A stretch of DNA of 51,880 nucleotides from Candidatus Polarisedimenticolia bacterium (GTDB lineage Bacteria > Acidobacteriota > Polarisedimenticolia > Gp22-AA2), in NCBI GenBank assembly GCA_036001465.1, contig DASYUH010000105.1, positions 1-51,880 on the forward strand, in the 5' to 3' direction. The translations under genes and the position numbers were made by a program. Of this stretch, positions 1 through 51,880 are shown piece after piece (positions within the stretch are counted from its first letter, which is position 1; every line of letters begins with the position of its first letter). The notes beneath the pieces are model-generated. The model was not told where the DNA came from. It searched no databases and saw only the letters and a list, made by a program, of their open reading frames with translations.

Positions 1-4
1 CGCG

Positions 5-550
5 ATGTTTGTGTCGAAAAAGATCTTTCTGACCAAGGGAGTCGGCCGGCACCGGGAGAAGCTCAACTCCTTCGAGATGGCGCTGCGCGACGCCGGGATC
101 GCCCACTTCAACCTGGTGCGCGTCAGCAGCATCTTTCCGCCCGGGTGCAAGATCATCTCGAAGAGCCAGGGGCTCAACTATCTGCGGGCCGGAGAGGTCA
201 CTTTCTGCGTCATGAGCCAGTCGGAGACCAACGAGCCGCACCGGCTGATCGCCGCCTCGATCGGCATCGCCATCCCGGGAAAGCGGGGCGGGCACGGCTA
301 CCTCAGCGAGCACCACTCCTTCGGCCAGACCGAGTCGGCCGCGGGCGACTACGCCGAGGACCTCGCGGCCCAGATGCTGGCGACCGTGCGGGGCGTGGAG
401 TTCGATCCCGACACGTCCTACGACGAGCGCAAGGAGATCTGGAAGATCAGCGGCGAGATCTACCGCACTCTGAGCGTCACCCAGTCGGCGGTCGGCGACA
501 AGCGGGGGCGCTGGACCACGGTCGTCGGGGCGGCCGTCCTCATCCCCTGA
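5..550 (+). CDS. pdaD: Pyruvoyl-dependent arginine decarboxylase
   Basis: This enzyme decarboxylates arginine to agmatine, the first step of the agmatine route to putrescine. The 181-residue product has the family hallmark VSSIFPPG; self-cleavage between Ser41 and Ser42 would give a beta chain and an alpha chain whose N-terminal serine becomes the pyruvoyl cofactor. The length fits the family and the N-terminus (MFVSKKIFLTKGVG) looks complete, although only four bases precede the ATG. The next gene, an agmatinase, starts 4 nt after the stop and takes the next step, which supports the assignment. The enzyme is probably cytosolic. Upstream regulation lies outside the window. Confidence 0.93.
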   Translation: MFVSKKIFLTKGVGRHREKLNSFEMALRDAGIAHFNLVRVSSIFPPGCKIISKSQGLNYLRAGEVTFCVMSQSETNEPHRLIAASIGIAIPGKRGGHGYLSEHHSFGQTESAAGDYAEDLAAQMLATVRGVEFDPDTSYDERKEIWKISGEIYRTLSVTQSAVGDKRGRWTTVVGAAVLIP

Positions 551-554
551 CCCC

Positions 555-1448
555 ATGCCCCTCCATCCCGAGCTCCCCCTGAACTACGGCGGCCTGGAGC
601 CGGAGCACTCCGCGCTCGAGCGCTCCCGCATCGTGATTCTCCCGGTGCCGTACGACCGGACGGCGTCCTTCATGAAGGGGACCGCGAAGGGGCCCGACGC
701 CCTCATCGAGGCCTCGCGCTTCATGGAGCTGTACGACGACGAGCTGGACGCCGATCCGTACACGATCGGCATCCACACCGCGCCGCCTCTGTCCGGGAAC
801 GACGACCCGCCGGAGGTCATGACCCGCAAGGTCGAGGAGGCCACCGCCCGTTACCTGGACAAGGACAAAATGGTGGTGGTCGTGGGCGGAGAGCACAGCG
901 TGGCGGTCGGAGCCATCATGGCTTACCATAACCGATACCCCCGCCTGTCGGTCATCCAGTTCGACGCCCACGGGGATTTGAGGTCCACCTACGAGGGCTC
1001 GAGTTTCAGCCACGCCTGCGCCATGCACCATTTCGCCGGGCGTCTTCCCACGCTTCAGGTGGGAATCCGCAGCATCTCCCGGGAGGAGCGGGACCTGATC
1101 CGGGACAGGAAGCTCATGGTCATCCCGGCCCGGGACTTCGTGGCCCGACCTCAAATGGCCCTGGAAGCGGTTGACCGGCTGACGGACGAGATATACCTTA
1201 CAATTGACGTGGATTACTTCGACCCGGCCATCATGCCGGCCACGGGGACGCCGGAGCCGGGTGGCCCGGGATGGTACGAAACCCTGGCGTTCATTCGCGA
1301 GGTCTGCCGGCGGAAGCGGCTGGTGGGGTTCGACGTGAACGAGCTGCGGCCATTGGCGGGGGACGTCGCCCCGGATTTTCTGGCGGCGAAGCTGATCTAC
1401 AAGATCCTGGGCTATCGCTTCTTCGCCGAGGGACGGAAGGGGGCCTGA
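555..1448 (+). CDS. speB: Agmatinase (arginase/ureohydrolase family)
   Basis: This Mn2+-dependent enzyme hydrolyses agmatine to putrescine and urea. The 297-residue protein has all the ureohydrolase metal motifs: GGEHS (His114), DAHGDLR (Asp137, His139, Asp141) and TIDVDYFDP (Asp218, Asp220). Its ATG follows the arginine decarboxylase stop by 4 nt, so the two form an arginine-to-putrescine module. Arginase or another guanidino hydrolase cannot be excluded from motifs alone, but the neighbour makes agmatine the likely substrate. Lon starts 4 nt downstream, so the three are probably co-transcribed. Confidence 0.92.
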   Translation: MPLHPELPLNYGGLEPEHSALERSRIVILPVPYDRTASFMKGTAKGPDALIEASRFMELYDDELDADPYTIGIHTAPPLSGNDDPPEVMTRKVEEATARYLDKDKMVVVVGGEHSVAVGAIMAYHNRYPRLSVIQFDAHGDLRSTYEGSSFSHACAMHHFAGRLPTLQVGIRSISREERDLIRDRKLMVIPARDFVARPQMALEAVDRLTDEIYLTIDVDYFDPAIMPATGTPEPGGPGWYETLAFIREVCRRKRLVGFDVNELRPLAGDVAPDFLAAKLIYKILGYRFFAEGRKGA

Positions 1449-1452
1449 CCCG

Positions 1453-4003
<2,551 letters not shown>

Positions 4004-4005
<2 letters not shown>

Positions 4006-4027
4006 GAGCCTGTCCGAGTATTCGGCC
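4004..4027 (+). repeat. Post-stop motif, copy 1
   Basis: The sequence AGGAGCCTGTCCGAGTATTC overlaps the lon stop codon and continues as GGCC. CCGA-GTAT-TCGG can form a small hairpin. Near-identical motifs follow the stop codons of the cold-shock gene (21586-21609) and the sortase (32212-32234) in the same orientation. It may be a 3'-end processing or termination element or a dispersed repeat; no T-tract is present. Confidence 0.6.
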
Positions 4028-4049
4028 GCGCCGCCCCGGCGGTTGAAGC

Positions 4050-6446
4050 TCAGCGTGCGGGCTTGGGGACGGCCTCCGACCTGGGGCCTCCGGCCCGGAC
4101 CGGGTGTCCGAGAACCTCGAGCCGCGACCGCACCCTCTCGATGAGACTCGGGTCGTCCCAGTCCTGGTTTCCCTCCCGGAGGGCGAGAACGTCGCCGCCC
4201 GGCGCGACGAGATAGGTGCGCGGAACGCGTCGGGCGAGATCCACCTTCTGGGCAAGATCCCCGGACGGCGCCCGGTAGGACCGGAGGTCGAGGCCGATGG
4301 TCTTCTGAAAATCCGCAATGCGCTTCCCCGCCTCCTCCCCCTCGACCGAGACGAGCACGACGCGCGCCGTCCCCTCCTTCTCGATCCGCTCCCGGAGACG
4401 CACGAGCGACGGGAGCTCCTCGACACACGGGGCGCACCACGTCGCCCAGAAATGGACGACGGCCGGGCGGTCGAGAAGCGACGCCAGCGGAAGACGCTTC
4501 CCGTCCGGAGCCATCACCGAGATCGCGAGGCGCGCGGCCGGAACGGACGGCGGCGCCTCGCACGCCGACGGTGACGCGGCCTTCGCCAGGGACGTCTCGA
4601 GGGCCTGGAGGAAGTTTCCCGCATGGGCGTAGTACCAGATGTCCACGATCTTCGAGGACGGGGACACGATGTAGGTGGTGGGCGTCGAGATGCTCCGGTA
4701 CAGCTCGGCGATCGCATTGTCCGGATCCTCCAGGACGACCCATGGAATGTGCTGGGCCCGGATGTAATTCTCCGTGACCTTCCGGTGCGCCGCATCGCTC
4801 CCGTCCTTCCGCTTGAGATGGGTGACCGAGACCAGGTCCACGACGCCCGGATGCTTGGCCATCCAGTCGACCAGTTGCGGGATTTCCTGCTGGCAATGCG
4901 AGCACGTGGAGGACCAGAACATCACCAGCGTCGGCTTCCCCGAGGACGAGCGCCCCGGGAACGTGTAGGTGTCGCCGGAGCCGAGCTTCTTCGCCGTGAA
5001 GGCCGGGGCGCACCCGCCGAGGAGATCGGCGGACGGGTAGAACGGGAACATGTTCTTGATCTGCTGGACGGAGGCACCCGAGGCGACCGTGCGCAGGACC
5101 CCCTCGGCCGGGACCCTGCCCGCCGACGACATCAGCTGCTGGGAGAGATCCTTGATCTTCGCGACCACGAGCGAGCCCTTGCCGTCGAAGACGGCCAGGT
5201 CCGGAACGTCCACCGTGGTGAGCGCCTCCGACACGACGAACCGGTCGTCGAGGAGGAGGGGGAGATCCGGCGGCACGTCGAGCATCGCGAAGCGTTCCCA
5301 GATCTCGGCCTCCTGCTGATCGTCGCGACGGCCCGACACCGCATAGACCTCGAACTGCGGGGTCTCGCGCCTGAGGAAGGAGGCCATCTTCACCAGCTCC
5401 CGCTCGGCGTCGGGGAATCCCGGCGCCCAGAAGACGAGGGCCACGGGCCGTCCACGTCCCAGGCGGCCCTGGAGATCGAACGGCTCGGACAGGATCTTCC
5501 GGCTGGAGCCGGAGACCCGCCGGAGCGGTCCGGCCAGCCGGTAGGGTTTCCCCGGTTGCGGGCCGGCGGAGGGCGGAGCGGAGGGGGCCGGATGGGAGAC
5601 TGCGGGCGCGGCGAGACTCGCCTGCAGGGGAACGATGGATGCGAGCCGGATCGGTGGGACGGCACCCACGTGCCGCGCGTAGACCGGGCGGCCGGACGGT
5701 CCGAGAGTGTTCTCCCGTGGAGCGGGCGAACCGGCCGGAGAATCATCGTCGGTCCGGTCCGGCGCGGGCGTTTCGTCCGGAGACGCGCTGCCGGGGGGCA
5801 CGGCGGGCAGCAGGGGGCCGCCTTCCTCCTCGATCCGGACCCGCTCCCGGGCCGCCGCCCGGCGGACCTCCGAGCGGTACGACTGCTGGGCCGCGATCGT
5901 GCCCGCCAGCAGGACGACGAACCAGGCCGCCGTCCATCGCAGCGTCTTCGGCCAGCTCGCGAGGTCCTGGAGAGTGAGGTGGATGAGCCGCCTCGGTGAG
6001 CGCCAGAGGGAGACGCCGATCAGCACCGGGATGGCGAGGTTGACCCCATACAGCCCCATGCACCAGAGACACAGGTACCCGATCTGGGTCGAGGAGACCC
6101 AGAACAGGAAGCCGGAATAGAGCGTGGTCAGGATCCCGATGCTGAAGGCGTATCGAAGGGACGCGTCGCGCCCGCCCCCCGACAGGACGAGCCCCAGCAC
6201 GAGGAGATAGGTCGGGATGGCGAATGCGGCGATCGGGATGCCGAGGAGCTCCGACCAGGGACTCGTGTTCACCGCCTCGCAGTTGATGGTTTCCGACTGC
6301 GGGCAGTTGGAGAGCGCCGCCGAGGCATCGCCGTACAGCTGAACCTCATGATGCTGGACGAGGCGGACTGACATCACGATGCCCGAGGCCAGAAGAACCG
6401 ACAGGAGCGCCAGGGCGGCTCGAGATCGCGTGATCGACGATTCCAT
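4050..6446 (-). CDS. Vitamin K epoxide reductase-type membrane protein fused to three thioredoxin-like domains
   Basis: This is a predicted quinone-linked disulfide-forming or disulfide-relaying protein of the inner membrane. The 798-residue protein starts with a VKOR domain (about 1-190, several membrane segments) carrying the loop pair Cys48/Cys56 and the active-site pair CLWC (Cys126/Cys129). A Pro/Ala/Ser-rich linker (about 205-300) follows, then three thioredoxin-like domains. The first (about 320-445) has FWAPGFPDAE and no cysteines, the second (about 475-620) has CSHC (515/518), and the third (about 635-775) has CAPC (671/674). The ATG at 6446 was chosen because VKOR homology begins directly after it. 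It converges on lon and diverges from the kinase gene. Oxidase (DsbB-like) and reductase roles cannot be separated from sequence. Confidence 0.88.
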   Translation of the reverse strand: MESSITRSRAALALLSVLLASGIVMSVRLVQHHEVQLYGDASAALSNCPQSETINCEAVNTSPWSELLGIPIAAFAIPTYLLVLGLVLSGGGRDASLRYAFSIGILTTLYSGFLFWVSSTQIGYLCLWCMGLYGVNLAIPVLIGVSLWRSPRRLIHLTLQDLASWPKTLRWTAAWFVVLLAGTIAAQQSYRSEVRRAAARERVRIEEEGGPLLPAVPPGSASPDETPAPDRTDDDSPAGSPAPRENTLGPSGRPVYARHVGAVPPIRLASIVPLQASLAAPAVSHPAPSAPPSAGPQPGKPYRLAGPLRRVSGSSRKILSEPFDLQGRLGRGRPVALVFWAPGFPDAERELVKMASFLRRETPQFEVYAVSGRRDDQQEAEIWERFAMLDVPPDLPLLLDDRFVVSEALTTVDVPDLAVFDGKGSLVVAKIKDLSQQLMSSAGRVPAEGVLRTVASGASVQQIKNMFPFYPSADLLGGCAPAFTAKKLGSGDTYTFPGRSSSGKPTLVMFWSSTCSHCQQEIPQLVDWMAKHPGVVDLVSVTHLKRKDGSDAAHRKVTENYIRAQHIPWVVLEDPDNAIAELYRSISTPTTYIVSPSSKIVDIWYYAHAGNFLQALETSLAKAASPSACEAPPSVPAARLAISVMAPDGKRLPLASLLDRPAVVHFWATWCAPCVEELPSLVRLRERIEKEGTARVVLVSVEGEEAGKRIADFQKTIGLDLRSYRAPSGDLAQKVDLARRVPRTYLVAPGGDVLALREGNQDWDDPSLIERVRSRLEVLGHPVRAGGPRSEAVPKPAR

Positions 6447-6647
6447 GGTCCATCGGCCCCAAGGGCAAAGCGCGCCATGATAGCCCCGCGACGGGCGCCG
6501 GGCAAACGAGGCGCGATGGCCCGATCCCCTGTCGCCTTGCCCGGGGATCCCCACCCGGCGTATATTTCGGGGCTCATTCCCGCTCAGGCCACGTGAACGA
6601 GCCCCTGGCGAGGCACGCGCATTTCGGAGGAGGAGGACGCTTCGGCG

Positions 6648-8882
6648 ATGGAAGTCCAGGTCGGCAGCACGGTCTCGCACTACAAGATCCTGCGCAAGCT
6701 CGGTTCCGGCGGCATGGGGGTGGTGTTCGAGGCGGAGGACAGCCGCCTCGGCCGGCGGGTCGCGGTCAAGTTCCTTTCCGAGGAGATGGAACGTGATGCC
6801 TCCATCCTCGAGCGCTTTCAGCGTGAGGCCAGGGCGGCTTCCTCGCTCAACCATCCCGGCATCTGCACCGTGCACTCCATCGAGGAGCACGAGCGGCGGC
6901 ATTTCATCGTGATGGAGCTGCTCGAGGGGCAGACCCTGGCGCAGCGCATGGGTCGCCAGCCCTTCGAGATCGGGGAGATTCTCGATCTCGGGACCCAGAT
7001 CGCGGACGCGCTGGAGTCGGCCCATTCGAAGGGGATCGTCCACCGGGACCTGAAGCCGGCCAACCTGATGGTCAACGCGCGCGGCCAATGCAAGGTCCTC
7101 GACTTCGGGCTGGCCAAGATCGGCGTGACGGGAGCCCAATCCGACCGCGACAGCTCCCCTTCCCAGGCCGAGACGATGCGAGGCGCGGATCAGCTGACCA
7201 TGGCGGGGGTCGTCCTGGGGACGGTCCACTACATGTCGCCGGAGCAGGCGCGCGGGCAGCTGACGGACGCGCGCACGGACCTGTTCTCGATCGGGGCGGT
7301 GCTCTACCAGATGGCGACGGGAGCGTTGCCCTTCCCCGGAGACACCCAGCCCCTCGTGTTCGAGGCCATATTGAATCGCTCTCCCCGCCCCCTCTCCGAG
7401 GCGAACCCTTCGATGCCGGCCGCGCTGGCCCGGATCTTCGAAAAATCCCTCGAGAAGGACCGGAACCTCCGCTATCAGACGGCCACCGAGCTCAAGACCG
7501 ATTTGCTGCGGCTCAAGCGGGACCTCGACTCGGGCCGGGGGAAGAGCCCGGACCTCGCCGACTCGAAGGGCGGCACCGACAAGTCCTCCGAGAAGTCGAT
7601 CGCCGTGCTCTACTTCGAGAACCTGAGCGGGGCGAAGGAGGACGAATACCTGAGGGACGGGATCACCGAGGACATCATCACGGAGCTGTCGAAAATCCAG
7701 GGCATGAAGGTGTTCTCCCGCCCCACCGTCCTGGTCTATCGCGACAAGCCGGTCACCCCCTCGCAGATCGGCCAGCAGCTGCATGCGGCCTACGTCCTGG
7801 CCGGAAGCCTCCGCCGGGCCGGCACCCGCCTGCGGATCACCACCCAGCTCGTGGACACCCACACCGACTTCCCGCTGTGGTCCGAGCGCTACGATCGCGA
7901 GATGAAGGACGTCTTCGAGGTGCAGGACGAGATCGCCCAGAAGATCGCCGCGGCGCTGCGCATCCAGCTCTCGCCCCAGGAGCAGCAGGCCCTCGCGGCC
8001 AAGCCGACGGACAATCTGCAGGCCTACGACCTGTACCTGCGGGGACGCAGCTACGCGCGGCGCCTGACGCGCCAGGACCTCGAGTTCGCGCTGCAGATGT
8101 ACGAGAACGCCGTGACGCAGGATTCGAATTTCGCGCTGGCCTTCGCGGCGATAGCCAACGTCTGCGCCTACTACCACGCCCACTACGCGCGCGAGGACGT
8201 CTGGATCCACAGGGCCCGCGCCGCCGCCGAGCGGGCCATGGGCCTGCAGCCCGACGTGCCGGAGGTGATGGTCGCCCAGGCGTGGATCCTGTACGCCAAG
8301 GGGCAGTATGCCGAGATGTCCGCCATCGTGCGCAACGTGATCGCGCGCAAGCGCGACTGCGAGGGGGCCTACTACCTGCTGCTGCGCGGGCTCTACGCCT
8401 CGGGGAAGTACCAGGAGGTCGCCAACGTGGCCGACGAGGCGATCGAGTCGAGCGGCACCGATTACAACGTCTACGTGCCGATCATGAACTCCCTGGGAGC
8501 GCTCGGCAAGGAGGAGGCCCGGAAGAACATCCGCCATCGCGCCATCCAGGCGATGGAGGGGCATCTGCGGCAGGTGCCCGAGGATGCCCGGGCGCGGATC
8601 CTGGTGGCCGGCTTCTACGCCGTCGAGGGGCGCCACGAGGACGCGATGCGCGAGGCCAACCTCGCCATGCTCCTGCGCCCCAACGAGGCGATGGTCCAGT
8701 ACAACGCCGCCTGCACCTTCTGCTCGATGAACAAGAAAGCCGAGGCGCTGGACGCGCTGAGCAAGGCGTGGCGGAACGGCTTCAAGGACGCCGACTGGGC
8801 CCGGCGCGACCCCGACCTCGCCATCCTCCGCGGCGATCCGGAGTTCGAGAAGCTCTACCCGGAAACACGCCCGCCGAGCTGA
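6648..8882 (+). CDS. Serine/threonine protein kinase with TolB-like and TPR modules
   Basis: This is a Hanks-type kinase of 744 residues. The kinase domain (about 10-290) has the glycine loop LGSGGMG, Lys41 in AVKF, HRDLKPAN with Asp134, and DFGLAK with Asp152. A TolB-like beta module (about 317-440, SIAVLYFENLSG) and a TPR-rich C-terminal half (about 455-740) follow. No membrane segment separates kinase and C-terminal parts, unlike many bacterial receptor kinases, so it is probably cytosolic. A GGAGGAGGA ribosome-binding site lies about 10 nt before the ATG. Substrate unknown; TPRs suggest a protein partner. The same domain order is familiar from Acidobacteriota. The next gene starts 6 nt downstream. 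Confidence 0.92.
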   Translation: MEVQVGSTVSHYKILRKLGSGGMGVVFEAEDSRLGRRVAVKFLSEEMERDASILERFQREARAASSLNHPGICTVHSIEEHERRHFIVMELLEGQTLAQRMGRQPFEIGEILDLGTQIADALESAHSKGIVHRDLKPANLMVNARGQCKVLDFGLAKIGVTGAQSDRDSSPSQAETMRGADQLTMAGVVLGTVHYMSPEQARGQLTDARTDLFSIGAVLYQMATGALPFPGDTQPLVFEAILNRSPRPLSEANPSMPAALARIFEKSLEKDRNLRYQTATELKTDLLRLKRDLDSGRGKSPDLADSKGGTDKSSEKSIAVLYFENLSGAKEDEYLRDGITEDIITELSKIQGMKVFSRPTVLVYRDKPVTPSQIGQQLHAAYVLAGSLRRAGTRLRITTQLVDTHTDFPLWSERYDREMKDVFEVQDEIAQKIAAALRIQLSPQEQQALAAKPTDNLQAYDLYLRGRSYARRLTRQDLEFALQMYENAVTQDSNFALAFAAIANVCAYYHAHYAREDVWIHRARAAAERAMGLQPDVPEVMVAQAWILYAKGQYAEMSAIVRNVIARKRDCEGAYYLLLRGLYASGKYQEVANVADEAIESSGTDYNVYVPIMNSLGALGKEEARKNIRHRAIQAMEGHLRQVPEDARARILVAGFYAVEGRHEDAMREANLAMLLRPNEAMVQYNAACTFCSMNKKAEALDALSKAWRNGFKDADWARRDPDLAILRGDPEFEKLYPETRPPS

Positions 8883-8887
8883 ATCGG

Positions 8888-9346
8888 GTGCTCAACATCT
8901 TCGTCGATGCGGACGGCTGCCCGGTGAAGGAGGAGATCTACCGCGTCGCCCGGCGGCACGGCCTCGGCGCCACCATCGTGGCGAACGCGCGCATGCGGAT
9001 CCCCGAGGAGGACCGGTTCACGCTGGTCGTCGTGGGAGATCGCTTCGACGCCGCCGACGATTGGATCGTCGAGCGCTGCGACCGGGACGACATCGTGATC
9101 TCGGGGGACATTCCCCTCGCCTCCCGCTGCCTGCACAAGGGGGCGATCGTCCTCGATCAGAGGGGCGGGATGTTCACCGCGGACAACATCGGGGACGCCC
9201 TCGCGAACCGCGAGCTGCTGTCCCATCTTCGAAATCTCGGGAGCATCACCGGGGGCCCGCCCCCGTTCGGCGCACGCGATCGCTCACGATTCCTCCATCG
9301 TCTGGACGAAGCCATCCGGACGATTCGACGCAGGAATCCGGGGTGA
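8888..9346 (+). CDS. YaiI/YqxD family protein (UPF0178)
   Basis: A small conserved protein of 152 residues, probably cytosolic, with the family signature NIFVDADGCPVKEEIYR at the N-terminus and a conserved ISGDIPLASR segment. The family has a PIN-like fold with conserved acidic residues, but no established function. The GTG at 8888 gives a start directly before the conserved core; no ATG lies closer, and it follows the kinase stop by 5 nt, suggesting co-transcription. The downstream neighbour Uup is convergent, with 7 nt between the stops. Confidence 0.88.
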   Translation: MLNIFVDADGCPVKEEIYRVARRHGLGATIVANARMRIPEEDRFTLVVVGDRFDAADDWIVERCDRDDIVISGDIPLASRCLHKGAIVLDQRGGMFTADNIGDALANRELLSHLRNLGSITGGPPPFGARDRSRFLHRLDEAIRTIRRRNPG

Positions 9347-9353
9347 GGGTCCC

Positions 9354-11159
9354 CTACTTCCGCTTCTCGTCGAGCTCGGCCCATCGGGCGTAGAGCCGGT
9401 CGACCTGGGCCTGCAGCTTCTCGAGCTCCGAGAAGCGCTTCTCGAGCATGGCCGCATCCGTTGCGATGGCGGGATCATGGGCGCGCCCCCGCGCCGCCGC
9501 GACCCGCGCCTCGGTCTCCAGCACCGCCGCCTCCATGCCGTCCCATTCCCGCTGCTCGAGGTACGACAACCGCCGGGCCGCGGACCGCTTCGCCTTCGGC
9601 GTCGGCGCGGGCGGCGTGTCCCTCTTCGGCGGTGCCTGAGGGCGCCGGCTCGCCTCCCACTGGTCGTACGCCACGAAATGCTGCGCGCCACCGAACCCAT
9701 CGAGCGCCAGGACCTGGGTCGACACCCGGTCCAGCAGGTGCCGGTCGTGGCTCACGAGAACGAGGGCGCCGGGGAACTCGAGCAGCGCCTCCTCCAGGAC
9801 CTCGAGCGCCGGGATGTCCAGGTCGTTCGTGGGCTCATCGAGGACCAGCAGGTCGGCCGGCTGCAGCATCATCCTGGCGAGGGCGATCCGGGCGCGCTCC
9901 CCTCCCGACAGGCGGGACACCGGGGTCTCGAGCTGGCCGGGGTGGAAGAGGAACCGCTTCGCCCACGAGGCGACATGGAGCACCTGATCGCCGTAGACCA
10001 CGAGGTCCCCTTCCGGCGCCAGCGCCCGCTTGAGGGTGAGGACGGGGTCGGGAGAGTCCCGATTCTGAACGAACCAGGCGACACGCAGGGCCTCGGCGCG
10101 CCGGATCGTCCCGGCCGCGGGGGCGAGGTCCCCGACGATGGTCCGCAGCAGCGTCGTCTTGCCGGAACCGTTGGGGCCCAGCACCCCCAATCGCATGCCG
10201 GGCGTGAGCAGGAGGTCGAGGCCATCCACGATCGTCCTGTCGCCGAAGGCGATCCGCAGGCCCTCCCCGGACCACAGCCGCCTGGTCCTCCGCCCTGATG
10301 AGGTGAATTCGATCCCCGCCGACGAAACCACGCTGCGCGAACGACTGTCCTCGAGCTCTGCGATGCTGCGCTCGGCCGACTGGATGCGCGACTTCGACTT
10401 GGACGTCCGCGCCTTCGCTCCGCGGCGCAGCCAGGCCACCTCGCGACGCACGAGGCCGGCCAGGGTCTCCCGGTAGGCCGCCTGGCTGCTCAACGCCTCG
10501 TCGCGCGCCTCGAGAAAGTCCGCGTAGCTCCCCGTCACATGGAACAGGCCGGAGTCGTGAAGCCGGTTGATCTCCAGCATCCGCCGCGCGACCCTCTGCA
10601 GAAAATAGCGATCGTGGCTGACCGCCACGAACGCGCAGGATCCGTTCTGCAGGATCGATTCGAGCCAGAGGACCGAGTCGATGTCCAGATGGTTCGTCGG
10701 CTCGTCGAGCAGGAGGAGGTCGGGCGTGCCGGCGAGCTCCCGCGCGATGGCGAGCCGCGTGCGCCAGCCCCCCGAGAGGAGCTCGGTCGGGACGCCGGGG
10801 TCGGAGAATCCGGCCTTGCCCAGGGACAGCCTGACGCACTCCTCCCGCTCGTGGTCATCGAGCCTCGTGTCCGTGGCGATCCCGGCCGCCACGACTTCGG
10901 CGGCGGACGTCCCCCGCGGGAAGCTCGGAGCCTGCGGGACGAAGCCGACGCGGAGGTTCTTCCGGCGCGCGCAGGTCCCCGAGTCGGGGAGCTCGACGCC
11001 GCCGAGGATTCTCAGCAGGGTCGACTTGCCCGCTCCATTGGGGCCGACGAGCCCCACGTGATCCCCTTCGTGGAGCGCGAACGACAGCCCCTCGAACAGC
11101 GGCGGACCGCCGAACGACTTGGTGACGCCTTCGCAGCTGAGGAGTGCCGGACGAGGCAT
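9354..11159 (-). CDS. uup: ABC-F ATPase, Uup type
   Basis: A soluble protein of 601 residues with two ABC ATPase domains and no membrane part, as in the ABC-F family that acts on ribosomes and, for Uup, is also linked to DNA stability. Walker A motifs are GPNGAGKST in the first domain and GPNGSGKTT in the second; signatures are LSGGWRTRLA and LSGGERARIA. The linker after domain 1 is basic (RRGAKARTSKSKSRI). The C-terminal 80 residues form a coiled coil starting LSYLEQREWDGME, which matches the Uup C-terminal domain. A start at 11159 (MPRPALLSCEG) is preferred over the more upstream 11237 because homology begins there. Confidence 0.92.
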   Translation of the reverse strand: MPRPALLSCEGVTKSFGGPPLFEGLSFALHEGDHVGLVGPNGAGKSTLLRILGGVELPDSGTCARRKNLRVGFVPQAPSFPRGTSAAEVVAAGIATDTRLDDHEREECVRLSLGKAGFSDPGVPTELLSGGWRTRLAIARELAGTPDLLLLDEPTNHLDIDSVLWLESILQNGSCAFVAVSHDRYFLQRVARRMLEINRLHDSGLFHVTGSYADFLEARDEALSSQAAYRETLAGLVRREVAWLRRGAKARTSKSKSRIQSAERSIAELEDSRSRSVVSSAGIEFTSSGRRTRRLWSGEGLRIAFGDRTIVDGLDLLLTPGMRLGVLGPNGSGKTTLLRTIVGDLAPAAGTIRRAEALRVAWFVQNRDSPDPVLTLKRALAPEGDLVVYGDQVLHVASWAKRFLFHPGQLETPVSRLSGGERARIALARMMLQPADLLVLDEPTNDLDIPALEVLEEALLEFPGALVLVSHDRHLLDRVSTQVLALDGFGGAQHFVAYDQWEASRRPQAPPKRDTPPAPTPKAKRSAARRLSYLEQREWDGMEAAVLETEARVAAARGRAHDPAIATDAAMLEKRFSELEKLQAQVDRLYARWAELDEKRK

Positions 11160-11303
11160 GACGGAGGCTGAAGTATACATCGGCCTCCGCGCGCAGCCGC
11201 CCCAGGCCGTGGTGACGACGCTCCCGGTCCGTGGCACGGGGCCCGCGGCAGGCCCCGTGCCGGCGTGGCGTGCCGGACTTTACCGGGAAGCGTTCCGGAC
11301 CAT

Positions 11304-12329
11304 TCAGGGCAGGGGCAGGTTGGCGCACCGGCTGTCGAAATTGCAGCTGACGAGCTGGACCACCTCGCCCGTGTTTTCCACTTCGATGATGGTGCCGATG
11401 CCGCGGGCGTAATACTTGCGCGCGAACAGCCCGGGCTCCAGCAGCGAGTAGTTCTTGGTGACGATGCAGTTCCCGGCGCAGAAGCGCTGCGCCAGCGTCG
11501 CGGGAACTCCCTCGTCGAGCACCGCGTCGTGCCCGTACGCGTACGTCGTCGACAGGATTTCGGTCACGTCCTCGGCGTTGCCGAGCGAAAACTCCTCGAG
11601 GTAGACGTCGCCGACCTTCGGAGACGCGAGGGCGATGATCCCCGGCTTGGCGCCGTCGCGGCCCGCCTTGAAGGAGCCGTCGATGTTGACGAGCTCCGGT
11701 CTCACCGGGTTGTCCCCCTTGAAAGTCTCATACTCCCCGGTCTCTTCGCCGAAGTACCAGACGCTGCCGTCCTTGCCCGGAACGTACCAGTCATCCGTCG
11801 CCTCCAGGATGAATCCGCCCTCGAAGACCAGGTCCCGGAAGACGATGCAGTCGACGCCCGCGATGCGCTTCGTCTCGTTCACGATGTCCACCGTGTTCAC
11901 CTGCGTGGCCGAGCGGTATTCCCAGTGCTTGCCGACCCCCAGTGGGAAATAGGGATTCGGGTGCGACGGGCGCTTGGGATTGTCGAAGCGAGCCGGGCTG
12001 AAATCGGGGTCATAGCGGCCTTCACCGAGCACCCCGCATGCAGCCAGGCGGGTGTCATGCTGGTCCTCGCAGAGCTGGGTCGCCTCATCCTGGGAGTCCG
12101 CGAGATCGTCGAGGCAGTCGTTTCGAGGCTTCGTATCCGAGATGTTGATGCAGATGGCCGTCCCGACGGCGCCATCGTCCGTGACGCCCGCCTTGCAGGC
12201 ATCCAGCAGCGTGTCGGCCGTCTGCGTGCAGTAGCCGCCGATCTGGGCGCCGCTCCTGCCCACGAACGCGCCACACATGACGATTACGAACCCGAGAGCC
12301 GGTCTTGCCGGGGTGCGTCCCTTGATCAT
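11304..12329 (-). CDS. Secreted protein of unknown function
   Basis: I do not recognise this 341-residue protein. It has an N-terminal signal sequence (about 1-28, ending near GRSGAQ), so it is probably exported. The N-terminal third is cysteine-rich (eight Cys before residue 100), the rest has few Cys until two clusters near the C-terminus (FCAGNC; SCNFDSRC), suggesting disulfide-stabilised ends around a beta-rich middle (HPNPYFPLGVGKHWEYRS onward). A similar 'PLxxGxxWxY' opening occurs in many secreted bacterial proteins of unknown role. A GAGGAGGGAC ribosome-binding site precedes the ATG. It is a single gene upstream of uup and probably has its own promoter. Confidence 0.8.
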   Translation of the reverse strand: MIKGRTPARPALGFVIVMCGAFVGRSGAQIGGYCTQTADTLLDACKAGVTDDGAVGTAICINISDTKPRNDCLDDLADSQDEATQLCEDQHDTRLAACGVLGEGRYDPDFSPARFDNPKRPSHPNPYFPLGVGKHWEYRSATQVNTVDIVNETKRIAGVDCIVFRDLVFEGGFILEATDDWYVPGKDGSVWYFGEETGEYETFKGDNPVRPELVNIDGSFKAGRDGAKPGIIALASPKVGDVYLEEFSLGNAEDVTEILSTTYAYGHDAVLDEGVPATLAQRFCAGNCIVTKNYSLLEPGLFARKYYARGIGTIIEVENTGEVVQLVSCNFDSRCANLPLP

Positions 12330-12460
12330 CGTCCCTCCTCTCGAATGATGCCTGCGGATGGGCAGGCCCTTTCATCCGTTGGAGGCACGTCCTCTCCCCG
12401 ATCCTTCGAATGACAGGCGGTTTCAGGCGAGGATTTTGGTCCGATGCCGAAGAGACGACG

Positions 12461-12536
12461 TGGTGGAGCGTGGGGGGATCGAACCCCCGACCTCAAGACT
12501 GCCAGCCTTGCGCTCTCCCAGCTGAGCTAACGCCCC
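12461..12536 (-). tRNA. tRNA-Ala(GGC)
   Basis: The 76-nt complement folds as a standard tRNA: acceptor GGGGCGT/ACGCTCC with one G-U pair, D arm GCTC-AGCTGGGA-GAGC, anticodon loop CTGGCAG with anticodon GGC, T arm GGGGG-TTCGATC-CCCCC, discriminator A and an encoded CCA. It reads GCC/GCU alanine codons. A good sigma-70-type promoter lies just upstream. Confidence 0.96.
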
Positions 12537-12550
12537 ACGTAAGTGGGCGA

Positions 12551-12580
12551 ACTATAGCATGCGTGTAAAAATGGGGTCAA
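12551..12580 (-). promoter_or_regulatory. Promoter of tRNA-Ala
   Basis: On the minus strand, TTGACC (12575-12580) and TATAGT (12551-12556) are separated by 18 bp. The predicted transcription start is a few bases before the tRNA 5' end at 12536. Confidence 0.7.
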
Positions 12581-12629
12581 CGCGCCCGCGGGCCGGCTGA
12601 TCTCAAGGGGCGCGCATGGGAGACCTGCG

Positions 12630-13217
12630 ATGACCCTGAGACGCCTGCTGCCTGTGGTGTTCGTCCTTGCCTTCCTGCCGACGCTTGTTCCGGACGGGTA
12701 CGCCTACCCTCGCCGTTACGGCACCCGGGGCTCCGGGGAGGCCTACGAATTCACCGTCTACCTGACCTTCAACGATTTCTCGAATCGGATGGAGCTCGAC
12801 GACGACGGCGGGGCCGGTGTCCGGTTCGGCTACCTCTACAACCCGCACCATGAGATCGAGTTCCTGTTCAACAGCGTGAACGCAGACGATTCGTTCAACT
12901 TCGGCGAAAACGCCGACGTCGACAACCTGCAGGTCGCATACGTCCTCAATTTCAATGACACCAACGTCGTCCCCTACCTGACGGCCGGCCTCGGCCTGGT
13001 CCATACCGACGACTCCGATCCGTTCCTCGGCAGCGAGACCGATCCCGTCCTCGGGCTGGGCGGGGGCGTGCGCTTCTTCCTGGGGCGGGTGACGTACGCC
13101 CGTGTCGAGATGCGCGCCAACTTCTTCGAGGGGGATGGCCAGGTCTACGAGAACGGTGTCGACTTCTCGTTCAAGGAATTCGCCTTCGGGATCGGCTGGC
13201 GTTTCCCAGCCCGCTGA
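12630..13217 (+). CDS. Small outer-membrane beta-barrel protein
   Basis: A 195-residue protein with a signal peptide (about 1-25, cleaved near DGYAYP). The mature part alternates hydrophobic and polar residues in short strands separated by Asp/Asn-rich turns (FGYLYNPHHEIEFLF, VVPYLTAGLGLVHTDD, VLGLGGGVRFFLG) and ends with an aromatic-rich strand (FAFGIGWRF). This is typical of eight-stranded OmpA-like or opacity-type barrels. The acidic loops might bind cations; that is only a guess. It stands alone between tRNA-Ala and a convergent phosphodiesterase gene, whose stop lies 3 nt beyond its own. Function unknown. Confidence 0.75.
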   Translation: MTLRRLLPVVFVLAFLPTLVPDGYAYPRRYGTRGSGEAYEFTVYLTFNDFSNRMELDDDGGAGVRFGYLYNPHHEIEFLFNSVNADDSFNFGENADVDNLQVAYVLNFNDTNVVPYLTAGLGLVHTDDSDPFLGSETDPVLGLGGGVRFFLGRVTYARVEMRANFFEGDGQVYENGVDFSFKEFAFGIGWRFPAR

Positions 13218-13220
13218 CCC

Positions 13221-14666
13221 TCAGTTGATGTAGCCGAGGGAGCGCAGCCTCTCCAGGACGTTCCGGTCCAGCTCCGACTCCCCCGGCTCGGCCGGACGAT
13301 CGAGAGGCCCGTAGGTCGCGACACTGGCGGCGGGACGGGACCCGAGGAAGCCGGCGTCCAGGGCGTCGGCGATGACCCGTCCTTCCAGGTCCTGCGCGAT
13401 CGGGACGTCGAGCAGCCGCAGGAGCGTCGGGAGGACGTCGACCAGGCCGGCCGAGGCGATCCGGCCCCCCCTTTTCACCCCTCGGCCGTAGAAGCCGATG
13501 ATCCCCTGCAGGCGGTGGTGGCCGGAGGTCGTCGGCTTGCCGGGGAAGAGGACCGGCTTGAAGCCGTGATCCGACAGGACCACCAGCGTCCCGTCGGTGC
13601 CGAGCCGGTTCATGTACTCTCCGAGGAGCCCGTCCAGGTAGACGTAATACGCGTCGATCACCCCGCCCAGGACCCCGGCCCGCGCGGGCGTCACGCCGTA
13701 GGGCAAGGCGTCCGGATGGGCGAACTTCCAGAAGCGGTGCGAGGCGACGTCGACCCCGCCGAAGTAGATCGCGAACAGGTCGACGGGGTACTCCCGATAC
13801 AGCCGCTCGCCTATGCGGCGGTAGGTCTCGTCGCAGGCGAGGCTCCACAGAAACCCCAGGACGCATTCCCGATCGTCGCGCGGCAGCCCCGAGACCGCGA
13901 TCGGATCATAGAAGCGGCCGATGAGATCCCCCTCGAGGCCGGCGGGCTTCACCTTGTCGGCCTCGAGCTCGTCGATGAGCGCCTCGGGGAAGGTCTGCCG
14001 CGGGATCCCCTTGACGATCGTCCCCTTCAGCGGCCGGCCGGTGGACCAGTTGTAGATGTAGGGCAGGTACGACGAGACGATGTAGCCGTTGGTCGGCTCG
14101 GCCGGCCAGGTGACGAGCCACCCGACGACCCCGACCTTGCGCCCGTAGCGCGGCAGGATGTTCCAGAACGCCGGCGCCCGTCGCATGCCGCTCGTGACCG
14201 GGCGGACCGCGGCCTGTCCATCGGCCCGAGGCGCCCGCGGATCGTCGTCGTGCGCCGCGGCGCCCGCGCCGTCCCCGACGACGAACCCGTGGATGCCGTG
14301 GCGCGCCGGACCGACCCCCGTGGCGATCGTCGTCCACAGGGACGGCGAGGCGGACGGCTCCTGCGAGAGGAGCGTGCCGGTGGCCCCCTCCTCGATCAAC
14401 CGCTTGAATGCCGGCAGACGCCCGCGGGCCGCCAGCGGCTCGATCACCTGCCAATCGGCGCCGTCGATTCCGAAGACGACGATTCGGCCCCGGCCGCCCG
14501 CCTCGCCGGAGCGATCCGCCGCCCCGGTTCCGGACGCGCCTGCGCTGGATCGATCGGCGTCCCCTCCCGGGGCGGTCCCATCGGGGCGACCGCAGGCCAG
14601 AAGGCAGGCCAGCAGGGCCGGGGCGGCGAGACGGGAGGCACGGCAGGCGGAACGGGACGCGGTCAT
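13221..14666 (-). CDS. Type I phosphodiesterase/alkaline phosphatase superfamily lipoprotein
   Basis: A predicted exported metal-dependent phospho- or sulfo-hydrolase of 481 residues. The N-terminus has a lipoprotein signal with lipobox LLAC-G (Cys near residue 25), so it is likely membrane-anchored. Superfamily motifs are visible: VFGIDGADW (first metal Asp), SPSLWTTIATG (probable Thr nucleophile), VVLSDHGFKP (metal Asp/His) and TSGHHR (third metal His). Phosphodiesterase/nucleotide pyrophosphatase is the closest class; the substrate cannot be told. The ATG overlaps the stop of the upstream CNNM/CBS gene by one base (TGATG), so translation is likely coupled, although no shared pathway is obvious. 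Confidence 0.85.
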   Translation of the reverse strand: MTASRSACRASRLAAPALLACLLACGRPDGTAPGGDADRSSAGASGTGAADRSGEAGGRGRIVVFGIDGADWQVIEPLAARGRLPAFKRLIEEGATGTLLSQEPSASPSLWTTIATGVGPARHGIHGFVVGDGAGAAAHDDDPRAPRADGQAAVRPVTSGMRRAPAFWNILPRYGRKVGVVGWLVTWPAEPTNGYIVSSYLPYIYNWSTGRPLKGTIVKGIPRQTFPEALIDELEADKVKPAGLEGDLIGRFYDPIAVSGLPRDDRECVLGFLWSLACDETYRRIGERLYREYPVDLFAIYFGGVDVASHRFWKFAHPDALPYGVTPARAGVLGGVIDAYYVYLDGLLGEYMNRLGTDGTLVVLSDHGFKPVLFPGKPTTSGHHRLQGIIGFYGRGVKRGGRIASAGLVDVLPTLLRLLDVPIAQDLEGRVIADALDAGFLGSRPAASVATYGPLDRPAEPGESELDRNVLERLRSLGYIN

Positions 14667-15751
14667 CAGGAAATCGCGGCGGGTCCCGGAGCGGCCTCGA
14701 ACTCGTCTTCGATCTCGCCGAAGATCTCCTCGATGATGTCCTCCATGGTCAGGATGCCGATCGCCTTCCCCTGCTTGTCCACGACGACCGCCATGTGCTG
14801 CCGGCGGCGGCGCAGGTCCTTGAGGACGGCGTCGATGCGCCGGTCCTCCGGGACGCGGACGAGCTCCTTGACGATGGTTTGATCCTGCAGGCGCGACGCC
14901 TCGCAGTCGGAGGCGTCCTTCTCGCTGTAGAGCGCCAGGGCCTTGATGTTGATGACACCGATCAGGTCGTTGGTGCGGGGATCGTAGACCGGATAGCGCG
15001 TGTGCTTCTCGGCGCGCGCCAGGGCGAGATTCTCCTCCACGGGGCGATCGAACCTCCAGGTCACGACGCGCTCCAGGGGGACCATGACGTCCCGGGCGCT
15101 CCGGTCCGCGAAGCGGGTGGCCCGTTCCATGATCTCCGCCTCGCTGGAGGTGATGATCCCCTTGCGGAAGGAATCGGCGAACATGATGCGAAGCTCGTTC
15201 TCCGATACCGACGGCTCCTCCATCTGGCGGATCCCCATCAGACGGAGGATCAGATTGGCGCTGCCGTTCAGGAGGAACAGCGCCGGGTTGAAGACGCGCT
15301 TGAAGGCCACCAGGGCCGGCGCGGCGATCCGGGCGATCCGGCCGGGCCGGCGGATGGCCAGGAACTTCGGCACCTGCTCCCCCAGGACGATGTGCAGGGC
15401 CGTGATGATGACGAAGGCGCCGATGACGGCGATGGTGTGGGCGGTGGGGGCCGCGAAGGCGCCCAGGCGCGAGAGGACCGGCTGGAGGATGCCCGCGAAC
15501 GCCTCCTCCCCCACCCATCCCAGGCCAAGGCTGACGATGGTGATTCCCAGCTGGCAGAGCCCCAGGTATTCCTCCAGATTCCCGACGACCTCGCGCGCCA
15601 GGAGCGACCCCGGCAGGCCCGAGGTCGCCATTTCCTGGATGCGGGTGGCCCGCACCTTGACGATGGCGAACTCCGCCGCCACGAAGAACGCGTTCCCCGC
15701 CACCAGGAGAAGGGCGCAGGCCAGGTACACCGGAACGTAGGTCTCGATCAC
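14666..15751 (-). CDS. CNNM/CBS-pair membrane protein (CorB/CorC-like)
   Basis: A 361-residue inner-membrane protein of the HlyC/CorC class, proposed to take part in Mg2+ or Co2+ efflux. The N-terminal transmembrane DUF21/CNNM domain (about 1-180) contains AAEFAIVKVR and VLGEQVPKFLAI; two cytoplasmic CBS domains (about 200-340) follow, with RDVMVPLERV and HMAVVVDKQGKAIGILTMEDIIEEIFGEI. The C-terminal transporter-associated domain found in longer relatives is absent; the protein ends soon after the CBS pair. It is 12 nt downstream of the ETF-quinone oxidoreductase and overlaps the next gene by one base, so the three minus-strand genes probably form an operon. Confidence 0.88.
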   Translation of the reverse strand: MIETYVPVYLACALLLVAGNAFFVAAEFAIVKVRATRIQEMATSGLPGSLLAREVVGNLEEYLGLCQLGITIVSLGLGWVGEEAFAGILQPVLSRLGAFAAPTAHTIAVIGAFVIITALHIVLGEQVPKFLAIRRPGRIARIAAPALVAFKRVFNPALFLLNGSANLILRLMGIRQMEEPSVSENELRIMFADSFRKGIITSSEAEIMERATRFADRSARDVMVPLERVVTWRFDRPVEENLALARAEKHTRYPVYDPRTNDLIGVINIKALALYSEKDASDCEASRLQDQTIVKELVRVPEDRRIDAVLKDLRRRRQHMAVVVDKQGKAIGILTMEDIIEEIFGEIEDEFEAAPGPAAIS

Positions 15752-15763
15752 GTCGGGCCTCCT

Positions 15764-17461
15764 CTACAGCTTGACGTACTCGGGGCCGCCGCCCCCCTCG
15801 GGGGGCACCCAGGTGATGATCTGGTAGGGGTCCATGATGTCGCAGGACTTGCAGTGGACGCAGTTGCTGGCGTTGATCTGGAGCCTGCGCTTGCCGCCCT
15901 CTCCGGGGACCATCTCGTACACCGCCGCCGGGCAGAAGTGCTGGCAGGGATTGCCGAACTCCTGGGCGCAGCGCGTCTCGCAGATCGAGGTGTCGGCGAC
16001 CAGCAGGTGGACCGGCTGGTCCTCCTCGTGCTTCGTCCCGGAGTGATAGACGTCGGTCAGCTTGTCGAGCATCAGCGGGTTGTCGTAGCGCGGCGCCACC
16101 TCGTCGGGCTGCAGCGGGCCGTCCCCGAACTGATCCCGGATCGATCGAAGGCGCTCATGCCCGGGCTCCGAAGGAAGGGGATCGCGCAGGCCGCGGCCGC
16201 CGGTCACCATCTGCAGCGCCGAGTGGATCAGGCCCGGCAGGAGGCCTCCGCGGAATCCGGCGTGGAAATTCCGCACGCGCCACAGCTCGTGCCCCGCCCA
16301 TGACTCACGGAAGCGGGTTTCGTAGCGGGCCAGGAACGCCGCCGAGGTGTCGCTGGCGACGAGGGATTCGAGGATGACCTCGGCGGCGATCTGCCCCGCC
16401 TTCATGGCGGTGTGAATCCCCTTGAGGCGCATGCCGTTCAGCATCGAGGCCGAGTCGCCGGCGATGAGGCAGCCGGACAGGTAAGGCCGGGGCATGGCGT
16501 AGATCCCCCCCTCCGGGATCGCCTTGGCGCCGTACGACAGGACCTTCGCCCCCTTGAGCATCGGTGCGATCGCGGGGTGGGTCTTGAGGGCCTGGAACAG
16601 GGCGTGCGGGTCGAGGCGGGGGTTCCGGTAATCGAGGCCGACGACGAGGCCGATGTCGAGCAGGTCGTCCGCCATGTTGTAGATGAAGGCGCCGCCGAAC
16701 GTCTCCCGATCCAGCGGGAACCCCATGGTGTGGATGACGCGCCCGGGCGGCAGGCTCCCCTTGGGACAGGTCCAGACCTCCTTGAGTCCGACGGCGTAGA
16801 CCTGGGGCATCCGCCCCTCGTCCAGGTGGAAGCGCGCCTGGAGCGCCTTGGCCAGCGTGCCGCGCGGCCCCTCGGCCAGGACCGTGACCTTGGCGCGGAT
16901 GTCGATCCCCGCCTCGAAGTTCGGCTTGCGCTTCCCGTGCCGGTCGATCCCCTTGTCGCCGGTGCGCACGCCGATCACCCGATCGCCGTCCAGGAGCGGC
17001 TCCGCGGCGGAAAACCCCGGAAAGAGATCGACCCCTTCCTTCTCGGCCTGCGCCGCCAGCCAGCGGACAACCTTCCCGAGCGAGGCGACGTAATTGCCGT
17101 GGTTCCGAAGCGGCGGCGGGACGATTGGAAAGGGAAATTTGCGGCGACCGGTCAGGAACCAGACCCCATCGTCGGTCACCGGGCTCTCGAGCGGGCAGCC
17201 GCGCTCCAGGAAATCCGGATAGAGTTCCAGAAGCCCCCGCGGGTCGAGGACGGCGCCCGAGATCCCGTGCGATCCGATCTCGCGCCCCTTCTCCAGAAGG
17301 ACGATGCTCACTTCGAGGGGCGCCCCCTGCCCGGTGCGCGCCACGGCCTCGTTGTGCTCCCGGACGAGCTGGCGCAGCCGGATCGCGCCGGCGAGCCCCG
17401 CCGGCCCGCCGCCGACGAACAGGACGTCGACGTCCAGGGTGTCGCGCTCGGTCGTGGTCAT
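15764..17461 (-). CDS. Electron transfer flavoprotein-ubiquinone oxidoreductase
   Basis: This enzyme passes electrons from reduced ETF to the membrane quinone pool, linking fatty- and amino-acid oxidation to respiration. The 565-residue protein has an N-terminal FAD dinucleotide site (GGGPAGLAGA, about 15-25), the second FAD region GDSASMLNGMRLKG, and a C-terminal 4Fe-4S domain whose cysteines are in NCVHCKSCDIMDP plus an upstream CQHFCP. Length and order match the family (ETFDH/FixC-like). No ETF subunit genes are in the window. A TATGAT-like -10 (17486-17491) lies about 25 nt before the ATG, but no good -35 was seen. It is the first gene of the minus-strand group. Confidence 0.93.
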   Translation of the reverse strand: MTTTERDTLDVDVLFVGGGPAGLAGAIRLRQLVREHNEAVARTGQGAPLEVSIVLLEKGREIGSHGISGAVLDPRGLLELYPDFLERGCPLESPVTDDGVWFLTGRRKFPFPIVPPPLRNHGNYVASLGKVVRWLAAQAEKEGVDLFPGFSAAEPLLDGDRVIGVRTGDKGIDRHGKRKPNFEAGIDIRAKVTVLAEGPRGTLAKALQARFHLDEGRMPQVYAVGLKEVWTCPKGSLPPGRVIHTMGFPLDRETFGGAFIYNMADDLLDIGLVVGLDYRNPRLDPHALFQALKTHPAIAPMLKGAKVLSYGAKAIPEGGIYAMPRPYLSGCLIAGDSASMLNGMRLKGIHTAMKAGQIAAEVILESLVASDTSAAFLARYETRFRESWAGHELWRVRNFHAGFRGGLLPGLIHSALQMVTGGRGLRDPLPSEPGHERLRSIRDQFGDGPLQPDEVAPRYDNPLMLDKLTDVYHSGTKHEEDQPVHLLVADTSICETRCAQEFGNPCQHFCPAAVYEMVPGEGGKRRLQINASNCVHCKSCDIMDPYQIITWVPPEGGGGPEYVKL

Positions 17462-17554
17462 GCGAGGTTGCGCATCGTCCCGGAAATCATACTATGGCCT
17501 CGTGCTTCTCCACCCGCGCGCCGCCGCGTGCGTGTTAGACTGAGCCGGTCGCAG

Positions 17555-17652
17555 GGAAGCGCCTCGGGGCTGGTGTCCTGCGCGGACTTCAAATCCGTTG
17601 GGAGTCGGGGGAACCCGGCTCCGGTGGGTTCGATTCCCACACGCTTCCGCCA
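17555..17652 (+). tRNA. selC: Selenocysteine tRNA, tRNA-Sec(UCA)
   Basis: This 98-nt sequence has the tRNA-Sec layout. The acceptor is GGAAGCG/CGCTTCC (an eighth pair, C17562 with A17641, would be a mismatch). There is a 6-bp D stem (CGGGGC-TGGT-GTCCTG), the anticodon loop CTTCAAA with UCA, a long variable arm with a 9-bp stem and GGAA loop, T arm GTGGG-TTCGATT-CCCAC, and encoded GCCA. The TTCAAATCC and GGTTCGA blocks match E. coli selC closely. It decodes in-frame UGA as selenocysteine, so the organism should also carry selA, selB and selD. None is in this window. Confidence 0.93.
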
Positions 17653-17686
17653 TTCCCTCCGCACCGATGAAGAACAGGGAGGCCCC

Positions 17687-17971
17687 ATGAAAAAGCTGGC
17701 CCTCTTGGTCGTAGTCCTCGTGGGAATCTGGCTGGGCGTGAACTACGTGAGGACGGGGCAGTTCTCCTTCCTGCCGACCGTCCTCAGCGCCGAGGAGCAG
17801 CAGGTCCGGGACCTGGAACGGGAGCTGGCGGGAGTCAACGCCGAGCTGGCGCAGTCCGGCCGCGCCGCCGGCATGACCGGCATGGCCACCACCACCGATG
17901 TGTCGGCGCTGATGCAGAAGAAGGAGCGGATCGAGAAGCAGCTCGAGGAAGCGCGCCGGAAGATTCACTGA
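17687..17971 (+). CDS. Small membrane-anchored coiled-coil protein
   Basis: A 94-residue protein with one N-terminal hydrophobic segment (KLALLVVVLVGIWLGVNYV, about 3-21) and a charged, heptad-like helix after residue 36 (EEQQVRDLERELAGVNAELAQ; KKERIEKQLEEARRKI). It is probably a single-pass inner-membrane protein with a periplasmic or cytoplasmic coiled coil. I do not recognise the family. The ATG at 17687 has an AGGGAGG site 5 nt upstream; it begins 35 nt after tRNA-Sec and could be on the same transcript. Its last 7 nt overlap the end of the convergent GNAT-like gene. Confidence 0.75.
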   Translation: MKKLALLVVVLVGIWLGVNYVRTGQFSFLPTVLSAEEQQVRDLERELAGVNAELAQSGRAAGMTGMATTTDVSALMQKKERIEKQLEEARRKIH

Positions 17972-18741
17972 GCTTCATCCCCGAGGACGTCGATCTCGAA
18001 GATCCGGCAGTCCTCCTCGCGCGCGAATTCCCCTGGTGTCAGGTCGGGAGCGAGAGGGAGGAGCATCGGGATCCCGTCCTTGCGGCGCCTTTCCGAGGCG
18101 GGATAGAGAGGCTCGAGCGTCAGCACCCCCGGCATCCGCCACCCTTCGATCCTCGGGAGATTGTGCCGGCGGGCCCACGCGAGGGCGCTCCAGAAGAGAT
18201 CGACCAGGTCGTCCTTGGCGCCGCGGCGCGCCCCGTGCTCCCGCCAGCGCAGTGTCGGCGGCGCGGCCTCCAAAACCACGTACCCCTCGACCCGTCCCCG
18301 CCTCTCGAGGACCCAGAAGGGACAGTCCTCCCCGCGCCGGCGGAGCCGCGCGAGCCGCTCCTCCAGGATCCGCTCCCAGTCGTCCCGGCCGCGATCGAGG
18401 CGCAGGACCTGCCCGCGAGTCTCCTCGTGATGGATCTCGAGGACGGCGTCGAGGTCCGAAGGCGCGAAGGGCCTGATCCCCGGCACGCGCGACTCGGGGT
18501 CCTCTGCCCTGGCGACCCAGGCGGGCTCGCGGGGCCAGGCCGCCGGCAGGACCGTCCGGCAGGCGGTCTCGCTTGCCGGAAGCGCGCGAAATCCGACGGA
18601 TCGCCAGGCTTCGGATCCGGCCTCGGCCAGGGCGAGCGCCAGGTGGCAGCCCAGGGCGCGCGCCTCCTCCAGCTCGCCGGCATCCGACAGGACCGCGATT
18701 TGGACCGGCCGGCCATCGAGGACACCGGGATGGCGCCGCAC
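17965..18741 (-). CDS. GNAT-like acetyltransferase, apparently N-terminally short
   Basis: The 258-residue product resembles a tandem GNAT protein lacking its beginning. Residues about 25-55 (LEEARALGCHLALALAEAGSE...WRSVGFRALP) look like the second half of one GNAT fold, and about 90-220 (PGIRPFAPSDLDAVLEIHHEE ... RVEGYVVLE) like a second GNAT unit. An upstream first half is not possible here because the start (GTG at 18741) comes 5 nt after the M49-type gene's stop. Acetyl-CoA-binding residues are therefore incomplete in the first unit. It may be a shortened but working protein or a decaying gene. It overlaps the small coiled-coil gene by 7 nt at its 3' end. Confidence 0.62.
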   Translation of the reverse strand: MRRHPGVLDGRPVQIAVLSDAGELEEARALGCHLALALAEAGSEAWRSVGFRALPASETACRTVLPAAWPREPAWVARAEDPESRVPGIRPFAPSDLDAVLEIHHEETRGQVLRLDRGRDDWERILEERLARLRRRGEDCPFWVLERRGRVEGYVVLEAAPPTLRWREHGARRGAKDDLVDLFWSALAWARRHNLPRIEGWRMPGVLTLEPLYPASERRRKDGIPMLLPLAPDLTPGEFAREEDCRIFEIDVLGDEAQ

Positions 18742-18746
18742 GCGGA

Positions 18747-20414
18747 TCAGAGCGGGTAGGTGAAGACGACGTCGACCGGCACCTGCTCGATCCGCTTCAG
18801 CGCCTCGCGCACCGCCGGGTCGAGCGTGCCGAGCTTCTTGATGAGGGCGCCGGCGCGGTCGTAGTCCCCCGTCGCCTCGATCTCGAGGAGGGTCTTCGCC
18901 AGCCCCGCGATCGCCGCATCGAACTTGCGCGGGCGGACCGAGAACTCCCCCCTCTTGCGGTCGAAGTCGATCCCTTCTTCCGCGAGCAGGTAGTTGAGCT
19001 GGATGGCGTTGGCGCGGCCGTGCGCGTCCTCGGTCCCGAAGCGGACCGATCGGAAGATCGAGGCGAGGTACGTCGCGCGGTTCTCCTCGGCCTCTTCCTC
19101 CGTGAAGATCTCCTGCGCCACGAGGTGTTGCATGTCGAACATGCCGACGACGTCCGCCTTCGCCTCCTCGATGGCCGGGTAGCGCTCCAGGAGCGCCCGG
19201 CGCACCGTCAGGTCCTTCTTCCCCGCCACGTAGTCGACCCCGAGCGTGTGCGACAGCTCGTGCAGGAGCACGTTGGTCACGAAGGCCTCCTTCGTCACCA
19301 GAGGCTGGTCCTTCTTCGGCAGCAGGATCTGGGCGATCGGCAGGAGGATGGCGTCGAACTTGGCCTCCAGGACGTTCTTGTAGATCTGCTTCTTGGCCCC
19401 CTTGTCCTGGAGGACGCGCTCGTCGTTGGGGAGCGACGCCGCCACCGTCTTGATGCCGGCGTTGAAGTCGCCCGAGAACCGCACGACGTTCAGGATCTCC
19501 AGCACGTTGCCGCTGCCGGTGTTCGACTTCTTGAAGGCGTCCTCCACCGGCAGGGCCTTCGCCATCCCGGGCAGGTTCTGCTTGTAGACCTCGAGCGCCC
19601 CCGAGGCCTTCGCGTCCTTCACCAGCGCGGCCCCTTCGTACGAGGCCTTCAGCCCCATCAGGAGGTCATCGTAGGTCTCGATCGGTCCGATCACGACGTC
19701 GATCTGGTTGTCTTTGACGTCCAGCCAGGCCGCGTCCGACGCATAGTAGTCCCCGCGCAGGAGGGCCTCCGAGCGCAGCGACAGGTACCGCCTGAGGCCC
19801 GGGCTCTCGACCAGGGCGGCCGCCTCCGCCAGGGCCCGCGACGCCACGGCCAGCTGATCGAGGTAGACCTTCTCGTACGGCAGCGCCACGAGCGCCCCGT
19901 CGATCCGCCGGATGACCGTGTCGTTCCTCTCGAACTCCTCCTTCAGCTCGGGGAAGGCCTGCAGGCGCCGCTCGAATTCCTCCTTGGTCATGTCTTCGGG
20001 ATAGAAGCCGGCGCCCGGCAGGCGCCGGCCCGTCGGCGACCCGGCCGGGGTGAATCGCTCGTTGTCATTGCGGATGTCGAACGGTCCGTAGTTGATGAGC
20101 AGGAAATCGCGATACAGCTTCTCGACCGGCGTGGAGGCGGATTCCAGCGCCCGGCGCGCCTCCAGGGCCTGGCGGCCCATCTGCTTCCAGTAGACCTCGT
20201 CCACGGCGTTCACCGCCGTCACGATCTTCCCGAGCGCCTCGCGCTCGCGGGCGCCGAGACCGGACAGGTCGGCCTGGAGACGCACCGGGGCGTAGGCCAG
20301 GAGGCGGGCGCGGATCTCGTTTTCGTCATGGGCCCCGGGCGCCGCTGCGCCCAGGAGCAGGGTGCCGATCACGACCGGGCCCATGATCCGCGAAGGGATC
20401 GTCCTGGAAGTCAT
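18747..20414 (-). CDS. M49-like (dipeptidyl peptidase III-related) zinc metallopeptidase, secreted
   Basis: A predicted exported zinc peptidase of 555 residues. A signal peptide occupies about 1-28 (ends near GAAAPGAH). The zinc site is HELSH (His385, Glu386, His389), with the second motif EEAKAD (416-421), similar to the EECRAE of family M49. Classical DPP III has a HEXXGH insertion; here the spacing is the ordinary HEXXH, as in bacterial relatives of the family. Substrate specificity is unknown. The ATG at 20414 is followed by the signal sequence directly. The GNAT-like gene follows after 5 nt, implying co-transcription. Confidence 0.8.
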   Translation of the reverse strand: MTSRTIPSRIMGPVVIGTLLLGAAAPGAHDENEIRARLLAYAPVRLQADLSGLGAREREALGKIVTAVNAVDEVYWKQMGRQALEARRALESASTPVEKLYRDFLLINYGPFDIRNDNERFTPAGSPTGRRLPGAGFYPEDMTKEEFERRLQAFPELKEEFERNDTVIRRIDGALVALPYEKVYLDQLAVASRALAEAAALVESPGLRRYLSLRSEALLRGDYYASDAAWLDVKDNQIDVVIGPIETYDDLLMGLKASYEGAALVKDAKASGALEVYKQNLPGMAKALPVEDAFKKSNTGSGNVLEILNVVRFSGDFNAGIKTVAASLPNDERVLQDKGAKKQIYKNVLEAKFDAILLPIAQILLPKKDQPLVTKEAFVTNVLLHELSHTLGVDYVAGKKDLTVRRALLERYPAIEEAKADVVGMFDMQHLVAQEIFTEEEAEENRATYLASIFRSVRFGTEDAHGRANAIQLNYLLAEEGIDFDRKRGEFSVRPRKFDAAIAGLAKTLLEIEATGDYDRAGALIKKLGTLDPAVREALKRIEQVPVDVVFTYPL

Positions 20415-20458
20415 AGGCCCTCGACTGTAGCAGACACGGGGCCCGGCCGGAAGCGGTT

Positions 20459-20487
20459 TTGACAGGGGGGGAGCCGGAACCTATATT
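20459..20487 (+). promoter_or_regulatory. Strong sigma-70-type promoter
   Basis: TTGACA (20459-20464) and TATATT (20482-20487) are exactly 17 bp apart. The expected start is near 20494, which makes the earliest in-frame TTG (20459, the -35 box itself) impossible as a start codon and supports translation from 20531. Confidence 0.8.
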
Positions 20488-20530
20488 TTCAGGACGGGGC
20501 CGGCCTGCCCGCCGGCAACGCGGAGACTGG

Positions 20531-21259
20531 ATGGGGTCCCTTTCGGGCCACCCGCCCGCAGGCAGCCGACATAACCTGATGGACGGCCTCGTCCACGAGG
20601 CCGGGCCCTCGCACGGCCGGGTGGCCCGCCTCTTCGAGAGGCTCCTGGGCCGGCGCCGCCAATTCGTGGTCGACCCCTCCTACCAGCTGCGCTCGGCCAT
20701 CATCGCGGTCCTCGGCATGTGCTTCCTGCTGATGTTCGCGGCCGCGCTTCTGCACCTCCTGAGCGTTGAAAACGCGCGCCTCCTCGTCGATCGCGTCCCG
20801 ATCGCCAAGGGGGCGGTCGACGCCCACGATCTCCGTTCGGTCCTCTACCTGGTCGGGGTCGGGCTGTTCTTCGTCGCGGCCGTCTTCGCCATCGAGATTT
20901 TCGAGACGCACAAGACGGCGGGAGTCGTGAACAAGGTCACGCGCGGCCTGCGGGACGTGGAGTCCGGGCGCTGGGGGGCGCGCGTGACGCTCAGGAAGCA
21001 CGACAACTTCAAGGAGATGGAGGAGGCGTTCAATGCCGCCACGCGCGCCCTGCGCGGCCACCTCGATCAGGATCTGCACGGTCTGCAGGGGATCGAGAGC
21101 CAGATCCGCCTCATCGCGCGGGAGTTTGAATCGAACAACCGCGAGGGGGCCCTGGTGCTGCTGCGCCAGGTGGCCTCCGAGATGCAGTCGTTCCGCGAGC
21201 GCAAGCGCAACCTGCTGGAACAGGCGCCGGACACTCCCCGGTGGCAAAATCGGGGTTGA
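20531..21259 (+). CDS. Two-helix membrane protein with HAMP-like segment
   Basis: A 242-residue protein without a clear enzymatic domain. Two hydrophobic segments (AIIAVLGMCFLLMFAAALLHLL, then VLYLVGVGLFFVAAVFAIEIF) flank a loop of about 30 residues. The part after the second helix (THKTAGVVNKVTRGLRDVESGRWGARVTLRKHDNFKEMEEAFN) looks like a HAMP linker, followed by a helical cytoplasmic tail rich in charged residues. It resembles the input/HAMP half of a sensor without an output domain. The ATG at 20531 was chosen because the promoter at 20459-20487 excludes an earlier start and GGAGAC lies 4 nt before it. The partner is unknown. Confidence 0.72.
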   Translation: MGSLSGHPPAGSRHNLMDGLVHEAGPSHGRVARLFERLLGRRRQFVVDPSYQLRSAIIAVLGMCFLLMFAAALLHLLSVENARLLVDRVPIAKGAVDAHDLRSVLYLVGVGLFFVAAVFAIEIFETHKTAGVVNKVTRGLRDVESGRWGARVTLRKHDNFKEMEEAFNAATRALRGHLDQDLHGLQGIESQIRLIAREFESNNREGALVLLRQVASEMQSFRERKRNLLEQAPDTPRWQNRG

Positions 21260-21284
21260 CAAGCGCCGATCCGTGCGGTACTAG
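21256..21284 (+). promoter_or_regulatory. Probable promoter of the cold-shock gene
   Basis: TTGACA (21256-21261) overlaps the stop codon of the preceding gene. A weak -10, TACTAG (21279-21284), follows after 17 bp. Transcription from here would give a leader of roughly 80 nt that includes the hairpin at 21316-21348. Confidence 0.5.
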
Positions 21285-21315
21285 TAGCGGGACGCGGTCG
21301 AGCGTGAATTGCTGA

Positions 21316-21348
21316 CCACAAGAGCCGTTGCTTTTGTGGGTTTTTTTT
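21316..21348 (+). terminator. Terminator-type hairpin in the cold-shock leader
   Basis: CCACAAGAGC pairs with GCTTTTGTGG (10 bp with one G-U pair) around a CGTT loop, followed by G and eight T residues. It is a textbook intrinsic terminator. Only 25 nt, including the ribosome-binding site, separate it from the start codon, so no promoter fits in between and transcripts of the cold-shock gene must read through it. It therefore looks like an attenuator, though it would also end transcripts of the upstream gene. Confidence 0.8.
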
Positions 21349-21373
21349 GTCCTGACGTGGAGGAGGGTCCCCG

Positions 21374-21574
21374 GTGACCAAGGGCAAGGTGAAGTGGTTC
21401 AATAACAGCAAGGGTTACGGCTTCATTCAGCAGGAGGACGGCACGGATATTTTCGTCCATTTCTCCGCCATCAAGGGGGATGGGTACAAGACCCTGGAGG
21501 AAGGACAGGCCGTCGAGTTCGAGGTCACCCAGGGACCCAAAGGCCTCCAGGCCGCAGGCGTCTCCAAGATCTGA
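21374..21574 (+). CDS. csp: Cold-shock domain protein
   Basis: A 66-residue CspA-type single-strand nucleic-acid-binding protein, acting as RNA chaperone or antiterminator. It shows both RNA-binding motifs, KGYGFI (RNP1) and DIFVHF (RNP2), and the usual five-strand barrel length. The start is a GTG at 21374 with a strong GGAGGAGGG ribosome-binding site (21359-21367). The leader contains an intrinsic-terminator hairpin ahead of the site, which suggests control by transcription attenuation, a plausible fit because cold-shock proteins can themselves melt such hairpins. One of the three post-stop motifs begins 12 nt after the stop. Confidence 0.97.
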
Positions 21575-21585
21575 CGGCAGGGACC

Positions 21586-21609
21586 AGGAGCCTTTCCGAG
21601 CATCCGGCC
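21586..21609 (+). repeat. Post-stop motif, copy 2
   Basis: AGGAGCCTTTCCGAGCATCC followed by GGCC, 12 nt downstream of the cold-shock gene stop. It differs from copy 1 at three or four positions, and one of these changes breaks a pair of the small hairpin. Confidence 0.55.
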
Positions 21610-21671
21610 GGACCCGCGCGCCGCGTCCGGGCGGCGGGGCGTGATCCGGCCTGTGGTACGATTTCCGCTCC

Positions 21672-22931
21672 ATGCCCCGCCGGAGAAACCCGCCAATCCA
21701 CAGCTCTGCCCTGCCCCTGATTGCCGCGCTCATGGCGTTCGTCGTCGCGCTCGCTTGCGGCGAGGCCGATCCGGCCCGGACGCTGGCCGAAGCGCGGCGC
21801 CTGCGCGAACAGGGGCAATCCAGGGAGGCCGCAGACCTGCTCGCCCGGCTGATCGAACGATCGCCCGGCGACTACACACTGCACTATGAGCGTGGGCTGG
21901 CCCTGCTCGCCGCCGGCAGCCACAAGGAGGCGCTGGGGGAAGCCGGGAGCGCCATCGAGGCCGACCCCAAGGCCGCTGACGCGCGCCTGCTGCGCGCCGA
22001 CGCTCTGATGGCGCTCAGCCGCGACGAGGAGGCCCTCCCGGAGCTCCGGCAGGTGGTCGGGTCCGAACCGACCCGCGCGGGAGTGCATCGGCGGATGGGG
22101 ATCATCCACGCGCGGGCGGGGCGGCTGCAGCAGGCGATGAACCAGTTCGAGAAGGAGCTGCAGGTCAACCCGCAGGACGCCGAGACGCTCACGGAGGCCG
22201 GGATCTTCTACCTCCAGTCCGGCCAGATCCCCGAGGCGGCGGAACGCCTCGAGCGCGCCGTCTCCGTGGCCCCGAAGTCGCCGCGCGCCCGCCAGTTCCT
22301 GGCGGAGGTCCGGTTCAAGCAGTCCCGCCACCAGGAGGGGCTCGATCTGCAGAAGAGCGCCCTCGCCGATGATCCCGGCAACGTGATGCTGGTCGTGAAC
22401 CACGCCGCAGCGCTCGAGACCTACAGCGACCCGCACGTGGCCGAAGAGGTCCTCAAGTCCGCGCTGGACCGCGGCCTCAAGGACGTCCGCATCTACGTGC
22501 AGCTCGGCAGGCACTACCGCGAATGGCTGCGCTTCGACGAGGCGATCGCCGTCCTGAAGCAGGCGATCGCCATCGATCCGGCCAGTTCCGACGCCCATTT
22601 CCACCTCGCCCGGACCTATCTCAACGGGGCGAGAACCGCCGAGGCGCTGGCGGAGTTTCGCGAGGCAAGCCGCCTGGCCCCCACCGACCCCTACGCGTAC
22701 TACTACATCGGCTCGATCCTCGCCGGACAGGGGAACGTCGGCGAGGCGATCCCGCTGTACCGCCGGTCGCTCGAGCTCGACGCGCTCAACCCGAAGGCCC
22801 ACTACTCGCTGGCGAAGGCCCTGGCGAAGACCGGCAACCAACAGGAGGCGGCCGCGGAGTTCGCGCGGCACGCCGAGATCCTCAAGAGGCTCCGTGAAAT
22901 CAAGCAAGAAGGCGTCGCGACCGCCGACTGA
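21672..22931 (+). CDS. TPR-repeat lipoprotein
   Basis: A 419-residue protein that begins with a lipoprotein signal (about 1-29, lipobox ALAC-G) and then consists almost wholly of TPR units (about 35-410, for example AEALAEFREASRLAPTDPYAYYYIG). It is probably a periplasmic scaffold anchored in a membrane. TACGAT (21657-21662) lies only 9 nt before the ATG and may be a -10 box of a leaderless transcript. The FG-GAP gene overlaps its 3' end by 38 nt, and TPR/CRTAC1 pairs recur in Acidobacteriota and related groups, so the two proteins may work together. Function unknown. Confidence 0.85.
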   Translation: MPRRRNPPIHSSALPLIAALMAFVVALACGEADPARTLAEARRLREQGQSREAADLLARLIERSPGDYTLHYERGLALLAAGSHKEALGEAGSAIEADPKAADARLLRADALMALSRDEEALPELRQVVGSEPTRAGVHRRMGIIHARAGRLQQAMNQFEKELQVNPQDAETLTEAGIFYLQSGQIPEAAERLERAVSVAPKSPRARQFLAEVRFKQSRHQEGLDLQKSALADDPGNVMLVVNHAAALETYSDPHVAEEVLKSALDRGLKDVRIYVQLGRHYREWLRFDEAIAVLKQAIAIDPASSDAHFHLARTYLNGARTAEALAEFREASRLAPTDPYAYYYIGSILAGQGNVGEAIPLYRRSLELDALNPKAHYSLAKALAKTGNQQEAAAEFARHAEILKRLREIKQEGVATAD

Positions 22932-24672
22932 GTGCCGGATCCGTCACGCGGCGCCGGCCGGTCTCGGGACCGCGGCGGCGCTCCTGGCCCTCCTGAGCGC
23001 CGGGGCGGCCGGCTCCCCGCCCGCCGCCGGTCCCGGCGCGGCCGCCACGCGGCCGGCCCCACGGTTCGTCAATACCGCGCGCGAAGCGGGTCTCGTCCTG
23101 AACAACGTCAGCGGCGAGATCAAGAAACTCACAATCGACGAGACCGTCGGGAACGGCGTCTGTCTTTACGACGTGGACGGCGACGACCGGATCGACGTCT
23201 TCATTCCGAATGGCTCGCGCAAGCGCCCCTTTCCCGCCGGAGAGGCGCCGCGCTCCGCCCTGTACCGCAACCGGGGGGACGGCACCTTCGAGGACGTCAC
23301 GGAAAGGGCGGGAGTCGCCTCCCGGGGTTACTGGGCCCAGGGTTGCGCCTTCGGCGACTACGACGACGACGGGCGTCCGGATCTGTTTCTCACCGGGTTC
23401 GGCCGCTACATCCTGTACCGCAACCTGGGGGACGGGAAGTTCCAGGACGTCACGCGGTCCTCCGGCCTCGGCGGGCGCGGCTGGAGCACCGGCGCCGCGT
23501 TCGGCGACTACGAAGGCGACGGCCGGCTCGACCTTTACGTGTCGCACTATGTCGATTTCGACCCCGCCGGCCCTCCCCTGCCCCTCCCCGGATCCCTGCG
23601 GAACTGCTTCTACAAAGGGACGCCGGTCATCTGCGGCCCGGGGGGGTTGAAGAAGTCGATCGGCCGGCTGTTCCACAACGAGGGCGGCGGAAAGTTCCGG
23701 GACGTGACGCGCCAGGCCGGGCTCGTGACCGAGCCGTCCGGCTACGGCCTCGGCGCGGTCTGGACCGACCTAGATCTCGACGGCGATCTCGACCTGTACG
23801 TGGCCAACGACAGCACGCCGAGCTGGCTCTACAGGAACGACGGACGGGGGCGATTCACCGAGATCGGCGCCATGGCCGGCGCGGCCTACAGCGAAGACGG
23901 GCGCGCGCAGTCCGGGATGGGGGTCGCGTCAGGCGACTACGACAACGACGGATGGTTCGACCTGATGGTCACCAATTTCTCGCACGACTACTCCACCCTG
24001 CGCCACAACGACGGCTCCCTGCAGTTCACCGACGTGTCGATGTTCTCGGGCGTCGGTGTCGCGACCCTGCCCTACCTCGGCTGGGGCACCGGCTTTCCGG
24101 ACTACGACAACGACGGCCGCGCCGACCTGTTCATAGCCAACGGCCACGTCTTTCCGGGCATCGACGAGAAGCGCCTCGGCACGACGTGGAAGCAGCCGAA
24201 CCAGCTGTTTCACAACGAGGGCGGCGGCCGCTTCCAGGAGGTCACCTCCCAGGCCGGCCCGGGCTTCCAGGAGCTTCACAGCGCCCGCGGCGCGGCCTTC
24301 GGCGATCTCGACGACGACGGCGACATCGATATCGTCGTGAACAACATCGACGAGCCCCCCAGCCTGCTGCGCAACGACGGCGGCAACGCCTCCCGCTGGA
24401 TCGGCTTTCGCCTCGCCGGCGCCCCCCGCAACCGCGGCGCCGTCGGCGCCCGCGTCACCGTCGTCGCGGGCTCGCTCCGCCAGGTGAAGGAGATCCAGGC
24501 CGGCTCGTCCCACAACTCGTCGAACGACCCCCGCCTCCTGTTCGGTCTCGGCACCGCCCCCTCCGTCGACCGTATCGAGGTCCGCTGGCCCGGCGGCCGC
24601 ATACAGGCTCTCACTGGATTGCAGGTAGGCAGGTATCACGTCATCCGCGAACCCGAACCAGGGCACCCCTGA
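22894..24672 (+). CDS. FG-GAP repeat protein with ASPIC/UnbV domain (CRTAC1 family)
   Basis: A large exported protein of 592 residues. After an N-terminal signal-like region (about 20-45), it carries repeated calcium-binding loops of the DxDGDxxxD type (YDVDGDDRIDVF, GDYDDDGRPDLF, TDLDLDGDLDLY, GDYDNDGWFDLM, PDYDNDGRADLF, GDLDDDGDIDIV) that predict a beta-propeller. The C-terminal 90 residues (NRGAVGARVTVVAGS ... VRWPGGRIQALTGL) match the ASPIC/UnbV domain. The start is a GTG at 22894 that overlaps the TPR gene by 38 nt. No catalytic role is known; binding or adhesion is possible. Confidence 0.88.
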   Translation: MKSSKKASRPPTECRIRHAAPAGLGTAAALLALLSAGAAGSPPAAGPGAAATRPAPRFVNTAREAGLVLNNVSGEIKKLTIDETVGNGVCLYDVDGDDRIDVFIPNGSRKRPFPAGEAPRSALYRNRGDGTFEDVTERAGVASRGYWAQGCAFGDYDDDGRPDLFLTGFGRYILYRNLGDGKFQDVTRSSGLGGRGWSTGAAFGDYEGDGRLDLYVSHYVDFDPAGPPLPLPGSLRNCFYKGTPVICGPGGLKKSIGRLFHNEGGGKFRDVTRQAGLVTEPSGYGLGAVWTDLDLDGDLDLYVANDSTPSWLYRNDGRGRFTEIGAMAGAAYSEDGRAQSGMGVASGDYDNDGWFDLMVTNFSHDYSTLRHNDGSLQFTDVSMFSGVGVATLPYLGWGTGFPDYDNDGRADLFIANGHVFPGIDEKRLGTTWKQPNQLFHNEGGGRFQEVTSQAGPGFQELHSARGAAFGDLDDDGDIDIVVNNIDEPPSLLRNDGGNASRWIGFRLAGAPRNRGAVGARVTVVAGSLRQVKEIQAGSSHNSSNDPRLLFGLGTAPSVDRIEVRWPGGRIQALTGLQVGRYHVIREPEPGHP

Positions 24673-24746
24673 CCGTCCGTTAATCCCGCAGCATGTGAAG
24701 AGTCTTCGCAGCGCAGACTCCGTGCACCGCGATCCAGTCATCTCAA

Positions 24747-24788
24747 GCGGGATGAGCCGCGCGCGCCAGCGCGCCGGCTCCATCCCGC
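24747..24788. repeat. GC-rich palindrome, copy 1
   Basis: An imperfect 42-nt dyad with outer arms GCGGGATG/CATCCCGC and inner CGCGCG/GCGCGC core. It ends 2 nt from the stop of the minus-strand gene 24791-25354, so it could act as its 3' hairpin; no T-tract follows. Related dyads occur at 25383-25425 and 25469-25489. Confidence 0.6.
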
Positions 24789-24790
24789 GT

Positions 24791-25354
24791 TCAGGGATTG
24801 GGTTGTGAGAGAACTTCCTTCGACGGCTTCGCGGGTTGCGGCGGAGGCGTGGGCATCGCATCCGGCGCGGGGTCGCTTCTGAGCTTGGGAGGAACAGGCT
24901 TGGAGGCTGCCGACGGGTTCTTCAGGTCGGGGTGCTTCGTGTAGTAGTAGTCGACGATCCACTGCGGAACGTACCCCTGGTCCTTGCTCTCCGGGCGGCT
25001 GTTGAACTTGGTCTCGAACTTCCCGTCGCCGTCCGTGTCCATGATGCTGTACTCGAACGGCGGCTTGCCGTCGGTGTCGACCAGCACGCCGAACACGCGC
25101 CCTTCGATCTCGAAGGTCATGAAGTGGGTGCCGTCCATCTTCCGGTACCCTTTCAGGAGCGTCTCCTTGCCCGCAATCAGCGGCGTCCGATCGGAAACCC
25201 GGATCATCTCCTTCGCCGAGGTGACGATGTTCGGAAACCTCCACCCCTGCGGGTTGATCTGGATCTCCGCCCGCACCCCCGCCGACGAGAGCAGCAGAAG
25301 CGAGAGCCCGGCGCCTGCGTAGTTGATGATCGAGCCCCGCGCACGACCTGGCAT
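24791..25354 (-). CDS. Secreted protein of unknown function
   Basis: A 187-residue protein with a signal peptide (about 1-27, cleavage near GVRA-EIQ). The body contains an acidic loop DTDGDGKFETKF that resembles an EF-hand-type or dockerin-like calcium loop. The C-terminal 40 residues are Pro/Ala/Lys-rich and probably disordered. I do not recognise the family. The ATG at 25354 is preferred over a TTG at 25372 because GGGAGACAGG sits immediately before it. The gene is enclosed by GC-rich palindromes on both sides, which is unusual. Confidence 0.7.
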   Translation of the reverse strand: MPGRARGSIINYAGAGLSLLLLSSAGVRAEIQINPQGWRFPNIVTSAKEMIRVSDRTPLIAGKETLLKGYRKMDGTHFMTFEIEGRVFGVLVDTDGKPPFEYSIMDTDGDGKFETKFNSRPESKDQGYVPQWIVDYYYTKHPDLKNPSAASKPVPPKLRSDPAPDAMPTPPPQPAKPSKEVLSQPNP

Positions 25355-25382
25355 CCTGTCTCCCGCGATCAAGCCATCTCCC

Positions 25383-25425
25383 CTCCGGCTCAGCCGCGCG
25401 CGCAGCGCGCCGGCTGCAGCCGGAG
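25383..25425. repeat. GC-rich palindrome, copy 2
   Basis: A 43-nt dyad with arms CTCCGGCT/AGCCGGAG and the same CGCGCGC-AGCGCGC core as copy 1. It lies about 30 nt before the start of the minus-strand gene 24791-25354, inside the probable promoter region. Confidence 0.6.
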
Positions 25426-25468
25426 TGGTCTCAAATTATAAGTGAGACTCGAAGCCTTCCCCACCCGC

Positions 25469-25489
25469 GGCCGCGCGAGCGCGCCGGCC
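25469..25489. repeat. GC-rich palindrome, copy 3 (shorter)
   Basis: A 21-nt dyad GGCCGCGCGAGCGCGCCGGC(C) with the same core; it abuts the stop of the LOG-family gene. Together with copies 1 and 2 it suggests a small local REP-like family. Confidence 0.45.
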
Positions 25490-26118
25490 TAGTCCTCGGG
25501 CTTCCCGTCCGGATAGCTGTTGGCCAGGATCGTCTTGTAGTACGGCAGCAGCTTCTCCCGGTACACGGCCAGCAGCCGATCCAGCAGGTCGGCGGGCTCG
25601 CGGCTGTAGATGATCTGCGCCCCGGTCTGTTTCTCGACCAGGCCGACGATGATCTCCATCTTGTCGGCGATCCCGCCGGTCCCCTGCAGGATGCCGATCA
25701 CCTTCCCCTCGTCGAAGGCGATGGCGAACTCGCCCAGGGTCCCCGACCGGCCCCCCATGAACACCACCAGGTCGCAGGTTCGGATGTTCTCGATTTCGCG
25801 CCCCATGAGGCCGCTGCCGGTGTAGACCAGCACGTCGTACCCCTCGTAGGGCGAGTGGTACTTCATGCTGTGCTCTTCGAAGTTCAGCGCCGGCGAAATC
25901 CCCACCACGATGCCGCCCGCCGACTTCGCCCCCTTGACGGCGTAATGAGGCAGGCCGGGACAGGCCCCGGTGACCAGCACGCAGCCCCGCGTCGCGATCG
26001 CCTTCCCCATCTCCGTGGCCATGCCGATGGCCTTCTCGTTGATCGTCCCGCCCGCCGAGCCCATGACCCCCACGGCGATCTTGAGGCGACGCGCCCTCTC
26101 CTCGACGAAGTTCTCCAA
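25489..26118 (-). CDS. LOG family protein (TIGR00725-like nucleotide-binding Rossmann fold)
   Basis: A cytosolic protein of 209 residues with the SLOG/lysine-decarboxylase-like fold: GVMGSAGG near the start, VTGACPGLPHYAVKGAK, and MGGRSGTLGEFAIAFDEGK, which corresponds to the PGGxGTxxE motif. Some LOG proteins remove ribose-5-phosphate from cytokinin nucleotides, but the exact PGG motif is altered here (MGGRSGT), so activity is uncertain. The start is a TTG at 26118; it is supported by a GGGAGG site 6 nt upstream and by homology starting soon after. It diverges from the cytochrome-redoxin gene. Confidence 0.83.
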   Translation of the reverse strand: MENFVEERARRLKIAVGVMGSAGGTINEKAIGMATEMGKAIATRGCVLVTGACPGLPHYAVKGAKSAGGIVVGISPALNFEEHSMKYHSPYEGYDVLVYTGSGLMGREIENIRTCDLVVFMGGRSGTLGEFAIAFDEGKVIGILQGTGGIADKMEIIVGLVEKQTGAQIIYSREPADLLDRLLAVYREKLLPYYKTILANSYPDGKPED

Positions 26119-26195
26119 TTCAGCCTCCCTGGGATGGCGGGACCGGCACCCGGTTTTTCATGTCTCCGCGCCGAGTCTAGCACCGTTGACCCGAA

Positions 26196-26224
26196 TTGAC
26201 CGGCCCCGCCGCAGCGCTTATACT
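26196..26224 (+). promoter_or_regulatory. Promoter of the redoxin-cytochrome/EamA operon
   Basis: TTGACC (26196-26201) and TATACT (26219-26224) are separated by 17 bp. The expected start is near 26231, about 50 nt before the GTG at 26280. A TTG start at 26196 is thus excluded because it is the -35 box. Confidence 0.7.
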
Positions 26225-26279
26225 GGCGCCCCTTTGCGGCAGAGGAGCCCGTCCGGAGCCGGCTCATTCCAAAGACGAC

Positions 26280-28313
26280 GTGACATCGAGAGCGATCGGA
26301 TCGGCCGCCAACACGAACGAGCACCGCCGGAGCTGCGCGGCCGCCGCGCCCGGGTCCGGGTGGCGCCGTGCCGCGCTGTACGCCGCCGGCGTGTTCCTCC
26401 TCGCGGCCTGCGGCGGCGGCGCCGGCCCGGACGTGATCGGCCCGAAGGAGGGGGTCGGTCACCCGATGGCGGGGCGCCGGGCCCCCGACTTCGTGGCGCA
26501 GGACCCCTCCGGTTCATGGCTCCCCTCCTCCAGCCTCAAGGACCGGCCGATCGCCCTCCTGTTCTTCCGCCCCGGTGCCCCCTTCGCTCCCGACCTGGCG
26601 CGCGAGATGGGCAGGATGCGGGCGGACCCGACCTTCCAGTCCATCGTCTTCCTGGGGATCACCCGGGAATCCCTGGACCGCATCAAGGAGTTCATCCGGA
26701 TCCAAAGACTGTCCCTGCCGATCCTGCGCGACCCCGACACGATCGCCCGGGACTACGGAATCGGCGACGTCCCGACCGTCGTCCTGATCGACGGCGACGG
26801 CATCGTCCGGTTCCGCATGGAGGGGTATCTTGGCCGGCAGTTCCAGCCGCGCCTGAACGCCACCGAGGCGGCCCTGCGCGAGCTCCCGCGCCTCGGCGCC
26901 CCGAAGGGGATCGCCTTCGATCTCGCCTACACCGAGCACCCGCGGGCGCCGGTGTTCAGCGCCCGCGACATGGACGGGAAAAAGGTGGATCTGGCGTCGT
27001 TCAAGGGGCGGGTGGTGGTGCTGAACTTCTTCGACCAGGACTGCCCGCACTGCCAGCGCGATCTGCCGCTCATGGCCCCCGTCCTGAGGGAGTTCCGTTC
27101 CCGCGGTGTTGTGGCGATCGGCGTCGCCAGCCGCGACGTCGGCGGGCAGATGCGCCGCTTCCTCAAGGACCACGGCGTCGACTGGCCGGTGGTGATCGAC
27201 CCGGCGCGGGACATCTTCCGCCAGTACGACTCGAGCCGGACCCCCGACACGTTCTTCATCGATCGCGACGGGTTCGTGCGCTTTCGCGAGCACGGCGATC
27301 GGACGGACCGTGCCGACCTGACGCGCCTGGAGCTGCGCCTGCTTCTCGGAGAGGAGCCGAAGGCCCTGGCCGCTTCCCTGCCGAAGGACCGCTACGTCGG
27401 CGACGGGGCCTGCCGCACCTGCCACGAGCGCGAATACGCCGACTGGCTGCTCACGCCCCACAGCATCGCCTGGGACAGCCTGGAGAAAGGGGAAAAATGG
27501 CGCGATCACGAATGCGTCGGATGCCACGTGACTGGCAGGGACCACCCCGGTGGATACGTCGATCCGGAGAAGACCCCCCAGATGCTCAACGTCCAGTGCG
27601 AGGTCTGCCACGGCGTCGGGGGGGGGCACCCGGCCGGGGTCGCGGGAGCGCCGCTCGAGCCCTCAGCCATGAAGGGGATCTGCGCCTCGTGTCACACCGG
27701 CAAGTTCGTCCTGAATTTCGATCCGGACGAGGCCCTGGCCTTGGTGGCCCACCAGGACCATCCCGACCTCGACAAGTTGTTCCAGTACAGCGACGCGCAG
27801 CGCCAGCGGCTCGAGGCGATCAACACGAGGCGGCTGGAGAAGTTCAAGTCGGGCGTCGCCTATGTCGGCGGCGCCGCCTGCCGCGACTGCCACGCGGCCG
27901 AATACGAGCAGTGGAATCGGACCCCGCACGCCGCCGCCTTCGCCGTCATCCTGCAGGCCGGCAGGGGGCACGACCCGACGTGCACCCCCTGCCACACGAC
28001 CGGCATGGGCCACAAGGGCGGGTTCGGCGACCAGGCGGCGTCGGGCGGGGCAATGACCCACGTGCAGTGCGAGGTCTGCCACGGCCCGGGCGGGGACCAC
28101 GTCAAGGCCCCCGCTCCCCTGAAGAAATCGACGATCTACGGCATCACCGACCAGTGCTCGTTCTGCATCATCCAGGGCGTGTGCGCCACCTGCCACGACC
28201 AGGCCAACGACCCGAAGTTCGACATCGAGCGCGCCCTCCCGCTGGTGCGCCATCGCCCCGGGCCGGCCCCCGCGTCGAACCGGCCGGCGACCGGCCGCTC
28301 CGGGACGCGGTGA
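26280..28313 (+). CDS. Lipoprotein with two redoxin domains fused to a multiheme cytochrome c
   Basis: A predicted exported redox protein of 677 residues. A lipoprotein signal ends at LLAAC-G (about 45). The first redoxin domain (about 62-200) has lost its active-site cysteines (FFRPGAPFAPD). The second (about 220-360) keeps CPHC (255/258). The C-terminal half carries eight CxxCH heme sites between about 378 and 639: CRTCH, CVGCH, CEVCH, CASCH, CRDCH, CTPCH, CEVCH and CATCH, in a c554-like arrangement. A ninth, CSFCI, lacks the histidine. The GTG at 26280 was chosen because the promoter excludes earlier starts and it leads into the lipobox. An EamA transporter overlaps the stop (GTGA). It may link heme electron transfer to thiol chemistry; the partner is unknown. 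Confidence 0.87.
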   Translation: MTSRAIGSAANTNEHRRSCAAAAPGSGWRRAALYAAGVFLLAACGGGAGPDVIGPKEGVGHPMAGRRAPDFVAQDPSGSWLPSSSLKDRPIALLFFRPGAPFAPDLAREMGRMRADPTFQSIVFLGITRESLDRIKEFIRIQRLSLPILRDPDTIARDYGIGDVPTVVLIDGDGIVRFRMEGYLGRQFQPRLNATEAALRELPRLGAPKGIAFDLAYTEHPRAPVFSARDMDGKKVDLASFKGRVVVLNFFDQDCPHCQRDLPLMAPVLREFRSRGVVAIGVASRDVGGQMRRFLKDHGVDWPVVIDPARDIFRQYDSSRTPDTFFIDRDGFVRFREHGDRTDRADLTRLELRLLLGEEPKALAASLPKDRYVGDGACRTCHEREYADWLLTPHSIAWDSLEKGEKWRDHECVGCHVTGRDHPGGYVDPEKTPQMLNVQCEVCHGVGGGHPAGVAGAPLEPSAMKGICASCHTGKFVLNFDPDEALALVAHQDHPDLDKLFQYSDAQRQRLEAINTRRLEKFKSGVAYVGGAACRDCHAAEYEQWNRTPHAAAFAVILQAGRGHDPTCTPCHTTGMGHKGGFGDQAASGGAMTHVQCEVCHGPGGDHVKAPAPLKKSTIYGITDQCSFCIIQGVCATCHDQANDPKFDIERALPLVRHRPGPAPASNRPATGRSGTR

Positions 28314-29197
28314 CCTCCTCCGCGCGACCGGCCGACCCGCTCCCCGGCTTCCTGGCCGCGGGGACCTGCGTCCTGATCTGGGGGGCCAATTATTCGATTG
28401 CCAAGCGGCTGCTCCTCGAGGTCGATCCGCTCGCCGTGGCCTGGGTGCGGGCCGCGTCCGGCATCCTGTTCTTCGGGATTCTCCTAGTCGCGGGAAGCGG
28501 CTGGCGAGGCCACCTGGCCGGCCTGAAACGTGCCGCGCCCCTCGGGTTCCTGGGAATCTTCGCGAACCAGCTCCTGTTCATGACCGGGCTGAAGCGGACG
28601 TCCGCGGCGCACTCCGCCATCCTGATCGCCCTGCTGCCGGTGTTCGTCCTCCTTCTGTCCGCCCTCGAGCGCTTCGAGCCGGTCGGCCTGCCCAAGGTCG
28701 CCGGGATCCTGATCGCCTTCGCGGGCGTGTGCGTCATCGCCCTCGAGCGCGGCGTCGACTACAAGGGCTCCAATGTCCTCGGCGATCTGCTGACCCTCGC
28801 CGGCGTCCTGGCGTTTTCCGCGTATACCGTGTTCGGGAAGCCGGCCCTGCGCGACCTGGGGCCGCTGCGCCTGACGGGGCTCGCCTTCGTGACGGGGGGC
28901 GTCGGCATCGTGGTGGTCACCCTCCCGGCGGCGCTCCGCCAGGACTGGGCCTCGCTGTCGCCGGCCGCCCTCGTCTGCCTGGGCTGGGTCGTGGCGCTGT
29001 CGACCATCGTCGCCTACATCCTCTACTACTTCGCCCTGTCCCGCATCGACCCTTCCAAGGTCGGGGCCATGATGTACCTGCAGCCGGTCGTCGCCGCGGT
29101 GATCGCCTATTTCATCGCCCGCGAGAGCTTCGGCGTTCCGTTTCTTCTCGGCGGAGGCCTGGTCCTGTCCGGCGTCGTCCTCGCCGAGCGCGGCTAG
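28310..29197 (+). CDS. EamA/DMT-family transporter
   Basis: An inner-membrane permease of 295 residues with the two-EamA-repeat pattern: about ten hydrophobic helices, the first with CVLIWGANYSIAKRLLLEVDP and a second repeat starting near LLTLAGVLAFSAYTVFGKP. Members export amino acids, metabolites or drugs; the substrate cannot be told. The start is a GTG (28310) that overlaps the stop of the cytochrome-redoxin gene as GTGA, so translation is coupled and co-expression is likely. Just after the stop TAG the bases AGGAGCC occur again, but the remainder of the post-stop motif is not conserved. Confidence 0.9.
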   Translation: MTSSARPADPLPGFLAAGTCVLIWGANYSIAKRLLLEVDPLAVAWVRAASGILFFGILLVAGSGWRGHLAGLKRAAPLGFLGIFANQLLFMTGLKRTSAAHSAILIALLPVFVLLLSALERFEPVGLPKVAGILIAFAGVCVIALERGVDYKGSNVLGDLLTLAGVLAFSAYTVFGKPALRDLGPLRLTGLAFVTGGVGIVVVTLPAALRQDWASLSPAALVCLGWVVALSTIVAYILYYFALSRIDPSKVGAMMYLQPVVAAVIAYFIARESFGVPFLLGGGLVLSGVVLAERG

Positions 29198-29265
29198 GAG
29201 CCGCCCCGCGGCCGGCGTTCCGCGTGCTATCATCCCGCCGCCCATGATGGGGAGTTCTGCGAACG

Positions 29266-31014
29266 ATGGACCGCGGTCGAGTGTCGACATCCGGCAGGGC
29301 GCTCGCGTCCGTGGCGCGCTCGCTGCTGGCAGCGCTCCTTGCGACCGTGCTGTCCTTCGCCTGCTCCGCCCGGAGAGCTGAGATGCCCGCCGACCTGGTT
29401 CTCTACGGCGGCTCGGTGATGACGCTCGATCCCGCCCGTCCCGAGGCGCAGGCGGTGGCGGTGCGCGGCGAGGAGATCGTGGCGGCCGGCCCCACCGACG
29501 ACATCCTCCGCCTGGCGGGGCCGCAGACCCGGCGCATCGATCTGCGCGGCGCCCTGGTCGCCCCCGGCCTCACCGACGCGCACGCGCACGTGCGCTCGCT
29601 GGGGGAGCAGCTGGCCACCCTCGACCTGCACGGCGTGGCGAGCATCGCGGACGTCGTGCGTCTGGTCCGGGAGCGCGATCGGTCGCTGCCGCCGGGCGCC
29701 TGGATCACCGGCCACGGCTGGGATCAGAACCTCTGGCCCGGGAAGCAGTTTCCGGATCACGGGCCGCTCACCGGGGCCGCGCCCGGCCGTCCCGTCTGGC
29801 TGACCCGGGTGGACGGGCATGCCGGCTGGGCGAACCTCAAGGCGATGGAGGCGGCCGGCGTCGGCTCCACATCCAAAGATCCGCCGGGCGGGCGGATCGT
29901 GCGCGACGGCCGGGGCCGGCCGACCGGCGTGTTCGTCGACAACGCCCAGGAGGCCATCGAAGAGGCGCGCCCGGATCCAACGCGCGCGCAGGTCAAGGAA
30001 TCGATCACCCGCGCGCTCCGGCGCTGCGCCGAGTCCGGCCTGACGGAGATTCACGACGCCGGCGTCGGGACCGTGGAGGTCGAGGCCTATCGCGAGCTGG
30101 CCGACGCCTCGGAGCTGCCGCTCCGGGTCTATCTCATGTGGGGCGGCTTCAACGACGTCGCGCTCGAGCCTCTGGTCGAGCAGCCGCCGTTCATCAACTA
30201 CCGGAACCGGCTGACGCTGCGGGCGGTCAAGCTGATGATCGACGGCGCGATGGGATCGCGGGGGGCGGTCTTCGAGGAGGACTACGCGGACGACCGGGGC
30301 AACCGCGGCCTCCTGGTGACGCCGGCGGAGGAGATCGAGAGGCGCGCCACGCTGGCCATGCGCCACGGATATCAGGTGTGCACGCACGCCATCGGGGACC
30401 GCGGCATCCGCTTGACGATCGACGTTTACGAAAGGGCGCTTGCCGCCGTCCGCCCGCACGATCCGCGGCCGCGGATCGAGCACCTCCAGTGCGTCAGGCG
30501 GGAGGACGTGCCGCGCCTCAAGGCCTTGGGTATCATCGCCTCGATGCAGCCGAGCCACGCCACCAGCGACATGCCCTGGGCCGAGGATCGCGTCGGCAAG
30601 ACGCGCGGCCTCGGTCTCTACGCCTGGCGCTGGGTGATCGACTCCGGCGCGGTCCTCGCCGCCGGATCCGACTTCCCGGTCGACCCCGAGCAGCCGCTCA
30701 TCGGGCTGCACAGCGCGGTCACGCGGCAGGACCTGAAGAACATGCCCGAGGGGGGCTGGCACCCCGAGCAGCTCATGACGATGGACGAAGCGCTCCGCGC
30801 CTACACCCAGGGGGCGGCCTACGCGGCCTACGAGGAGGAGCACAAGGGGATGATCGCCCCCGGGTACTGGGCCGACCTGACGGTCTTCTCGAAGGACCTG
30901 AGGACGATTCCGCCCTCCGAAATCCCGCGCGCCGGGATCGACTTCACCATCGTCGGTGGCAAAGTGGTCTACGAGCGCCCTGAGCTCCGCGACGCCGCCG
31001 CTCGATCCCGGTAG
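29266..31014 (+). CDS. Amidohydrolase family lipoprotein (YtcJ-like)
   Basis: A 582-residue metal-dependent hydrolase of the amidohydrolase superfamily, long-chain YtcJ/AepA-like type. The N-terminal signal ends with a lipobox-like SFAC-S (about 33), suggesting a membrane-anchored exported enzyme. Metal-site motifs are PGLTDAHAHVR (His-x-His), CTHAIGDRGI, IEHLQCV and GSDFPVDPEQP. Residues 38-80 and the C-terminus (ADLTVFSKDL, VGGKVVYE) form the usual flanking beta-sandwich. The substrate is unknown. A -10-like TATCAT lies at 29228-29233. The ATG at 29266 has a GGGGAG site about 11 nt upstream. Confidence 0.88.
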   Translation: MDRGRVSTSGRALASVARSLLAALLATVLSFACSARRAEMPADLVLYGGSVMTLDPARPEAQAVAVRGEEIVAAGPTDDILRLAGPQTRRIDLRGALVAPGLTDAHAHVRSLGEQLATLDLHGVASIADVVRLVRERDRSLPPGAWITGHGWDQNLWPGKQFPDHGPLTGAAPGRPVWLTRVDGHAGWANLKAMEAAGVGSTSKDPPGGRIVRDGRGRPTGVFVDNAQEAIEEARPDPTRAQVKESITRALRRCAESGLTEIHDAGVGTVEVEAYRELADASELPLRVYLMWGGFNDVALEPLVEQPPFINYRNRLTLRAVKLMIDGAMGSRGAVFEEDYADDRGNRGLLVTPAEEIERRATLAMRHGYQVCTHAIGDRGIRLTIDVYERALAAVRPHDPRPRIEHLQCVRREDVPRLKALGIIASMQPSHATSDMPWAEDRVGKTRGLGLYAWRWVIDSGAVLAAGSDFPVDPEQPLIGLHSAVTRQDLKNMPEGGWHPEQLMTMDEALRAYTQGAAYAAYEEEHKGMIAPGYWADLTVFSKDLRTIPPSEIPRAGIDFTIVGGKVVYERPELRDAAARSR

Positions 31015-31117
31015 GGGTCGATCCGCGCCATCGTCCGTGTCCACCCTGGCAGACGATCGTCACCTCGGGACGTGTTCTTTTCTCGCCAACCGCTTGGGAA
31101 TACCCCGCGCCTGCTAC

Positions 31118-31133
31118 TGGCATTCCAATTGCT
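31118..31133 (+). promoter_or_regulatory. Candidate sigma-54 (-24/-12) promoter
   Basis: TGGCATTCCAATTGCT matches the sigma-54 consensus TGGCAYRNNNNTTGCW at all but one fixed position, with correct GG-GC spacing. It lies in a 186-nt gap, about 68 nt before the sortase-substrate gene, and no competing sigma-70 promoter is evident. No enhancer-binding site was identified. Confidence 0.5.
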
Positions 31134-31200
31134 AGAGAACTGTCGTGTATCTGATGAAGGTCAGACATCCCGCCTTCTATCCAAGAAAGGAGGGAGACGC

Positions 31201-31527
31201 ATGATCCGCACGCTGCTGTCTCTTCTGATTGTGTGCATGTTCGCCCTGGCCGGGAGCGTGATTCTGGCCCAGGCCGATTCCGAAACTCCCCTTCAGGAAG
31301 TAGCGCCCAGTGCCCAATCGGGTTCGTCGACGGGGGATCCGATGTACCAGGACGCTCCCGCGCAGCAGGAGGGCATGGCACCCCAGCCCTCGACCGCAGC
31401 CGGGGCAGAGACGCACGAGTCCCTGCCCGCGACGGCGAGCCCTCTGCCGCTCGCGTTCGCGATCGGTGTTCTGGCCCTCGGGGCCGTTTCGGCCCTGCGC
31501 GCTTACCGGCTCCGCAGCCCCCACTGA
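31201..31527 (+). CDS. Probable sortase substrate with LPATAS sorting signal
   Basis: A 108-residue exported protein. A signal peptide (about 1-23, ending ILA-QAD) is followed by a short, Pro/Ser/Glu-rich, probably unstructured mature part of about 50 residues. The C-terminus has a cell-wall-sorting-type signal: LPATAS at 75-80, a hydrophobic segment (82-98) and a basic tail (RAYRLRS). LPxTA rather than LPxTG is unusual. A sortase gene lies 72 nt downstream, which makes this its likely substrate. AAAGGAGGG precedes the ATG. In a diderm, the attachment target is unclear; it may be a surface peptide, adhesin component or the sole cargo of this enzyme. Confidence 0.75.
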   Translation: MIRTLLSLLIVCMFALAGSVILAQADSETPLQEVAPSAQSGSSTGDPMYQDAPAQQEGMAPQPSTAAGAETHESLPATASPLPLAFAIGVLALGAVSALRAYRLRSPH

Positions 31528-31546
31528 GGGGCCCGTGGCCGGGGGT

Positions 31547-31574
31547 TCCGCGGCGCCGTGCACGGCGCCGCGGA
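31547..31574. repeat. Perfect 28-nt palindrome between substrate and sortase genes
   Basis: A gap-free GC palindrome, 28 nt, centred on GTGCAC at 31558-31563. It lies 20 nt after the substrate stop and 26 nt before the sortase start. In RNA it forms a very stable hairpin without a T-tract, so it may reduce sortase expression or protect the substrate mRNA rather than end transcription. Confidence 0.85.
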
Positions 31575-31599
31575 GCTTCCTCATCCCGGACGGCCTCCC

Positions 31600-32202
31600 A
31601 TGCGCTGGCTCGAGCGAATTCTTGGCGGAATCGCCATCGGCTTCCTGGGATTCTGCGCCTGGTCGTGGCTCGATGCCGGTCTGTACCAGACGCTGCAGGG
31701 GCGCCGTCTGGATTCCCTTCTCGGCTCCGCGTCCCGCGACGTGCCTGCATCGCTGCCCGGGGACATCGCCGCCGCCACGCGCTCCCAGGCACGGAAGAGC
31801 GGGCTCGTCGGCCGGATCGCGATCCCGAGGCTCGGCATCGACGCCATCGTCGCCGAGGGGACCCGGTCGCGCACCCTCAGGCGGGCGATCGGCCACGTAT
31901 CCGGGACGGCGTACCCGGGCGAGCCGGGCAACGTCGCTCTCGCCGGCCACCGGGACACGTTCTTCTCCCACCTGAGGGACGTGCACCCGGGTGACCAGGT
32001 CCGGATAACGACACCCGATGGCCAGTTCGAATACCAGGTGGTCTCCAGGACGGTGGTCGGTCCCGAGAGGGGGGAGGTCCTGGCGGCGTCCGACGGCCCC
32101 ACCCTCACGCTGATCACCTGTTTCCCCTTCCAGTACGTCGGCCCCGCGCCGGGCCGGTTCATCGTCCGCGCGCGGCAGGCCGTCCCTACCCGGAGCCATT
32201 GA
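31600..32202 (+). CDS. Sortase (class D/E-like)
   Basis: A 200-residue transpeptidase with one N-terminal membrane segment (about 8-28). The sortase fold begins near GRIAIPRLGIDAIVAEG. All catalytic residues are present: His117 in LAGHRDTFF, Cys174 in TLITCFPF and Arg186 in GRFIVRAR. The TLxTC motif and length resemble class D sortases. It would join the C-terminus of a protein bearing an LPxTA-type signal to an amine acceptor. The adjacent gene supplies such a protein. The ATG at 31600 is preferred over an earlier GTG at 31558, which sits in the palindrome. Sortases are uncommon in diderm bacteria. Confidence 0.92.
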   Translation: MRWLERILGGIAIGFLGFCAWSWLDAGLYQTLQGRRLDSLLGSASRDVPASLPGDIAAATRSQARKSGLVGRIAIPRLGIDAIVAEGTRSRTLRRAIGHVSGTAYPGEPGNVALAGHRDTFFSHLRDVHPGDQVRITTPDGQFEYQVVSRTVVGPERGEVLAASDGPTLTLITCFPFQYVGPAPGRFIVRARQAVPTRSH

Positions 32203-32211
32203 CCGGACGGC

Positions 32212-32234
32212 AGGAGCCCGGCCGAGTATTCGGC
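32212..32234 (+). repeat. Post-stop motif, copy 3
   Basis: AGGAGCCCGGCCGAGTATTC followed by GGC, 10 nt after the sortase stop. It has the best hairpin of the three copies, GCCGA-GTAT-TCGGC. Confidence 0.6.
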
Positions 32235-32268
32235 AGGGCAGCGCGCATGACAGCCGCGCGCATGACCC

Positions 32269-33045
32269 TTGCCACCCCTCCGCGGGCAGCGTATATTCCC
32301 GCGCATCGAACCCGATCGGAAACCGACCCTTTCTGAGCGTGCGAGGTGCCACATCCGGCTGGCGATCGCCGAGTTCCAGACAGGCCTGACCGCGGCCGAC
32401 GCCCCTCTCGATCGCTACGCGCGCGGGGAGGTCACTGCCATGACGTCCGGGCAGAAGCGCGGCGCGCTCCTGTTCTTCGGTAAGGCGGGGTGCGTCTCCT
32501 GCCACGCGGTCGCCGGCCCGGCGAACGAGATGTTCAGCGACTTCCGGCCCCACCGCATCGGCGGACCGCAGGTCGCCCCCGCGTTCGGGGTCGGGAGCGG
32601 CAACGTCATCTTCGACGGGCCTGAGGAGAACGAGGACTTCGGCTTCATGCAGACGGAGGGGGACCCGGCGCTGCGCTACATGTTCCGCACGGCCCCCCTG
32701 CGCAACCTGAAGGTCTCCCCGGGCTTCTTCCACAACGGGGCCTTCGGAAGCCTGGAGGCGGCGATCGCGCACCACCTGGACCTCGATCGCTCGCTCCGCC
32801 GCTACGATCCGGCGGCCAACAATCTGCCGTCCGATCTCCACCCCGGCCCGTTCAAGGGGATCCTGCAGGCCGGCATCGACCCCTCGCTGCAGAAGCCGAT
32901 CCGGCTGAGCGACGACGAGCTCGGTGATTTGGTGGAGTTCGTTCGCGACGGGCTGTTCGACGCGCGCGTTCTGGACTTCTGCGATCGCCTGCCTGATTCG
33001 GTCCCGAGCGGGCTTCCCCTGCAGCTGTTCGAGGGGTGCCCCTGA
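32269..33045 (+). pseudogene. C-terminal half of a di-heme cytochrome c peroxidase (remnant)
   Basis: The reading frame matches only the second half of the MauG/cytochrome c peroxidase family: HIRLAIAEFQTGL...DRYARGE, then a single heme site CVSCH with downstream FRTAPLRNLKVSPGFFHNGAFGSL. The first heme domain is missing, and only about 90 nt lie between the sortase and the homologous part, so there is no room for it. The only upstream in-frame start is a TTG with no ribosome-binding site. It is most likely a leftover of a rearrangement; a TATATT-like -10 just before it could still permit transcription. A partial transposase lies next to it. Confidence 0.75.
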
Positions 33046-33075
33046 TCGTCCCCGAGTCGCCTGGCCGACACCCGC

Positions 33076-33540
33076 TTAGGGCGCATCCTGGGCTTCCATC
33101 GCCCCGAAGAACGCCTCGATATGCGGCAGGAGGCCGTGGCCCTTCCAGATGCGCCGCACGGTCGATGGGCTCAGACCATACGCGGCGGCCATGGTCCGGA
33201 CACTCCAGCGGCCCGCCGGCTGGGGGATCGTCTCGCGGGTCGCTCTGACGATCGAGTCCACCAGCCCCGGGGGGATGCGGTGGGGGCGGCCCCGGCGCGG
33301 GGCCTCGTGCAGGAGCGTCTCCGCGCCCCCAGCCTTGAAGCGCGCGCGCCATTGGATCACCGTGGGACGCGAGACGCGCAGGCGTCGCCCCACCTTCCGG
33401 TTCGAGATTCCCTCGGCTGACGCGAGCACGATGCGGGCCCGGGTGACGACCCGTCTGGACAGGTCACGTGATCGGGCCATTCTCCGCAATGTCCGCCGCT
33501 GGGCAGCATCGATCACCAGACGAGGAGCCGGGTTCCACAT
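33076..33540 (-). pseudogene. IS630-family transposase, N-terminal fragment
   Basis: The 154-residue frame carries the helix-turn-helix/DNA-binding part of an IS630-type transposase (RARIVLASAEGISNRKVGRRLRVSRPTVIQWRARF; then GRWSVRTMAAAYGLSPSTVRRIWKGHGLLPH). It then ends with about 15 unrelated residues and a stop. The DDE catalytic domain, about 200 residues, is absent. It is a mobile-element remnant beside the truncated peroxidase and could mark a deletion breakpoint. The AT-rich stretch 33566-33595 just upstream differs from the surroundings. Confidence 0.75.
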
Positions 33541-33626
33541 GGCTCGACCCTACCCGACGGAGGAATAATTGTCAATAAATTTATGAAACAGGATTGCATC
33601 GGCCCAGCCCCCCTGGCGGTTTCCTG

Positions 33627-33655
33627 TTGCCGGGAAGCTCCCTCCGTCGTATAAC
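33627..33655 (+). promoter_or_regulatory. Promoter of the cupredoxin gene
   Basis: TTGCCG (33627-33632) and TATAAC (33650-33655) are 17 bp apart. The expected start is near 33662, about 40 nt before the GTG at 33702. Confidence 0.65.
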
Positions 33656-33701
33656 AGAAGCCTTGGGGCGCAGGACGCCGGCCCCGAAAACGGAGGATCG
33701 C

Positions 33702-34325
33702 GTGAGTCACCTTTGCCGCCGGCCCGTGGTCTGGCTGATCCTCGGGCTCGTCTCGCTGCTTTCCGCCCTGCCTGCGCGCGCCGTGGAGCCGGGGGTGGAC
33801 ATCGCCGCCCCCCGCGTGGTCACCTCGGTCGTCAATGCCGCGCTGGCGTTCGTCCCGGCAAACCCGGTCGTGGAGCAGGGGGATTACGTGCGCTGGCAGA
33901 ACATCGGCCTGGGGTCGCACACCTCGACCAGCGGGCCGACCTGCGGGGTGACCGACGGGCGGTGGGATTTTCCGCTTGGCGCCGGAGTCGTGACCCCTGC
34001 GCGGCAGTTCATTGAGCCCCCCATGACCATTCCCTACCACTGCACGCCGCACTGCCTGCTCGCCATGACGGGCACCGTGACGGTGACCGGGCTCATCGAC
34101 CTCGCAGCGGCCCATTCCGGCGGCATCCTGACCCTGACCTGGTCCGGCGGAAGCGGACACTACCAGGTCGTGCGCAGCGACAACGCGCTCTTTGCCGGTG
34201 CCGGCACCCAAACCCTCGCCCCGGACGGAGGGGCCGACAGCGGGACCACATTCACCGATGGCCTGACGCAGCCGGCTGCGGGGAAGGCAGCTTTCTATCT
34301 GGTGATGAACCGGACTCTGAACTGA
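33702..34325 (+). CDS. Secreted cupredoxin-domain (type 1 copper) protein
   Basis: A 207-residue exported protein. A signal peptide (about 1-27, ending ARAVEP) precedes a plastocyanin-like domain (about 30-130). The type 1 copper ligands are visible: a His in GSHTST, then C-x2-H-x4-M in HCTPHCLLAM, where plastocyanin has the same spacing. After the domain a beta-rich C-terminal part (about 135-207, LTLTWSGGSGHYQVVRSDN) looks like a fibronectin-type module. It is probably a periplasmic or extracellular electron carrier. The GTG at 33702 follows GGAGGA and is supported by the promoter position. Confidence 0.82.
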   Translation: MSHLCRRPVVWLILGLVSLLSALPARAVEPGVDIAAPRVVTSVVNAALAFVPANPVVEQGDYVRWQNIGLGSHTSTSGPTCGVTDGRWDFPLGAGVVTPARQFIEPPMTIPYHCTPHCLLAMTGTVTVTGLIDLAAAHSGGILTLTWSGGSGHYQVVRSDNALFAGAGTQTLAPDGGADSGTTFTDGLTQPAAGKAAFYLVMNRTLN

Positions 34326-34394
34326 TCCACTCGCCTCCTCGAACGGGCGTGGCGCGCCCTATCCGGATCTCGAGAAACGACGGAGACTCAAATC

Positions 34395-34772
34395 ATGCGG
34401 AGATGGATCCCGATTTTCGTCGTTGTTGCGACGGCTTCGCTGCACGATGCTTCGATCATCGTGCGCGCCCACGGGGGCGCCGCAGCCGACGTCACTCTTG
34501 GGGGCGAAATCCTCGACCTGGCTTGTTACGTCGCCCATGGCGGCCGGGGCCCGGATCATCAGAAGTGCGCCCTGAAGTGTGCCGAGCAGGGGCAGCCGAT
34601 CGGCCTGCTCGGATCCGATGGCAAGATCTACGTCCTGTTCGCCGACCATGCCGACGGGTCAGCGTACGGCAAGGCCCGGATGCTGGCGGGATCGAACGTC
34701 GAGATCAAGGGCGAGCCCGCCAGCAAGGGCGGCATCAACGGCCTGACCGTTCACGACGTCAAGAAACTCTAG
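34395..34772 (+). CDS. Small secreted cysteine-rich protein
   Basis: A 125-residue exported protein with a signal peptide of about 25 residues. The mature part has a conserved-looking block GEILDLACYVAHGGRGPDHQKCALKCAEQGQPIGLL with three cysteines and two histidines, which could bind a metal or heme, followed by a small beta domain (KIYVLFADHADG ... VEIKGEPASKGGINGLTVHDVKKL). I have seen this pattern in periplasmic proteins of unknown function but cannot name a role. The gene follows the cupredoxin gene by 69 nt in the same direction, so a shared redox or copper function is possible. Confidence 0.7.
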   Translation: MRRWIPIFVVVATASLHDASIIVRAHGGAAADVTLGGEILDLACYVAHGGRGPDHQKCALKCAEQGQPIGLLGSDGKIYVLFADHADGSAYGKARMLAGSNVEIKGEPASKGGINGLTVHDVKKL

Positions 34773-34931
34773 CTTCCCACTGAGCCCTGCGAACCCGACG
34801 GCGCGCCTTGTCGGATAGTAGCGGCTCATCGCCTCGCCAGGAGGGCGCCGAGCGCGGCGAGCCGGCTGTGCGAGGCGAACGGCATGACCACCTCCGGGAC
34901 CGGGGGAACTCAGGAGGCCCGATTCCAGCCG

Positions 34932-34966
34932 AAAAAAACCCCGGCCCCGCGATCGCGGGGCCGGGG
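34932..34966 (-). terminator. Intrinsic terminator of the endopeptidase gene
   Basis: A perfect 28-nt GC palindrome (34939-34966) is flanked on its left by seven A residues (34932-34938). Read on the minus strand this is a strong stem followed by TTTTTTT, 57 nt past the stop of the gene ending at 35023. In the + direction it lacks a T-tract. Confidence 0.85.
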
Positions 34967-35022
34967 GGTCTGTCGTCAAACCGGGAACCGCGCTGACTGC
35001 GGTTCCGCCCGCGCTCCTCGGC

Positions 35023-36525
35023 CTATGGGGCGAGGATCGGTTGCACGAGCGAGAAGTAGAAGGCGAACGCGCCGTCCACGGTGGCGTTGTCTTCGCCCGG
35101 ACCGCTCGAGCAGACCTGGCTGGGGTTGAGGCCGCACGTCCCGCTGAGCTGCCCCACGATCTGACCCGTAGAATTGGCGATCGGCGAGCCGCTGCTGCCG
35201 CCATCGATCGCGCCCGTGATGTCGCGGCTGTAGATGCGCTCGCCGCGCGGCCAGCCGGAGCAGGTCGGCGCCGATGTGTCCACGTCGTGCTGCGAGTAGA
35301 CCTGGGGACCGAAGTTCGGGTTGCTGACCCGGTAGAGATGGATCCCGTTGCTGTTGGCCACGGGTGTGGTGTTGTAGCCCAGCACCACGGAGCCCGACGG
35401 TGGGGCCGCGTTCAGGTGCAGCAAGCTGAAGTCCCCCTTCCGGCCGGTCTTCGAGACGGTCGACCCGCTCGTCTGGTACGGCCAGCCGGAGTTGCTCGGG
35501 CAGCTCGTGGCATTGCAGGACGAGGTGGCGAACCTCCAATAGAAGTTGACGTTTTGCGCGTTGCTGTTCTTGCTGACGCAGTGGTTGGCGGTCAGGAAGA
35601 AGTTGTCCTGGGACGGGTTGAGGTCGTTGATCAGGCCACCCGTGCAGGTGTAGATGAAGGCACCCTGGATCCACTCCATCTTGGCGACGGCGAGCTTCAG
35701 GTCGGGAGCGGGGGCTGTATTGACGCAGGTCGCATCGACGATGCAGGCGGCGTTGCCGCAGGGCCAGCCCGGAGGGGGCGGCGCCTGGGGGGTGATGTCG
35801 AGGCTGCCGGCGAAGGACGGCGTGATCAGGCCGGCCTCGACGACCCGGAAGGTGACGTCGCGCAGGGAACGCTCGGCCGAAGGACCCGCGACGCGAAGCT
35901 GCAGGATGGCCTCGGTCGCGAAGATGGTCTCGGTCCAGAATTCCCCCGTGCCGTTTCGGCCGGTGTCTGTGTAGGGTCCGAACGCCTGGCCGTCGCGGCT
36001 GTAGAAGTAGAGCTCGGCGCCGCGGGGAAGGGACATGTCCTCGATGTGCAGGCGGATTGCCCCCGCACCCTCGGCCGTCACCAACGCCGCCCAGGCGTAT
36101 CCGCCGTCCGACGTCCGCTGCGCCAGCCCGCTCGTCCCGCGGCCGGGCTGCCGATCCTGCGGTCCGCGGCTCAGTCCGTACAGCTCGAGTCCCGGGGCGA
36201 GAGCCTTCACCAGGCCGATCTTGAGCGGCACCGAAGCCCGCGCATCCCTTTCGATCGCGGCGACCTCATCCGGGGTGAGGCGAATCCGGAGCTCCCGGTC
36301 CATCGCGGCCGCGGGGAGCTCGGCGCCCAGCCGTCGGCTCAGCTCGGCCTGCTGCTGCAGGTGCTCCTCGGCGGTGAAGCCCTCGGTCACGTATCGCATG
36401 GGGGCTTCGGCGTACGGGCCGGCGGTCACCGGTGAGGTCCAGGCGACGGCCACGAATACGGCGACCAGCAGGGACAGGAGCGAGAGGCCTACGTACCGTC
36501 GTGTCGCACCGGTTGCGTTTGCCAT
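35023..36525 (-). CDS. Secreted trypsin-like (lysyl endopeptidase type) serine protease
   Basis: An exported protease precursor of 500 residues. A signal sequence (about 1-36) and a propeptide with a beta domain (to about 240) precede a chymotrypsin-fold domain. The catalytic triad is His in LTANHCVS, Asp in KGDFSLLHL and Ser in DGGSSGSPI; the GGSSGSP context resembles Achromobacter protease I. Cys-rich segments (GWPCGNAACIVDATC; CSGWPRG) suggest disulfides in the mature enzyme. The ATG at 36525 follows AAAGGAGTG. A strong terminator lies 57 nt past the stop, so it is probably a single-gene unit. Confidence 0.88.
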   Translation of the reverse strand: MANATGATRRYVGLSLLSLLVAVFVAVAWTSPVTAGPYAEAPMRYVTEGFTAEEHLQQQAELSRRLGAELPAAAMDRELRIRLTPDEVAAIERDARASVPLKIGLVKALAPGLELYGLSRGPQDRQPGRGTSGLAQRTSDGGYAWAALVTAEGAGAIRLHIEDMSLPRGAELYFYSRDGQAFGPYTDTGRNGTGEFWTETIFATEAILQLRVAGPSAERSLRDVTFRVVEAGLITPSFAGSLDITPQAPPPPGWPCGNAACIVDATCVNTAPAPDLKLAVAKMEWIQGAFIYTCTGGLINDLNPSQDNFFLTANHCVSKNSNAQNVNFYWRFATSSCNATSCPSNSGWPYQTSGSTVSKTGRKGDFSLLHLNAAPPSGSVVLGYNTTPVANSNGIHLYRVSNPNFGPQVYSQHDVDTSAPTCSGWPRGERIYSRDITGAIDGGSSGSPIANSTGQIVGQLSGTCGLNPSQVCSSGPGEDNATVDGAFAFYFSLVQPILAP

Positions 36526-36748
36526 CTGGCACACTCCTTTCAGTGGGTGGGGACCTCGTTGGGGTGGGAGAACGGACTGCGGGCCCGGCACCGGGCGGGT
36601 CCCGTGGATCCGATGCTGGAAGCGCCGCAGGCACTGTTTTGATGAGGCCTCGACGACGAGGGAATGATGCGCAGCTTGGATCGCGCGGAATGGCGGATCG
36701 AAAACAGATGACCTGGCGGCACAGGGCACCTCTTCGATGGAATGGTCG

Positions 36749-38692
36749 TCACCTTACTCCAGGCCCATCCCCCCTTGTCAAGACCCCCTGGAGCAATTCT
36801 TGAGGCGTCAGTTGATCAATCCGCGATACCGCCCTCCTGGCGCCGGCGCGGCGGAGCGCGCGCGCCTGAAAGGTCGTCGCGACGCCGATGACCGCGAGAC
36901 CGGCGGCCCGCGCCGCCTGTATCCCCCCGGGAGAGTCCTCGATCGCCACGCAGCCACCCCCGCGGGGCAGTCCCAGCCGGCGCAGGGCGAGCCGGTAGCC
37001 GTCGGGGGCTGGCTTGGGCCGCCTGACATCCTCCGCCGCCACGATCACGCGGAATGCGCCTTCCAGGCGGGCCCGACGCAGGACCGCGCGGATCTCGATC
37101 CGGGTCGCCCCCGAGACGATGGCCACCGGGACGCGGCGGGCCACCTCGCGCACCAGCCGCACGGCGCGCGCGCCGATGCGGACCCCTGCCGCCAGGCGGC
37201 GGTAGGCGCCCCGTTTCTCGCGCAACAGCCTCGTCAGGGGAAGGTTCGTCCGCCCCGCGTCCTTCAGGATGGCTTCGAGCGCCGTGCGGTCGTCGAAGAC
37301 CAGATAGCGCGCGTTGTAGCGGGCGCGGGGCAAAGCGATTCCGTATTGCCACACCACCTGCCGGAAGGCGCGCCAGTGGTACGTCTCGTCGTCCACCAGC
37401 ACGCCGTTGAAGTCGAACAGGACGGCGCGCGCGGCGGCCTCCCTGCCGGCGCCCGGACCCCGACGCGCTCCGCCGTCGCGCGCCTCGACCGACCGGCGGT
37501 GCGCCTCCAGTCCCTCCAGCCGGGCGAGGTGGCGCGCCGCCGGCGCCAGGCGCCGGGCCCCGGAGGCGGAGACCTGCTGCACGGTCGTCACCCTGAGAAA
37601 GCGCAGGACGGACAGGCCGCCGGTCGCGCGGGCCCCTCCCGCCGTCGGCAGGATGTGGTTCGGTCCGGCGACGTAGTCGCCGAAGGCCACGGCCGAGAAT
37701 CCCCCCAGGAAGAGGGAGCCGTAGTTGTGCAGCAGCGGCACGAGCCGCCGCGGCGAGGCGGTCTGGATCGACAGGTGCTCCGGGGCGACGCGGTCCGCCT
37801 GGCGGCAGGCCTCCTCGATCGACCGGCACGAGCGCACGCGCAGGTTCCGGAGGGCCGCGGTCGCCGCATCCCGGTTCGGGCTGCCGGCCGGCAGGAGGCG
37901 GGTCAGCCGGCGGATCGCGCGCAGGAACCTGCCGGCCACGCCAGCCCCCAGGACGACCAGCCAGAGACGCGCATCCGGGTCGTGCTCCGCCTGAGCCAGG
38001 AGGTCGGACGCCGCCCAGTCGGGGTCGGCCGTCCTGTCCGCGATCACCAGGAGCTCGCTAGGGCCGGCATGGAAATCGATCCCGACCCGGCCGGCCACCA
38101 GGCGCTTGGCGGCGGCGACGTAGCGGTTGCCGGGACCGACGATCAGGTCGACCGTTGGGACGGTGCGGGTGCCGAACGCCATGGCGGCGATCGCCTGCGC
38201 TCCGCCGACGGCGAACACCCGGTCCACGCCGGCCACCTCCGCCGCCGCCAGGATCTCCGGGGCCGGGAGGCCGTCCCGACCCGGCGGCGTGCAGAGGACC
38301 ACGCGGCGGCAGCCGGCGACGCGCGCCGGCACGGCCCCCATCAGGACGGTCGAGCAGAGGGGATGCCGGCCGCCGGGCACGTACACCCCGACGCTGTCGA
38401 TCGGCACGAGACGTTGCTCCAAGTTGATCCCCTTTTCCCGGTGCCGGAAGGGGCGGAGGGAACGCTTCTGCATGCGGGCGAAGGCGGCGATCCGGCGCGC
38501 CGCCAGCCGCAGCGCCGCCCGGGTCGCCGCATCCACGCTTCGAGCGCCCCGGCGCCGTTCGGCGGCGGAGACTTCGATCGACGCGCGGCCGGCGCCGTCG
38601 AACCGGCGCGTCAGGCGGCGCAGGGCCGCGTCCCCCTCGAGGCGCACCTGCTCGAGAATCCGCGCCACGGCCCGGTCGGGCGCCTCCCTCAT
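36749..38692 (-). CDS. hisD: Histidinol dehydrogenase fused to a HAD phosphatase-like domain
   Basis: The 647-residue protein has two parts. Residues 1-405 are HisD, which oxidises histidinol to histidine with NAD+. Zinc ligands Gln234, His237, Asp339 and His398 and the catalytic pair Glu305-His306 have the family spacing. Residues 420-640 are a HAD subfamily IA (beta-PGM-like) domain with Asp427 in FDFNGVLVDDE, Ser527, Lys560 in RRPKPAPDG and Glu585-Asp586. The normal second Asp of motif I is Asn429, so catalysis needs testing. No other histidinol-phosphate phosphatase is in the operon (HisB lacks one), and this step comes just before HisD, so the fused domain is the best candidate. No in-frame start separates the domains. 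Its start overlaps the hisAIE stop (ATGA). The HAD activity is inferred. Confidence 0.9.
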   Translation of the reverse strand: MREAPDRAVARILEQVRLEGDAALRRLTRRFDGAGRASIEVSAAERRRGARSVDAATRAALRLAARRIAAFARMQKRSLRPFRHREKGINLEQRLVPIDSVGVYVPGGRHPLCSTVLMGAVPARVAGCRRVVLCTPPGRDGLPAPEILAAAEVAGVDRVFAVGGAQAIAAMAFGTRTVPTVDLIVGPGNRYVAAAKRLVAGRVGIDFHAGPSELLVIADRTADPDWAASDLLAQAEHDPDARLWLVVLGAGVAGRFLRAIRRLTRLLPAGSPNRDAATAALRNLRVRSCRSIEEACRQADRVAPEHLSIQTASPRRLVPLLHNYGSLFLGGFSAVAFGDYVAGPNHILPTAGGARATGGLSVLRFLRVTTVQQVSASGARRLAPAARHLARLEGLEAHRRSVEARDGGARRGPGAGREAAARAVLFDFNGVLVDDETYHWRAFRQVVWQYGIALPRARYNARYLVFDDRTALEAILKDAGRTNLPLTRLLREKRGAYRRLAAGVRIGARAVRLVREVARRVPVAIVSGATRIEIRAVLRRARLEGAFRVIVAAEDVRRPKPAPDGYRLALRRLGLPRGGGCVAIEDSPGGIQAARAAGLAVIGVATTFQARALRRAGARRAVSRIDQLTPQELLQGVLTRGDGPGVR

Positions 38693-39975
38693 CGGTGCCG
38701 TCCCCGCAGCTCCGCCTCGACCTCGTCGAGCCCGATCCCCTCCGCCTCCATCAGCACGGTGGCGTGATAGAAGAGATCGGCCAGCTCCCAGACGAGGTTT
38801 CCCCGGTCGGACGCGGAGGCGACCTCGTCCGCCTCCTCGCGCACCTTGGCCCGCAGCAGCCCCGGATCGGCAAGCAGCCGCGCCGTGTAGGAGCCGGGCG
38901 AGGCGCCGGCCGGCTCGCGGCCCGCATCCCCGGCCGCGCGGCGCGACCCGGCGGCGAGGCGCGACCCGAGGACGTGGCGCGAGGCGACGATGCGGCGCAG
39001 CGCCCGGATGTCGAAGCCCGCTCCCTCGCCGAAGCAGGTCGGCCGGCCGGAGTGGCAGGCCGGACCCGTCTGCCGCACGGTGAAGAGCAGGGCGTCGGCG
39101 TCGCAGTCGTAGCGCACTCGCAGGAGCTCCTGCGTGTGGCCGGAGGTCTCCCCTTTGCGCCACAGCGCCCGGCGCGACCGGGAGTGGTAGACCCCCCGTC
39201 TCTCGGCGAGCGCGGCGCGCAGCGACTCCACCGTGCTCCAGGCCAGCATCAGGACGCTTCCGTCCTGGTCGCGGGCGATGGTCGGGAGCGGACCGCGCGT
39301 CCAGTCCGGCAGGCTCGCCGTCGCCTCGTCGAGATCGAGGCGCCCCGTGTACAGCGCCATGCCGACCTGCACGTCGACGCCCAGGCGATGCAGCCCCCGC
39401 ACGTCCTCGATGTCCCTCACTCCCCCGGCCACGGTCAGCGGGAGGGAGGTCGACCTCTGCAGCTCGCGCACGGGATCGAGGGGCGTTCCCTCGAGCGTCC
39501 CCTCGACCTCCACCTGGGTGAACAGGAACCCGGAGCAGTAGGCCTCCAGGCGCCGCGCCCGATCGCACGGGGTCTCTCCCGTGTCGCGCCGCCATCCCTG
39601 GTCGACCGTGCGGCCCTGGCGCGCGTCGAGCGCCACCATCAGCCAGTCGGGCGGGAAGCGCTGCAGGAATCCGGGTTCGGCCGCCGTCCCGAGGATGACG
39701 CGGGTGGCCCCCGCCTTGATCAGGTCGACGACGTCCGCTTCGCGTCGGACCCCCCCGCCGACGCGGCAGGGGGCGGCGCGGCACAGGCGCCGCACCAGCT
39801 CGCGGTTGTCGTCGCGACCGAACGCGGCGTCGAGATCGACGACCGCGACCTCGCCATGGAAGGCGAAACGCCGGGCCAGGTCGAGCGGGTCCTCGGACGA
39901 CTCGAGGAGGCGCTCCGTGCCGCGGCGCAGCTGCACCGCGCGCCCCCCCATCAGGTCGATGCTCGGGATGATCAT
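38689..39975 (-). CDS. hisAIE: Triple fusion HisA-HisI-HisE
   Basis: The 428-residue protein joins three enzymes of histidine synthesis. Residues 1-213 are HisA (isomerisation of ProFAR to PRFAR), a TIM barrel with catalytic Asp7 (IPSIDL) and Asp117 (VALDAR). Residues 222-316 are HisI (PR-AMP cyclohydrolase) with Zn ligands Cys291, Cys307 and Cys314 (DCDADAL; ACHSGRPTC). Residues 320-425 are HisE (PR-ATP pyrophosphatase) with EEADEVASA and LVWELADLFYH. HisI-HisE fusions are common; addition of HisA is unusual. HisE and HisI carry out the two steps before HisA, so consecutive intermediates might be channelled. It starts 28 nt after the hisHF stop. Confidence 0.92.
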   Translation of the reverse strand: MIIPSIDLMGGRAVQLRRGTERLLESSEDPLDLARRFAFHGEVAVVDLDAAFGRDDNRELVRRLCRAAPCRVGGGVRREADVVDLIKAGATRVILGTAAEPGFLQRFPPDWLMVALDARQGRTVDQGWRRDTGETPCDRARRLEAYCSGFLFTQVEVEGTLEGTPLDPVRELQRSTSLPLTVAGGVRDIEDVRGLHRLGVDVQVGMALYTGRLDLDEATASLPDWTRGPLPTIARDQDGSVLMLAWSTVESLRAALAERRGVYHSRSRRALWRKGETSGHTQELLRVRYDCDADALLFTVRQTGPACHSGRPTCFGEGAGFDIRALRRIVASRHVLGSRLAAGSRRAAGDAGREPAGASPGSYTARLLADPGLLRAKVREEADEVASASDRGNLVWELADLFYHATVLMEAEGIGLDEVEAELRGRHR

Positions 39976-40003
39976 GGTCTGGCTCGCGCCCGGGCGGTCG
40001 ATC

Positions 40004-41452
40004 TCACAGCCGCACCCTGACGCCGGCGAGACGCAGGGCCTCCTTCGCATGCCTGATCGACACGCTCCCGTCGTGGAACATGGAGGCCGCGAGCGCCGCG
40101 TCGGCTTCTCCCTCCCGAAGGACACGAGCCATGTCGAGGGGCGTGCCGGCGCCCCCCGAGGCGATGACCGGAAGGCGCACGGCGCGGGCCACCCGGCGCG
40201 TCAGATCCGTATCGTAGCCCCCCCGCGTCCCGTCCGCGTCCATGGCGTTCAGGAGGATCTCCCCCGCCCCCAGGCGCTCCGCCTCGCGGGCCCACTGGAC
40301 GGCGTCCATGCCTGTGCCGCGCCGCCCGCCGTGGGTGGTGGCTTCGAAGCCGGCGTTCCGGCGGCGGGCATCGATCGACACGACGACGAACTGGCTGCCG
40401 AAGGCGGCGGCCGCCCGCGCGATCAACGCTGGATCCTCCCAGGCGGCCGTGCCGATCGACACCCGATCGGCGCCGGCCAGGAGCAGCGCGCGCATCTCCT
40501 CGACCGTGCGGATGCCGCCGCCGACCGTGAACGGCACCGTCAGTCGCGCGGCCACCCGTCCGACGAGATCCAGGAGCGGCCAGCGCTCCTCCTGCGATGC
40601 CGACACGTCGAGCAGGCAGACCTCGTCGGCCCCGTCCCGATCGTACGCGCCTGCCCTCTCGACCGGATCGCCGGCGTCCCTCAGATCCCGGAACTTGACC
40701 CCCTTCACGACGCGTCCATTCTTGATGTCGAGGCAGGGAATGACCCGGCGAAGCCGGCCGCCGGCGGTCGGATGTCCCGCGAGAGCGGAGCGCGCCGTGG
40801 CGCCGGTCGCCGCGATGTCTCGTGCCGTGACCGGCGCTCCGCTGCGGGCAGGGGCCAGGGCCGCGAAGCGGGCCAGGATCCGGCGGCCGCACTCCGAGCT
40901 CTTCTCGGGATGGAATTGCGCGCCCCAGGTCGCGCCGCGGGCGACCGCGGCCGCGAACGGCGCGGGCCCCAGGGTCAGGGCGGCGGCGCGTTCGTCGTCC
41001 GGCGTCACGGCGTAGGTGTGCGCGAAATAGGCGTCGAAGCGCTCCGGCATCTCTTCGAAGAGCGTCCCGGGCCCCCGGAGGAGGGGCGCGACCGCCGCCC
41101 AGCCGATGTGCGGCAGCGGCCGCATCGCAAGGCGCCGCACGCGACCCGGCAGGAGGCCGAGGCCCGCATCGTCCGGATCCTCGTCGCTCGCCTCGAACAG
41201 CAGGTGCATCCCGAGGCAGATGCCCAGGAACGGCCGCCCGGAGAGGGCGAATTCGCGCAAGGGCCCGGCGAGCCCCGTCTCCCGGAGGCGCCGCGCGGCG
41301 GGCCCGAACCGCCCGACCCCCGGCAGGATCAGCCGCGCCACCCCCTCGAGATCGGCCGGACCGGCAACCGGCCTCCACGGGGCCTCGAGACGATCGAGCG
41401 CCGCCTGGACATTTCTCAGGTTGCCCGCGCCATAGTCCACCACCCCGATCAT
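40004..41452 (-). CDS. hisHF: Imidazole glycerol phosphate synthase, HisH-HisF fusion
   Basis: The 482-residue protein combines both subunits of IGP synthase. Residues 1-200 are HisH, the glutaminase (triad Cys79 in LGICLGM, His181 and Glu183 in QFHPEKSS). Residues 234-482 are HisF, the cyclase TIM barrel ([17 protein letters not shown]) with catalytic Asp242 and Asp361. A short linker (about 201-233) joins them. This order is the one of eukaryotic HIS7; most bacteria keep the subunits separate. Ammonia would pass from HisH into the HisF barrel, forming IGP and AICAR. The ATG overlaps the hisB stop by 4 nt (ATGA), so translation is coupled. Confidence 0.93.
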
Positions 41453-42045
41453 TCGAGCCTCCCCTTCGTGCTCGGGACGAGGCCGCGATAGCGGCCGTCC
41501 CGGCTCGCGGCCAGCTTCACCGACTTGCCGACCGCCTTGAAGATCGCCTCGGCCTTGTGATGATCGTTCCATCCGTACGGCAGGACGACGTGCAGGTCGG
41601 CCATCAGGCCGCGCGTCAGCCCGCGCAGGAATTCCGGGATGGTGTCGGTCTCGAGATCGCCCACCCGGACGCGCCGGAAGCGGGCCCTCAGGACGAGGGA
41701 CGGCCGGCCGCCGAGGTCGAGCGCCGCCAGGGCCAGCGACTCCTCCATCGGGAAGGCGAAGTACCCCGTCCTCTCGATCCCCTTGCGGTCCCCCAGCGCC
41801 CGGCGCAGGGCCTGCCCGAGCACGATGCCGCAGTCCTCCACCAGGTGGTGCTGGTCGACGTGCAGGTCCCCCCGCGCCTCGACCTCGAGATCGAGCCCGC
41901 CGTGCAGCGCCAGCGCCGTCAGCATGTGGTCGAAGAAGCCGATGCCGGTCCGGACCCGGACGCGGCCGCGTCCCTCGATCGCCAGGGCGAGACGGATGTC
42001 GGTCTCCTTCGTCGTGCGGCGCAGGCGGGCGGTGCGTCTTCTCAT
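41449..42045 (-). CDS. hisB: Imidazoleglycerol-phosphate dehydratase
   Basis: A 198-residue IGP dehydratase that makes imidazole acetol phosphate. The Mn-binding histidine motifs are intact: [18 protein letters not shown] and [11 protein letters not shown]. It is the dehydratase only; the N-terminal HAD phosphatase of bifunctional HisB from enterobacteria is absent. Histidinol-phosphate dephosphorylation must therefore come from elsewhere, probably the HAD domain fused to HisD at the operon's end. The start overlaps the hisC stop by 4 nt (ATGA), and its stop overlaps the hisHF start. Confidence 0.95.
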
Positions 42046-43145
42046 CGCGCCTCCTCCCCGCCTGCTCCGGCGGTCTCCCTCGCCTCGGCCAGCGCGGGGG
42101 CGAGGGCCGCCAGGAACGCGCCGACCTGCTCCCGCGTCCCGACCCCGATGCGCAGCGTGCCGCGCAGGAGCGGATGATCGCTCCGATCCCGCACCAGGAC
42201 ACCGCGGGACCGCAGCGCTTCGCGGATGGCGGGCGCCCGCTCTCCGAAGCGCGCCACGAGAAAATTGGCGGCGCTCGGATAGGTCGGGATGTCGAGCGCG
42301 CGCAGCGCCGCCTCGAGGTCCCCCCGCGCGGCGCGCACCTCGGCGGCGTAGCGCGTCATCCAGGCCTCGTCCTCGAGCGCCGCCGTCAGGGCCAGCAGGG
42401 CGATGGAGTTGACCGCGTAAGGCGATCGCATGCGCGCCACCCAGCGCAGCGTCGCCCGGTCCCCCAGGAGGACGCCGGCGCGCAGCCCGGCGAGGCCGTA
42501 GGCCTTGGAAAACGTCCGGGCGACGATCAGGTTCGGCAGGCGGCCGAGCGCGGCGACCGACGAGTGGCCGGCGAACTCGGCGTACGCCTCGTCGGCGAGG
42601 ACGATGGCCTCGGGGCAGGCCGCCGCCAGCTCCTCGACGAACCCCGCGGGAGCCGGCGCGCCGGTCGGATTGTGCGGATTCCCCACGATGACGAGCCGGC
42701 AGCCGGCGGCCGCCGCCCGAAGCCGAGCCGCCGGGAACGACAGGTCCTGGTTGCAGTCCACGCTCACGATGTCCGCTCCGGCGAGCGTCGCGTAGAACCG
42801 ATGCATCGCGTAGCCCGGATCGACGAGGACCACCTTGTCTCCGGCCCGCACGAAACAGTCGCACACGAGGCGGATCCCTTCGTCGACTCCGGAGGTCAGG
42901 ACGAGTTCGAGCTCCGACCGCCGGTCGAGACCGAAATGGCCCGCCACCGCGGCGCGCGCCTCGGTCTCGTCCGGGTAGAGGGAGATGTCCTCGATCGCGA
43001 TGCGGCGAAGCCGCTCGAGCACCCGGGGGGAAGGCCCGAGCAGGCTCTCGTTGAAGTCGAGCCGCAGGAATTCCTGCCGCCCCGCGGCCGGCACCGTGTA
43101 GGGCTTCAGGCGCGCCACGTCGGGCGTCGGATCGGGGGGGCTCAC
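42042..43145 (-). CDS. hisC: Histidinol-phosphate aminotransferase
   Basis: This PLP enzyme, class II aminotransferase family, converts imidazole acetol phosphate plus glutamate to histidinol phosphate. The 367-residue protein has [18 protein letters not shown] and the PLP lysine Lys214 in [14 protein letters not shown]; the C-terminal RIGVGT carries the phosphate-binding arginine. Two GTG starts are possible. The one at 43145 has GGGAGAAGG just upstream and fits homology; the other at 43175 overlaps the hisG stop (GTGA). Each sits in one copy of an 11-bp direct repeat, ATCCCGTGAGC, 30 nt apart. Confidence 0.94.
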
Positions 43146-43171
43146 GGGATCCTTCTCCCGGCGGCGCCCGC

Positions 43172-44062
43172 TCACGGGATCACCTTCTCGAGGGCGCAGG
43201 CGATGAGATCGGTCGCGCCGGCCTGCCGCAGGCGCAGGATCACGCCCGGCAGCCCGTCGCGCGGCACCGCCGCCTTCACGGCGTACCCCTGGCCGCCGTA
43301 GAGCTCCTGGATGGTCGGCGACTTCATCGCCGGCAGCACGTCCACGACCGCCGCCAGCCTGTCGCGCGCCACGTTCATCTCCAAAAGGACGCGCCGCCGC
43401 CCCTCGAGCGCCGCCTGCATCATGGTCCGGAGCATCTCGATGCGCTCCGCCTTCGCCCCGTCGTCCAGCGCGGCGCGCGACGCGACGAAGCGGGTGGACG
43501 ATTTCAGGACCTCGTCCACCACGACGAGGTGGTTCTCGCGCAGGGTCGTGCCGGTCGCGACGAGGTCGAGGATCATGTCGGCGTCCTCGGGAGGAAAGAC
43601 CTCCGTCGCGCCGAAGGTGCGGATGAACACGCAGGGCACGCCCCGCCCGTCGAGGTACCGGCGCGTGATCGTCTCGTACTCCGACGCGACGATGAGCGGA
43701 CGGCCGGGGGGCGCCTCGCCGGGTCGCAATCCGGCCGGCGCGAGCGCCTCGGCGGCGCCCGTCTCGGGGACCGCCGCGACCAGGGTCACCGGGTCGAGGC
43801 CGGTGTCGAGCACCTGGACCACGTCGGCGCCGCTCTCCACGACCCAGTCGTGGCCGGTGAAGCCGCAGTCGTGCGCCCCGATCTCGATGAGCCTCGGAAT
43901 GTTCTGGGGCTTCAGGTACTTCGCCTCGATTCCCGTCTCGGCGACCTGCGGGCGGTACGATCGCCCGTTGCTGCGGACCGGGAGGCCGGCGGCGGCGAGG
44001 AGCTTGACGACTTCGTCGGTGATCCTTCCCTTCGGAAGGGCCAATCTGAGCATCGGTGGCAT
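43172..44062 (-). CDS. hisG: ATP phosphoribosyltransferase, long form
   Basis: This is the first and committed step of histidine synthesis, joining ATP and PRPP to PR-ATP. The 296-residue protein has the catalytic HisG domain (LRLALPKGRITDEVV at the start; DLVATGTTLRENHL) and the C-terminal HisG_C/ACT-like domain (about 220-296, VLLEMNVARDRLAAVVDVLPAMKSPTIQELYG). That domain defines the long form, which is feedback-regulated by histidine and needs no HisZ. It is the first gene of the operon. No clear promoter or histidine leader peptide was seen upstream. Confidence 0.95.
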   Translation of the reverse strand: MPPMLRLALPKGRITDEVVKLLAAAGLPVRSNGRSYRPQVAETGIEAKYLKPQNIPRLIEIGAHDCGFTGHDWVVESGADVVQVLDTGLDPVTLVAAVPETGAAEALAPAGLRPGEAPPGRPLIVASEYETITRRYLDGRGVPCVFIRTFGATEVFPPEDADMILDLVATGTTLRENHLVVVDEVLKSSTRFVASRAALDDGAKAERIEMLRTMMQAALEGRRRVLLEMNVARDRLAAVVDVLPAMKSPTIQELYGGQGYAVKAAVPRDGLPGVILRLRQAGATDLIACALEKVIP

Positions 44063-44432
44063 CGTGCTTCATCCATCGGCCGTGCCGGGGCCGGACGTGG
44101 CGCCACTCGATTCGGGTCCGGCCGGCTGAGAAAGGTCAGCGGGCGATCGGAGGTGTGATCTTGACGGGGTGTTGTGTATGCGTCCGGGCGGGAGGGAGGA
44201 CTACCGTGAGTGGCGGCCGGTCATCTCCCTCGGTGCGCGGACGCACCGATGGGCGTGGCGATGACCGTGATGAAACCTGTTCCGGATTGCGGCACGCGCC
44301 GTCACTCGTGTCATGGCCGAGGGAGAGTACGGCGAGGTTGACGGGAAGTCAACCAGGACTTGCGGTCCGGGACTTGCGGCCCGACTTGCGGTCCGGGGCC
44401 TTTCCGGACGGCCAGCGGGACACCGCCGGAGG
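44063..44432. other. 370-bp gap between hisG and the GH47 gene
   Basis: This gap holds the expected hisG promoter region but I found no convincing -35/-10 pair, His-codon leader or T-box. It does hold the tandem repeats at 44358-44398. I see no ORF with protein-like character. Confidence 0.5.
44358..44398. repeat. Three tandem copies of GACTTGCGGYCC
   Basis: GACTTGCGGTCCGG (44358-44371), GACTTGCGGCCC (44371-44382) and GACTTGCGGTCCGGGG (44383-44398) are adjacent copies, 35 nt past the GH47 stop (in its downstream sense). Confidence 0.75.
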
Positions 44433-45797
44433 TCACCAGGTCCGGCGCAGCGGATGCGCCTCGGTCGTGAAGACGACTTTCTCGGGGTCGATGTCGTCCT
44501 GCGGCGCGAAGAGCAGGTGGAAATACTTGAGCGTCTCGGCGAGAAAATAGCTCGGCATCAGGTCGCCCTGCCTTTTCGTGTTGACGTCCTCGAGGACCGC
44601 ATAGCCGGCCTCGGTCCGGCAGTGCGTCACGATGGCGTCGAAGAAGACCCGGCCCATGTCGAGGTAGCGCGGATCGCCCGTGGCCCGGTGCAGGGACCAG
44701 GCCGATTCGACGATCTCGGGGCGCAACGGGTACGCCGGGTGGGTCGCGCGCATGGCGACGTAGTCGAAGCCGTCCGGCTCCACACCCGCCGCGCTCCACA
44801 TGCTGAAGGCGGAGTCCTGCAGCCGCCGCGCCCGATCGAGGTCGCCGGCGAGGGCCAGGACGGCCGGGAAGAACGCCTCGAGCGCGCCGAATTCTCTGGC
44901 CGTGCGCCGGCCGGACGTCATGTCGACCGGTCCGTACCAGAGTCCTGTGGGCGTCTCGTCCGCGACGTGCCGGTTCAGAGCCGCGATGCTCTCTCGCCAC
45001 ATCCGGCCGCACTCCTCGTCGTCGAACAGCCGCCAGCACTTCAGGAGATATTCGTAGTAGGAGTCGATGCGCGCGCCGACGTGGCTCGAGGGGCTGACCC
45101 AGCGACCCGACTCGACGTCGATCACCTCCCCCACCAGGCCGATCGGGGATCGGCGTTCGAACAGCCGGGTCAGCGCATGCTTCGCCTTGTCGTAATAGAC
45201 ACTCTTGCCGGTGAGCCGGGCCAGGGTGCCGAACTCCAGCAGGAGGGTACCGATTTCCGCGGGGTTGCTCTCGGCGCCGCTCGTTTCCCCCGTCTTGAGG
45301 TTCACGTACACGTAGGGCATGCCCGTCGGCGAATCGAAGACCGGCAGGAGACGGCGACCCAGGTCGTCGGCGAGCGCCAGCAGGCGGGGGTCGCTCATCA
45401 TCTGGCTGGCGGACAGCAGCCCGCCGAGGACCCGGATGGTGATCTCGAAGTTCTTGACCGAGATGTCCTTGTCGAAGGAGAGGTTCTCCACGATGTACGC
45501 CCTGGTGCGCTCGGCCTCCTCCCTGTCACCGAGGAGCAGCAGCGTGTCGAGAGCGTCCACCGGCGTGATCAGGAGCGGCCGGGAATACCAGTCATGCGCC
45601 TCCCGGCTCAGGGGTTTCAGCTCGTCGTGGCCCCAGGCGTACCGCTTGTAGCCCTCCCACGCGTGGCGGAACTCTTCCCGCACGCGGCCGGCCATGGCCT
45701 TCCGCTCCGCGCCCCGCCATTCCCGAGCCGCCGTGCCGGTCGGCGCGGCCGTGCAGCCGCTGAGCGCCACGACTCCAAGCATCGCCAGACGACGCAT
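44433..45797 (-). CDS. Glycoside hydrolase family 47 (alpha-1,2-mannosidase-like) lipoprotein
   Basis: A 454-residue GH47 enzyme, a family best known for eukaryotic N-glycan trimming in the ER and Golgi. The motifs are clear: ITPVDALDTLLLLG, FEITIRVLGGLLSA, ARIDSYYEYLLKCW, LRPEIVESAWSL, YFLAETLKYFHLLF and FTTEAHPL, close to the eukaryotic FLAETLKYLYLLF and NTEAHP. A lipobox (ALSGC, about 15) marks it as a lipoprotein, so it probably acts on mannosides outside the cytoplasm. Ca2+ dependence is expected for the family. The ATG at 45797 is followed directly by the lipoprotein signal. It has no carbohydrate-related neighbours and could have been acquired by transfer. Confidence 0.9.
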   Translation of the reverse strand: MRRLAMLGVVALSGCTAAPTGTAAREWRGAERKAMAGRVREEFRHAWEGYKRYAWGHDELKPLSREAHDWYSRPLLITPVDALDTLLLLGDREEAERTRAYIVENLSFDKDISVKNFEITIRVLGGLLSASQMMSDPRLLALADDLGRRLLPVFDSPTGMPYVYVNLKTGETSGAESNPAEIGTLLLEFGTLARLTGKSVYYDKAKHALTRLFERRSPIGLVGEVIDVESGRWVSPSSHVGARIDSYYEYLLKCWRLFDDEECGRMWRESIAALNRHVADETPTGLWYGPVDMTSGRRTAREFGALEAFFPAVLALAGDLDRARRLQDSAFSMWSAAGVEPDGFDYVAMRATHPAYPLRPEIVESAWSLHRATGDPRYLDMGRVFFDAIVTHCRTEAGYAVLEDVNTKRQGDLMPSYFLAETLKYFHLLFAPQDDIDPEKVVFTTEAHPLRRTW

Positions 45798-46290
45798 GCG
45801 ACCGTCCCTCGGTCCCACCCGCCGCCCACGATACAACAGAGCCCAGTCGATGGCGCGGTGGGAGCCCGCAGTCGTACTTGAGTCTGAGGATCTCTCGCAA
45901 TCGTCTCATCGGTAGTCTCAAGGACGGCATGCCGTGGCTCCCTCCTTCGAGGGACCCACTGTGTCTTCCTACTTGGCATCGTTGAGATCGATAGCACCGA
46001 GCGCCAGGACTTTGGTGTCTTTGAACGTGGCCTGACACCACCGCTCGTCGCAACGATTGAAGACGCGGTACGCTTGGACAACGTGCCCACGCGGGCCGGC
46101 ATGGCTATCGGCGAGGTTGAACAGCACACCGATGACAGTCTCGACGCCGGCGGCATGGTCACTATAAAGGTCATCAGGAACGCGGCCCTGTCGCGACGAC
46201 CGCCAGCTCTCACCACGCGCCTTCAGAAGCTCTTTGCCCCGTGATGACTGACCGGACGCAGAGACAATAGGGTTGCTGCTCGCCGCATCC

Positions 46291-46399
46291 GATAACGCCG
46301 CGATCCGTAACCCTGGCCCTCCGCTCCTCGCTCCGGGCCAGGGTCGAGCGCCGCGCGCCACACAGACCGTAGCGCGCGTCGTACGGAACAGGCGTTATC
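46291..46399. repeat. attC-like dyad A
   Basis: GATAACGCC (46291-46299) pairs with GGCGTTATC (46391-46399). After an unpaired spacer (GCGA versus ACA), TCCGTA (46304-46309) pairs with TACGGA (46382-46387). Inside, CCCTGGCCC (46311-46319) pairs with GGGCCAGGG (46335-46343). Two paired boxes around an unequal unpaired spacer is the architecture of integron attC sites, but the end box GTTATCC departs from the GTTRRRY consensus. Confidence 0.45.
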
Positions 46400-46478
46400 C
46401 GACGCGGCCCCCGGGGCACAGGCCGCGCCGGCCGCACTCCACCGTTAAAGAAGTGAACGCTCCCATCGCCGCGCCGCG

Positions 46479-46587
46479 CGACCGTCACGGCCCGTGCGTC
46501 CGGGTCGCAGCGGCGTCTTTGCAGTTCCCCCCTGGCGCCGGCCTGCGGCACGCCCCCCAGCGGGCCGCTGGGGGGCTCGGCGCCCGA
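46479..46587. repeat. Structured repeat B (with perfect palindrome at 46552-46576)
   Basis: This stretch is similar, in inverted orientation, to 46668-46776. Shared blocks include CCGTCACGG, TCGCAGCG/GCGCAGCG, CCCCCCT and a 25-nt palindrome GCCCCCC...GGGGGGC at 46552-46576. Confidence 0.55.
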
Positions 46588-46667
46588 CGTCTCGAACTCG
46601 CCTCGATGACGACGCCGTTGCTCTTTCCTTCGATGAGTAGTTGATCTTGTTCGCCGGTGCGGCGCGC

Positions 46668-46776
46668 GGTTGAGCGCGAGCCCCCCGGCGGCCCGCCGGG
46701 GGGCGGGCCGAAGGCCGCGCAAGGGGGGCAGTGCATCATGCTCGCTGCGCCCCGCACGCAACGACCGTGACGGCCG
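46668..46776. repeat. Structured repeat C, inverted relative of B
   Basis: Inverted copy of B, diverged by eye by roughly a third. It has its own 25-nt palindrome at 46680-46704. The pair B/C flanks about 80 nt and could fold into one very large stem. Confidence 0.55.
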
Positions 46777-46853
46777 CACGGATCAGGTTGTCGAGGAGAT
46801 CAGATCAGCGAAGAGAAGTGCGGCCGGCGCGGGCGTTGCCGCGGGGTCCGCGT

Positions 46854-46935
46854 CTCGCCCAAGCGCGCCTTATGCCGCGTGGTCCCGGAGCGCTCCGCGC
46901 GGAGGGCCACGTCGGCATAAGTCCCGCTTGGCGAG
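46854..46935. repeat. attC-like dyad D, just after the HEAT-repeat gene
   Basis: CTCGCCCAAGCG pairs with CGCTTGGCGAG (one bulged C); after a 3-nt spacer on each side CTTATGCCG+CGTGG pairs with CCACG+CGGCATAAG (one bulged T at 46912). It begins 21 nt beyond the stop of the minus-strand gene 46957-47850, the position an attC has in an integron cassette. The core is CTTGGGC instead of GTTRRRY. Confidence 0.5.
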
Positions 46936-46956
46936 CATGGACAGCAGCCCACCGAT

Positions 46957-47850
46957 CTAATGGGGGCCACAGATCCGAGCATAATCCGCAGCGATCTCCC
47001 GGACGCTCAGATCGGGATCCTGAACAAGATCATTGAGTTTCTTGCAAGCGATCGACGTACCGATCCGAATTAGACCCTTCACTGCATTCATACGCACTAG
47101 TGGGTCAGGGTCCTCTAGGCGATCCATCAACACCTGAGCATCTCGAGTTCCTCCGCACCTAGATAACCAGAATACCGCGCCATTACGGACATCGTCGTCC
47201 TGGTCCATCATGGCTCTGATTACTTCATCCTGGGATGTCGGACTACAATACTTTGCAAGGGATGAAAGTGCCCGTGCTCGCAACTGCGCATCGGGGCGCA
47301 TCGCAAGGTCTTCTAAAAGGGGAATTGACCTCGGGTCACCTAAAGCACCCAGCGCTGTCGCAATGGATGCTAAAGGCTCATCTGAGCTTTGACGTGCAAG
47401 CTTCTGAAGCTCTTGAAAAGCACCTGCACCTCCAAGCTCCCCAAGAGCAAGACAGGCCGTGTCTTTGATGAAATTTGCGCCCTTCAGGCGGTCGTCAATG
47501 TACAGAAACCTGACCAGGTGTGTTCGCCCCGCGTTAATGCGGTGCTCACCAACCACGTCCAAGATCGACGTTATGAGGCCTGCAGGATGAGAATCCCAAT
47601 TCTGGAGCTTCTCATCGAGGAGTCTCAGCGCCTTCCTCGTTGATCCTGGCGTCTGTGCTTTCTGAAACGCTCTTACGTCCTCCCATACCGCCGGGTCGTC
47701 TTCGTCCAGTCTCATGGCATGATCGGTCTCTTGGCCCTCCGAGATTAACTTACCCTTCTCCTCGGAGCACCGGTTGACCCACACACCATAGAAGCAGGGA
47801 GCCACGGTGAGAGCACCAAACAACAATGCTGGTGCCCACCTAGGACGCAT
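46957..47850 (-). CDS. HEAT-repeat protein with N-terminal membrane anchor
   Basis: A protein of 297 residues (308 if started at 47883) with a hydrophobic N-terminus (WAPALLFGALTVAPCFYGVWV) and, from about 130 on, HEAT/PBS-lyase-type repeats (ALGELGGAGAFQELQKLARQ; ALGALGDPRSIPLLEDLAMRP; DPDPLVRMNAVKGLIRIG). Such repeats bind other proteins; the partner is unknown. Base composition is clearly lower in GC than the neighbouring genes, pointing to transfer. The ATG at 47850 lies inside the end of a small upstream ORF (47840-47938) with a strong ribosome-binding site, so coupled translation is likely. An attC-like dyad lies after the stop. Confidence 0.75.
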   Translation of the reverse strand: MRPRWAPALLFGALTVAPCFYGVWVNRCSEEKGKLISEGQETDHAMRLDEDDPAVWEDVRAFQKAQTPGSTRKALRLLDEKLQNWDSHPAGLITSILDVVGEHRINAGRTHLVRFLYIDDRLKGANFIKDTACLALGELGGAGAFQELQKLARQSSDEPLASIATALGALGDPRSIPLLEDLAMRPDAQLRARALSSLAKYCSPTSQDEVIRAMMDQDDDVRNGAVFWLSRCGGTRDAQVLMDRLEDPDPLVRMNAVKGLIRIGTSIACKKLNDLVQDPDLSVREIAADYARICGPH

Positions 47851-47938
47851 CGACAGAAACCGAGTTTCTAGACACCCCCACATCTCTGCCGTGAGGCAAC
47901 GGCACCTTCACGCTGAATTTGTTGAGAAGCTTCATCAT
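47840..47938 (-). CDS. Small leader ORF overlapping the HEAT-repeat gene start
   Basis: A 32-codon frame beginning ATGATG at 47938 behind a strong GAAGGAGGATCG site and ending in TAG at 47840. It encodes MMKLLNKFSVKVPLP and then a polar tail. The HEAT gene's ATG at 47850 lies within its last codons in another frame. It may only serve to bring ribosomes to that start. Confidence 0.5.
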   Translation of the reverse strand: MMKLLNKFSVKVPLPHGRDVGVSRNSVSVDAS

Positions 47939-48021
47939 CGATCCTCCTTCTTGCTTGTCGTGCTGATCCTGACCAAGTTACGCAAGGCCATTCATCCATT
48001 CTAGACACGATCGGCCTTTAA

Positions 48022-48294
48022 CTATTTACCGGTTACTTTGCGTTCATTCGGATGCCGGGATCGCCACTCTGCTTCACCAGCCGCCATCCAGGCCCCAAGA
48101 CCGTGTGCGAAACCCTCGAACGACCTAAACTGAGATGTTTGACCTTGACCACCCATTAATGCTTGGTCAGCCGATCCACCACATTGATCGTCCTGATCAT
48201 TACGATAGTCAATTTGGATTGATCTCTCGACAGCCTCGCTTTGTCGATCTCCCTCTTCGCCAGGCCCTTCGCCCCTCTTACCATGCTCGGCCAT
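48022..48294 (-). CDS. Small hypothetical protein
   Basis: A 90-residue hydrophilic frame (MAEHGKRGEGPGEEGDRQSE...) rich in Gln, Asp, Glu and Gly. It has lower GC, like the HEAT gene. The ATG at 48294 has GAGGGG nearby; a longer version would start at 48324. It lies just outside the left end of the mobile element. I recognise no domain, and it may be non-coding. Confidence 0.4.
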   Translation of the reverse strand: MAEHGKRGEGPGEEGDRQSEAVERSIQIDYRNDQDDQCGGSADQALMGGQGQTSQFRSFEGFAHGLGAWMAAGEAEWRSRHPNERKVTGK

Positions 48295-48304
48295 ATTGTG
48301 CCCC

Positions 48305-49492
48305 TCATGATATTCGTCCCGCATAATGGAGCGTAATCGGTGGAGTAACGCGCCTGCTTCGGATGAGTAGATAACCGCGTTCGATCAAGGCACGGCTGAG
48401 GGCGACGCGGTCGATGGACGCCCGGAGCCAGTGTGAACGAAGCTTCCATGAAGGGATCTGGCGCTCGGCGCATTCGCGTTCTCTGTGGTGATCATACGCC
48501 GAGCGGAACAGCCGTGCATCGTTTTCGGTGATGGGAGTGCGGGCTTCCCACGCCGCCTCGGGCGTGGGGCCGCCCAGTCCCCAAGGGTGTGCCGTGTCGT
48601 TCGCCTGGCGACGCGCAGCGGCGACATCATCGCAGGTCCATTGCCCGGTCCGGTCGTGTCGCGCCGACTGGTAGAAGGCGCGCACCTCGAGCGAGCCGAT
48701 ACCGGCCTCGACACTCCCGTTGTAGGCCGGCGTGCCCGGAGGAGAGAACAGGGCGAACACGCGGTGTTCCCGGAGCAACGTCCCGACCTCCCACGAGAGG
48801 AAGGCGGATCCGTTGTCCATCTTGATCACCAGGGGCCGGCCCTCGTGCTCGAAGAGCATGCGCAACGCGTCCACGACGACCCGGGCGCCCTCGCCCTCGC
48901 ACGGCATGGCCAGCATCTGCCGGCCGCTGGCCAGGTCACGCACCAGAAGCAGATAGCGATACTGTCCGTCGATCGGCGCGGGCGGTTCGGTGAAGTCCAT
49001 GGCCCACACCGTGCCGGGACGGGTCCAGCGCAGGGTATGAACGAGCCACCGCCTGCGTCGCCGGTACACCGACCGGCAACGCTCGAGGAGATGGTCGAGT
49101 TCGGCCCGGGCTACCTGGGGGAACAGGTCCCGCAGGGCCGCCAGGCTGGCGTGCGGCCCCATCAGCGAGAAGACCCCCAGGATGTCCGCGCGGGTCTCGC
49201 GGTCGAGGTCCTCGACCGGCCGGCCGCGCGGCCTCAACGTCATGCGGTCCTCTTTCCAGCGACGCATCCAGCGCGAGAGCGCCGACAACGACAGGGCCAG
49301 GCGGCGGGCGCTGGCCGACCGGGTCTCGCCATGGCACTCCAGCCAGCGAGCGAACGCGACGGCGGAACGCCGCGCGGTGCGCTCCGCCTGGCGCGCTCGC
49401 CGCTGACGCCTCGGCCCGCGCCGCCGGCGATCCCGCCGACTCTCCGTCTGGTCCTGCACGATGCTCTCCAGTCGTCCGACGTGCCGCCTCAA
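48305..49492 (-). CDS. Element gene D: DDE (rve) recombinase
   Basis: A 395-residue integrase-core protein. An N-terminal helix-turn-helix part (SASARRLALSLSALSRWMRRW, about 60-80) precedes the catalytic core with Asp in WAMDFTEPP, Asp in VIKMDNGSAF and Glu in NGSVEAGIGSLE, the DDE triad. The start is a TTG overlapping the gene C stop (TTGA). The last codons run through the left inverted repeat, and the stop lies just outside, so the reading frame crosses the element's end. It differs clearly from gene A's recombinase. Function: cut-and-paste or copy-type transposition (inferred). Confidence 0.85.
   Translation of the reverse strand: MRRHVGRLESIVQDQTESRRDRRRRGPRRQRRARQAERTARRSAVAFARWLECHGETRSASARRLALSLSALSRWMRRWKEDRMTLRPRGRPVEDLDRETRADILGVFSLMGPHASLAALRDLFPQVARAELDHLLERCRSVYRRRRRWLVHTLRWTRPGTVWAMDFTEPPAPIDGQYRYLLLVRDLASGRQMLAMPCEGEGARVVVDALRMLFEHEGRPLVIKMDNGSAFLSWEVGTLLREHRVFALFSPPGTPAYNGSVEAGIGSLEVRAFYQSARHDRTGQWTCDDVAAARRQANDTAHPWGLGGPTPEAAWEARTPITENDARLFRSAYDHHRERECAERQIPSWKLRSHWLRASIDRVALSRALIERGYLLIRSRRVTPPITLHYAGRIS
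48308..48348 (+). repeat. Left terminal inverted repeat
   Basis: The last 14 bp (48335-48348) are a perfect match to the right end's inverse; more scattered identity (ATTCGTC, CAT, GAG) extends outward to about 48308. Confidence 0.75.
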
Positions 49493-49902
49493 CCGCCGCT
49501 GCCAGGCGCTGCAGGCCCTGTTGGCTTCTTCCGGCGCCGGGAGTTTTTTTTACTCCGGAACAGCTCCGGCATCGCCAGCGCCAACTCGGTGCGCACCAGC
49601 GCCGCCTGCAGATCCACTTCCAGCTCCTGGATGCGACCTTCCAGTTCTTTCTCCCGCGCGGTCCTGGTCTCCGCCGTCGCCGGCCGCCCAGCCGGCTTCG
49701 GCATCAACGCCCCCAGCGCACCCTCCAGAGCCTCCCGCCTGAGCTCGTGCAGCCGCGACTCACTGACTCCAAGCTCTTCGCACGCCTGCGCCACGCTCAC
49801 CCGGCCGGACAGAGTGTCCAGGAGAACCCGCAGCCGGCGCTTGAGGTCCTCCGGCCCCTCCAATCGATCCACGTGCCCCACGCCTTCGGGCGGCCGGCTC
49901 AT
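49489..49902 (-). CDS. Element gene C: helix-turn-helix/coiled-coil protein
   Basis: A 137-residue protein with an N-terminal helix-turn-helix (LSGRVSVAQACEELGVSESRLHELR, about 28-52) and a predicted coiled coil (KELEGRIQELEVDLQAALVRTELALA). The tail is basic. It looks like a paralogue of gene B: both read LGVS-R-LxRxALEG-xxAL-P-P-G-R and then a coil. Its ATG overlaps the gene B stop (ATGA) and its stop overlaps the gene D start. It is probably a DNA-binding accessory subunit of the transposition complex. Confidence 0.75.
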   Translation of the reverse strand: MSRPPEGVGHVDRLEGPEDLKRRLRVLLDTLSGRVSVAQACEELGVSESRLHELRREALEGALGALMPKPAGRPATAETRTAREKELEGRIQELEVDLQAALVRTELALAMPELFRSKKNSRRRKKPTGPAAPGSGG

Positions 49903-50375
49903 CGGTTCGACTCTGGTGCGGCCGCTGTCGGTCCCGACTCCGGTGCCGGCGCCCGCAACAAGGCCATCGCCTTCACCGCCCTCACTTGCGGCCGGCGCCG
50001 CCGGCGCTTGTCTCCCTTCCCCTTGTCCCGCGACGGCGGGGGCGGCAGCCCCATCGTCCGCTGCGCCGCACGCACCAGCGCCTGCAACCGCCCCATCTCC
50101 CGCTGCAGCCTCGCCTTCTCCCGCCCCGCCTCTTGCAGCGCGTCCTCGGGCCGCCGTCTCTTTCCCTTCGGCCGCGGCTGAAGCGCCTGCACCATCCCCT
50201 CCAGCGCCCGCCGCTCCAGCACGTAGTACCGCATCGCCGAGACCCCCAAAGCCTCCGAGGCCTCCGTCGGCGTCCGCAGCCCCGCCAGCACCTCCAGGAT
50301 CAATGCCGCGCTGCGCTTCGGCCCCGCGTCTCCTGTCAACGGCCGCGCTTGTGGCCGTATCCCCTTCGTGCTCAT
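49899..50375 (-). CDS. Element gene B: helix-turn-helix/coiled-coil protein
   Basis: A 158-residue protein with a helix-turn-helix (LAGLRTPTEASEALGVSAMRYYVLERR, about 29-55) and a coil (REKARLQREMGRLQALVRAAQ), then a Lys/Arg-rich segment and a Pro/Ala-rich tail. It is similar in layout and key residues to gene C. The ATG at 50375 overlaps the gene A stop (ATGA). It probably binds element DNA or one of the recombinases. Confidence 0.75.
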   Translation of the reverse strand: MSTKGIRPQARPLTGDAGPKRSAALILEVLAGLRTPTEASEALGVSAMRYYVLERRALEGMVQALQPRPKGKRRRPEDALQEAGREKARLQREMGRLQALVRAAQRTMGLPPPPSRDKGKGDKRRRRRPQVRAVKAMALLRAPAPESGPTAAAPESNR

Positions 50376-51796
50376 GCCTCACCTCCCTCGCCCTCCACAA
50401 CCGGCGCTCTCCGGCCCGGCGCCGTCAGGTCCACCTCCTGCCGGCCACCTTCCGTCGTCTGCACCACCAGCTTCCCACCCTCCCCGTGCAGCGTGATCCC
50501 TGCTTCTCCCACACGCCCGGTCAGGTACACGCTCTGCCGCGGCGTCCCGTGACGCGCCACGTCCAGGGCGTTCGCCTCGACTCGCTTCTTCAGCGTCTCC
50601 AGAACCTGCGGCGCCGCCGAGAAGTACCGGTCCGCCGGCACCAGCCCCTCCAGGCCCTGGTGCGTCCTCTGGAAGTTGTAGTAGTCGATGTACAACCCGA
50701 TCCGCCGGCGTGCATCGTCCAGGCCTTGGAACACCGCCTTCTCCACGCACTCCCGCCACAGCGTCCCCCAGAACCGCTCGATCTTCCCCAAGGTCTGCGG
50801 GTGCCGCGCCCGGGCCAAGAGCTGCCGGATCCCCCGACGCGCGCACAGCCGCGCGAACTCGCTCGTCCCACGCCACGTGTGATACTGCGGCCCCTGGTCC
50901 GTCAACACCTCCTCCGGCGCCCCGTAGTTCGCGATCGCCGCCTCCAACACCTCCCGCACCAGGCCCCCCGACGACGACCCGTACAGCCCATACCCCACGA
51001 TGTACCGGCTGTGGTCGTCCATGAACCCCACCAGGTACAACCGCCGTCCCTCCCGCTTCAAAAGGAACGTGAACAGATCCGATTGCCACAGCTGGTTCGG
51101 CCTCGCCCGCTCGAACTCCCGCGGCTTGTCCGGGTGCCGCTCCGTCGCTCGCTCCTCGCTCTCGTACCCGGCCTCCCGCAGCACCCGCGCCACCGCCCCT
51201 GAACTCGCCGCGAACCCCTCCGAGCGCAACAGCATGTCGTGGATCCGATCGCACCCCCACTCCTCGTGCTGCCTCTTCATCATCAGGATCGCACGCTTCG
51301 TCGCCTCCGGCATCCGGCTCCCCGCAGGCGCTCCCCGCCGCTTCTCGTCCAGCCCCGCCGGCCCCAGGAGCTCGAAGCGCTTCTTCCAGGCGTACAACGT
51401 GTGCGCCGACACACCCGCGATCTTCCCGAACGCCCCGGCCGTCAGCTCCGACCTCCCCCAGGCATCCAGGATCAACAACCGCTGCTCGCCACTCAAGGAC
51501 ACCCCTTCCACGCCCGGCTGAGGCTCCTCCTCCACCACACGCCGTAGCGGTCCTCCCTTTCTCCGCCCCGTCAGGATCGGTGGCGCCGGCTCCTCTTCCG
51601 TCTCAGCTTCCGACACGGGCACCTCGTCCTCCGGCCCCTCGATCGCCGGCATCACCACCTCCCGTGTCGTGATCCCGGTTCCCGGCTCACCGAACAACCG
51701 CGGTGCTCGACGCTCTTCTTCGTCCCCAGTCTGCGACGCCAACTCCTCCGGGCGCACCTCGACCTCGTCGGACTCTCCATCGTTCCGCTCCCACAT
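50372..51796 (-). CDS. Element gene A: DDE (rve) recombinase
   Basis: A 474-residue recombinase and the first gene of the element. An acidic, low-complexity N-terminus (about 1-95) is followed by helix-turn-helix parts (AFGKIAGVSAHTLYAWKKRF; WGCDRIHDMLLRSEGFAASSGAVARVLREAGY) and an rve core with Asp in WQSDLFTFL, Asp in VLTDQGPQY and Glu in GKIERFWGTLWRE. The C-terminal beta domain (about 410-474) resembles those of Mu-type integrases. GGGAGGACGGG precedes the ATG. Relation to IS481/IS3-type cores is clear, but partner genes B to D set it apart. Confidence 0.85.
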   Translation of the reverse strand: MWERNDGESDEVEVRPEELASQTGDEEERRAPRLFGEPGTGITTREVVMPAIEGPEDEVPVSEAETEEEPAPPILTGRRKGGPLRRVVEEEPQPGVEGVSLSGEQRLLILDAWGRSELTAGAFGKIAGVSAHTLYAWKKRFELLGPAGLDEKRRGAPAGSRMPEATKRAILMMKRQHEEWGCDRIHDMLLRSEGFAASSGAVARVLREAGYESEERATERHPDKPREFERARPNQLWQSDLFTFLLKREGRRLYLVGFMDDHSRYIVGYGLYGSSSGGLVREVLEAAIANYGAPEEVLTDQGPQYHTWRGTSEFARLCARRGIRQLLARARHPQTLGKIERFWGTLWRECVEKAVFQGLDDARRRIGLYIDYYNFQRTHQGLEGLVPADRYFSAAPQVLETLKKRVEANALDVARHGTPRQSVYLTGRVGEAGITLHGEGGKLVVQTTEGGRQEVDLTAPGRRAPVVEGEGGEA

Positions 51797-51841
51797 CCCG
51801 TCCTCCCGTTCGCGGCCTCCGGCCGCTCCAGGAAGCAGGAA

Positions 51842-51880
51842 TTACTCCACCGATTTATCTCTTAAATGAAAGACGAATTT
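51842..51880 (-). repeat. Right terminal inverted repeat (cut by window end)
   Basis: TTACTCCACCGATT (51842-51855) is the inverse of the left block. The remainder to 51880 keeps CTC, ATG and GACGAAT in register with the left end. The very end is not visible. Confidence 0.7.

Follow-up and report, generated by a model that had tools for sequence, protein, structure and literature searches.

The transpososomes of DDE transposons normally contain one recombinase. The second nuclease of Tn7, TnsA, is not a DDE enzyme, and TnpA and TnpB, the recombinases of Tn554, are tyrosine recombinases and belong to another enzyme class. Long target site duplications (TSDs) of 15-30 nt are known in IS481/IS1202, and some insertion sequences guard against read-through transcription. 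Prokaryotic IS481 elements give TSDs of 2-15 bp, mostly 6 bp, their IS481EU relatives encode a single protein, and the TSDs of IS3 are 3-5 bp (PMC10045372). The OrfA and OrfB frames of IS3 are placed in a -1 arrangement at an A6C-type slippery site (PMC6211511). A few members of IS1202 have no detectable TSD (PMC10132070).

Here we analysed a window of 51,880 nucleotides from a Candidatus Polarisedimenticolia bacterium (contig DASYUH010000105.1), at the right end of which lie four overlapping genes, A, B, C and D. All are read on the minus strand, in the one direction given by the first-pass annotation that had singled out this locus. By sequence comparison, the transposon that they form is a conserved family with a fixed gene order A-B-C-D, and is a single unit. 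It is probably an autonomous DDE transposon with heteromeric machinery. The openly licensed literature searched yielded no account of an element with a pair of DDE recombinases of this sort. Elsewhere in the window, a cluster of genes for histidine biosynthesis, assigned as his genes by eye, occupies 38689-44062 on the minus strand.

Gene content of the element

The element and its genes are placed in the window as follows.
48297-51880, minus strand: transposon copy, with a TGT tip aligned with at least 20 relatives, and proven as a unit by the identical pair of copies in genome G882
50372-51796, minus strand: gene A, IS481-like DDE transposase with HTH and rve domains, 474 aa (Pfam, NCBIfam)
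49899-50375, minus strand: gene B, HTH/coiled-coil protein, paralogue of C, 158 aa (cross-matching profiles)
49489-49902, minus strand: gene C, HTH/coiled-coil protein, OrfA-like, 137 aa (Pfam HTH_28, 1.8e-6)
48305-49492, minus strand: gene D, second DDE recombinase, 395 aa from TTG (Pfam rve, 8.4e-13)

The presence of two unlike rve recombinases in one element, as first proposed, is borne out by Pfam, in which both A and D score as rve. Gene A combines an rve domain (1.3e-19) with HTH_32, and its best NCBIfam model is that of IS481 (NF033577), at 214.6 bits and thus below the cut-off of 224; against the IS3 family model it scores 156 bits, with a cut-off of 160. Its catalytic triad, D240/D300/E340, is kept in 37/37 relatives, and within the main four-gene clade identity to the window copy is 52-58%. 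The open frame of gene D begins at 49549. Its triad, D166/D226/E262 with DD35E spacing, is invariant in a six-sequence alignment, and across 47 D proteins and fragments its residues are kept in every non-gap cell but two, both at the first Asp. The best NCBIfam model for D is IS3, at 69.0 bits and well below the cut-off of 160, and the IS481 model gives 64.9 bits with a cut-off of 224. In a quick tree of 81 rve proteins, a single clade of A proteins falls on the IS481 side, and a distinct clade of D proteins (SH-aLRT 99) lies outside the IS3 and IS481 groups. The rows D3_L133_2761, o_L127 and o_L054 of this tree are, respectively, the A protein of L133, a decayed D and the deleted A remnant of genome G069. 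When compared with solved structures, the profiles of both A and D match the cores of retroviral integrases. Structure predictions for two sequences reached pLDDT 38 and 40, too poor for use.

Of the two smaller proteins, B gives no more than a weak HTH match in Pfam, and in NCBIfam C weakly resembles the N-terminal region of the IS3 model. Their suspected origin by duplication agrees both with the cross-matching of their profiles and with the existence of a sister group that has a single HTH gene between A and D. An AAA ATPase gene had been reported as missing, and none was present among the genes of the element in the window. The only istA and istB genes seen in any copy (L037:3200-6270, minus strand) belong to an IS21 lodged between genes C and D, and an ATPase was rejected as a component of the element on these grounds.

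The C-D junction

Start and stop codons overlap along the four genes as ATGA at A/B, ATGA at B/C and TTGA at C/D. These overlaps, which had been interpreted as translational coupling, are all present in the sequence, with the qualification that the C and D frames overlap at an A8 run in a -1 arrangement, so that their coupling is probably by frameshifting or slippage and not only by re-initiation.
49543-49551, minus strand: slippery run AAAAAAAAC, with A8 at 49544-49551; read in the C frame, it contains the heptamer A AAA AAC

Relative to C, gene D has a frame of -1 in 22/24 informative four-gene copies; L037 was left out of this count because its IS21 makes the frame relation uninformative. 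A run of 7-9 A is found at the end of C in 17/25 four-gene copies, where about 0.3 would be expected, the background in the same loci being 0.09 runs of at least 7 A per kb. The conserved A7-A9 run together with the -1 frame of D makes a C-D fusion likely, as in the OrfAB of IS3. In the window copy and in L048, a D-frame TAA sits at the start of the A-run, so that the open part of the D frame is confined to the sequence 3' of this codon. The predicted slippery site is equally compatible with ribosomal frameshifting and with transcriptional slippage, and either may provide for expression of C-D. A search for stimulatory RNA structure 3' of the slippery run revealed nothing consistent across the copies examined. 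Frameshifting as predicted here is not universal in the family, as about a third of the four-gene copies are without the A-run. It had also been suggested that there may be a separate DNA-binding partner for each recombinase. This may be so, with C and D alone being tied to each other, by their probable frameshift fusion.

Relatives and distribution

We found about 28 four-gene copies in the host phylum, Planctomycetota and Deltaproteobacteria, at least three phylum-level groups, and ten sister elements consisting of A, a single HTH gene and D (A-X-D). When 297 genomes of the host phylum were scanned with D, full relatives were recovered at 39-51% identity, and the order A-B-C-D was also read in loci of G177, G128, G122 and G136. 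The same order is present in L048, from Deltaproteobacteria, the D of which is only 26% identical. L047 and L048 were the sole matches in scans of genome contigs with D; the viral contigs scanned contained no D, and the plasmid search gave IS3-like fragments only. Extending the search by profile to two further phyla added many more copies, chiefly in Planctomycetota (40/392 genomes). When Planctomycetota were searched with A, every A-clade locus read continued with the HTH gene or genes and then D, unless the contig ended first, and the lower-scoring matches were plain IS481 relatives. Most copies are apparently from draft or metagenome-assembled genomes. The family is widespread in Planctomycetota and related genomes, and we found no description of it in the literature searched.

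Wherever the locus was readable throughout, every A-clade element had D, bar one deleted remnant. This apparently solo A in G069 (L057) was rejected as a solo element because it is internally deleted and lacks the catalytic E. L147 and L148 were also rejected, being plain IS481-like relatives with scores far below the A clade.

The three-gene sisters (L132-L136, L139-L144) have their own TGT tips. In these, D is offset to +1 relative to the HTH gene in 5/5 checked, and the A-run is absent in 4/5. Genome G937 has three clearly different four-gene copies (L114, L145 and L146), two of a divergent lineage (A at 451 and 433 bits), a pattern that suggests repeated acquisition. In G177, a contig of 15.5 kb with a transposon copy (C99; L035, L055) overlaps itself by 249 nt, so that the transposon may reside on a circle of about 15.3 kb; the contig also holds repeated segments and a tyrosine-recombinase fragment. 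Decayed D fragments in the window's own genome (L043:6220-6906 on G000:C13, and G000:C87:14032-14247) can be read as signs of older invasions.

Element ends and the hairpin upstream of gene A

The ends of the window copy were located as follows.
48297-48354, plus strand: D-side terminal inverted repeat (TIR), TGTGCCCCTCATGATAT...TAATCGGTGGAGTAACGCGCC when read inwards from the tip (evidence: the aligned ends and the 14-mer of the inner block)
51837-51880, minus strand: A-side TIR, inner 44 of about 58 nt, its tip missing where the contig ends
51796-51840, minus strand: RNA hairpin predicted to bury the ribosome-binding site of A (z -3.64; 0/200 shuffles as stable)

Alignment of the ends of many copies defined TIRs of about 58 nt, in each of which a spacer separates a tip block from the inner block AAATCGGTGGAGTAATTCGCC. 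The tip block is TGTnctCCTCcCCGAAAT on the A side and TGTGccCctcACGaAAT on the D side, with a 5'-TGT tip, and the D-side repeat falls within the 3' end of gene D. In the window, the 14-mer AATCGGTGGAGTAA is found only at 48335-48348 (plus strand) and 51842-51855 (minus strand), with 0.06 occurrences expected within 2 mismatches, and it was not found elsewhere in the window's genome. Its sequence has diverged in distant copies, and relatives were therefore sought by protein searches. The first-pass annotation was right to place the four genes within inverted ends at both sides, but the 14-mer is merely the inner block of the repeat of about 58 nt. The annotation gave the element a span of 48308-51880; the tip on the D side lies at 48297, and that on the A side would be about 14 nt past the end of the contig, these 14 nt and the outer flank being lost from the window copy. 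In other genomes, the contigs L108, L124 and L125 start or stop exactly at the TGT tip. The limits of the element are clearest in G882, which has two copies at different places with 2 mismatches in 4286 bp. Identity of this pair begins and stops exactly at TGT...ACA, and the sole pair of ends encloses all four genes, which implies that A and D move as a single unit.

The 5' arm of the predicted hairpin begins at the inner edge of the A-side terminal repeat. Similar stability was calculated for L036 (z -4.9) and L048 (z -3.7), and values were weaker in L037, L108 and L106; in distant copies the sequence of the hairpin differs and its layout is similar. By covering the ribosome-binding site of A, the hairpin probably blocks expression from read-through transcripts, and is in this respect similar to the safeguard known from other insertion sequences.

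Insertion and target DNA

None of the 25 insertions with both tips identified (0/25) is flanked by a TSD, as tested for lengths of 3-80 nt, allowing at most 10% mismatch and shifting the tips by 0-3. A few flank matches of 3-4 nt were seen, as many as in mismatched flanks. Long TSDs of 15-30 nt were also rejected, as these tests up to 80 nt with tip offsets found none. No shared target-site consensus was evident among the flanks. In several insertions the flanks are pieces of different genes. The left flank of L120 holds a 4-alpha-glucanotransferase without its last third, and its right flank a different gene, truncated and in the opposite direction; a C5 methylase in the flank of L038 ends prematurely. 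No true empty site was recovered. On the evidence of these truncated flanking genes, it is likely that target DNA is lost on insertion.

It is somewhat unlikely that a TSD is normally made and is then lost through adjacent deletions or misassembly, in which case its absence would be uninformative on mechanism. The frequent occurrence of parts of different genes in the flanks, and the draft state of most source assemblies, would be in keeping with such secondary loss. However, 0/25 is too uniform a result for it, and the G882 pair is recent, with one copy on a 596-kb contig. We therefore favour insertion that does not generate a TSD.

Two recombinases and a proposed mechanism

The histories of A and D within the family are linked. 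Pairwise distances of A and D correlate across 28 elements (Mantel r=0.83) and within the main clade (r=0.54, p=0.0005), and the sub-lineages, main, L048-like and three-gene, recur in both the A and D clades. Co-inheritance of A and D does not prove that they act in the same step. It is unlikely that one enzyme, which would most probably be A, does all of the chemistry, with C-D as an accessory such as a regulator, target selector or co-integrate resolver. A single recombinase suffices for many functional DDE elements, and A is better conserved (52-58%, 37/37 triads) than D (38-51%). However, the D triad is kept at 26% identity between distant lineages, which argues for its catalytic use, and the rule that readable A-clade elements have D is broken only by the one deleted remnant.

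We infer instead, from the sequences, that both active sites may be used. C would be made both alone and as a C-D fusion, as IS3 makes OrfA and OrfAB. The outer and inner end blocks would be recognised by B and by C, on its own or as a portion of C-D, together with the HTH of A itself. A and C-D would share one transpososome in which both catalytic sites are used, with A or C-D possibly serving one end or strand and the other enzyme the second. Joining would differ from the fixed-stagger reaction of ordinary DDE elements; we propose that no duplication would then be made, and that some target DNA would be lost or rearranged. The hairpin over the ribosome-binding site of A would keep the system silent in read-through transcripts. 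In its complete form, this model requires two active DDE recombinases, A and frameshifted C-D, both obligatory, in an asymmetric transpososome free of ATPase, with insertion that lacks a TSD and entails target loss, and we put the chance of its holding in full at about even. If a conserved DDE pair is indeed at work, the roles of the two active sites, in first and second strand or left and right end, should be genetically separable. Such a pair also raises the question of how joining proceeds in the absence of the fixed stagger from which TSDs arise.

It is very improbable that the locus is dead or domesticated. The window's genome has a single copy, and decayed D fragments elsewhere, as would be expected of such a locus, but the four genes keep intact frames and both triads, the tips and hairpin are conserved, and the near-identical G882 copies show recent movement in another genome. 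That A and D share one element had been put at risk by the prospect of nested elements with separate ends, and it withstood this test through constant gene order, co-divergence and the shared ends in G882. A chance pairing of an IS481-type element with a neighbouring IS3-type element, whose OrfA and OrfB would be C and D, is scarcely credible: the resemblance of C-D with its slippery run to the IS3 pair, and of A to IS481, is outweighed by the lack of any recognised internal ends, the one outer pair of ends round all four genes in G882, gene order and co-divergence that hold across phyla, the position of D outside the IS3 and IS481 groups, and the A-X-D sister lineage with its single HTH gene.

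Comparison with known systems

The element fits none of IS3, IS481, IS21, Tn7 and Tn552, as had been claimed at the outset, on the basis of model cut-offs, TSDs or ATPase. It is like IS481 in the HTH and rve domains of gene A, in its best model, NF033577, and in its TGT-type ends, but here there are three further genes including a second DDE enzyme, no TSD is found, and A is below the cut-off. C-D is like IS3 in that an HTH/coiled-coil protein is encoded 5' of a -1-frame DD35E recombinase, at a putative slippery site of the A6C type. In contrast, D scores 69 bits against the 160 required and is outside the IS3 group of the tree, IS3 is without an IS481-like partner gene, and the TSD of 3-5 bp is absent in the insertions studied here. 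IS1202 shares the TGT tips and the combination of HTH and DDE domains, and also has the few members without a detectable TSD; by description, however, it has one large transposase and TIRs of 24-26 bp, whereas here there are two DDE genes and ends of about 58 nt. Tn7-like elements and IS21 also have an rve recombinase working with partner proteins, and TGT ends. The present element differs from these and from Tn552 in being without istB or a TnsC-like AAA ATPase, and its best models are IS481 and IS3. The presence of two different recombinases within one element is a feature shared with Tn554.
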